Below, one piece after another: positions 1 to 64,000 of a stretch of DNA of 64,000 bases (its first letter is position 1; every line of letters begins with the position of its first letter). Source of the DNA: Deuterostichococcus epilithicus (Eukaryota > Chlorophyta > Trebouxiophyceae > Prasiolales > Stichococcaceae); the NCBI GenBank assembly GCA_033439295.1, contig JAVTLE010000010.1, positions 930,001 through 994,000 on the forward strand. Reading direction: 5' to 3'. The notes beneath the pieces were generated by a model that worked only from the letters and a program-made list of their open reading frames with translations, searched no databases and was not told the DNA's origin. The translations under genes were made by a program, and so were the position numbers.

Positions 1-2572
<2,572 letters not shown>

Positions 2573-2868
2573 GCCAAACAGATCCGGGTGTCACTGGAGC
2601 TATCTACCAGCTCGTTGACAAAAACAAGTTTGTAAGGGACAGCAATCCAACGTGCTTTGCAATCAACGACAATCAATCGGCGCTCGCAACTCCTCCCAGC
2701 GCCCAATATGGACGGCAAGATGAATATCAACAAAAACCTCGCCGCAGCAGCCCCTGTGCAGCTGGTCAGCACAGCCAGGCTAGGTGGCCGCATGCTCAGC
2801 TTGCTGGTAGCCGGCATCAATCTGGACAGCGTGCCCGGTACAGATCTGGCATTCAGTTAAACCCCCGC
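2573..2868. other. Short convergent intergenic region
   Basis: About 300 bases between the stop of the kinase (+) and the stop of MRS2 (-), so both 3' UTRs must fit here. A TGTAA motif, the usual chlorophyte polyadenylation signal, lies at 2631-2635, about 60 bases after the kinase stop. I see no gene. Confidence 0.6.
2631..2635 (+). promoter_or_regulatory. Candidate polyadenylation signal TGTAA of the kinase gene
   Basis: TGTAA on the plus strand 59 bases after the kinase stop codon. This is the known green-algal near-upstream element, but a five-base motif is weak evidence alone. Confidence 0.35.
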
Positions 2869-5800
2869 TCACAGGATGCGCCTGTTCTGCATGTACTTCA
2901 GAATGGCCCAGAAGACCCAGCAGCAGCCCAGCACGATGCCTGCCGTTGTGCCCCAGAAGCCGATGACGCTCTCCTCGAAGGTGGACCGCAGATTCATGCC
3001 TGCGCATCAGCATGCCGATGCTTTTGAATGTGCTCAGAGCAAAGCGAGGTTAGTGAGGTTAATGCAGGTATTGAAGGTCAAAACCGTCGTCATCGTTGTT
3101 GATGCAACACTGCGAAATATGATGGTCAAGCCCCGCCACTAATGTTCAGCAAACGGAAGCTTCAGCAGGTTCAGCGAACGTCCCACTCACCAAAGATACC
3201 CGCCACCATGGCGCCGAGTGCCGCCGCAAAGCTGCCGATGGAGAGCGTCAGCTCCAGCCTGTTGACCTGTTTGCAAACAAGCCAAGCACCTCAGCATTCT
3301 GTTCGATGACATCTGTGGCTGCGGACGGCAGCCGGCAGACGCTGTGGTGACAGCAGCGGCAGGAGGGATAGCCCAGCAACGCAAAGCCTGGTCATCAGCC
3401 GCGACAAGGCGGTCCAGATCCAGGGCGGGTCGCCCCCCAAGACCACTTGTAAGTAGTAGTAGACTACTTGGCACCAGGCAGTGTCGACAGCGTGCACCTC
3501 GAAGCGGCGGGCGGAGAGGGAGACGCCGATGGACTCCTCTAGGTCGCGTGCGCCCGCGAGCAGGCGCTCGCTCTCCGACTGCAGCGTCGCCGCCCGCTGC
3601 ATGTAGTACTCCAGCAGGTCCTCCACCTATATGTTTGAGGGTGAGAAGGTGTACAGGTAAGAGCATCATACTTCGAGTCAGCTCTGGGTTCGAACCCCTG
3701 CAAGAGGATGCCTTCAGCGTTCCGGGCGCCGCCGCCCGCTGCAGGTGCCACTCCTGCAGGATTTTCACACGCGTGGCAGGTGGAGGGGTGAACAGTTTGA
3801 TCGAGGCTCTAGGCGTTGTGAAGGCCTTTGCTGCTGTGCGGCAGTGTCGGCATGGTAAGCATCGTGGCATGTGCCATCACCAGCTCTCGACACCAGCTCG
3901 ACAGCTTTCGGCGCTGGTGCATGAGAGAGAGTCTGCGCGTCTGCAGCGTGGGTTGCAAGGTGCCCCAGCAAAGACGCGCACACCATATTCACTGACTGCC
4001 GTGCGGCCCTGCGAGGCCCGTGGTCCGTCACGCAGGCACGCAGTGCACGGCGTCCGGAAGCCGGCCACTGCAAACCCGCAGCTTGAGGACAAGTCGACAC
4101 CACAAACCCTAAACCCTGAGCCCTCACTGCCGCACCTCCTCTGCCTCCCGCTCCGCCTCCTCCCGCTCCACCAGCCGTGCCAGGGCGTCTTCTGCACCCT
4201 CGAAGCTGCCCTCCTCGCTATCCCGGTCGTAGCTCCGCCTGCCAGCACCCAGGCGAGGCTGTTTCAGGATGTTTCAGGGTTTGTCGTCAGCTCCTGCGTC
4301 TGGGCACCGGCCTCGCACGCGCAGACACTGGAGGCAGATGGCCTCCTGTCCCTCCCGCGGCGCCCTGAAGTCTGATGCCGGGTCCGCAGGCTGACGCAGT
4401 CGACTGCCCAGAACGGACACATGCCCCAAGAAGGTGCCTGGTGCACAGCCCATGCGGCAAGCATGCAGCGCTGCACCGGTCTGTCTTCGGCGGCTGGAGG
4501 TACATGCTGTCTGCTGAGACGCCGTCCGTCGACCTCGCCATTTCATCCCGCTCCATCTGTCCACCAGATGACAACAGCAGGTCAGAGGCCTCGTGGACTG
4601 CCGCCTGGCCGTGTACTGAGTGCCACATACCGTTTCTCCATGTAAAATCGAAAGCCCTTCTGCACACACAGGTGAAGTATGCACAGGAAGGCAGGAGCCG
4701 GATCAAGGGGCAGTAGGGGGACTAGTGTGTTTTCGTGTTGAATTTTGTGTTATCCCGAGCTGTAGTGGGGGAACACACCTCCCGCTCCAGGGCCTCCCGG
4801 TCGCGCTGGCGGCGGCGCTCCTCGCGCTTGGGCCGGCTGCTGAGGTTGATGTCCCCGACATCCTCCTGGTCGTCCATCAGCTCCTCCAGCATGTTGCTGC
4901 ACACAGCCACTCGAGGTCACTCGGGTGGGCATTCTGGACGATAATGCTGGACGCTGATGCCAAAGGTGCTGGAAGCTGAGACCCCAGCAGGCAATTCGAA
5001 ATTGGACTCCGCAGGTCCGACAGAGGTTTGCGGGGTGTAGCCAGGGCAGCACGGCCTGCGGAGCCTCGCACGCCAGACTCGTGCGCCGGCTCCTGGCTAT
5101 GCGTGGCCCGGCTCCTCCGCCTTCGTGATGGCACCAACCCCCTTTCTCCCCCCCGAGTGTGCCCAACACAAAGCGGTCGCCAGCTTCAGAGTTTGCCAGA
5201 GCCCCACCGCAGCAGGTCGGCCTTAGACTCCAGCTCGACCAGCAGCTGCTTGACGCGCCGCAGCTCCTCCAGGTTGACGGGGGTTACTTCCTTTGGCAGC
5301 GCCCGCAGCACTGTGGCCACGCGGCGCGTCACCGTCATCAGCTCGTCGTCCAGCCGACCTGAGGTTGTGACAGTACAGACGCGTGCCACCGTCAGTCCTG
5401 CGAAAGTCTGAGGCCGCATGCCGACAAGCAGTGCACACAGTGCCGTCTGCAGCATTTGGCGTCGCCATGACAGCCCATTGTAAAGCCCGGCACGCACCAT
5501 CCAGGCATGCATTGGCAGATGCTGTACTCCGGCACACCCGCAAGCTGCACTATCACTGGGAACAACAAAATAAAGCTCGTGCTGCAGTGCTGGCTTCAGT
5601 GGGGTTGGGCACCCCACCTGTCGCGACGATGAGCGCTGCCTCCAGGAGCTCCAGCTCGAAGGGCGGCGGCGGCGACTCCGCCACGTCAAACTCCTGGTCG
5701 TCGGACGACTCTGTGGCGCTTTGCGGCGACGGCGGGCCGCCGAGCGCCCGCAGCGCCCGGGCGGCGCGGTCGGTGTCGCTGGCCGCCAGCCGCGGTAGGA

Positions 5801-7359
5801 GCAGGTCCAGGAACTTCTGGCTGGAGGCGCTGTTGGGCTCGAACAGCATGCACTTGTCCGCGCTGATGATCATCCTGATTGTGTGAGGAGGGGTTGATCA
5901 TCAGTCGGAGGCTGCGATCGGAGACATGAGGAGCCGTGGGGCGCCTTGGCGCATGCCGATGATGCCCCGACTACGGACGCGCCGTGAATGTTTGCCCACT
6001 CACCAGGGATCGGAGAGTCCTTCGGCAAGCCCACGCCGGCGGCGCCGTCCAGACAAGTGAGAGGACCTTCACCCAGATGCGCGAGTGAAAGGCGCCTCAC
6101 CGGATGCCGCCCAGATTGACCAGAAGGGCGTGGTCCTTGATGGTGATGCTGGGGGAGGTCTTGACGACGGAGAGGGAGGGGTCGATGCGGCGCAAGTCGC
6201 GCGGCAGCAGCCGGTTCCTCCGCAGCAGGTCCCGCCGCTTGATGTACACCTTGTTCGTCTTGCCGGTGCGGTCTATGCGCAGCACCTGCGGGCGCGAGCG
6301 GCGCCTGTCTCAGCACCCCCTGGCAGGTTCCGCAGGAGGAGTTCCAGCAACCGGCGCTCGGCTCATGGCAAAGACGCCCTGCACCCCTGCACTCTGCGGC
6401 CGCGTCAGGCCATGCCGTGACACAAGCACCCATATGTTGCGACACCACTCCGACACCACCACTGCTCCTGTGCGAGCAGACATCAGAGACAAGTCTAGAC
6501 TGAAGGCTCTGAAGCACACCCTATGAAGACAAGTCCAGAGTGAAGGCTCTGAAGCACACCCCATAGAAGGCGCGGCCGACGGTCGCGGCCAGCGGCTGGT
6601 GCTCCTGGGAGATATCCTCATGCGGCTCCTGCAGCAGCTCGTCGTCGGAGGCCTCGCCGCCGCCGAACGGCACCGACAGGGTGTTGAGCGCCGACTGCAG
6701 CGTGTTGAGTCGCGACTGCAGCAGCGCGCCCGCCGACGCGTGGCGCTGGGGCGTCGGCGGCGGGCTGCCGCCGCCTGCTCCGCTGGTCGCCCCCGCGTAC
6801 CTGCAGACCGCACGGCGCACGCTCGTCAGGCGGTGGACAGGACACCATGACCACCATTCCACAGACGCTGCTCATATAGAGTGTGGCGCATTGTCGCTGG
6901 ACTCGCTTGCGAGCCTCACAGCAGCCGTGCAGCTGCAGCGGCAGGGTCAAAACCTGCTATGCACAGCAGTGCAGACGGTGCCATCCAGATCGGTGGAAGG
7001 AGGGAGGAGGATCAGCACCTCAGGTCAAAGGCGCCGCCATTGCTGTCTGCCTCCGGTGGCGCCGGCGCCTGCTGCTGCCGCTGCTGCTGTTGGCTGGCCG
7101 CCTGATCGCTGCCGTCACTGTTCTGGTCATTGTCGCCCGGGAGCGGCAGCCATCGCAGCACCTTGCCGAGCGCGGCGCTGTGGTGTCCCAGGTGCCGCTG
7201 CCGCTGCCACTGGTGCTGCTGGTGCAGTTGGAGGAAGCCGCGCCGCTGGCCATAGAACCAGCCGATGCACGGCGCCAAGTGCGGCCGGGGGCCTGGGAGG
7301 CGGGCGTCTGCACGCGCACTGCAGGAGCCGCAGAGAGCACCCGCAGGCCTTGGATTCAT
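2869..7359 (-). CDS. MRS2: MRS2/CorA-type magnesium transporter
   Basis: Membrane Mg2+ channel of the CorA/MRS2/ALR family. The diagnostic signature is split by an intron: one exon ends ...VAGIFG and the next starts within GMNL, rebuilding the GMN selectivity motif after the first transmembrane helix (about 3187-3265). The last exon adds the second helix and ends KYMQNRRIL. Upstream exons show the family order: VLRIDRTGKTNKVYIKRRDL, the 'RRIDPSLS...NLGGIR' strand region, ADKCMLFEP, FELELLEAAL, a long coiled-coil region (EELRRVKQLLVELESKADL, then MLEELMDDQEDVGDINLS), an acidic exon near 4135-4247, and VEDLLEYYMQRAATL. The chosen start is the ATG at 7357-7359. Its exon joins in phase (CTGAG, then G TAC) to the exon at 6560 and gives an N-terminus rich in Gln, Ser and Pro that could hold an organellar targeting peptide (inference). 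The genomic copy is about 4.5 kb because of long introns. Confidence 0.88.
4104..4117. repeat. Two plant-type telomere repeats in an MRS2 intron
   Basis: AAACCCTAAACCCT, two perfect units of the TTTAGGG telomere repeat read from the C-rich strand, followed by the near-unit GAGCCCT. It lies in a noncoding part of MRS2. Such short interstitial tracts can mark repaired breaks or be chance; two units are few. Confidence 0.6.
6488..6568. repeat. 40-bp tandem duplication covering an MRS2 splice donor
   Basis: Two adjacent copies, 6488-6527 and 6528-6568, share about 90% identity (core AGGCTCTGAAGCACACC). On the coding minus strand the second-listed copy contains the exon end ...AFYG and its donor GTGTGC. 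The other copy repeats the donor inside the intron. Confidence 0.85.
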
Positions 7360-8047
7360 GCAAGCGGACCAGCTCTCCAACGATTGAACCCGGCTGCGCC
7401 TCCGTCAAGAGGCGCAGCAACCTCTGTGCGTAATCTGTGCCGATCAGACTAGAGCTGCGGCTGCACCGACAAGCAGACCGCTCGGCTGATGTTTCTTCCT
7501 GAATACGGACTCGACCGGCGGTGCGCGATGTGGCTAGGCTGTTGGAGCAATGAAGGGGGTTGACCCGACGACAGTTTGCGACGATTGCGGCTGGGATAGT
7601 GCAGTGCACCTCAATCAAAATGCAGGGTTCTGATGGTCGCAGCGGTTGCGAGTGAGCAGAGCGTGAAGCAGATTGCGATAGACGTTCTTGATGCTGGAAC
7701 TGGAACTGCCGGGAAGCTCAGGGATGGCGCGGGAAGATCATGAACCTTTCTGTGAGCCCCTTGAATTGCAAATTTGCAGCTACCCCTGCTTCAACTCGGA
7801 ATGAACCAGCAGGTACCACAGGTCAACATTGACAAATCACTAAATGGCCAAGAATGCCCAAAAGTGTCACAGGAGTTGAGGAGTAGTAGTTGCGATGACA
7901 GATTTCGCGGTCCGGCAGGTGTATGCGGAGAACGCCGCCCCAAAATTGATCGATACTGCAAGCCCCTCATCCGGCTGGTACCATTGCAGTTCGTGCGACA
8001 CAGATGTCCCCACACATGTCATCAGTATCGGCATAATGACGCCCTGA
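7360..8047. other. Intergenic region: MRS2 promoter and SMC6 3' region
   Basis: About 690 bases between the MRS2 start and the SMC6 stop; both genes are on the minus strand. Only short overlapping frames occur and none matches a known family. I see no clear promoter motif. Confidence 0.5.
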
Positions 8048-11000
8048 TCAGCTGCGCTCGGCGTTCGCCCGCGCAGGCGCCATCCGCACCACGTGAACAA
8101 AGCGCTTGTCGATGGCCTCCACGTTCTCGTTGAGCTGCAAGGAAACATTCACATTATTTTAGGTTGCCTGAAGTGATCAGACTTGAATACTAAATGACAT
8201 CATAGTTATTGACAGCGCACGGCAATGCCAGGCACAGAGCGACACTGCAGCGCATTACACCTGCAGCATCTTCTTGGCCTCCGCCACGGCTGCCACGTCT
8301 TGCGGCGTGATCAGGATCAACTGCGGGCATGACCAAGCAGCATTTGAACGAAGATGCCAGCTGCGAGAGGCAAGCCGACTGAGGAGCAATGCGGTGTGTC
8401 GCAGGATCGAGGCAGGATCATTCGATTTTGCAGGGATCAATGCAGATTCAGCACATTGCACACCTGCAGCTCGTGGCAGTGGCGAGCAAAGCCGAACAGC
8501 AACGCCAGGCTGACGGTCCGCGTGATGCTGCGTGGGAAACAAGGACGCATCAGCTTCGTTCGAGCCTGACCGCAAGGCGCACGCACTGTGAATACATCCT
8601 TGGTGCCGCCTGAACTTAACACGCGAGTTGCGAGGGATGGCTCGGATTCGGCGATCACCAACCTGTCAGCAAAGACGTCAAACTCGTCGAGCGCACGGAA
8701 GGGGCAATTTGCCCACTCGCCGATGGCCAGCGTCAGTGCCACAGTGGTAAAGGACCGCTCGCCACCTGCGGCACAAGGTTACCTGCATTCTGATCGGCCT
8801 TGCTCTAATTCACAGGGGACATCAGTTTCTCCACAGACCTCAGCATCAAAGTGTGGTACGCCTGACATATACACAATCTATTGCACCAGGGTTTGGCAAT
8901 TTCCTGCCCGGCTTTACTGGACGGGCAACCCGCACCTGACAGCTGCTTCATGTCCTTGACCTGGCCGGCCTTATCGCTGGAGCCGGCGACCTGCACCTTG
9001 ATCTCCAGCTTCCCGTCCTTGAGCGAGATGCTGCCCTGCAGCAGGGGCCCAGCGGTGCGGCGTCAGCCATGCGCATGGTTCTGTATTTGGCGCCGTCGCA
9101 GTTTGTCAAACTGCGGAGCCAGCGACAGGGAATTTCGTCTGGTGGACCAAAGCAAGAGGACCGTCAGCATTCTGCCTTTCGTCCAACTGGCCGCAGTGAG
9201 CTGCCAGGTGTAATGCGACAGGCCAGACAGCTCAGGCCAGACAGATTAGGCCAGGCAGTGGCGTATAGGACTAAGCTGAGCATGGAGCAGCAGCGGCCCC
9301 CTTGACGAATGCGCACCAGGTGGCCCTTACGCCCCATATGCTCCGCAAACGAGTTTTTCACCCTGCAAATGAACCGGACAATGCAGCATCAGTGTCACTT
9401 CTCCCGGAACACATGGAGGAGCTGTGATTAAGCCCGGCACCACCCTCAGCGCCCTGCTGGTCCAGCCGCGACCAGACCCTCGACTGAGTCCACTCGGCTG
9501 GCGTGCCGCCTGCATGCGTCTTGCAGATGGCAGCGTGACATGCTGCGCGTGGATCGACAGGATGCGACGGGGCCGCACCGCGCGGTGATCATCTTGGTCT
9601 TCTCGGTGAGCGCCTTGGTGCGGGCTTCATAGCCCTCCACTGCCACGTTGAAGGCGTCGACAACGTTGGCCATGCGCTTGTGCAGGTCGGTCTGCCGCCG
9701 CAGCGCCCGCTGCAGCTGGAGCTGCGGGATGAGATGGAGGGGAGCCGCATCAGCCCTGGGTTTTGATCTGACATGCGAACATGCCGTGCAGGCTTGGCAT
9801 CCGTCCACAGCAATTGGCGCTGTACGCTCGAATTGCAGGGTGCTGAGGAGGCACCCCCTTGCACAGCGCACAGCAAGGAGCACATGCAGAGAAGAAATTG
9901 ACTGCCGTGTGTCAGCGGTTACAATAATGCTCGAGTGCCTCGAGAGCATCTGCACAAGAGCACCTCCAGCTCGGGGGCGCTGCCGCCTGCCTCCTTCAGC
10001 TGCGCATTCATTCGGCGCTCCAGCTTCTGCCGCGCTGCGCTGAGACCCTGCGCAAGAAGCATGAGGCACGTAAGAAGAGTGAGGCGTGTCATCCTGCGAA
10101 GGCAGCACGGCTGCCAGCAGAGGAAGGCGCGAACGTGCGGGAAGGATTGGCGGGCACTGACAACATGCCGCGCAGGCCGCAGGCGGACCATGCATCGGCA
10201 GCCAGGCGCACAGAGGGTTGAGGGGACCATCATCTGGCCAAAACGGGAAACTGCGCACCAGCGGGCTGATGGGCAGCGGCACCGGGAGGTCGCCGCGCTG
10301 CGCGCCCGCCTCCACGTCTGCCAGCGCCTGCAGGCCCTGCTCCCGGCCGCACACCTGCTCTAAACAAAAGATGAGATCAGCTCCTATGTCCGGCAAAGAG
10401 AACTTGGGACTCCTCTCTGGACGCATGTACCGCATGCGGCTGCCAGGGTGGGGCAACCAGTGCGCAGGCAGTCACGAGCGGGGGCAGGCATCGACACGGC
10501 AGCCAAGGACTGCACCTTCTCTGCCAGCTTGCAGCTCCTGGAGTGCTGCTGGCGCTTCTCGGCCTGCACCGTCTCCCACTCCTCTTGCTGCGCGGGCAGT
10601 GAATCGAGGCGAGGTCAGGGTCATGCAAGCCAGTGCACGCTGTCTGTGCATTGCCATGGTCGCCCCCGCAGCCGTCCCGCCATCCGACTCAGGAGCAGCT
10701 GCACTCATGCTGCGACATCGCATCATGGGATCCTAGCTGGAAGCCGCAGAGCTGCATCCTGAGCTGATGTGTATCACTTCTCCATGGAGGTGTCTGACTC
10801 TCCACACACCAGGGCGGTGATCTGGTGACGGTTGGCCGCGAGGGCCTCGTGCTCGGCCTCCTTTCGGCGCAGCACCTCGGACCGCGCTGCCATCTCCGCC
10901 AGCCGCCGATCATTGGCCGCCTTCATCTCGTCGATCTCCGACCTGCATGGGATGGTCCGAATCCTTTCAAATTCAAAACACAAACGTACGATGATGTTCA

Positions 11001-14000
11001 TGATGCAGGCCTGTTCGGTGTCGAGCAGATCAGGAGCACGACTCGAGAAGGAGCTCAGCCGGCACGAGTGCGGCAGCTGCAAAACAAAATCTCGAGCGCC
11101 GCCGTGTGTTGCAGCGCTGGGCTGAATGGCAAGTCTGGAGCATCCAGCGTGTGCACTTAGGAAAACAGGTTTACGCCTTTGGGGATGGTTCCAGCTTCTA
11201 TGGAGGATACAATCTTCAGATCAAGAATCCAAGACGCACTTTTTGGCCTGGTGATCGGCGTCGGCAGACCGCTCCCGGGCGGCTGCCTCGCGCATCTTGC
11301 ACTCGTCCGCCACCAGCGACTGTCGGATGTCCCAGATCGCGTTCGTCTTCTCCTCGATGTCCGCCTGCATCGTTTCATGGAGATCAGAGCAGGCATCACA
11401 TTTGGGATACCTGCCACCATGCACCGCCTGACTGCCCCGGCTGACAGCAATGCCTGGTGCAGCAGCTGGCAGTCCTTGCCGCCGCCGGCTCAGAAGACTC
11501 TCCCGGTCGAGGAGCCTATAATTTGCGCGCAGCACATGGCAATGTGATTGGTGTGTGGTTTCCACCTGCAGGCCGTCCTGCTCTGCGTCATCGTCGCCAT
11601 CAGCGGGCGCTGGCGCCTGGCTCTGCGGCGGCGGCTGGCTCAGCGCCACGTCCAGTTCGTGACGGGCGCCGTCCTGTGCGGTCCAGGCGGGCACTCTGTC
11701 AGAGCTGCCGGTGTGACGTATGCAGCCAGGCTACGAGCCTGCCACTGCCGCTGGCCTGGCAGGCTCGTAGCCTGGCTGCAGAAACCGACCAGTCTGGCAT
11801 GCAAGTGGCTGCCTCCCAGAGACCGCTGGGCCTGTCAAAAGCAAGGCAGCACGCTACCATCATGCAAACGCCACACAAGCAGCGGCAGCAGCAGCCTGTG
11901 TGTGGCAGTGCATTGACGGAAATGGCCGATTCCGACACAGGCAGAGGCAAAGCAGCGGCGGAGTCTGCAGCAAGAGACGCAGCAGCAGCACCTGCTCCTT
12001 GCGGCAGTCGTAGACGCTCCGGCGCTCCTCATGCATACGCCGCTTCGCCTCATTGCGAACCTGCAGCAGCCGCGCCGTCTCCTGCTCCGCCGACATCACC
12101 TCCAGCTGCACATGAAGGGGCATCACCGGTGAGTTCGTCAGCATGGCACATCTGCATGCTGCAGGGTTCTGCTTTGGCGCGCTCAGGTGTTTCCAGCAGA
12201 GCATGCAATTGCGCTGGGGAGCAGCATACGGCGCAGCGTGTCCTGTGGGTCGGGCCCCGTCCCCTGCATCGAGCGGCGGCCTCCACAGGCGCAAAAGCCC
12301 ACAGCTGCAACTCGCTTTTATTGGGATCGCCACTTATGACGCACCTGGGCACTGGCCAGGTCCTCATCCAGGCGCCTGAGGAGGGCGGAGCCGTCCTCGC
12401 CCAGCATGCCGCGCCGGTAGTGCGCCTCCTTGTAGGGCACATAGCCCTGCGGGGCGATTGAGCCGGGTCAAAGCTGAGGTGCAATGAGCATGGCAGCGGG
12501 CTAAGCTTTATCCGTGTTGCAGTTCCTCTGCAGCTACGAGCTGCTTTAGGGTGCAAAGCCAGCAGGGGCTGGGCCTGGATCTGCTTTGACACGGCGGATC
12601 ACGGTGCCGTCACAGCATACGTGCTGTCACACAATGCCACACGAGGCAACAGTAGCAGGGCGACGTGCTGCAGCGCCAGACGCAAACACACCGTGGTGGA
12701 GTAGCGGGCATATCGCTTGGCACCGTCTTCGGTGAAGACGGCCGTCACATTGGGCGCGTGAATAGCCTTCTGCGCCTCGTCTGACCGCCCGCAAAGCACG
12801 ATCTTCTCGCACTTGAACTGCAGCACAGGGCATGAGCACGCTCACGAAGCTGCTGTGGCCTCTCAGGGCCTCAAATATCCCAGATGCCAGCATCACTGCA
12901 GGCATCACTGCAAGCCAAGCATGAGACACACAGGGGGCGTCCCCACTCCCTTCCCTTCTCAGGCTTCAGCCGCTTCCCTCCCTTCTCAGGCTCGAGCCGA
13001 GCAGGTACCGCTGTGTCCGCCTCACCTGGTCAACCAGCACGTTCATGACGGCGTCGCTGCGCTCGGCGTCGCAGGCCAGCGCCTGCAGCAGCGTCAGCAG
13101 CTGCGGCGGCGGCAGCCGCGCCGGGTGCATGCTGTGGCGCGGGATGTCGAAGCTGAGCACGCTGATGGACAGCCGCGCCCCGAGGCCCGCCTCGCGGCCC
13201 AGGCCCCGCAGCAGCTGCATGTCGTGCGCGTCGTGCACCAGGAAGTTGCCGAGGTGGCGGCCGATCGCCGCGTCCACCGCCTTGTTCCACCTGTGGAGCG
13301 ATCAGGGGAGATGACGCAATCTGCAGTTGCAGCACCAGCTGGAATGGCTGCAGGGCAATTGCAGGCGCTTGACTCTCGCTGCACAGTTCAGCACAAGTGC
13401 GCGACGCAGGACCCAACAGCTACCTGGCGTCTGTGAGCGACAGCACGGCGCCGAGCGGGCCGATGGGCTGCCGGTGGAAGCGGCCGGCCGCGGTCGCCAC
13501 GCGCGAGCACAGGTCCACCATGGCCGGCCCGCCGAACTGCGCCGCGCGGCTGCCCCTGTGCTGCTGCGCCTGCTGCTTCTGCCGCTGCAAATTGTCTGCC
13601 TGCACAACAGTACAGTGAAAGGTGCATGCCACAGGATGTCGGTTGGCAGCATGGAACCTGTTCTCGACCGCCAACAGCCAGTCGACAGCCGGGCTGAGGC
13701 TGGCCTGCAGTGGCAATGCAGGAACAACACCGCGGAGGCTCTGGCAGGCACTTCGCAGGCAGCGTGCAGCGCTGTGCCCAACGCTGACGCAGCCCTGCCG
13801 GTTCAGGTTTGGCGACCGGATTTGACAAGCTGCAGCCATGAATGCAGCAGTCGAACAGGACAGGAGGCGCACCTGGCCCTTACGCTGGTGCAGCGCCTTC
13901 TTGGCGGCGTGCTCGGCGTCGACGGCTTCCGTGTATGCGTCGTCGGCCTGCCTGCAGCGAGAATTAAGGGTGCAGGTTGAGCATCGCCCCTGCGGCGCCC

Positions 14001-17000
14001 AGCTGATGCAACTCGACAGCAGCTTCGTGTGCTGTGAGCCTTGAGGCAACTTTGCCACGAGCCGGCCTGGATGAACAGCGCCTCCACAATTGCAAACAGC
14101 CAAGTGTGTCCACACTCTGCGCCACTCTGATGGCACCGGGGGAACAGGCAACTGCCAGGGGTCGACGACAGGGCGGTGCACCCCCGCAGGCGACAGGAGG
14201 TCATATCAGTGGCAGCAGGCGCGCACTTGGCGGCGGCGTGCAGCTGGTCGCCGCGCTGCTGCAGGGCGTCTGCGCGCGCCTGCAGCCGCTGCACGTTGGC
14301 GTTGTACTCGGCGTTGGCCTCGCCCCACTCCGCCTGCGACTCCGCCATTGTCTCATCCAGCAGCTGCGGCGCAGGGCAGCACACGATGTGTTCAGGACAG
14401 TCCAAGTCACGACTCTGTGCCTAGGGATATGCGCACCCACTCCGCCTGCCACGCCGCCTTCGCCTCGTCCAGCAGCTGCGGCAAAGGCCGACATCATGGA
14501 TTCATGACAGTGCAAGAGGGGGGATTCGTTCTTGGGATGTGCACATTTACTCCGCCTGCGACTCCGCCACCGTCTCGTCCAGCAGCTGCGGCGCAGAGAT
14601 CATGTCGGATCAGAGATCACACCAGGTCGCTTCATCAAGTTTACGTGGATTGTATTCCGGTTTACGATCGTTGACAGCAGGACAAACATACAGTAATCTG
14701 TTCAGTTGAGCATCGTAATCTTCTGAGGTCCATGCACGAGGCGCCCGCTGGCCGGCGCTGCCCGCGCAGCTCACGGGCTGTCATTGTGACTGGGCTGTCC
14801 AGCGTCGCCATCGCGCTGCCGCCCGCGCTGCGCCACGGCAAGCTGTCGCAGAGCACAGCTCACTATGTTCTGCCCGCACGTCTCCCAGCCATCCCCTGAA
14901 CCAGTAGCGGACAGCCCAGCCAAGCTCTGCAGCGCCAGGCACACCCGGAAAAGCCGCTCACCTGCTTTTGCGTCTCAGCGATTTGAAGGTTCTCCTTCAG
15001 CCGCTTGATGGAGTTGTTGATGCGGCCGCACGCGCGCCTTGCCTTCACGTGCTCAGACTGCGGAAACGGATTTGAGAGGCGGCTTTCAAGCCACTTTGCT
15101 GCAGGCCTTTCAGGTGCAGACGGCGCCAATGCGCAATGCTCGAATTGCAGGTGCACAGTCTGCATCGTGCCATGCGACATGCATATTGTCGGACAGACAT
15201 GATGCCTGGCAGCAGGCAGCACCTGTAGCGCCGCGGCCTCCTCCGTGAGGGCGCCGACATCCTCGTGGAACGACTCCATCGCTGCTTGCTGCAGGCAGCG
15301 CACCCGGCAAGCATGTTCAGCTTGCCATGCTAGGCGAGAGGTGGACCCTGGCGACCCTGGCCGGTCGTTCTCACTTGAAAGCATGCCATTTGGCTGTGAT
15401 GCAACAACAGAAGACGACCGGCAGGAGACGGCCAACATGTCACGTGCCTGCGCCTTCAAGGCTCCTGACGCACATCGGTTTCTCTTCGAACACAAGGCGT
15501 GTGGAAACCAGCCGCCGCAAGGGGAAGGGGCACCTGCCGCACGACCTCGGCCTCCTGGGCAGCGATCTCCGCCTGCACCGAGTTCAGCGAGGCTTCAAGC
15601 TCCGCGCCGCCCATGGTCGCCAGCTTCCGCAGCTTCTCCTCTGCCGTCGTGATGTGCTCAGCGATCTCCTCCACCTGGCGGCAGCGGAGTACGTCCAGAA
15701 TCACCCTCCGCTGGTGCCGGACGTGCCTGGCATGCATGCCTTGCTTCCAATTGTGCAATGTTAGCATGACAAAACAGGCTTGCTGCACCGTCTCACACTG
15801 CAGGGCTGTGCCAGCCGCGTTGTGCAACTCCAAGGTTCTCGTTGGGCATTGACACAAGGCAAAGGCTGGCTTCATTGCAGGGAGCTCTGTGCCAGGCGTG
15901 CACGCATTGTATGTGCACGGCGAGAGCCTCACCTGAGCCCAGGCGAGCGCCCAGGTGATCTGCTGCGACTGCTCCCGCCAAGCCTCCACCTCCTGCAGCA
16001 GCACACAGCCACTGCTGGTTTGCAACACATGCAGCCACTCAACCAAACAACGACGGAGGTGTTCTCAGGGGAGCATGCCTCAAGCTGCGCAGGAGCTAGT
16101 CTTGACAACGTGGACGGCATCAGTTGCTGCAGAGTCCAAGGGTTTAAGCCTTCAGACTCAACGGAAATCATCAGTCGGCAGGGAGGGCACTTTGAGGCGC
16201 TCGATGCTGGCCGCAAGCTCCTTGGCCTCCTGCTTCAGCTTCTTGAGCTTTGGCTTCTCCGCCTGCAGGCAGAGCGCGCGAGGCGTCCTGGGGTGTCGCC
16301 GCTGCCCTTTTCCGGCTGGGTTCGTGCATGAGGAGGCCTCCTCATGCCGACGCACTACTGGGGTTGCTCTGCTGGCGCAGCCAACTGCACACATGCAACA
16401 TCTGGAAGGCAGCCTCAGGAGGAGGCTGCAAGGCACTGAGCTGGCACCTCGATGGCGTCGCCCTGCTGCCCGATGTATGCCTCCGCAGTCGCCAGATCCG
16501 CCTGCACCTTGGCCAGACTCGTCGCCTGCAGGAACATCGACTGTCACATATGAAGTTTGCGATGACGGTTCCCACTCAACACAGTCGGCACTCAGGCGCT
16601 GCGCATCTGCGGCTCTATAGCAGTTCCTGAAGCACGACATGAAACTCGCCTGCATGAAGAGCTCGTGCTTCTTGCGGTCTGATGCCTCGCCGGAGCCGCT
16701 GAGAAAGTCGCGAGCAAGGTCCTGCGTCATGACTGTGCAGCGGCAACGACACAGCATCAGGCTCGCTGCAGCATCTTGCCGCGACACCTCCAGCATTGGC
16801 ACGCCAACAAGGGCATTCGCAGTCCACGCTACAGTCGCTCAGCTGTGAGACATGCTTCGGAAGGAGCATGCACCGGCAATATGCGACGACTGATAGTCAT
16901 CATTGCATTGCGGCCGCCAGCCGACTGTGGAGACGGGCGTGCCTGCAATGGGGTTGGCCGCATCGATAGACAGGTGGTCGATGACTTCCAGCATCTCGTC

Positions 17001-19222
17001 GCGCGAGCGGCTCACGATGTTGCCGCGCTCGCCGCTCAGCATGTAGCCGCTGCCCGAGCCGGCCCGCCGCTGGATGGTGATGAACTGCCCGTAGACCTCC
17101 GGCCTGTACGCGTCCTCCCCGGTGTTCCACAGCGTCACTGCCACCTGGGGAGGCGGTTCAAGGATGAGAGGTCTGACTGATGTGGAGACCGAAGTGCGAG
17201 TAGACATGAGCAGCAGGTCCATGGGCGGCAGGTGAGGAGTCCTATGATGATGATGAAAGGTTGGAGTTGACGCATGGGCAGGAGGCTGCCGTGCAGCCTT
17301 CAACTGCACCAGCCGCTGGGCGGTTTGCTTGCCACCGTGAATCGAGGGCTGGACGCAAGCGTGCGGCATTCCCTCCTGACACTAGATGCACCCCTGCCAC
17401 CACTCTTGACAGCTGCCCTCCTCGCACAGTGCCCGCACCTTGGCCTCGTGGCAGCCGGACTTGACGAAGTTCTGATTGCTGCCCGCGCGGCCCGTCTTTG
17501 CCGCAGACACCCCCAGGCAGAACTGCAGCGCCTGTAAGACAGCGGACTTGCCGGAGCCATTGGTCCCTGCGCACACCCGGCGCAAGGAGTCGGTGACCCG
17601 GCAGCCTGCTCGAAGATCTTGCGGGAGACGCAGCAGTGCGGTGCACCGCTGCACTTGATCACTCGAGTGCCGGGTGATGTGGCGTGCACACTCACCTCAC
17701 CGGATATGAATGTGACGTGGGGCCCAAAGTCCATCTGCGCACAGTTTGAGAATGCTCTGTTGAAAGTGTTTTCAAGCGATTTTGCGCATGCGCTCTGGCA
17801 CTCCCAGCTTTGCAGCGGTGCAGACGCTCCAGAACTGCCTGACAACCACGCACATGTGCAGAGGACAGCAGACTCACCGTGAAGTGGCTGTGGCACATGA
17901 AGTTGCTCATGGTGATGCGGTACAGGTGGCCCGCCAGGCCACGCGTGCGCGTCCTGAAGCCGTCGCCGCCCTACAGAGACACAGGGTTCAGTCAGCGGAA
18001 GCCGCCCGGCTTTCAACAGCCCGCAAGACTGTGTGCCCACATGCACTGCCTCCCAGTCACATTGAGGAATGGTCTCACCGCTTCGGGGCTGTAGGGCGCC
18101 GGACAAGGAGTTGACGGACATACCTCAGCGTCCATCGGCTGCAGCTCGTCGCTGCCGGGCGGCATCGCGATGCGCAGACTGTCATCCACGCGCTCCCTTG
18201 GGGGCGCCCTGTCCCGCAGCCCGCCGCCGCCGCCGCCGCGCTTTTGCCGCTTGGGCGCCGGCGCTGTGAACGCATCCGGCTCCTCCAGGCCCGACCGCAC
18301 ATGCGCCCTGCGGCCGGCCGTGGGCGCGGGCGCTGCATTCTCCTTCCCATCTGAGGAGGGCTGCGAGGCTGCCGGCTGCGGCGCGGCCGCGGGCGGCAAC
18401 GCGGCTGCAGGCTTTCTGGCTGGCGGCGTGGCCGCGGAGAGCTGCATGCGGGCCGGCGCTGTCGCTCGCGCCGGCGATGCCCGGGCTGCGCCCTCCTCTG
18501 CACAGCAAGCGTGCCGTGGGGCGCATGAGTCAGGCATCGGCGAGAACGCTGTGCTCATGCGCCAGCAGCACTGCAAGCGTCTTGCGACGACTTCGCCGGC
18601 CGATTTACCTGCTGCGTCCTCCTCATAGCGTGACGGCCGTTTGATGTTTCGGCGCGTCATATCCTCTGTGGTTGTAGTTTTCACTCTGATCGCCGCGAAC
18701 GTGTCCCAGGTGACGTCCTCCTCATCGCCGTCTGCATCGGAAGAGGTCATGAAATGCGAGACTGCCAGGTAGGTGGACAGATGCCTCAGCAGCCAGCGAC
18801 AGATGCAATACAACAGTCTCTGCCACTCAAGTGCGGAACCCAGCCTGCAGCAGACTGAACGCAGCAGGTTGCAAGGATGCCGACGGTGGCAACTCCAGTT
18901 ACAGGTGCATGTTCGGGGGCCATCCAGGCGCGGACCTGTATACTTTATGTGAAGATGAAGCTCGCGTTTTTCCTTTCCGTTAATTCGAACCTTTCCGACA
19001 ACGTCGGTGACGGTGCCTGGAAAGAGCAAGGTTCCATGGATGTTTGGCTGGCAGGGGGTATCATGGCTTGCTATACTCTGAGCCATGCCGAAGGAACAAC
19101 CCTTGCTTTGACTGGCACCCACCTTCGAATGTGCCGTGTTTGCCGAAGTTTTTGCGGACCTTGTGTCCGATGTATTGATGCGCCAAGGTCACTGTAGGCG
19201 CTGGCTTGTCGGCCGTTGTCAT
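8048..19222 (-). CDS. SMC6: SMC6, structural-maintenance-of-chromosomes ATPase, with an N-terminal Tudor-like domain
   Basis: ATPase of the SMC5/6 complex for recombinational DNA repair. The head begins HLYRITMSNFMCHSHFT, then FGPHVTFISG, then Walker A GTNGSGKS split by an intron. SMC6-specific stretches follow: RPEVYGQFITIQRRAGSGSG, MTQDLARDFLSGSGEASDRK, long coiled coils, a hinge region near 12600-13280, then KDMKQLSG/GERSFTTVAL and Walker B RALDEFDVFAD, and the end RFVHVVRMAPARANAERS. Five 5' exons join in phase without stops: 19123-19222, 18936-19016, 18609-18731, 18124-18497 and 17878-17970. The first three encode YIGHKVRKNFGKHGTFEG...LHIKYTDGDEEDVTWDTF, a Tudor-like module. A disordered Ala/Pro-rich linker with PKRQKR (likely nuclear signal) joins it to the head. 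The start is the ATG at 19220-19222; an in-frame ATG lies about 107 bases further upstream. SMC6 identity is sure; the fusion rests on splice inference. Confidence 0.9.
11721..11780. repeat. Perfect 24-bp inverted repeat (hairpin) inside the SMC6 locus
   Basis: Arms 11721-11744 and 11757-11780 are exact reverse complements (inner part GGCTACGAGCCTGCCA) around a 12-base loop. It lies between SMC6 exons, so a transcript could fold into a 24-bp stem. It may be a relic of a small DNA element, a small-RNA precursor or a recent inverted duplication. Confidence 0.9.
14326..14591. repeat. Three tandem copies of an SMC6 exon start with its splice acceptor
   Basis: Copies at 14326-14369, 14438-14481 and 14548-14591 (periods 112 and 110) each contain, on the minus strand, the acceptor CCGCAG followed by codons for LLDE(T/A)xAExQAE. 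The copy at 14326 continues into the real exon (QAEWGEANAEYN). The middle copy reads LLDEAKAAWQAEW and is followed by a usable donor GTGCGC, making a possible 39-base in-phase mini-exon. The third meets a stop after QAE. The intron sequence between copies is also similar. Confidence 0.88.
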
Positions 19223-19812
19223 GCGTGCTGAATGCTGTGCGGCGTAGCGATCATCGAGGAACCGACGAGGGCGCTGATATCTGCAAGGCAGACGTGATGG
19301 CCTGGGCGGATGAAGATCTGACGACATATTTGAAAACTCAAATTCTGGAAGATGCCTGTTGTTATTTCCGGAAGCTCTGTTCGAATTGCACTGCACTACT
19401 GCAGTAGCCTCGCAGCACGCAGTAGTCTGCCTCGTGTGTGTGTACACTATGTCGTGTCCTCTGTGCCCGTCGTTCAGCCGCAACCACATCCCTAAACCTG
19501 TGACGGTCATTGCTGATAACGTGCGCATGCTCGATGCGGCAAACCAAGGAGGTAATAAAACACTCCTAACACCGTGACCGTTTCCCGGCAAACATCATTT
19601 GCGATCGTTTGCGACGAACTCGCCTACCAAACGCCACCAAAGCTGGTACATTCCCAAAGCAGACAGGCGTTGACGCTGACTGCGCCGCATCAAACGTCCA
19701 TGTTTTAGCCGCAAGAGGCCCCTGAACAGCTGAGGCGCCGAAGTGTTCGTGTGCGTGTTGCACTCTCCCAGAGGTGTTCCTGATTTTCCGTTGTCCAACT
19801 TTCCTCCCGACC
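19223..19812. other. Intergenic region: SMC6 upstream and amine oxidase 3' region
   Basis: About 590 bases between the chosen SMC6 start and the stop of the copper amine oxidase; both genes are on the minus strand. The SMC6 frame stays open upstream, with an in-frame ATG near 19329 (MSSDLHPPRP), so part of this may be coding. No separate gene is evident. Confidence 0.5.
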
Positions 19813-22800
19813 CTACAGCTTGGGCTGCATTGCAAGCATGGCGCGCTGGCGGCAGCCGCACGCGGTGCAGGTGCAGCCCGCTGCGCAGCGGCAGGCGCTG
19901 CCGCCGCAGCAGTTGTTGCGTGACACCTGCTCCTGCGTCGCGTGGATCTCCTCCTCGCGGGTAACGCCGCCGCCACCGCCGCAGCAGCCGCCGCCCACCT
20001 CGACGGACGCCTTGTTCGGGTTGGGCGGCAGGTTGATGCCCGGGTTGACCTCGAAGAAGTTGGCCGGCCTGGTGTGCGAAACTTGGAAGGTGAGGACGGA
20101 CATTGAGGGTTTGCGGTATGCAACATGGAGACAGCAGATGCGCCTTGTTGCGGCCCCCAGGCTTATGTAATCACATTGCACAAAGGGTGCAGACTCGAAG
20201 TGGGCCCTCAAGCAAGGACGCACTTGAGATGGAACGACGCGTATTCGCATGGCCTGCAGTGACGACAACGAAGTTTCAGTCGAAGCTTCATGTTACAAAA
20301 ACAATCTTGAATGCATATACTCTGCATGCAAGTGAAGAGCGGACAGCAGAACACAGGCCGCAACAGGCAGACAAGCAGCGACAGCGGGGGCGCACATGAC
20401 GGGGAAATCCTCCGGCCGCGGGATGTGTGTGACACCCTGCGGGATTGGCAGAATGGTCAGCGCCTTCAGCTGGGTCGAAAGCGTTCACGTGTGAAAAAGC
20501 GCGGACAACTACACGCTTGCAGCTGGACCAACTCCAAGTCCATGTGCAAGAGGACAGCAGTCACCATGGTGTGCCACAGGACGAGGTCCTTGCCGACCAG
20601 GCTGCGGTTGCGCTCTGTCCATTGCTCGATACCAACGGGGTTGGGCTCCAGCGGGTACAGCCCCGCCGGGTACAGCTCGTCGTCCGCGTGCGGCGTCACC
20701 CACAGGTGCTGCGCACAGGGGGGCAGGGGCGATTGCTTAGGACCCAGGCCTGGCCAGGCTCTCAGCTGAGGAGTGGTGTTTCTGATGTGCAGCAGAGACG
20801 CCATAGGTGCTGCAAGTGACACATGTCGAAGCTCGCAGATCAGAGGACCTCAACTGAGGAGTGCTTCTCATCAAAGCGAAGACTAAGAAAGAGGTCCTGT
20901 GAAGTCGAAGCATCACGCTTGTGTTCAGATGGCCCACTGACCGACGCCAGGCGGCCCCACAGCAGGCAGGTACAGCGAGACTGTCGCCGCACCTTGGTAG
21001 CGAACTTGCCGCGCCGGTGGTGCGTGCTGGAGGGGTTGGCGTACAGCGGCGGCGTTGGCCCTGGCGCCAGCTTCCAGGCCACAGGCTTGCCTGCGGCCGG
21101 ATTGCAAGAATCGCGGGTTTGCCAGCATGAGAGCCGGGCACAGTGTGTGATGCTGGCATGAGGGCTGTGCACATGCACAGTGCTTGCTGCCACCCTGACA
21201 GACGGCAGGTCGATAGGATGTCCATATTGCAATTAGCTGGTTGCAAACCACCGATACCAACCAGCAAGGAGAGGACAGTGTGCAGAGTGCATGATTCCAG
21301 AGACTGCTCAGGACAGCTAGGCTGCCGACTCACCGTTCATGGGGTTGAGGCTGGCAGGGTTGACCACCTTCCAGACGCGGCTCTTGGCGGCATCACCATT
21401 ACGCTGCGCTTGCTGCTCCGTCTTGAGCACCGTCTCCGTGGCGCAGAAGCCCACCCCGTAGGGGTTTGCCGGCCCGTCTGGCATCGACTCGCAATTCACC
21501 TGTTGGGGAATGGAGAACACGTGAATCAGAATGTGCTCAAAGTTGAGAGCAATTGTTGCCTTTGGTGCTGCAGCAGCTGCCACACATGGGTCAAGTACAG
21601 AAGGCAGCGCCCAGCGGTCAGCGTCAGCGACCTTCAGATTCAAGCCATCTCGCACGGTGAGCATGCACGAAGGCAGGCCTACTGCCAGGAGGACTGTGCG
21701 GCGCACGCAAGTTCCGTCTTGCGCACAGGGGTCGACACGTCGAGATCTTGGCCCAGAAAGCTTGCCGCATCAGGCATCGTCACGCATTCGACCCGGGCTC
21801 TAGCGTCCACCCACAAACACCTGTCCAACGGCCGAAAGGCACGTACAAGCGCGCCAGGCACTCTGCATCCCGTGGGCATGGCGCTCACCTCGACCGCGAT
21901 CAGGTTGGAGCCGCCGTTGTCGTCGTCACACGCCATGTCGAGGCGCACATTGAAAAAGTGCTGGTGGATCTGCAGTCACAATGTGTCGGCTCAGCATCCT
22001 ACTGCAGCCCGACAGCACGCCTGAACAGGCAGTTACACTGCTCTCTTGATGCCAGGTTCGACTGTGCAGCGTGCGTTCGACCCACCTGCGCATTCAGGTG
22101 CGGCGCCATGAGCACGCCAGAGTCGGGGTAAGGCCCCTCGCCCTCCGAAAGACCGTTGGTGGACAGGATGCCTGTCAGCTTGACCTCGTGCTCGATGCCG
22201 CCGTCTTGATAGAAGTACCAGAAGAAGCCGTCTGCGGTGAGCAGAGCGGACACAGGATCAACGAAGCAACCCAGCAGGATGCGCATGCAACACTGCAGCG
22301 GCAACAAGAGTAATATGGAAGGCCAACGCACTGCACCAGATATCGCACAGCCAGGCGCGCGGCGCTCACACTCGTAGTTGGCGATGGTGGCGAAGAAGGA
22401 TATGACGAGGCGGCGCGAGCGGCGCGTCTCCACGTGCTCCGTGCGATACTCCGTGTGCTTCCACAGCACGCCTGTTCTTGGCAGAAAAGGCGTCAACCAT
22501 CAGCGACCCAAGAGATGGCCTGGCCCCAGCGCAGGCCCCAGAGCTGGCCGGCTTTGGCTGTGTTGGCTGCAGGGTGGAGGCAGGCTGGACCATGGGCTTC
22601 CTCTGTGGTGCAGAGCGGGGCACTGGTGGCAGCTCTCAAGCATGGCACACAGGCAAGTGTGACCAGTCTGCGAGCGGGCTGGAGGAAGGCGCACCGTAGT
22701 CCTCCTCGTGCATGCAGATGGCCTTCTTGATGACCATGGGCTCGCCTGCAGCAGGGGAGTGCACTATCCTGTCAGAGAGGGTCACGTGGAAGGCATGTTG

Positions 22801-25655
22801 CCACCAAAGACGATGAGATGTTTGCGCAGGAGCTCACCCTTGGTGTTGGTCAGGACGCCATCAAAGTACTTGATGGTCCCCAGGCAGTCGCAGCCCTGCA
22901 ATGCATAAGCACATCAGCGAGCGGCTGACGCTCTGCATCTGAGCGTCACAACAGGCGGCCTGTCGTGCGACCAGGGTCGCTGAACCAGGCAAGGCGGCAG
23001 ACGGCGCAGATCGGCAAATGATGCATCCAGCGAACTGCAGTGCACGCACCAGCTCCAGGGAGTTGGCGGACACGCCCAGGCCATAGTCCATGGCGTCAAA
23101 GGCGCACTTGCGGTTGAAGGGGGCACCTGTCGCAAGGGGTGCACGGCCTGTCGGTACCGCGCCCCCCGATCAACAAACCACAAGGGCATGGCTGGCACAG
23201 AGCACCGGGAAGAACAGCTTGGAGCGGATCTCATGCAGCAGATCGTGGCGCAGGTCGCGAGGCCGCAAGGTGAAGCTCACGTGGGTCGCCGTACGGCACG
23301 ATGATCTCCACGGTGGACGCGCGGTAGAGCACCGGCCGCACGCGTCCCTGGTCCTCGTAACTGCGGCAGCGCTACCCCGTGTCATATGGCAGCGTGTGAG
23401 TCGTGACGTGTTGCGACTGCCTGCACAGCGAACCCCTGTGGCGAGCCTGCTGCTGTGCGCGCGCCTCGAGGGCATGCATCGAGGGCTGCTCCCAGCCACT
23501 GCGTGGTCTGTACAGGATGTAATCACTGCGTGACTGACCAGATGATGCCAAACACAAGAGCAGCGCGGCTGACGCACCCGATCTGGTGCAGCACCAGGCC
23601 CTCGCGGTAGTTGAAGCCGACGCGCAGGTCCCACTGCTGCCACCTGACGTGGTTGCCGTCCAGCTCCCAGGATGGGCCCTCGGGCTGCACGCGAAAGACG
23701 CGTGCAATTGTAGGTCAGCTGACGGTCTGAGCAGTCTCCGCTGTCGTGCACTGAGCAGGTGAGGGAGTGTCTCTCTTTGGCACACAAGGCCATCTGCAGC
23801 AGCGGCAGCGCCCGCTGCTTGCTGCAGGCGCAGCTTGCTGCAGGCGCAGGGCAGGCCCGGGCAGGAGGCCATTCATGAAAACGCAGGCACCTGGATGACG
23901 TTCAGCGGCTTGAGGCCGGTGCGCCAGGGGCGCTCGATGTACTCTCGGTGGTAGTTGGAGTTCATGCGCGGCACCTGGTACCCCTTGCCCTCGTGGTGCC
24001 AGATGGCCACCACCTTGCCCGTGTTCATGTCCTGCGCGTGTGCAGGAGGTGTTGTAGTTGCCAGCCATGTCGATGTTCCCTCGACACCAGCCTGCAGGGT
24101 AGAAGGCTGGCAGAGGGTGGCTGAGCATCGGCGCATGCCCGAAGGCACACGTTCGGGCAACAGGCTGCCTCGTGAGTCTGATCCTCCCGTCTCCGCAGCC
24201 ATGCCGGGCCTTACCAGGTTGACGACCATGTCCAGGGGGTGCGCATAGTGGTTGTCCTCCGCCATGCCCGCAGTCTTGAAATACAGGAAGCACTGCACGA
24301 CAATGATGCTTGATCATACAAGGGGCACTGTCTGCAGATCCTGGCACATCGTCGCGTGGCGGCCCTGATAGTTGCTCATGGAGGGCAGGCACAGTAACAG
24401 ACCCTCGCGTGAGCGCGTGTGGCCCAACAAGGGGGTGGGGAGATCGTAATGCAGGTCAAACCAGTGCAGAGGACCACCGAATGATTTTGGAGTGGGGTGT
24501 GGTGGGGGGGGGGCAGACCTGAATGAAGCGGCCGGTCATCTCTGTGGTGCCCGGCTCGACTGCAAGGCGGGGTCCAGCACGTCACTTTCCGCAATTGTGT
24601 CAGCGCTGCTCATGTGATGCGAGCAGCAGGAAAAATCCGCAGAGCCAGGTGAGATTCGGTGGATAAGAGCTCACTGAAGCGCTCGCCGTAGTACCAGGGG
24701 TCGCACACGACGTCCTCCACGTTCTCGATGCCATACCGCTCCTTGCACAGGCGCTGCACATCGGGATCCTTCTGGAAGATCTCCTCCGCCTCGATGCAGT
24801 CTTCAATCGTGACCATGGGCTGCACGCCATCGACCTGCGGACAGGCACGATTTTCAAAACTTGCCGCGCCGGCCAACATGCATGAAGCACACGCTCGGCA
24901 GCGCTGGCTAACATGCATGATGCAGATGCTCGGCAGGAAGACGGGCAGCAACGGTAGGATCGCCTGCACAGTAACCCTGCAGGTTGCTGACAGCGACGCT
25001 GAAGGTTTTGCTGACTAAGAAGGAAGGGATGGCCAGCTGTGCACATGCCCACCTTGCGCCAGCCGACCACCTGCGCCGGCTCGTCGCTGAGTAGCACATC
25101 CGCCTCGAATATGAGGTTCGCGTCAGGCACCTGGACGATGCATAGCGCCAGGCGGCTCGGCGGAGGAGACACGCCCCTCTGCCATGCGAGAAAAGCAGCC
25201 TTGGGGGGCTCCTGCGCAGTTGGTCAGGCACGATTATACGCAAGGCGTGTGTCTGCATGCTGCAACACGAGGATCGCCGCTGAAAGTGCAGCATGCAAGC
25301 CGCGGCTCTAGGTCTGAGAACAGTCTGTCACGTACTCCACGTGGACCCCGCCCGGCTGTACTGACGTTCCAAAACTCACGGTGAGAGTGACGGTGTTGAA
25401 TCTCAGTCGGCCCTCGAAACCCTGCCGGCCGGCGAACAGCGAGACCGCCTCGGTGGCACGCTGCACCTCGCCCGGCGAGAGCGGATCCAAGGCGTGTACC
25501 CGGTCGTGGGTCAGCGCCTTGCGCGGCGCCCGCTCCGGCTCCTCGATCAGCACGCTCAGACCGTGGGGGTGGGCGTGACTGCGGCGTCCATTTTTGAGGC
25601 TGGTCTCGTGAGCCTGAATTTTGTCCGGGATTGGCGAAGTCGTGTGCAGGCTCAT
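19813..25655 (-). CDS. Copper amine oxidase (TPQ-dependent) with metallothionein-like C-terminal tail
   Basis: Oxidises primary amines to aldehyde, ammonia and hydrogen peroxide. The start is the ATG at 25653-25655. The N-terminal D2 domain opens HALDPLSPGEVQRA. The catalytic domain has the base Asp in AFDAMDYGLGVSANSLELG, then CDCLGTIKYFDG and ICMHEEDYG. The cofactor site spans an intron: ...ATIANYE, then Y/GFFWYFYQDG, giving T-I-A-N-Y-E-Y, the TPQ consensus with the first Tyr as TPQ precursor. Copper-ligand regions follow: HQHFF-type blocks split among exons near 20700-22100, then VLWHT and HIPRPEDFPVM. The family end FFEVNPGINLPPNP is followed by about 60 extra residues with ten cysteines, including CRCAAGCTCTACGC, ending QPKL. 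No signal peptide is evident. The PKL end is only weakly like a peroxisomal PTS1. Confidence 0.92.
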
Positions 25656-25890
25656 TCGCGAGAACGGCTCGCTGGGGATCTGTTACGGCAGCAGTCAGCG
25701 ATGGGACTGGATGGGGTGGACGGCAAGTTGAAGTCACGGTCTGCCTTGCGCAGCCTTCATTCCGTCGACAAATGGTCGTGTCATCATGACATTGACAAAA
25801 CCCTGACTAAGATCTTGGGATATCGGGCCCGCATGATGTCCCCCTTCATTGCGGATGCGACAGTGTGCGGCAGAGTTGCCCATCATTGAT
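25656..25890. other. Short intergenic region upstream of the amine oxidase
   Basis: 235 bases between the ABCI stop and the amine oxidase ATG, both minus strand. This leaves little room for a promoter plus a 3' UTR. I see no gene. Confidence 0.5.
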
Positions 25891-27928
25891 CTACATCCTC
25901 ATCACGGTGTTGCTCGAATGCGTCATCGTGCCAGAAATAGTCTGCGCGGTGCCGTCCGCCTGGCGGATCGACGATGTGAGCCGCCCGGGCGCCCAGCCAT
26001 TGTTCCACACGGCGGCCGCCGGGTCCTCCTTGCCTGCCTTCGGCTGCGCTGCCTCCCGCTTCTTGCGCTCTGCCTTCTCCGCCCGCAGCCAGCGCTCAAC
26101 CAGGTCCAGCAGGCGGCCTTCCGCCAGTTCCGGGAACTGCACAGCCGGTGCAAATTCCTGCAGCAAGACATGACACAGATGATGTGACGCTTGTGCACCG
26201 CGGTGAGACGGAGTGCGCAGCCGCCGCAAATCTCTGCAGCAGGACAAGGCACTGAATGATGTAACGCTTGTGCACTGAGGCGTGATGAGATGGTGACCGC
26301 AACAGCCAGTGGCGATGCACTGACATACAATACGCCGGCCACGATGCCATGCACAAACCATCAAGACCGCAGGCTGACCTGCAGCTTGCCGTTTGCCAGG
26401 TACATCAAGTGCGTCGGCCACGCCTCCAGGCCATCGAAGATGTGCGTGGCGTAGATGATCGTCGCACCGGTGGTCTCGCACTCGGACTGCAGGAAGCCCA
26501 TCAGGTCCGACCTCCCTGCAGGAGGGTTCACGTCTAGTGTCAATGTGAGCCTTGGCAAGACGACACCTACAAGGACGACCCGCGGCGGATGCAGGTCAAG
26601 TCAGTTGCGATTGGCCCAGCGCTCACCTAGAACATCGAGGTCCACAGTCACTTCGTCGAGGAGCAAGACCTGCTTGCAAGTGAGAACATCACTTGACCGA
26701 CAGGTGGGTCCTTGCAGGCTGTGACAGCATGCATCGCGCTTGTGTGCGGATGTCACAAGACGGACACCTCGCGCGGGGGCACAGTGGTGCATGATGCATC
26801 AGAACAGCATTCCACTGACCTTGAAGGGCCGCAAAAGGCCCATGGCGATCTGCACGCGGCGGCGCTGCCCGTCAGACACCTTGTTCATGTGCCACTTCGG
26901 GTCGACGTCCAGCACCTTGATCAGCCGCTCGCGCCGTGCCGGGTCGATGCCCTGCACGTTGTTCAACATCTCGCCAGCGGAGAAGCCGCCCTGCGCGGCG
27001 CATCATCAGCCTGTCTTGAGGAGTGGGTGCTGAAGGCGCCCAGAGGTTCTTATGAACACGCAGTCCGCATCCACCTTTGCCTGCCAGACGGCAGTCTGGC
27101 CAACTATTGCGTGGACAGCAACAAGGCATTACCTGCAGCGGCACCGAATACCCGGCAAACGCGACGTCCCGCTCCCAGTTGCCGCCGATGTAGGCGACAG
27201 CGCCGCTGGTGGTGAGCTCCGTCGCATAGAACGGCGGTTGCCCAAGCACGGAGACCGCAGCCTCCGGTACCTTGTGCTTGCCCGCCAGGATGCGCAGCAG
27301 CGACGTCTTGCCGGCGCCTGTGAAGTGCAAGCCAATCACTCGATATGACTGAGGTTGCACATTGTGATACTGCATTGCCAGTTCGCAGCCCAGCACCCAT
27401 GCGTGCAAACAGCTGGATGCCTGCAAGCAAGCTTACCGTTGGGTCCGATCAGCAGGCACCGGCAGCCGGGCTTCAGCTGCACCGACATGTCCTCCACCAC
27501 GCTCCGCGCGCCCGGCAGCGGCCTGCCATCTGCATTTGACAGCGCATTTCCTTCGGACCTCGTGCTGGGCATCATTGAAATGCACTGACACAAACATGCG
27601 TCAGCAGAAACGTCATGATTCGGCTTGTCCGCAACAAGATACCTATGCCCGGGTATTTGAACGTCAGATGATCTGTTTCTACAGAGTACTGTGCCGTTGG
27701 CTGCGGCGGCGTCGCTGCAGGCGGCTGCTCCGCGCTTCGGACGGCCCTGCCGTTCGTGTCTGACGAGTCTGTGGCTGACAATTCTGTGGCAGTTTCTTCA
27801 GCTGGCGCAGTCTGGCTGGCCGCCGTCTGCTTGATGCGTGCAAAGGGACCCGCCGTGTCAAGCACCGCGCTGTTGGCACCGGCATTGCCCACGCCCTTTG
27901 CATGCGTCGTCGACACGGGCACCGGCAT
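25891..27928 (-). CDS. Soluble ABC ATPase, ABCI/CAF16-like
   Basis: A single nucleotide-binding domain with no membrane segments, like plant ABCI19/20/21 and yeast CAF16 (a CCR4-NOT-associated protein). The start is the ATG at 27926-27928, followed by about 75 low-complexity residues, then [14 protein letters not shown]. Walker A is GPNG|AGKTS, split by an intron (LLIGPNG, then [12 protein letters not shown]). [21 protein letters not shown] and [19 protein letters not shown] follow, then [19 protein letters not shown] (signature in the family's SDGQ form), Walker [17 protein letters not shown], and H-loop [13 protein letters not shown]. The C-terminal region has [19 protein letters not shown] and a charged coiled segment [14 protein letters not shown]. 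The family identity is clear; its substrate or partner is not predictable. It diverges from the lipid-droplet gene across 439 bases. Confidence 0.88.
26138..26275. repeat. Tandem duplication of an ABCI exon start and acceptor
   Basis: Copies 26138-26198 and 26214-26275 are about 80% identical. On the minus strand the first holds acceptor CTGCAG plus the real exon start GAATTTGCACCGGCTGTGCA (EFAPAVQ). The second, in the intron, holds CTGCAG plus AGATTTGCGGCGGCTGCGCA, a ghost exon start. Confidence 0.85.
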
Positions 27929-28367
27929 GATTCAATTTGCTGCTGCGTGAGACGTGGAGATCAACTGAATTACTGAGCGTTGCAAAGACTTTTCACTAGT
28001 TGCAAACGGTTTGGCCGATGACTGAAGTCGACGCCGATGTGAAAGGACGTCCCCGAGAACCGATCTGAAAACAACTTGAAACGCTTGATCTACCAGACAA
28101 ACATGTGAATGAACGAGTGCATACATTTGTTAGGCACTGAGCAGTCAGCAGTGCACATTTGGCCACGCAGCATGATGTCACTGCCCGTGCTGCAGGGCGG
28201 GTGCACGTGACTCGGTAACTGCGCTAGAGTCTCGGGACTTCAGCTGGGAAAGCACTCGCACAGCTGCGCACTACTGCCACTTTCTTCCGCTCTTCAGTTC
28301 CTGCTAGTTCAATCGCCACCCAGATCAGACTGACCCCTAGCACTTTTCGCACTCAGCGCCTCACGCA
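27929..28367. promoter_or_regulatory. Shared divergent promoter region, ABCI and lipid-droplet gene
   Basis: 439 bases separate two divergent ATGs, so the region must carry both promoters and 5' UTRs. I see no clear TATA box. A pyrimidine-rich stretch around 28280-28330 may be the 5' UTR of the plus-strand gene. Confidence 0.5.
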
Positions 28368-30122
28368 ATGGCGCAGGCTCAGCAGCAGGCCGGCAAGGCC
28401 GCTCAGAAGGCCGACCCCACACAGCAGTCGCTGCAGAGGCTTGACTTCCTCAAGTCGTACACCGAGTTCGCGGTGAACAAGTCGTCCGACATCGCCGGCT
28501 CGGTCTACGCCACCAGCCGGTCCTTCACGCCGTCGTTCCTGGAGCCCCAGGTGCAGGCGGTGGAGGGCAAGGCGAAGGAGGTCGCCTCGAACTATGGCGC
28601 CCCCATCGTCAACGCCGTGCAGGACAAGTCCTCCCAGGTCCTGGGCGTCGTCGACAAGCAGGCAAGTCTTCGATACACTGCTGTGTGGCCGGATCCGGGG
28701 CGCCGAGGCCGCTTGGCGGCTGCTTCGCGACCGTTCGTCTCGGCCCGCTGGGCGACATGGAACCTGGTTGGCAGCGGCTCCTGTTGGGGCCCTGCCCACC
28801 TGCAAGGCCTCACAGCCGGCCTCGATACCACAAGCAGCTACTCACGGGCCTGCCCGCGACTGCTGACCGGGCTGGCGGATTCGAAACGCAGGTCGATGGC
28901 GTCGTGAAGCGGGCGGAGGAGTTCTACTCCAACAACTCCACCTACCTGTCCAACGCGGTGAAGAACCAGTCGGACTACCACGCCAAGAACCTGCAGCACT
29001 TTAAGGACGCCCGGGACGCCTACCTGAAGCAGGCAAAGGATGCAGGTGCCTTTCTGCCCTACCTCTGCTTGTTTGAAATGGCATCTTTCTTTGGCTGCTC
29101 CACAGCCAAACGCAGAGGCATCCGAAATTCGATACTGCCCTGTCACCTTGTTATCGCGTATCACAGCAGCATGCCTGATTCGCCTTGGCTCAACCCCGCA
29201 GTCAACTTCCTGAAGAAGGAGGGCGTCAGCGGTACAGCCAAGGCCGCGGTCGACTCGCTGATGGCGACAGTGGAGCAGGCAAAGGGCGTGCCCAACTACC
29301 TCAACGAGCAGGCAAATTTCCTGCTGGAGAAGGTGTCGGTCGCCTGGGAGAAGCTCTCCAGCGTGCCTGCAGGTAAAGTGGGTGCTGTCGCTTTGCGTTG
29401 ACCTTGCGATTGACGGGTTTGGTGTCGCTTGTACTTGCACTGAATACAAGAAGATTCTATCAGACACATGTCCTGACAGCTTGCCTCGGGTCGCCAGCAA
29501 GAGTCTGCCGCCACTGATTTTCCCGCTCGTTTGTCAAACTGCAGTCCAGAAGACGCTCGACGCCGTGTCGCCAGCGGTGGAGCAGGCGAAGAAGAAGTAC
29601 ATCGAGGCGCACGACCTCGTGGTGGTGAGCAACCCTGTCTCCTGGCAGCTTCCATTGCTGATCGTCAAAGGAAACGATGTCATGTGGTATGCTGCGATTC
29701 TCACGGTTCTCAGGCCTAGGACTCGCTTCCACCCCTGTCGACTCAGACAGCTCAACCCACTACTCGCTCCTACTACAGACGGCGCCAGTGTACAACAAGG
29801 CCGTCGACACCGGCGCGGACGTGCTGACGAAGGTGCAGACGACATATGTGTACAAGACAGCTGCGAACCGGCTGTACCCTGTCATCTCCCCCTACGCCGA
29901 CCCGGTCATCGAGAAGGTACCTTTGCAATCCCTCAGATTGACGTCCATCTACTGTTCCTGCATTACTGTATCCTATCTCAAAGTGCTGGATTCATGTGCT
30001 TTCCGGGCCCGACAAACCTGCTGACAAACTTGCCTTTGTGAAAAAAGGTGTCGCACAGCCCCTACGTCAACGGCGTCATCGACCACCTGAAGCCGCAGCA
30101 CACCGTCAACGCAACGGCCTAG
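28368..30122 (+). CDS. REF/SRPP family lipid-droplet-associated protein (LDAP-like)
   Basis: Small protein of the rubber-elongation-factor / small-rubber-particle / LDAP family, which coats lipid droplets in plants and algae. Exons 28368-28661, 28892-29045, 29202-29372, 29545-29624, 29779-29916 and 30048-30122 join in phase. The product starts MAQAQQQAGKAAQ and ends HTVNATA. It is built of amphipathic helical repeats typical of the family: DFLKSYTEFAVNKSSDI, SFTPSFLEPQVQAVEGKAKE, PIVNAVQDKSSQVLGVVDKQ, VDGVVKRAEEFYSNNSTYL, VNFLKKEGVSGTAKAAVDSL, DTGADVLTKVQTTYVYKTA and SPYADPVIEKV. There is no signal peptide or strongly hydrophobic segment. Intron 1 starts AG|GCAAGT, a GC-AG intron. Algae make such proteins under nitrogen stress (known of relatives); no regulation can be read here. 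Confidence 0.82.
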
Positions 30123-30976
30123 ACTGTCCAGCGCCTTGGTCGACACACCTTGGTTGACGCGGCGCTGCGGCCGCCCGGCGTGAGCGGGGCTTAGAGTGTT
30201 TAGGTTATCGCTAGCAGGACCAGATTGTGGTTTTCAAACAGCAGCAGCAGCGCCACCATTCTTCTGGCCCAAACATTTCAGCTTTGGGGTCGTTGTACCA
30301 TGCCAGGGGCTTGAGGGTGCCCACGGCTACAGGCAGGCTAGGACTGTGCTGCACGCCAAGATGCGATGATGGGTCGCGCCAGCCTCCAGCGCGGTGCTGC
30401 ACTGCATTACTCTGGTGCGCTGTGCGGTGCTGCGTTGGAAGGCTGGAGTTCGTTTTCCAGCTTGACAATCGGATCGTTAGGTGGCTTCTGTCTGTACCTA
30501 TCTGGCAGTACCGTATATCTCAGCGTTGAGGCACACAGACATTTTAAGAAGGTGCACCATTGTGCGTTAGGGGGTATGTGTGTTGGTGCAGTGTAGCGTC
30601 TGCGCCACCTACTTTAGGGTTTTCATTTGGCTTGCTGCCCCTTTTGTGCGTGTGTGTTACGATGCTGAATGACTGCTGAGGACGATTGACTTGTAATGGA
30701 GACTTCCTGCCATCTTACTCCGCATCTGTTCTCCCTCCTCTCCCAATCAAGCAGAGAACCAGCACCTAATATGATATTGTCCCTTTTCACCAAGACAATT
30801 GAGTGTGCACAGCGGTGCAGAACTACAGTCGCACGCCAGTCATCAGCAACCCCAATGAAAACCCTAGCCTCATGTGTTTTTTGTAGATACACAAAAAGTG
30901 AATTGTCCAGCATTTCAAGAATCCGAAGCTCCGACCGTCACATATAACAAACCACTTTGTTACTGCATGCTGTAGG
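30123..30976. other. Convergent intergenic region with 3' UTRs
   Basis: About 850 bases between two stops facing each other. It is lower in GC than the genes. It holds TGTAA at 30692-30696 on the plus strand (candidate end of the lipid-droplet transcript, about 570 bases after the stop) and TTTAGGGTTT at 30613-30622. No gene is seen. Confidence 0.5.
30692..30696 (+). promoter_or_regulatory. Candidate polyadenylation signal TGTAA of the lipid-droplet gene
   Basis: The motif lies 570 bases after the stop codon, a long but normal chlorophyte 3' UTR length. It is a weak signal by itself. Confidence 0.3.
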
Positions 30977-32073
30977 CTAGATCATCGTGCCGCGTGGCGT
31001 GCTGCTGGCCGGCAGCTTTACTGCCATAACTGGTGGCCCTCCTGCCTGGGCGCTTGCTTCCGCCGCGTCACTGTGCAGCAGGTTGCGCAGGCGCTGGGCG
31101 ACAGGTGACAACCGCCACCCGCCCTGGTCCAGCTCCTGCCTGTGTTTGAGGTTGCACAGAATAACCTTGTTGATACCTGAGTTCCACCCACAAAATTCCA
31201 GGCGCAGCAGTGGTGTGCCGTGCAGTCTGCAATGCTGGGACCCTGACCGACCTGACGTCGTCTCCGAGCCGCCTGATATTGGATTCCAAAAGCTGCACCC
31301 GGTCCTCCAGCCTGTGCGCGCACAGCCATTTCCGTTTCTGATCTGTGGCCCTGTGATGTAGTGCGAGCGCCGAGCTGGAGAGCATGCGCAAAGTCTGGTA
31401 GCCCCATCTTGGGGTGGAAGGTAACAGCAAAACTTCAGGTTTGCCTTTCGGCAACCTGTTACCAGCAGTTCGCACCTTTGGTTCTCTGCACGAAGCCTTG
31501 TTATTTGCTCCTCCTTCCCTCGCAGCTCACCCTGTGCCATCATCTTGGCAGTGTCATTCAGCGTTGGGCTGCTGCGGCGCAGAGTATCTGGGTTCAAGGC
31601 GCGTAAACGGCCAGCGAACAACCCCTACAAAGATCACACCTGGTGCTCGTACTTCTGCTGCAGCTGGCCTGCATGTAAAGACCACCGTGATCATCCGTTG
31701 TGCGAATGCAATGCACGGCGTACACCCCCCCAGCGCACCAGCAACAGGATCGTGAATTGTGGACCTTGCATAGCTTACTGTGCACCTCTGAAATGAACTG
31801 CCGTCTGTGAGTTTGATGCTTAGAGCTCGAAAGGGGTGGCGATGCAAGGGGGATGTCATGCAGCAAAGACGCAGCCGCACCCCAGGCGACGGCGAACACG
31901 CAGCCGGCGAGTACCGCATTGGTGATGTGCCCGCCGTGCTTTGTCAGGTGGCTGGCAAAGCGAGCGCTGATCGGCTGCTTTTTGGCTGCTCGTTGTCCCG
32001 TGAGGCTCTCCAGGCGATCGATGCGCTGCTGCGTGCGGTCTATAAGAGCATCCAGGTTGTCCGCCTGGCTCAT
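30977..32073 (-). CDS. Unrecognised protein with one membrane segment and coiled coils
   Basis: I do not recognise the family. Candidate exons on the minus strand give MSQADNLDALIDRTQQRIDR with a following coil LESLTGQRAAKKQ, then ARFASHLTKHGGHITNAV and a hydrophobic stretch LAGCVFAVAWGAA (one possible membrane helix). After a gap come LNDTAKMMAQGELRGKEEQI with TRLRAENQR (coil), LEDRVQLLESNIRRLGDDVR (coil), and a last exon ELDQGGWRLSPVAQRLRNLL...AVKLPASSTPRGTMI. The coils carry regular hydrophobic spacing, which supports real coding. The start (ATG at 32071-32073) and several junctions are uncertain. The membrane anchor plus coils suggests an organelle-membrane or tethering protein (inference only). 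Confidence 0.5.
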
Positions 32074-32557
32074 ATCTTGCTGACAACCGCGTCGCAGGCT
32101 TTGGGCTTTCCTCAACAAGCCTCTCAAACGCTTTCACAGTGCAAACTGCGACCGTTGCCGACAACTGCGTTTCTGCACCAAAGCGGCGAAGTCGATTGAG
32201 AGCAAGCGCTTGATGAATCAAGCCGAAGCCCCGAGATGCAGATGCAGCGCTGGCACGTTACTCAGCTAAGTATTGTGCCTGGAGCAAGTTGGCATGGAAA
32301 TGATATCTGAAGCAGGTGGCGAGCTTTCGCAGCTCATGTCGCCTTCGCATGTAACATTTGCCACACAAAGTCGATTGTGCAAGTGCACAGCAGTGATGCT
32401 TTAGCGAGCTGATAGACCTTCAGCACCACTGAGCGGTCTGCCACACCTGTACTGAACCCCCCGAGCCCTCTTGTTGGTCCCACCTGCGCCTCAGCTATTC
32501 GCAATGCGTTGAGCTCGAGCTGCCTCAATCTCCTGACAGCCGCCGCAGGCCGGCACT
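32074..32557. promoter_or_regulatory. Shared divergent promoter region, unknown gene and PRP16
   Basis: About 480 bases between two divergent start codons. No clear promoter motif is visible. An open frame on the minus strand (to 32221) may belong to a longer N-terminus of the unknown gene. Confidence 0.45.
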
Positions 32558-42615
<10,058 letters not shown>

Positions 42616-43488
42616 CGCGACCAGCCAGTACAGCCAGGAGTACTGCCTCAGGAGAGAGGGGCAGTTGGCGATGCCAGTGGGCGCTGCCAGCAATGCCAAA
42701 GCCCCCACCATAACCTACTCAATGCTGCTGGCGCACGTGGCGATTCCGCCGGCGGCACATACGCAACGTCCTGGATTTGGTCCCACAAGTGCGGCAGGTG
42801 GATGGGAGATGCCTGGCGTGCAGACAATTGACCACAACGATGCAGCGTACCCCACGTACATCGTGCGCTACCAGCTGCCGCGACGCTACGGGTGAAGTCC
42901 TGCCCGAGGACAGCGCTGCGGCCATAGATTGCCAGCTCAAAAGCTCAATGCCGTGCTCAAACACAGCTTCCGAGGCCTCATATTGGTCATTAAAGTCCGT
43001 ACTCAAACCCTAACCATACCGCTAAAATTTCCGCACAGTGAAGCATTGTCGAAGGCAGTAGGAAGGAGCAGGTCTGGTGAATCACAATCTGCAGCATTAG
43101 CACACAGATGACAGATGTGGTTTACAGAGCGCAATCATTCACAGCGAGCTGTCTGTCATCGCAAGTCGGCGAATTTCGAGGATATTCACGTCCGGTCAGA
43201 TTACCACTTAATCGCCTGTTGACTGAGCATTGCTGGCTTCCATACTCACAGAGGGTTCGACATTTATAACTGCAGTACTTCTGTAGCATCTGTGGAGTTG
43301 TCGACGGGCCGAGTCTGCTTGCAAAGTCGTGAGAGACAGTCCAGATCGACAGGTTCCCCAGCTCACAGATACACTCGCCCGCAAGCAGCAGCGAAGACTC
43401 AATCGCGTCGGACAGAAGACTGCTAGATCTTGCACCACCAACCGCGGGTCTGGCGGCGACGTAGCAGGCGAGGCCAGAGCCCCCCACC
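42616..43488. other. Intergenic region upstream of SYP4
   Basis: About 870 bases between the PRP16 stop and the SYP4 ATG, both plus strand. GC falls in the second half (42950-43300). AAACCCTAA, a telo-box-like motif, lies at 43005-43013. No protein family is recognisable in either strand. Confidence 0.5.
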
Positions 43489-46286
43489 ATGAGCGTGGGG
43501 GGCGGCGTCCTGGGGACGACGCGCAATCGCACAGACTTGTTCCTGAAATACAGGAACCAGGCCCGCGGCATCAACAGGTTCGGCGCGGACGCCGGCCCCG
43601 ACGCCAGCAGGTGGGCGTGATCGGGCTGTCGCATTGCCCTCCCGGCAGAAGCCGCTGAGGTTTGGCGGCGTTCTGTGGTGGTGTTGCCTAGGCACGGCAA
43701 CTTCCGCATGGCACCGCGCATGGCTGTCCCAAAGGCGACCGGTGCCCGATCGGGCCGGGCATCTGGTCGCGAAGTACTATGCAAAAGCCACCAACCGCAC
43801 GGTCCGCTGAGTTGCTCGTCTGCGCACGGCGTGCAGGCTGCTCGACGCGGCGATCGGCAGCCATGTGCAGAACGGCGCCAACGCCGCAGAAATGGGGCTG
43901 GCGGGCGCGGCGGGAGTTTTACCGCCGCAGTACGTCAACTTCAAGGAGTCCACGCGCTCCGAGATGCTGGACATCAAGGCCAAAATGGGCGAGCTGCGCA
44001 AGCTGCACGGCCAGGTGCGTGGCTGGGGGCACTGTCCACACGCTGCTCAGGGCGCCAATGCCCCAGCAACAAGTGCACTGAGGGGCTCTGATTTGGAGCC
44101 AGAGCCCCTCTGCTGCTGGGGCAGCCGTGAGCTGCGGCAGCATGTCATGACGGACGCCTGGAGCGTACGATGCGAGCGGCAGAGGAAGGAGACAGCGGGG
44201 CGATGCCAGCTTGCATGCGCAGCCGGGCGGCGGGCGAGGTTGCGGGGGTGCGGCTGGCATGCGGCAGTCCCACATTGCCGTGCCCCGCGAGCCGATAGGT
44301 TGGAGTCGAGGCAGACCGTGCTGCTACTGTGACGCCTGGCACTGCAAAACGTGTTGACAACCTGCGTCCGCAGGCGGCGCTGACCAGCTTTGACGACACC
44401 GGCGGCAAGGAGCTGGAGATCGAGGTGGTGACGCAGGAGGTGACGCGCCTGTTCCGCAAAGCGGAGGTCCACCTGCAGCGCTTCGGCGAGCAGCAGTCCG
44501 CCAGCGAGGCCGACGACAAGGTGGGTGTGTCCGGCCGTGGTGCGAGACCGTCTGTGCTACTCCAGAGCGATGTCACACGATGCTCAGTCCGGTGGGGATC
44601 ATGGGTCTGCTCTGTCCGAGTTGTTTCGGATGGCAGGGAGGCGAGTGCAGACAGCCTGGCAGGAGGCTGCGGGTTGCAGATGTGGCGGGGCAGGCCCGTC
44701 AGGTGCTGAGCACGCGTGAACTGCCGGTCGCAGGTCAAGCGCAACGTGCAGCGGACGCTGGCCATCGAGCTGCAGAAGCTCAGCGTGCAGTTCCGCAAGC
44801 AGCAGAAGCAGCACCTGAACCGGCTGCGGCAGAACAAGGAGGGCGCCGGGGGCAGCTGGTTGGACACCGGGCCTTCAGGCGCCGGCGCCGGCGACGCCGG
44901 CGATGAGTACGACCCGGGCTTCACAGACATCCAGGTGGGCTATCCTGGGTTCTGGATCTGGATACATGGACGACAGTACATGGAAGAGCTCCGAAGCAGA
45001 ACCTACAGGAGGATTGCTCGACTTGCGGCGGCATAGCCGGCGCACAAGGCGCGCTGCAACCTGGCTGAGATCAATTGCAGCGCAATCTGGCAGCAAGGGC
45101 TACCGCTGGCGTGGAGGGTGCCGCCGTGTGCCGTGCCGGTGCAGTCCCCAGGCCCAGGAAGCGTATGCAGCAGCAGCGGCTCACTGGCAGAGGCACCGGC
45201 AAGCCAGGCCCAGACGCCTGTCAGGTCTTCAGCTGGGCCGCCAAGCGATTGCCAGCAAGCGCCTGCACACGCGTCTCACACGCTGGCGTCCTGATGCACG
45301 GCCGGCGCGGTGGGCGGCACGCAGGCGGGCAGGCACGGACGCGGTTGCAGACGAGCGGGACCGCATGGCGCTCTCGATCAGTAAGAAACGCGTAACCAAT
45401 GCGCACAGGCAATGAAGGCGAGCAGCATGGATGCGCTGGCGGACGAGCGTGACCGGGAGGTGCGCAACATCCTGGCCTCCATCGCGGACCTGGCGCAGAT
45501 CATGAAGGACCTGTCGACGCTGGTCATCGACCAGGGCACAATCATGGACCGCATCGACTACAACATGGAGCAGGTGTCCCTCAAGGTGCGCCTTGACCTC
45601 TCTTCTTTCTCAAGGCTTTTTGCCCGCCAGCCAAGGCACGTTGATGGACCGCATCGACTTCAACTAGAGCAAGTGTCCTTGAGGTGAGTATTCTCGCAGA
45701 GTCTTCTTTTACAGGGTTTGGGGCTGTTTCAGCACAGCCCAGAACATGAGCTTCGGCACCGTCCCATACCTTCTGGCGGCAGCTGCCCATGGCTTATGGC
45801 GCCGTCGCCGCCTGTTTGGCGCCGCCGCCGCCCATGGCCTTTGGGCCAGAGGCGGCGTGCATGTGAGTGATTGGGTCCGGCATCACACAGTCAGCTTGCA
45901 GATGTTTCTTACGCATGCCTGTGACCGAAGCGCATGCTCAGGAAGCGCAATCCTGATCAGCGCCAGACGGCAAAGCAGATGTGGTCTTGCGCCACAGTCG
46001 TGTGCAGTGGTGCTGGACGTGAAGTGCAATACCTCGAGCCTGTGTGCGCACCGGGCTTTGGGTCTCCGTTCAATGCATGCCATGTGCGGCCATGGCCGCA
46101 CCCTACACATGAGCACCAATGTGACGCGTTCCAAATGGTGGCTTGCAGGTGGAGGAGGGAGTCGGGCAGCTGGTGAAGGCGGAGAAGAAGCAGCGGCAGA
46201 GCAGGCTGATCATGTGCATCATGTTCCTCGTCGTGGCCGTGATCGTTATGCTGCTGGTGGTGGTCTTCAAGAAGCTTGTGTTTTGA
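43489..46286 (+). CDS. SYP4: Qa-SNARE of the trans-Golgi network, SYP4/syntaxin-16 type
   Basis: Membrane-fusion SNARE. Exons 43489-43610, 43837-44013, 44374-44520, 44734-44933, 45409-45585 and 46149-46286 join in phase. The start MSVGGGVLGTTRNRTDLFLK plus YRNQARG is the conserved N-terminus of syntaxin-16/SYP4, whose N-peptide binds a Sec1/Munc18 (VPS45) partner in known members. The Habc domain covers PQYVNFKESTRSEMLDIKAK, EVVTQEVTRLFRKAEVHLQR and NVQRTLAIELQKLSVQFRKQ. The SNARE helix is ERDREVRNILASIADLAQIM, then KDLSTLVIDQGTIMDRIDYN with the zero-layer Gln in DQGT, then MEQVSLK. The tail anchor MCIMFLVVAVIVMLLVVVF ends KKLVF. Both edges of the SNARE exon (45409-45585) have decayed copies in the flanking introns. 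Confidence 0.92.
44061..44121. repeat. Two-part hairpin in SYP4 intron 2
   Basis: Outer arms CCCCAGCA (44061-44068) and TGCTGGGG (44114-44121), and inner arms GAGGGGCTCTG (44080-44090) and CAGAGCCCCTC (44100-44110), are exact reverse complements. The RNA could form a stem with an internal loop. Confidence 0.82.
45338..45464. repeat. Ghost copy of the start of the SYP4 SNARE exon
   Basis: 45338-45371 reads DAVADERDRMA; the real exon 92 bases later (45430-45464) reads DALADERDREV. Long runs of identical bases (GACGAGCG, GACCG) and the same spacing show a tandem copy. Confidence 0.8.
45530..45688. repeat. Ghost copy of the end of the SYP4 SNARE exon with its donor
   Basis: The real exon end 45530-45590 (QGTIMDRIDYNMEQVSLK then donor GTGCGC) is repeated 100 bases later at 45631-45688 (QGTLMDRIDFN, then a stop and a one-base loss), ending at a donor GTGAGT closer to consensus than the real one. 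Confidence 0.88.
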
Positions 46287-46638
46287 AGCCAGTGTTAGGC
46301 AGTGTCTGGAAAGCAGCGTTCGTTCAGATGATACTGGGTGCCTTACGAGCAGTCAATGTAGTGTTCTGTCGAGACTGTACATTCACCTACCTACTTTCTA
46401 GACAACAAAGCTACCAAGAAACATTGGGTCAAGAACGTCAGCCATGTGCAATTGAACATGCAATGAGTGACGATTCTTCTCTGAGTTGGCATTTTACAAG
46501 GTCTGCATCCCGATTGGGTGCTCAGAGCGCGGATGGCAGCGGGATTGGGTCTGGCCTGGTCTCCTTGACCAGAGACGATATCGCCTTGAAGGCCGGGTGC
46601 TGCACAGACGCGATTTGCGGTCGTCAACTGACATATAT
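46287..46638. other. Convergent intergenic region
   Basis: About 350 bases between the SYP4 and isochorismatase-like stops. TTACA at 46494-46498 is TGTAA on the minus strand, a candidate end for the hydrolase transcript. No gene is seen. Confidence 0.5.
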
Positions 46639-48169
46639 TCAAAGATTGAAGTTCAGCAAGTTGCGCAGCTGTTCAATGGTTCGAGGCAATGGCATGCACA
46701 CCAGTGACACCCACCTTGGCGTCGCCAGCCAGCTGGAAAAGGGCAATTTCTTGCGTTGACAAGAATGCGCCCGCTTGCGCCAGCCTCTGTGCAGGGGAGG
46801 CGACAACATCAGCTTGCAGGCTGACCCAGGTGCGAAATGTCATAAGCACCCGAGCACTGCATGACAGCATGTGCAGTGGGCCTGGCATGAAAAGCGCCCC
46901 TGGCGCTGTGAGGAGTGGGTTCTCAAAACCACCTGGATGGCGATGGCCCTGTCACCCAGCCGCTGACTGGAAACGCCATCCACGATGACGTGCACCTCGT
47001 AGCCCTGCTCGATGAGGTCCAGCGACGTTTGCAGCACACAGACATGTGTCTGCGCAGAGTGACGGCTGGAGGTCAGCACAGCATGCACATGGTGTTTCGT
47101 TGCGCACGATGACAGCTGAAGGTCAGCACACCATTGTGGAACATTTGAAGGCTGGTGAATCTGAAGTGCGTGCGGTGAGCATGTGGGGCATCGGTTTGGG
47201 GAACGCAATAGTCGCAGATGTCATGGCAGTTAGTGACCCACCTCGAGACCCGCCAGCATGACCTGGTTGACATCAGGCAACTCCTTCAGCCGCTTCTCGA
47301 TGCCCTCCACTGCACCAGATTGACACTTGTTCTGATTTTAAGCAGTCCATCTGTTTAGATCATCCAGGTGAGCGACTGCGCGCTGATACTGCACGTTCCT
47401 GCACCCAGAGCAGCATGGGCAATGGCTCAGGAGGGCCTGACCAAGCGCCGTTGCATCAACGTCGCTTGAAACCCATTCGACGCACCGCACATGCTGAACT
47501 TGGTCTTGTCCACTGTGAAGGTGCCCTCCGGCAGCACCTCCTGCAGCTCCTTCACAGTGTTGCCCAGCGCCTTGGGGTACTGCTCTGCAAGGACACAAGA
47601 TGTGGGGGTGACCGTCGCCGCCCACGCAGGCTCGCCGCAGGACAGGCACTGCCGATGCAGCGACTTTCCTCTCCTGACAACTCCTTTTCTTTTCGTTCAG
47701 GCTGGGCCGAAGGTTGCAGCTCACCAGTGACGAGCACAGGTATCTGCAGGGCCTCAGCTCCTCGGGCCTACGTGAGCATTTCCGGTGGCCGCCTTCAGTG
47801 CCAGGTATGCGTCTGTGCACAATAGGCAGCTTCTCTATGCTTCCAGTACATGTCTGCGGAAAGCAATGGGAAGATGAGGCCCGTGCACACTACCCACCAG
47901 GCGCCGTGCTGCATCGATCAGCGCTGGCATCCCTTGGATGTTCTCACGAAAGCGCTCCTGTGTGCGATATGGTGCCGGAGGGTTTGAACTAAGAACTGCT
48001 GCAGCAGGATTAAGGCAGACAGCACGTCCACACAGTCATAGTATAGTCCATCACAAAGAGCAATGTCAGTCGAATTCATCTCTTGCATTCCCTGCACCTG
48101 AATGTCACATAGCAACAGCGCGCTGCGGGAGGCATCCAATTTTCCGAGACGTGGTGCAGCGCCAGGCAT
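46639..48169 (-). CDS. Isochorismatase-fold hydrolase, ISOC1/2-like
   Basis: Small cysteine hydrolase of the isochorismatase superfamily. Exon 48098-48169 gives MPGAAPRLGKLDASRSALLL with the catalytic Asp in LLLCDIQ. Exon 47898-47957 gives ERFRENIQGMPALIDAARRL. Then IPVLVT/EQYPKALGNTVKEL and LPEGTFTVDKTKFSMCG (catalytic Lys) follow, then IEKRLKELPDVNQVMLAGLE, THVCVLQTSLDLIEQGYEVH (nucleophile Cys) and VIVDGVSSQRLGDRAIAI, then QAGAFLSTQEIALFQLAGDAK and a short last exon LRNLLNFNL. The Asp-Lys-Cys triad is intact and the order matches ISOC1/2. The middle seems about ten residues short before IPVLVT, so one small exon may be unplaced. An upstream in-frame ATG at 48206-48208 is an alternative start. 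The natural substrate of this subfamily is not established. Confidence 0.85.
47037..47130. repeat. Tandem duplication over an acceptor of the isochorismatase-like gene
   Basis: Copies at 47037-47080 and 47083-47130 share the pattern TGCGCA...TGAC(G/A)GCTG(G/A)AGGTCAGCACA. On the minus strand the first holds the acceptor and the exon start of THVCVLQ, which carries the catalytic Cys codon. The second repeats acceptor-like TGCGCA in the intron. Confidence 0.75.
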
Positions 48170-48822
48170 GACGGTCTGCGAGGCAAATGCCTGCGAGCGC
48201 ACGGGCATGAGGATTTGATCGTGGCGGCAGATCCCGGCATGGCTGCATGGCAGTGCGCCCGAACGAGTGAGCAATATGATCGTGAGGCTGTCAACGGTCT
48301 TTTCAGATAATCGCAATGAACAGACGTCGCACCTTGACAGGCACAGATCTGGCAAATGCCTGCGTCCTAAGGGCAGGTTGCAAAAGCTGCGATGCCCTCG
48401 CTGCCAGGAACATTAGCGCATGTAATTGCAAAGCGTGACGACCCGGCGGTTTGTGCGTGAAGCAACAACTGCGATCGATTTTGTAAGCTGAAAATTGGAC
48501 CACCTGTTGCAGATTACATCTGGCTCAGGCTTCTAAACGCAGGCAGCTGAGCTGCAGTCTATTACGTGATCGTACAGTGGGCGCTTGTCGAAAGCAAGGG
48601 CGAAAGGAAGGCCCCATGGTTAAAAGCCGACAAGTGAATGCTCAGCTTTCAACGGCCAAAAACCCGTGCACTCTGTGCGACTGCTCGCAACAGCAATAAA
48701 TAGAGTCCAAGATCAAGAACTCATGCTCGAGCAAGAATACATCCGGTCGAAGCAATGCCGCATCAAAAATTTCCGCATGCGTCGTTGGTCAGCGGTCTCA
48801 ATGTACAGGCCAGATGTCGCGG
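48170..48822. other. Intergenic region upstream of the isochorismatase-like gene
   Basis: About 650 bases, AT-richer than the genes, between two minus-strand genes. It holds the promoter of the hydrolase and the 3' end of the PYRP2-like gene (TTACA, i.e. minus-strand TGTAA, at 48514-48518). No gene is recognised. Confidence 0.5.
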
Positions 48823-51222
48823 TCACGTAGGGTCCGCAACACCATTGGTAGTCCGCCTCACCGGTGGCTGGGTCGGCGGAGCTGCTGTCGAGAGGTCCAT
48901 GTGCTCATAGCCCTGCAAGCAGGTGACGGCGCAGGCCTGTCTGGAGGTGTGATGGTGCATGCAAGGGGCCTCACACCATGCTGTTGCTGAAGCAGAGGCA
49001 ACCGCAAGCAGCGTGCAGCTGATGTTGGCCTTCTTTGCAAGCAAGCGGCTCGCAAAGTCTGGCCGTGCAGATCTCCCCACCTTGAGTGCAAACAGGCGGC
49101 GGATGTTGTACACTGTCAGCTCAGACAAGCTGGAGCATGTCAGGTCAGCCTGCTGCAGCTGGTAGCCCCTGTGCGCGCCCTGCAGCGCCACTGCCTGCGA
49201 GAAGAGGCAGCGACAGGTGTGGCTCATGCAACGCCGAAAGGACTCTGCTGCCTGCAGACCCATTCGAAATGTGGTAGCAATGTGCGCAGCACGCTGCGCA
49301 CATGTCGCGAAGGCAAACTACACGGCGGCCATACGCTTGACCAATGACAGGGTGTGCGGATGCAAGCATTGAGAGATGACGAGGGCAGCAGGTGCGCACC
49401 TTCATGGTGCAGTTGTGCGCGGCAGCGACGCCGGCAGGGCTGCTGTCGAAGACCACGCACTGGTTGGGCGGCCGCTGCAGCTTGAAGGCCGCCGACAGCA
49501 GCGACTGTGATATGGTCTCGGTGCCGTCCTCCGACGTCACCCGCGCGGCAAAGAAGTGCTGCAGGTCCAGCCGCGCCAGCACCTCCTGAGACGACAACGA
49601 ACAATTTCAAAGACCGTCGGGGTAGTACGGTGTGAATAGGTGGTTGAAACACTCTGCCCTCGTGTTGGTGAGGGTGATGCACTCATCGAGCAGCACTCCC
49701 GGGGCGAGGTGCAACACTGGCACCTGCTGCCAGGGCCCTCGAGTCCCCCGCAGCTGTCTCCTTCGTCGTGCGGCGGCTGCTCCTGACGCCAAGGCTGCTG
49801 TGATGCTGCATCCTTTCACGACACTTCCCCCGCGGCACGCCACATTCCTGCTGGAGCCGCTCCAGGGCAAGAGCCCGCACAAGCCCTCACCTTGAGCAGT
49901 GCCGGCGGCATCTGGCACACCAGCGCGCACGGCACGCGAGCCGTCCGAAGCGCATTCAGCCACGCCGCCACGCCCGGCAGCGCCTCTGTGACCAGCGCCA
50001 CCTCCTCTGCGAATATGCAGGCCACGCGGTACGCCAGCGCCTGCGCACGCGGCCACTCGCGCGTCCACTGCAGCACCTGCGCGGGGGACAACATGCGCAC
50101 TGCCGTCAAGCGACTGCCAGTCGCTCTTGCAAAGATGCAAGCATGGTGCGCTCGCGGGCCTGTTGCGCGTCCACGACTGCACCTGCGTGGGGAAATGACC
50201 ATGACAGTATACGCGGTGCCGTCATGCTTGCTCATCACCGTGCCCTGACCGGAGCACCTGACTTGGCCATTGTGCTCTGTCTGCAAGGAGGGGTGCACCT
50301 CCACGCAGGCAGCGCGGTGCACTGAGCCTTCCCTCAGCCCGGCCGCGCGCTTCCAGCGATGGGCGTGACATGGGGACGGCGACCACCACGCACCAAACCC
50401 TCAAACCCTGAACTATGCAGTGATACACCGCACACCGCACACCACTCACCTCTGTGATGACCCGCTCGGGCCGGATGTCGAATAGCTGCCGCTCGACAGT
50501 GGGAAAGGGCAGCTCCTCCTCTGCCGCCAGGCGCTGCCAGGCGCGGCGCTGTACTGCACGGGTGTCCACAATGACGTCGTCCAGGTTGAAGATGCAGGCG
50601 TGCGCCTCATCCGGGCGCAGCGCATGCCGGTGACGGATCGCGCCGTTGCTCTTCAAACGCTCGTTGAGCGTGTCCACGTCCAGATTCGTGGCGCCGCCCG
50701 ACAGCGGGAACTGGACAAAACCCTGTGGCGGAGATGGGTGCTTCAAGGCGCCGCTGCATTGGTGGTGAGGGGGTGCAGAGGCATGGTGTCACTGCCACAG
50801 GTGCACCTGACGTCTTGCTACGTGCGTCTGCTCCCGGCACAGCGGCTCGTGGCGCCACTCGCTGCCGCGAGCAACGATAGTCAATGCCCGCTCAGCTCGC
50901 GCTGCTGCAGCCAAACTGCTATGCAGCTCACCTCGCCATACTCGGAGCCTATGGATGCGCGGCGCTCCGACTGATCCTGCTGGATGCTTCGAAACAGCCG
51001 CTCCGCATCAGCTCTCCGCAGTGGGCCCCCGGGCTCGCGCGCTGCCTGACACCGCACCAGGCGCTGCCGTGCGCCAGCCGCTCGCTTCAACGGACAGCTA
51101 GCAGCTGGCCTGCATGCGTTACAATGGTGTGCTGGCAGAGTTTGCTGCGGTGAGGTGCACTTGCGGCTCAGCGGAACCAACCCATGCTGTGCTGTCCTCT
51201 GGCTGAACCCAGCAGTAAGCAT
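48823..51222 (-). CDS. HAD-superfamily protein, PYRP2-like (putative riboflavin-pathway phosphatase)
   Basis: Resembles the plant chloroplast HAD protein PYRP2, assigned to dephosphorylating the pyrimidine intermediate of riboflavin synthesis. The start ATG at 51220-51222 opens an Arg/Ser/Ala-rich leader (MLTAGFSQRTAQHGLVPLSR) fitting a chloroplast transit peptide. Then come RRADAERLFRSIQQDQSERR, FVQFPLSGGATNLDVDTLNE, ACIFNLDDVIVDTRAVQRRA (motif I), WTREWPRAQALAYRVA, LPGVAAWLNALRTARVPCAL, EVLARLDLQHFFAARVTSED, NQCVVFDSSPAGVAAAHNC, GAHRGYQLQQADLTCSSLSE and LTVYNIRRLFALKVG. The family-specific GAHR..ADL..LSELxVxNxRRLFA block supports the call. Motif I reads F-N-L-D where a HAD phosphatase has D-x-D, and the usual motif III Lys is not seen, so activity is doubtful. 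Confidence 0.75.
50043..50203. repeat. Ghost copy of an exon start in the PYRP2-like gene
   Basis: On the minus strand the real acceptor and exon start (VLQWTREWPRAQA, 50043-50095) is matched by a copy about 105 bases upstream in the intron (50148-50203: acceptor CACGCAG then VQSWTRNRPASAP). Confidence 0.82.
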
Positions 51223-52100
51223 GACTTGGGCCAATGGCCACAACGCCGCGGTGGATACAATCCTGCAAGAGTAGCGCTTTCTTCCGAAAGCCACACCTAT
51301 AGCCTGAACTTAGCATGAGAAGAAAGTCATCACGCAAAATCGAATTATCGCGGGTTCGAGCCCCGTAGATGAGGGAAGTAGCACGCGAAAACACAGTGCT
51401 TCCAGCATGCAGTTTGCCCCTTTCCCCCCTGCGAAATTCGGCGGACACGATTTGGCAAGACACTCTTGTATGACTTTCCCGACACAGCCAAGTGCTCATC
51501 CCTGATTTAGGCCAGGCCTCCAGGCTATGACGCTCGGTTGAGCTCCTGTTGCTGTGGCACCTTCTAGATGGGTTGCCAGTAAGCAGCACGAGGGCGGAGT
51601 GCGCGCTGCACTTGTTACAATCTAACCGGCGGCGGCCGATCAGAATAGGTAGGTGGTGATGCCCAACGGTGCACAGCCACCCCAGAATTGCGCACAACAA
51701 GCATGTCATCTCAATCCCAACTGCAAGCCGATTGTTCGATGTGTTTGTGATCCTCACCGCAATCAAACAATCGATGTCTATTGATGTATGCCACATCAGT
51801 TGTGCAAGAGGGCATCTGATGCCAAACCAGTCTGTACGGACCGCATCTCCTGAAATCTGCAACTGATCTACGATAGCAATTGAGCCCCTGTGAAGCTGGC
51901 CATGGCAGTCGCCTCTGCTGCCATTCGCACAAACCTAGTGCGAGTCTGCACGCTTTCGGCGCCCCCTGCGCGACGCGCCCATCCCAAAACCCAAGTACTG
52001 CCGCCAGCACTGTCAACTGCTCCCCTACCCAGCTGCAGCACACGGATCGTGCGCCAGACAACCGCCTCAGGTAATGGGCTGTCTACCGCTCCGCCCGCGC
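51223..52100. other. Intergenic region upstream of the PYRP2-like gene
   Basis: About 880 bases between the PYRP2-like start and the CAO stop, both minus strand. TTACA (minus TGTAA) at 51614-51618 could end the CAO transcript. A T-arm-like GGGTTCGAGCCCC at 51352-51364 has no matching tRNA body. No gene is recognised. Confidence 0.5.
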
Positions 52101-55100
52101 TCACGCATAGGCGCCGCCGTCCTCGGCGTCAGACTCCTCCTCACTGAACAGCTCGCCAGCGGACATCTGCACCGAGCCGCCCGCCGGCAGCGGCGCCGGC
52201 TCGTCGAGCACCCCGACGGTGTTGCGCCACCGCCGGTAGCGCACCGCCAGCTTGTCGTAGGACACCGGGTGCGCCCAGGTGTCCGCGCCGCGCTGCATGC
52301 GGTCCTGCTGCCCCGCCACTAGCACCAGGTCCTCGCCCAGCACCTGCCGAGGGCAAGGAAGAAGATCAAAGCATGGACGTTTTCAGGTCCTGCGAGCTCC
52401 TTCTTGGAGTGCATCTCCGCCGCAGGGGAGCGACAATTCGATGCGCTGCACCCATGACAAGCATAAGCAGGAAATGGTGCTGCTATTCGCCCCCGTGCAA
52501 CTGCGGCCCCATGCAGATGCGCCAGGCAGAGACGCACTGACATGAAACAGCAAGGAACATGGAAGCCCGCTCCAGGGAACGGGCCTGAAGCTTGCTTCCG
52601 ATCGCCCATGCCGCCGCAAAGGACTGGACCGACACTGAGCAGAGTGCTGAGCAGGTTGCCGGGCGGAGGGTGCGCACCTGGCCGGCGATGTGCTGCCAGA
52701 AGGCCTGGATGCCGGGCACGAAGCGCGTCCAGTTCAGGAAGTCCATGGACATGCGGTACAGCAGCCGCGTGTGTCCCGGCTTGCTGGGCAGGCAGATGTG
52801 TAGCTGGTGCAGGTGGTTCGTGCACGCGTCCGCGCGCTGCCCCTGCAGTGCCGACACGGTCAGTTGTGGTCAGCGACACCGCACAGCGGCGGAACCTGTC
52901 TGGAGCTTTGGTGGTCTGCAGCACATGCTCCTTGCAAGTATTGTGCACAATCACTGACTCCAGCCCGATGCAGCCGATGCCAGGCGCTGGCATGTGCAAT
53001 GAACAGGCCAGCTTGACTCTCCACACAACAGTTCATATGCAACAGATGCACAGCCAGCTGCACAAGTACGAGTTGCAGCCGCAGACAAAAGATGGACACC
53101 CACCCGCTGGATCTTGCCGGGCTGCGCAAGGCCGATGGTGGACAGCACCATGCACGGCGGCTGGAAGGACATGTCGATTGGGTACGGCTCCCAGTTGCCG
53201 CCCAGCATCTGCGCCGCCTTGAACCGCACCTGCCAGGTTGTCAGCACCAAGCTCAGGAGTCTTGGGCAGCAGTGAAGTAGCCCACTCCAGGGCCGAAACA
53301 GGCAAGTTGGTTGGTGCAACATCGCTTTGCAGCCACGCTGATCGACCTGGGACTCGCTGTGAGCAGCCAGACTCGGCTGCGACTGCAGGTCGTCTTTGGG
53401 GACAAATACAGGCGCCACGGCCGATGGTGCCAATGGCCAGGAGGTGCTCTAGAGGTTTCAAGGTAGCAGCGCACCACATCAGGGATGGGCCAGCCCTTGG
53501 CAAACGTGCTGGTGTGGGTGAAGGGCGCATGTGCCAGGTCCAGCAGGTTCTCCATCAGCAGCCCGTGCTCCACCGGCACCTCCACCTGGCGTGCGGGCAG
53601 CCCAAGGTTCAGCATTGGTCTGGCCTCGCAGACTCTGATGTTGCCTCTCGGCGCAACCCGGCAGGTGATCGCGCGGCGGTGATTGCGCAGCATACTTGCA
53701 GATATGTCCCGAAGCAAAGCTTCAGTTACGCCATGAGGCACAGTTACGACAGCACCAGGCGACTAGGGTTGCCATCGGCAGCAACCATGGTGAACAATCG
53801 CAATTCTGTTAGATGATGAGCAGCTCAAACGTGAAAGGATTCGTGGGAACTTGCAGTCGTGCACCTCAATCTCAGCGTGCACAGTGTAGCCGGTGGGCGG
53901 GCGCGAGAACTCTGGCACGCTGGGAGCCTCCCCAGCGCCTGGCCACACCCAGATCAGCCCTGCAACCGGAGGTGGTAGCAGCTGGTTCGGTTGGAGATTC
54001 GGAGCGAATCATTCTGTGCGCAGGCCGATGATTCAGCTTTAAGTGAGCACAAGAGCAAGGTCTCGCACATCAAGCATGGGGAAAGGCGCCCGTGGCTGCC
54101 AGTCCCCGGCCTTCAGCACCAGACACATGCTTGAGCCGCATCGCGCACCGGACAGCAGCACTTGAGCCGCATGGCGCTCTGGGCAGCAGCAGAACACCCA
54201 GGATGCTTAACATCGGGGCTTTGTAAGGAATCGCACCGTCCTTCTCGGAGCAGGGCAGCGCGGTGACGGTGACGCCGGCACAGAAGGCCGTGGACGGCAT
54301 CTTAGTGCACTCGCCGCCGCGGTTGTACTCCCAGCCGTGGTACGGGCACTGCACCTGGCCGTCAACCACCTGCAGGAATGAAGGGGGTTCCTGACTTAAT
54401 GTTGGCTGTAAAGGGTTGGCATCAGCCTCGAGAGGAAGAAGAAGAGGAAGGGGGAGAGGGGGGGCTGCAGGGCGCATGTTTCAAAGCAGTGCGCAAAGCT
54501 TTCAGAGTGTCAAAAGGGCAGCGCGTGTATTGCAGCGCATGACAGTCCTGGTGCCCAGCTCAAGTCAGGTGCCAGCGCAGGAGCCGGGCTGGCGGCGCAC
54601 CGTGCCGAGGGACAGCGGGCAGGCGCGGTGGGCGCACTCGTCCTTGACGCACGCCGCGGCGCCCGTCTCATCACGGAACAGCACCCACGGCTCCCCAAAC
54701 AGCTCGATGGGGATGAGCTTGTCTGCCGTCAGTTTCTGCAGAGGGTGCATGCATGGGACATGAGCACATTGAAGCGCCGGAGTCCTTATGCCATGCTGTC
54801 CCATCCTGCAACACCGGGGTGACGAATTCGAAGTGATGGACGTCGCAAGCAAAGGCTCTGAACCGGAGGATATCGCTGGGTGCGTAATGCTTGCCTTTTC
54901 CGACCATGGACTCCTGGCTCACGACGCACGATACAAATGCTGGAAGCCGCCAGCGGAGTCCGGTGCCTGACACTCACGCTGGAGAAGTGGGCGGGGAACC
55001 AGTGGTGGCGCAGGCCCGGCTCCAGCTCCAGGCTGCTGGCCAGGTGTCGCGGCCGCCGCGTGCTGGCACGCCGCGGCTCCACAGGTATCGGCTGCACCGC

Positions 55101-56568
55101 GTTGGCCGCCGCCGCTGTGAGTGCCGCCGCCGCCGGGCTGGCCACCGTGTTGGTGGCCGACGGCAACGCCGCCTCAGCCTGGTCGGCTGCTGCCTTCATG
55201 CGCTCCAGCTGTGCCTGCGTCGAGGTGCACAGGTGGCTCCTCAGCCACGAGTGAGGACGCGTCCAGTGCCCTACGCCAGCTGCTGCCATGCATGTGCGAC
55301 TTGGAATACGGCCCGGCGTGCTGCGCAGGCATACCGCCAAAGTGGCATGAAACTACTGCCGGCCTCATCCGCTCAGATGACCTGCCGCCTGCTGGCGCAT
55401 CCCGGCTGTCCACGACTCCGGGTGCCACACGCGCGGGGCGCGCTGCCTGCGACGCAGCGCTGCCTGCGACTCACCGCCTCGGACTTGAGCCGGTCGACGC
55501 GCTGCATGTTGTGCGCGACGCGGGCCTTGGTGACTGCGAGGCGCTGGCTGGCGGCGTCCACGTCCGCCTGCAGGTCTGTGAGCTGCCGCTTGAGCTGGCC
55601 CACGCTCTGCGACTCCCGCGCCTCATCGCTGAGCGTGTCGCTCACCTGCACCGCGGACGCAGTCTGCTAAACACACGCGCATTGGCAGACATCCCTGCTC
55701 GTTGCGGACTGCGCATCGAGCTGAGGGCGAGCTGCCATCTCGCAGCAGGCAGGTCGTCACATGGCCAATGACGGCCCTTCGTCGCAGCATGTCCACGCTT
55801 CCGGCCAGCTGATCATCGCAAGCGGCTCACATTGCGGGCGGCCTCCTCGATGGACTCCATCGTGGCGGCAGCGTCCGTCTTGACGAGGTACTCGTAGACG
55901 GCCTCCCACTGCTCCCGCTGCTTTTTGAGGTACTCCAGCCGCTGCCGCGCATTCCATGGCCGCGGCGCGCCCGATAGCCGCTCATTGAGCACCGCCAGGT
56001 CCGCCAGCTGGTCCTTCTGGCGGTCGGAGACGCGCATCACGCGCATCTGCGTGACGCCCGCCACCAGCTCGATGAGGTAGTTGCCCCCAAAGTCCCGGCC
56101 ATACCTGCGCGCCACAGTGGGTGTGACCTTCTCAGTGGTGTGGGCCGGAGTTTGTCGTGGCAACAGCAGCATGTTCATGAACATTCCAAATGAAATACGG
56201 AACGATTCCCTCGGGGCTTCGACGCGGCGGCCATGATTGCAACACGAAGCTGCAAACACGTGATCACGGTTGAATGACCTCCAGGTTTGCCCAGGTCCTC
56301 ACCTCCGGAAGCGAGACTCGGGATCCCGCAGCGGCGGCTCCACATTCTGCTTGACCGCGTGCGGCAGAGGCGCCCGGCCGGCTTTGCTGCTGCACTGCTG
56401 GAGCTTCCTGCGGACCCCGGAGAACGCTCGCCGGTTCTGCGGCTGGCGAGCNCCGGCCGCAAGGCCGCCGGCGCCGCTGCTGCCTGGAGCGTTGCTGTGT
56501 CGCCTCAGGCCCGTCAGGGCGTCGCTGAGGTCCGCTGCGCCAGCCAGATGGGCGGCCTTGGGCAGCAT
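52101..56568 (-). CDS. CAO: Chlorophyllide a oxygenase (CAO)
   Basis: Plastid Rieske mono-oxygenase that turns chlorophyllide a into chlorophyllide b. The start ATG at 56566-56568 gives an Ala/Ser/Arg-rich transit-peptide-like leader ([20 protein letters not shown]) containing one undetermined base (56452). The regulatory A domain follows: [61 protein letters not shown] coiled linker ([20 protein letters not shown]) comes next. The Rieske cluster sites are [12 protein letters not shown] and [13 protein letters not shown] (C-x-H and C-x2-H). Non-haem iron ligands lie in [20 protein letters not shown]. The family end continues through [40 protein letters not shown] and [20 protein letters not shown] to an acidic tail [13 protein letters not shown]. 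All key ligands are present. It diverges from the sugar-transporter gene. Confidence 0.95.
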
Positions 56569-57234
56569 AGCCTCGGAGGACGGTGAGCCGATCAAACCTG
56601 CAATGCTCGCGTCGCGCGCCCCCGAAACCCGAACGTCAGCACGCAGGTAGCAAGCTAACTCGATCTTGCTGGGCTGTATCAGCTTGCGTGCGTCGCTCGT
56701 GTGAGGGGCAGGCGCAGGTGGATCCGGATCTCCATTATATCTTCTTTTTCCCGCGCCCAGTCACCATCACGAGCAGTTCTGTGGCTGCGGACACTTTAGG
56801 GTTTGTAGGGAGGTGTTCATGTCGGAAACGGGAAACCCGTCTGTCAACATCATGCATGGGCCAATGGGCGAGTCGCTTGAGCTCGGCTGACGACGTCCCA
56901 GCAAACGAGAGCTGCTGCGCTGGATGTTGGAAAGCCCGTCCAGGCTCGTGGGCATGCAGGCTGTCGGCCCTGCCGAGGTCCTGGGCTGTTCCCGAATTTG
57001 AGTCTGGGCACGCAGCTCAGTGCGATTGCAGGAAGCTTTGTGCACACATGAGTGCGGTGTGATGGCTTCACGAGCGTTGCAGCTTCGAGCAATTCCCAAC
57101 TGGCATTCCTGCGGCAGCAGGACCTGGTGCTCCTCTGTCAGGTCAATGTTCATCACGGCTCGAGTGCAGCGGTGCTGAGGATCTTTGCGAGCCTTCTGCG
57201 GCTATGACCGCTGAGAGACGGCTTTGAGGCCGCT
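56569..57234. promoter_or_regulatory. Shared divergent promoter region, CAO and sugar transporter
   Basis: 666 bases between two divergent ATGs. It contains an AT-rich TATA-like tract (TTATATCTTC near 56736) and a telo-box-like TTTAGGGTTT at 56795-56804. No gene is recognisable. Shared use by a chlorophyll-synthesis gene and a sugar carrier would fit joint light or carbon control, but that is only an inference. Confidence 0.5.
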
Positions 57235-60200
57235 ATGCTGTGGCGCATCGCCGCCTTCGCGGCGCTGGGCGGCTTTCTGTTTGGGTGCGCTACCAGAGCC
57301 CGGCGATGCAGGTTTCAAAACCTGCAGTCCAAGCTGCAAGTGCATGCCGAAAGCAGCTCTACACTAGATCGATACCATTTTTGCACTGACCTCGACCGCT
57401 TAGCTGACGAGAGCATCATTATCAGCGCCGTCGTCCAGCTGGACGCAGCCCCCAGGCCTGACGCACAGAAATCTCATGCACGCCGCACAGGTATGACCTG
57501 GGCGTCATGGGCGGTGCGCTGCTGGGCATCTCGGACGAGATGGTGACCTCGGACTGGGTGGAGGGCATCATTGTGGGCGCCGCAAAGCTGGGCGCCTGCT
57601 TTGGAGCATTCCTGGGCGGCGCCCTGATGCTGCACTACGGGCGCCGCATCGCCATCACCATCGACAGCGTGCTGTTCATGCTGGGACCCATCGTCATGGC
57701 CTCCTCCGCCGGCGCCACGTGAGCACACAAGACGATCCTGTACCTGCGACCACCTGATCGGCGCTGGTCCTACTCTTGCCAGATGTTTCCACCGGTCTGC
57801 CAATTGAATGATTGAATGGCCATGACATATCCTCATTGCGTGCAGGGGCCTCATCTTCGGGCGTCTCCTCGTGGGCCTGGGCATCGGTGTTTCGGCGGTG
57901 GTGGTTCCTGCATACCTGGGCGAGGTGGCGCCTGCTGCTGCGCGCGGCACCATTGTTGAGCTCTTCGAGGTGCGCTGGACGCTATGATTTCTTGATGTGG
58001 GCTTGTGTTCCGCCAGGCTTCCGACCGGCGCGTCGATGTGGCAGTATGGAATCGCAAGCACTTGCACTCTCTGCAACTGGCTTGGACAAGCCCACCCAGC
58101 AGCAGCCGTCAAGCACCCCACCCATGAGGTAGCTTCGTGACTCAACACCTGGAGGGACATGGCCCGGCAGGTGCTGCTGTGCGCGGGCATGCTGGCGGCG
58201 GCGCTGGTGGACTGGGCGCTGTCGTCGCTGCCGGGCGCCTGGCGATGGATGGTGGCAATGCCCGTCCTGCCCGCGCTGCTCATGTCAGGTGCGCGCCGGA
58301 CCTGCTGTCGCGCTTGCATTGCTTGACAGCCACGTCGGAGCTCGCAGGGCACCATGTGCCCTGAGAACCGAGGTGAGATTTTGGACCCTCCATACGTGAC
58401 ACGCATGCACTCCTGACCGACCTCGCCTCCGGAGTCCGCAAGCCGGCCTATTGGATGTGACTGAGCAAAAGAAGTCGAACGTGCTGCCTGCGGCTGCAGC
58501 GGCGCTGTTCCTGCTGCCAGAATCGCCACGCTGGCTGGTGGTCAACGGCCGCCTGGACGAGGCTCTGGCAGTCATCCACCGCATCCTCACCTCCAGCACG
58601 CTGCCCGACGGTGCGTGGTGTGGATGTTACAAGCAATTGAGGCATCAGGAGGAAGAGTACCTCGGCTTTTGCACTCCTTTACAAACCCGACGGCCCTGAA
58701 TGCAGCTATGTGAGCATCGAGTGCTGCTGCGAGAGATGGGCACTAGAGGCATTTCGCTCATGGGCCGGCCAGCAGGTTCGTGCAAAGTGCTTCAATTGGC
58801 TGCGCGAACTTCAGGGACAGGCATTCCCGAGCAGTGAAGCTGTTTCAAAACGATTGGGTCGCTGGGAGACGCGGAACATGTCGAGGGCCTGGGCCCCTGC
58901 ACCCCTCATGGCTGCCGGCGAAGCAAGACCTGCAGGCAGCCAAGGCAGCACAGCTGAGACTTACTCCGCCCAGCTGTCAGGCCCCGGAAGCTGCCTCACA
59001 GTCCGCACTCGAAGCCCTGCCGCCCCTCCCAAACCAAAGAACCGCAATCCCACAAGCAGCCAGGCCAGCACGCGGCGGCGGCGGAGCAGGAGCCGCTGGC
59101 GCTGTCACCCGGCGCCGGTGGTCGGCTGTCCAGCCGCCGACTCGCGAGGCCCCCACAGCCGTCGGTCCCACTGCAACCCTGCAGGCAGCCAGGCCAGCAC
59201 AGCGGAGGTCGAGCAGGAGCTGCTGGAGCTGTGGAGCGCGGTGGAGCACGACAAGGCCGCTGCCCGGGAGCGGGCCCTGGTCGCCCGCCGCACCCACCTC
59301 GCCCGCCTGCGCCACCAGGTGCCAGGAAGCAGCAAGTCGCCTCACTGCGGCCTTGTCATGCCCGGCACGCGGCGTGCCATGGGCGCTGCTGCAAGCCCCC
59401 GACGCCTGCGACCCTTCGCATCGAGGCATGGGGGGTTTCCTCGTCTGGCTCCCAGCCCCACACCGTTGCCGAGTGCAGACAGTGCAGCTGTGAGGTGTTG
59501 AAGCTGACCAGTGTGCTCGGGCGACTGTGAGCGCAGGGCCTGAAGTGGCAGCCCGGGCTGCGGAAGCACCAGTGGGACGCCCTGAGCACCGTCGAGCCGG
59601 CCGCAGCCCGCGGGCTCACGCGCCAGCCCAGCCGCGACAGCGCCGCCAACGGCCCCACGCCGCAGCTGCGCGCGGCTGGCCTCGGCCTCAGCGGCGCCAC
59701 CGCGCTGCAGAAGCACGTGGCGGCAGACGCGGCGCCGCTCCCGGATGACCCCGGGGACTGCGAGATGCAGCCGCTGGTCAGTGGCCCCCACTCCGACACC
59801 GCGGCGGCAGCGGCGGCAGAGGACGGAACGCCAGAAGCTCGCGGGGATCCGCTGCAGGGGGCCCAGCAGGAGCAGCTGCAGACGCATCTGCAGCGCCTGT
59901 GGCCAGGCGGGGTCGATCCGCAGCGCCAGGACGCTGCCGCGGGCGCTGCACCGATGCAGATGCATAGCACAGACCCAGACGATCTGCCGGATGATCGCCA
60001 GGTGAGATGCGATCCACTTTGTGGGCGTGCATCGAGACCTTTTCCTGAGTCCACATCAGTTGAACTTCATCGGGCTTGATGAACATTTCTGACAAGGCTG
60101 CTGTGCCACGTGTTTGAGTGAGCCCCAGGAGACTGCCATTTGTCAACGAGTGCGGCTCCTGCTCCTGACGGATTTGTGGTGTGGCAGGACTACGACATCC

Positions 60201-63006
60201 CTTTCGGGTGGCCGTCGCTCACGAAAGTGGACATCACCAGCGGCGAGGTCAGCCCCTCCTCAGCCACCAGCACGGCGTCCCCCAACGGACTGGCCCAAGC
60301 TGGAGAACAGCGGCATGCGGCACAGTCCGTCGACCAGCGGCAGCGCACCGCAGCCAGCCAGCCAGCCCCCAGTGGTTGCGCGTCAGAATTAGCGTCAGGC
60401 TCTGCGGCAGCGGCGCCAGCTTCGCCGGCGCCATTTGCGGCGGCAGAAACGGCTGCGGCGGCGGGGTCATCGGTGGCCAGCGAGGCGGCGGGGCGGCAGT
60501 TTTCCGGCGATGGCGGCAGCTCAGCAAGTGGGCGAGTAACGATCGACATGGTGACGCAGCGGTCGCTGTCGCTGACGGTGCGGACGGCGCCCAGCGAGGC
60601 GCAGCAGGGCGATTCACCTACCGTCTGGTGAGTCATTGGGACACTTTCATTCGAATCGACCCAGCTTCCGACCTTGACCAGATCTGTCACCTCACATGCA
60701 GCAGTGGGCGCCGGGCTGCAGCCACTCGCTCAGCGCGACCCTGCCCGAGATGATTCACAGGGGCTGCAGTCCTGCGCTGGGCCGCCGGATCTGACCCTGA
60801 TCTGCAGCTCAGGCTCTGCAGGCTGTTGCCGGGGCGGGCTCCGCAGCGTCCAGCCTCCGACTCTGTCTGGTCTCCATCCCTGCAGCCGCTGGGCTGCGCA
60901 GACCTCTCCGCTGCGGCCCTCGAACTGCCACTCGCAGTTCTCAGTTCGTTTGCCCTACCCGACTGCAGGTTCGACGATGAGGGGACGCCCATGTTCCACA
61001 AGTCGCTGAGCGAGGTGCCGGCGGGGCTCACGCCCATCCGGACGCGCTCCGACGACTTCGAGGCAGAGCTGGCCGACACCCGCGGCCGCACCGCGCCCTC
61101 TGCGCAGGTGAGCCCCCCCCCCCCCCTCCCCCCTCCCCCTTCCTCCCNGCGGGCGCCCGACAATACTGCATTGTGACAACCCCTTGCTGGCAGCTCGTGC
61201 ATTTGGGGCTCAGCCTGTGATGGGGTATGTCCTCGAGCTTGCTGCAGAAACATCCTAGAGTGAAGGCCAGTTCTTTGCCGCCGCAGTTCAAGACTTCAGA
61301 AGGAACCTCAAGCGTCCCACTCCACCGCCTGGAGTGGCACACTGTCATGCAGCCGATGACAGACTTCCTGACGCAATACAACGCGCCACCCCGCAGGCGG
61401 GGCCCAGCAGGGGCGGGGACGCGATGGCGGCGCTGCCGCCGCAGTCCTTCTGGAGCGCCTTCAGCCACATGATGTTGGACATCGGCTACGTCTCGCGCGG
61501 CCCCGAGCAGGGCGCCTTCTGGATGGCCATCTGGATCGCGTTCTTCAACCAGGCAGGTTCCTCCGCCCGCGGCTGTGCCGGCTGTGCAGGCATCGATGTT
61601 CACGTCCCCTCGCAGCAGGAGTCATTGCGCCCCGCACAAGGGCTGCCTCCCAGCTTAGCTGCCTCCCCTGATGCGCCCCATCGTGCATGCGCCCCTGCAA
61701 GGCAGCAGACCGTAAGGTCACCAGGCGCTGGTGGCAGGCCAGAGCGCTGGATGTTGGATGGACCTTGACAGACGGTTCGACAGGCGTCTGATGGCGCTAT
61801 CCATACGATCAGGCGTGCGCATCGACGTCCATCATCAACTACGCCCCGGAGCTGCTGGAGCAGGCGGGCATGCGGCGGCACGCCGACTCCATCCTGTACT
61901 CCTCCGGCGTCGGCATCGGCAAGGTCCGTCGTGTCACATAGTTGAGAACGTCTGTCCTGCCACATCCTTGAGGAAGCAAGGCTCGTCATCCGTCCCTCCC
62001 GCCCCTTCTGGCTCGCGGCTCACCTGGATGGACCTGCTGCACGAGTCTCAGAATGCAATCATCAGCGCTAGACGACCCCGCCGTCATGTGGTCATCAAAC
62101 AGGTCATCGGCGTGCTGAGCGCGCTGCTGCTGGTGGACACCGTCGGCCGGCGGCCGCTTCTGCTGCTCGGCAGCGGCGTCACGGCAGCCGCGATGGCGGT
62201 CATCGCGGCGTCGGACGCCTCCGGCAGCTGGGCGCTGGAGCTGGCCGCCATGTGTGCCTTCATGCTGGCCTTCAGCATCTCGTGGGCCGGCATCTTCTGG
62301 GTCCTCATGTCCGAGCTGTTCAGCATGACGGTGAAGTCGCCGGCGGTCGCCGCCGCCACCGCCGCCGCCTTCTTCACAGGTGTGTCTAAACATCGTTTCT
62401 GCCCACCTGTTGCTCAGTCCCGCCTCTGCCTGCACGTCTCCTGCTTTGCGCGCGCCTGCGTGCGTGCATGGGTACGACCCCTGTCGCAACGTGAGTTTAG
62501 CTATCTGCAGACATCTCACCCTGGGACTCCTCGTGGCTGCAGGCGCCATCACAGATGTGGTGTTTCTGGCGATGCACCGCTGGTTCGGGCCGTTCAGCTT
62601 CCTGGTGTTTGGCGCCGTGTCGGCGGCAGGCGGTGTGTACGTCTACAGGAATGTTCCGGAGACTAAGGGGAAGACGCTGACTGAGGTGCAGGCGCTGCTG
62701 CGGGCGCTGCACCCGGACGCGGGTGCGCCAGCCCCGCTTCCTCTGCCGCGCTCTCGCCGTCCTTGGCGTGGCCTTTGCGTGTCCTTTGCGTCGTGTGCAC
62801 TCGTGTGGCAGATGAGGCGGCCGTGTGCGATCCGTGCGCTGGAGCGTTTCGACACGTTGCAGCCTTGGACCGTGTCATCGGCCGCTGACTTGACGGCAAG
62901 GTCTGATGTCGTGGTCTTCGCTGATGCCGCAGGTCCAGACGCGCAGCAGAATGCCGCCGTGCCGCTGTTCAGCCTGGCAACATTTGCCAACAGAGACATC
63001 CCTTGA
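57235..63006 (+). CDS. Major-facilitator sugar transporter, tonoplast (TST/TMT)-like
   Basis: Proton-coupled sugar carrier of the sugar-porter family. N-terminal half: MLWRIAAFAALGGFLFG, YDLGVMGGALLGISDEMV, ACFGAFLGGALMLHYGRRIA (loop 2-3 GRR), LIFGRLLVGLGIGVSAVVVP, AYLGEVAPAAARGTIVELFE and the post-TM6 motif AALFLLPESPRWLVVNGRLD. A very long hydrophilic loop follows (from about 58600 to 61430), rich in Ala, Gln and Ser and including VVWQDYDIPFGWPSLTKVDI. C-terminal half: MAIWIAFFNQA, SIINYAPELLEQAGM, LLLVDTVGRRPLLLLGSGV, SISWAGIFWVLMSELF, GAVSAAGGVYVYRNVPETKG. The long central loop between TM6 and TM7 is the hallmark of plant TST proteins. The family is sure. The splicing of the loop, and the last exon (its frame stays open to 63006), are uncertain. 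One base (61147) is undetermined. Confidence 0.85.
58927..59235. repeat. Three copies of an exon start in the sugar-transporter loop
   Basis: Copies at 58927-58958, 59051-59107 and 59176-59235 share GCAGCCA(A/G)GCCAGCAC-type sequence. The last is the real acceptor and exon (ASTAEVEQELLELWSAV). The middle copy keeps GGAGCAGGAGC and GCTGTCA, but its frame reads Arg-rich (ASTRRRRSRSRW). Periods are about 125 and 130 bases. Confidence 0.8.
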
Positions 63007-63328
63007 GGGGCAGGGCAGGGCGGCAGCATCAGGCGAGGGATTTGGTAATTTCAGCAAAGGTTTTCGTCAGGGTGCAGGGCTCAGGACTCTTCGTCTCTGC
63101 AAAGAGTGCGCCAAAAGTACATAGGGCTGAAGCACGTGCAATGTTCCCTAGTGGCTAGGCTTGTTGGGAAGCATTGCACCGATTCTCTGATTGTCCAGCA
63201 GCGTGTTCAAAATTGTGTGCGGACAACAACACCTATCGTCTGGAGTCAAACATATAGATTTTGAATGCAATAAGCTATGTTCAGCACTTCACTGCGCACC
63301 CAAACCACCCTCACTGGTGCGCAGGGGA
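63007..63328. other. Convergent intergenic region
   Basis: About 320 bases between the sugar-transporter and NECAP stops. I see no gene and no clear TGTAA in either direction. Confidence 0.45.
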
Positions 63329-64000
63329 TCAACTGAAAGCCGTCCATTCCTGTGTCGCTGCCGAATCGCTGGCGGCTGGCTCGGACACACCTGCCTTCTG
63401 CGTGAAGTCTTGCAGCAGATCGTCTGCCACATCCCCACTGCTGCTGCCTGTGGCGCCGCGCATTGCGTCCTGAGTGCCGGTTGCCTGCACACAGCACAGC
63501 TGTTCAAAATTGGTGTGCTTGACTCAGTCCTCGTTGTGCCGCCACTCTCGACTGCACAGATGCAGCAAGTCGGTGCAGCACAGCTTAGACTTGCCTGCGC
63601 CTTTGCGCCAGCCGCGGGCGGCGGAGCCAGGCCAAAGCCGACGGGCGCTGGCGGCGGCCGCAAGCCGAGGCTGGCGCCGGCTGTAGAACCGCCTGCCGCA
63701 GCCGGCGGCGGCGGGGGCAGCAGCCCTGAGCTGCCGGCGGCTGGTGGCGGCGAGAGCATCCCCAGCCCTGAGCCGCCGCCGCTGCTGCCGCCACTGCCGC
63801 CGGCAGTGCCACCTCCGGAGCCCAGCGATGCCAGAAAGCCACCGCTGCTACCAGGTGCGACCCTCTTGACGGAGATCGTCTGGCCCTGCTTCAGGCTGAA
63901 GTCAAGGGCCGGCTTTGAGGCCTGGCTGCCGGCCGTGCTCAAGGCTGCGGTGCTGTCCTGTTGCCGTTTCGTCTGCTTCTCCCAGTCCGACTGCAAGTGA
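63329..64000 (-). CDS. NECAP-like endocytic adaptor, 3' part (5' end outside window)
   Basis: Clathrin-adaptor-associated protein. Exon 63595 to the window edge starts SDWEKQTKRQQDSTAAL and holds PALDFSLKQGQTISVKRV, matching the end of the NECAP PH-like (DUF1681) domain (KLDLGFKEGQTI in animals). A Gly/Pro-rich linker follows. The last exon, 63329-63484, gives DDLLQDFTQKAG and ends EWTAFS, a WxxF motif. In animal NECAPs a C-terminal WxxF (WVQF) binds the AP-2 alpha ear. The intron 63485-63594 has donor CAG|GCAAGT and acceptor TGCAG, a GC-AG intron. Most of the PH-like domain lies beyond the right edge. Confidence 0.8.

Follow-up and report, generated by a model that had tools for sequence, protein, structure and literature searches.

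A green algal SMC6 gene encodes an N-terminal Tudor domain with the residues of a putative histone reader

The window analyzed here, a 64,000-nucleotide stretch of DNA from the green alga Deuterostichococcus epilithicus, harbors on its minus strand a gene of 37 exons that runs from 19222 to 8048 and encodes 1327 residues. At the level of the genome, this gene joins an N-terminal Tudor domain to SMC6 (Table 1). The beginning of the gene had been described in an earlier note as five exons with GT-AG borders in a single stop-free frame, and these are present as stated: each of exons 1–5 has a GT donor, all but the start exon have an AG acceptor, and the joined exons leave frame 0 open across 257 codons, with several stops in each other frame. 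The frame is also continuous at all four junctions, yet two of these are weak evidence on their own because introns 2 and 3, at 204 and 111 bases, are both divisible by three and the genomic frame is uninterrupted from 19188 to 18016. As the frame argument alone was weaker than it first seemed, the entire gene was modeled by dynamic programming with hand correction of two GC-AG introns, exon 2 and the Walker B exon. Exon 2, the donor of which (GTCCGC) appears poor by eye, was skipped by the unaided run and was restored because it completes the Tudor domain; splicing is supported by homology, as the spliced form yields the conserved YxDGDxE strand. The ATG at 19222 places the Tudor domain at the same position as in homologs, and further in-frame ATGs lie upstream at 19327, 19489, 19510 and 19528 before the frame meets a stop at 19597. 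A cysteine-rich open frame precedes the gene on this strand and terminates at 19813, and the Tudor exons are thus not its tail. When this and seven other open frames of the window were scanned, one Pfam match at E ≤ 1e-3 was obtained, to a sugar transporter.

Table 1. Coordinates of the Tudor-bearing SMC6 gene, its neighbors in the window and related loci (window positions unless a contig is named)
Feature	Position	Strand	Content and basis
Exon 1	19123..19222	minus	Start ATG 19222; first Tudor part YIGHKVRKNFGKHGTFEG; cage residues F26 and F32; open frame, GT donor, profile, ligand columns
Exon 2	18936..19016	minus	Tudor middle TVTDVVGKVRINGKEKRELHLHIKYT; cage residue Y59; splice borders, Tudor profile, ligand columns
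Exon 3	18609..18731	minus	Tudor end (D61 split across junction, D63, E65) and linker start; borders, profile, ligand columns
Exon 4	18124..18497	minus	Low-complexity linker; PKRQKR at residue 183 (nuclear-signal-like by eye)
Exon 5	17878..17970	minus	SMC6 head start HLYRITMSNFMCHSHFT; borders, Pfam, PDB match
Exons 6–7	17734-17701, 17566-17439 (span 17439..17734)	minus	Walker A GTNGSGKS, residue 269
Exons 8–37	8048..17144	minus	Remaining SMC6 (head, coiled coils, hinge); dynamic-programming model and PDB match
GC-AG introns of the head	donors 16942, 16649	minus	Inferred from conserved readings NPIAVMTQD and FMQATSLA
Uncertain short coiled-coil exons	14585-14571, 14475-14437	minus	Gene model
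Hinge	exons 13599-13424 and 13290-13026	minus	Gene model
LSGGERS and DEFDVF	exons 9035-8936 and 8765-8663	minus	Gene model
Stop codon of SMC6	8048	minus	Gene model
Cysteine-rich open frame	19813-20268	minus	Metallothionein-like by eye; no Pfam match; upstream of SMC6
Sugar-transporter-like open frame	61731-62663	plus	PF00083, E 3.4e-15
Second, diverged SMC6 paralog (L018, L020, L021)	contig C1, about 1085481-1096900	minus	Same genome; N-terminal Tudor, cage W and Y
Tudor-like exons L001-L008	C9:1412042, C11:2680688, C19:114149, C1:538048, C7:494596, C19:109585, C4:1366444, C19:1887853

The body of the encoded protein is SMC6, as the head ATPase, hinge and C-terminal signature occur together and the nearest SMC proteins are SMC6. 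Pfam matches the full protein with SMC_N (1.6e-24) and AAA_23 (3.3e-19) and detects the SMC hinge at 20.7 bits, below the cut-off of 22.5, while GTNGSGKS, LSGGERS and DEFDVF are all found in the one protein. The best PDB chains are SMC6, with a top E-value of 1.7e-77 over residues 208–1296. Solved SMC6 chains (9lwi, 8i4x and 7qcd) show the same order of head, coiled coil and hinge; however, the alignment to near full-length chains begins only at residue 208 or 237 of the algal query. The proposed continuation of the Tudor exons into an SMC6 head is therefore borne out by the 37-exon model, Pfam and the PDB matches, and the protein is a predicted Smc5/6 subunit that would assemble with SMC5 and the Nse subunits.

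A Tudor domain of the PTM/DIR17 type (PF21743), the type that had been suggested from the sequence motif, was identified at residues 13–80. The 92-residue N-terminal piece scored 26.2 bits (E 6.8e-6) relative to a curated cut-off of 27.2, and the match weakens in longer queries, falling to 22.3 bits for a 257-residue query and to 18.1 bits (E 0.0023, residues 19–71) for the full protein. The orthologs P0042 (27.7) and P0099 (33.0) exceed the cut-off, as do 8 of 103 proteins by precomputed Pfam tags; at E ≤ 0.1 the family matches 15 of the 16 SMC6 Tudors tested (best 2.5e-13), with that of the window and several others under the curated cut-off. A profile built from chlorophyte SMC6 Tudors, the seed of which did not include the window, matches the window at residues 14–78 (E 2.4e-15, 49.3 bits), while a single shuffled SMC6 sequence among 2080 reached E < 1e-3 (2e-4, 14.2 bits). 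Together, the Pfam match, the held-out profile and the shuffled control place the Tudor assignment beyond chance. When the 16 SMC6 Tudors were combined into a profile, the tandem Tudor of UHRF1 was the top match (E 2.3e-4) among 23 sequences at E ≤ 10, followed by weaker matches to SETDB1, a DUF724 protein that we take to be Agenet-type, RDM15, the lamin-B receptor and one unrelated enzyme. A single-sequence PDB search with the 92-residue N-terminus returned no usable match. A further profile, A4, placed the RDM15 structure 7de9 first (E 0.0092), a post hoc result in that A4 was assembled after 7de9 had already been seen; the structural ranking of 7de9 described below is independent of the choice of A4.

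The fusion is not confined to this one alga. Two homologue searches yielded 25 and 88 proteins, 103 of them different and 104 with the window protein included, and Tudor presence was scored with a profile from 13 seeds. An N-terminal Tudor domain is present in 24 of the 104, always within residues 1–104, and the carriers comprise 17 named green algae, six proteins without species name and the window protein. The named carriers are three Trebouxia entries, two Myrmecia, Apatococcus, two Micractinium, Chlorella sorokiniana, Chlorella vulgaris, Chlamydomonas schloesseri, Pleodorina, Raphidocelis, Tetradesmus, two Scenedesmus and Tetraselmis sp. GSL018, indicating that the fusion occurs both in other Trebouxiophyceae and beyond them. 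Among the same 104 proteins, no named land plant, fungus, animal or Dictyostelium carries the Tudor domain. The 80 Tudor-less proteins include the chlorophytes Volvox, Botryococcus (according to its JGI code) and Tetraselmis chuii, with one transcript that groups with the last, as well as metagenome relatives, some of them visibly truncated. The median position of Walker A is residue 255 among carriers, compared with 107 among non-carriers, and the five named land-plant SMC6 matches have 34–48 residues before Walker A, with no Tudor domain. The two weakest carriers scored 17.8 and 15.7 bits, as against 14.2 bits for the best shuffled sequence.

The genome from which the window comes contains a second SMC6 paralog, exons of which read AFEGAVVHKWWEEGPDWEAGWYEGEVV... 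and YEDGDEADYPWAEIF. Its Tudor domain reaches 12.2 bits (E 0.16) by Pfam alone and found no match in a PDB search. A second SMC6 is likewise present in both Myrmecia and Trebouxia sp. C0005 (P0041, P0040), again with an N-terminal Tudor domain that is more diverged, and Pfam alone gave no Tudor match in P0040. An SMC-like match on contig C12 was rejected as SMC6, being SMC1-like by eye. That two adjacent genes have been read as one, or that the fusion is an annotation artifact, is accordingly hard to credit: the upstream ATGs, the weak exon 2 donor and the derivation of the fusion from genomic sequence would allow it, but the order of Tudor, linker and head recurs in the gene models of many algae and in the second paralog of this genome. 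These homologs and this paralog lead us to reject a chance or two-gene reading, and the 24 carriers together with the paralog establish that the fusion is no artifact of the window's assembly. In a tree of the SMC6 heads, the second-paralog clade (91/82) falls outside the clade of first paralogs and Chlorophyceae (97/97), and the fusion therefore probably predates the SMC6 duplication. P0099, a Tudor carrier without species name, groups with land plants (86/86), which suggests from one sequence and with moderate support that the fusion may even predate the split from land plants. The tree has long branches, places the SMC6 of the window without support and includes the C1 head as joined by eye.

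An AlphaFold2 run on a 749-residue Trebouxia SMC6 ortholog with 22 relatives predicted a confident Tudor-like five-stranded barrel on a disordered linker, in keeping with the proposed fold, in this ortholog rather than in the window protein. The strands span residues 34–39, 48–62, 68–78, 83–86 and 95–97, within blocks of pLDDT 77–92 over residues 11–100, and pLDDT then falls below 50 at residues 103–243 and 245–258 before the head is reached; the whole model has a mean pLDDT of 69.3 and a pTM of 0.32. Because a Foldseek search with the whole model was swamped by SMC/Rad50-type chains, which make up all of the best 50 of 678 matches, a stand-alone relative was folded for comparison of the Tudor domain. 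This protein, P0106, is a 133-residue metagenome protein from a short Tudor profile search that gave three proteins at E ≤ 0.01, and its free-standing Tudor domain is strikingly similar to that of the window (GRKVKKCFGKHGYFEG versus GHKVRKNFGKHGTFEG). The P0106 model has block pLDDT of 86–96 over residues 11–70, with four strands of at least three residues called. Foldseek placed RDM15 with H3K4me1 (7de9) first at E 0.033, in a tie with Tudor-SN and ahead of the Tudor domains of PHF19 and PHF1, with myosins and a designed barrel interspersed, and returned nothing for P0106 at E ≤ 0.001. VIA-align scored Spindlin1 at 6.3, unrelated barrels at 6.2 and RDM15 at 6.0, all tied. For a barrel of some 55 residues, such modest scores are all that a structural search can give; on these models, the matches show a Tudor-like fold and not its ligand, and that MSH6 is missing from these lists carries no weight.

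The ligand is better approached through RDM15, an Arabidopsis protein with an H3K4me1-reading Tudor domain, in which the aromatic cage is formed by Trp616, Tyr623 and Tyr641, Asp643 and Asp645 hold the monomethylammonium, and Glu647 with Gln654 holds H3R2 (PMC8184781). The window residues aligned to the six positions other than Gln654 are F26, F32, Y59, D61, D63 and E65; were binding to proceed as in RDM15, the first three would form the cage, D61 and D63 would hold the methylammonium and E65 would hold H3 arginine 2. Across the 24 SMC6 rows, the first aromatic is F in 16, W in three (all second paralogs) and a gap in five, while the second is F in 12, Y in eight, W and L in one each and a gap in two, with the truncated rows P0004, P0008 and P0044 aligned at this position on little support. 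The third and fourth positions are Tyr and Asp in 24 of 24, the fifth is D in 18, E in four and Q in two, and the sixth is E in 22 with one D and one A. Thus, the fold and the six positions are alike in kind to the RDM15 Tudor (7de9), with the cage Trp replaced by Phe in the main SMC6 paralog and, in the window, one Tyr replaced by Phe as well. The architectures differ in that RDM15 has its Tudor domain at the C-terminus of a non-SMC body (PMC8184781), whereas the algal Tudor is N-terminal on an SMC body. No PDS5-type domain was found in the full algal SMC6 by Pfam at E ≤ 1. P0106 has the same ligand residues as the window, indicating that these residues mark the Tudor type and not SMC6.

From the conserved ligand positions, H3K4me1 binding by the SMC6 Tudor is putative, and the reading that we favor, with moderate confidence, is a built-in methyl-lysine reader with H3K4me1 as its best candidate ligand that would concentrate Smc5/6 on marked chromatin; we infer that the domain binds such a ligand, which mark it reads and that it targets the complex. 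A Tudor domain that instead reads another methyl mark (H3K36me, H3K9me or H4K20me) or a methylated non-histone protein is conceivable but rather unlikely. The sequence profile is nearest to UHRF1, a reader of H3K9me, Foldseek matches include PHF1 with H3K36me3 and BAHCC1 with H4K20me1, the top histone complex in VIA-align is Spindlin1 with H3K4me3, and the cage aromatics differ between the paralogs (F/F as opposed to W/Y); however, all 24 rows have an acid at the first of the two positions that hold monomethylammonium in RDM15 and 22 have one at the second, and 23 have one at the position that binds H3R2. We consider it improbable that the Tudor domain is a protein-protein module within Smc5/6 or a dimerization domain, without a methylated ligand. 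The open-access papers searched yielded no function for a DIR17-type Tudor and no paper naming DIR17 and Tudor together, yet the ligand-facing columns are among the most conserved of the domain, and the long linker, predicted to be disordered, would be more apt for tethering than for rigid contact. Added nucleic-acid binding is very improbable: DNA-binding Tudors are on record (PMC6222470) and the window Tudor has a net charge of +2, but of the 19 SMC6 Tudors available at full length 16 carry a net negative charge and one is neutral, leaving only those of the window and of Chlamydomonas positive.

In the favored mechanism, a Tudor domain fused to the SMC6 N-terminus by some 145 residues of linker, probably disordered, would most likely bind a histone tail at a methylated lysine, with H3 monomethylated at lysine 4 the leading candidate. 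Given the length of the linker, the reader could stay on a nucleosome at the same time as the SMC6 head contacts DNA, and Smc5/6 would thereby gather at chromatin bearing the mark with no need for an adaptor. Work on how Smc5/6 is directed to its chromatin sites, a question not yet settled, has dealt mostly with adaptor proteins. In vertebrates, recruitment through RAD18 and SLF1/2 links the complex to a histone mark by way of separate proteins, whereas the algal Tudor domain is built into SMC6 itself. A putative histone reader inside an SMC subunit would make Smc5/6 placement testable by single-residue changes. The contention that no SMC5/6 subunit had been described with a Tudor domain holds for the titles and abstract openings listed in searches of open-access literature, most subscription papers lying outside it, but the combination is already visible in databases through precomputed Pfam tags, under source names shown without mention of Tudor.

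RDM15 (AT4G31880) is presumably the same protein as PDS5C. The Tudor domains of Arabidopsis MSH6 (PMC12292046, PMC13361950) and PDS5C (PMC13361950) are reported to bring repair to H3K4me1. Plant MSH6 resembles the algal SMC6, by description, as a repair protein with a Tudor domain said to bind H3K4me1 (PMC12292046), but it is a non-SMC protein of mismatch repair. If the favored reading is true, the plant theme of H3K4me1 Tudors on repair-linked proteins such as MSH6 and PDS5C would extend to an SMC motor, and a candidate H3K4me1 reader for algal silencing and DNA-damage resistance would be at hand.

Silencing and resistance to damage both fit known roles of Smc5/6. In the Chlamydomonas mut9 mutant, H3T3 phosphorylation and H3K4me1 are both reduced, silencing is lost and cells are damage-sensitive, according to a review (PMC6952782), and the effects of the two marks on this phenotype are confounded. 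The same review locates H3K4me1 in Chlamydomonas at silent-gene promoters and on transgenes (PMC6952782); the mark thus need not mean gene bodies in algae. A bolder proposal, which we regard as doubtful, is that the reader makes H3K4me1 a mark of both repair and silencing in algae, and that the two anciently duplicated paralogs, through their F/F and W/Y cages, would give rise to two Smc5/6 complexes sent to different places on chromatin; the tree positions of P0099 and of the second-paralog clade are cited in its support, as is the mut9 phenotype with its confounded marks.

Two further observations concern domain content elsewhere. The SMC6 models P0001 from Tetradesmus (1547 residues) and P0042 from Scenedesmus (1776 residues) have an attached PF04628 domain, with PF04099 also in P0001, which we take to be of the sedlin/sybindin type; these may be real fusions or merged gene models. 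Eight other Tudor-like exons (L001-L008), all below the Pfam cut-off and some weak, were also found, and two of those on C19 lie about 4.6 kb apart.
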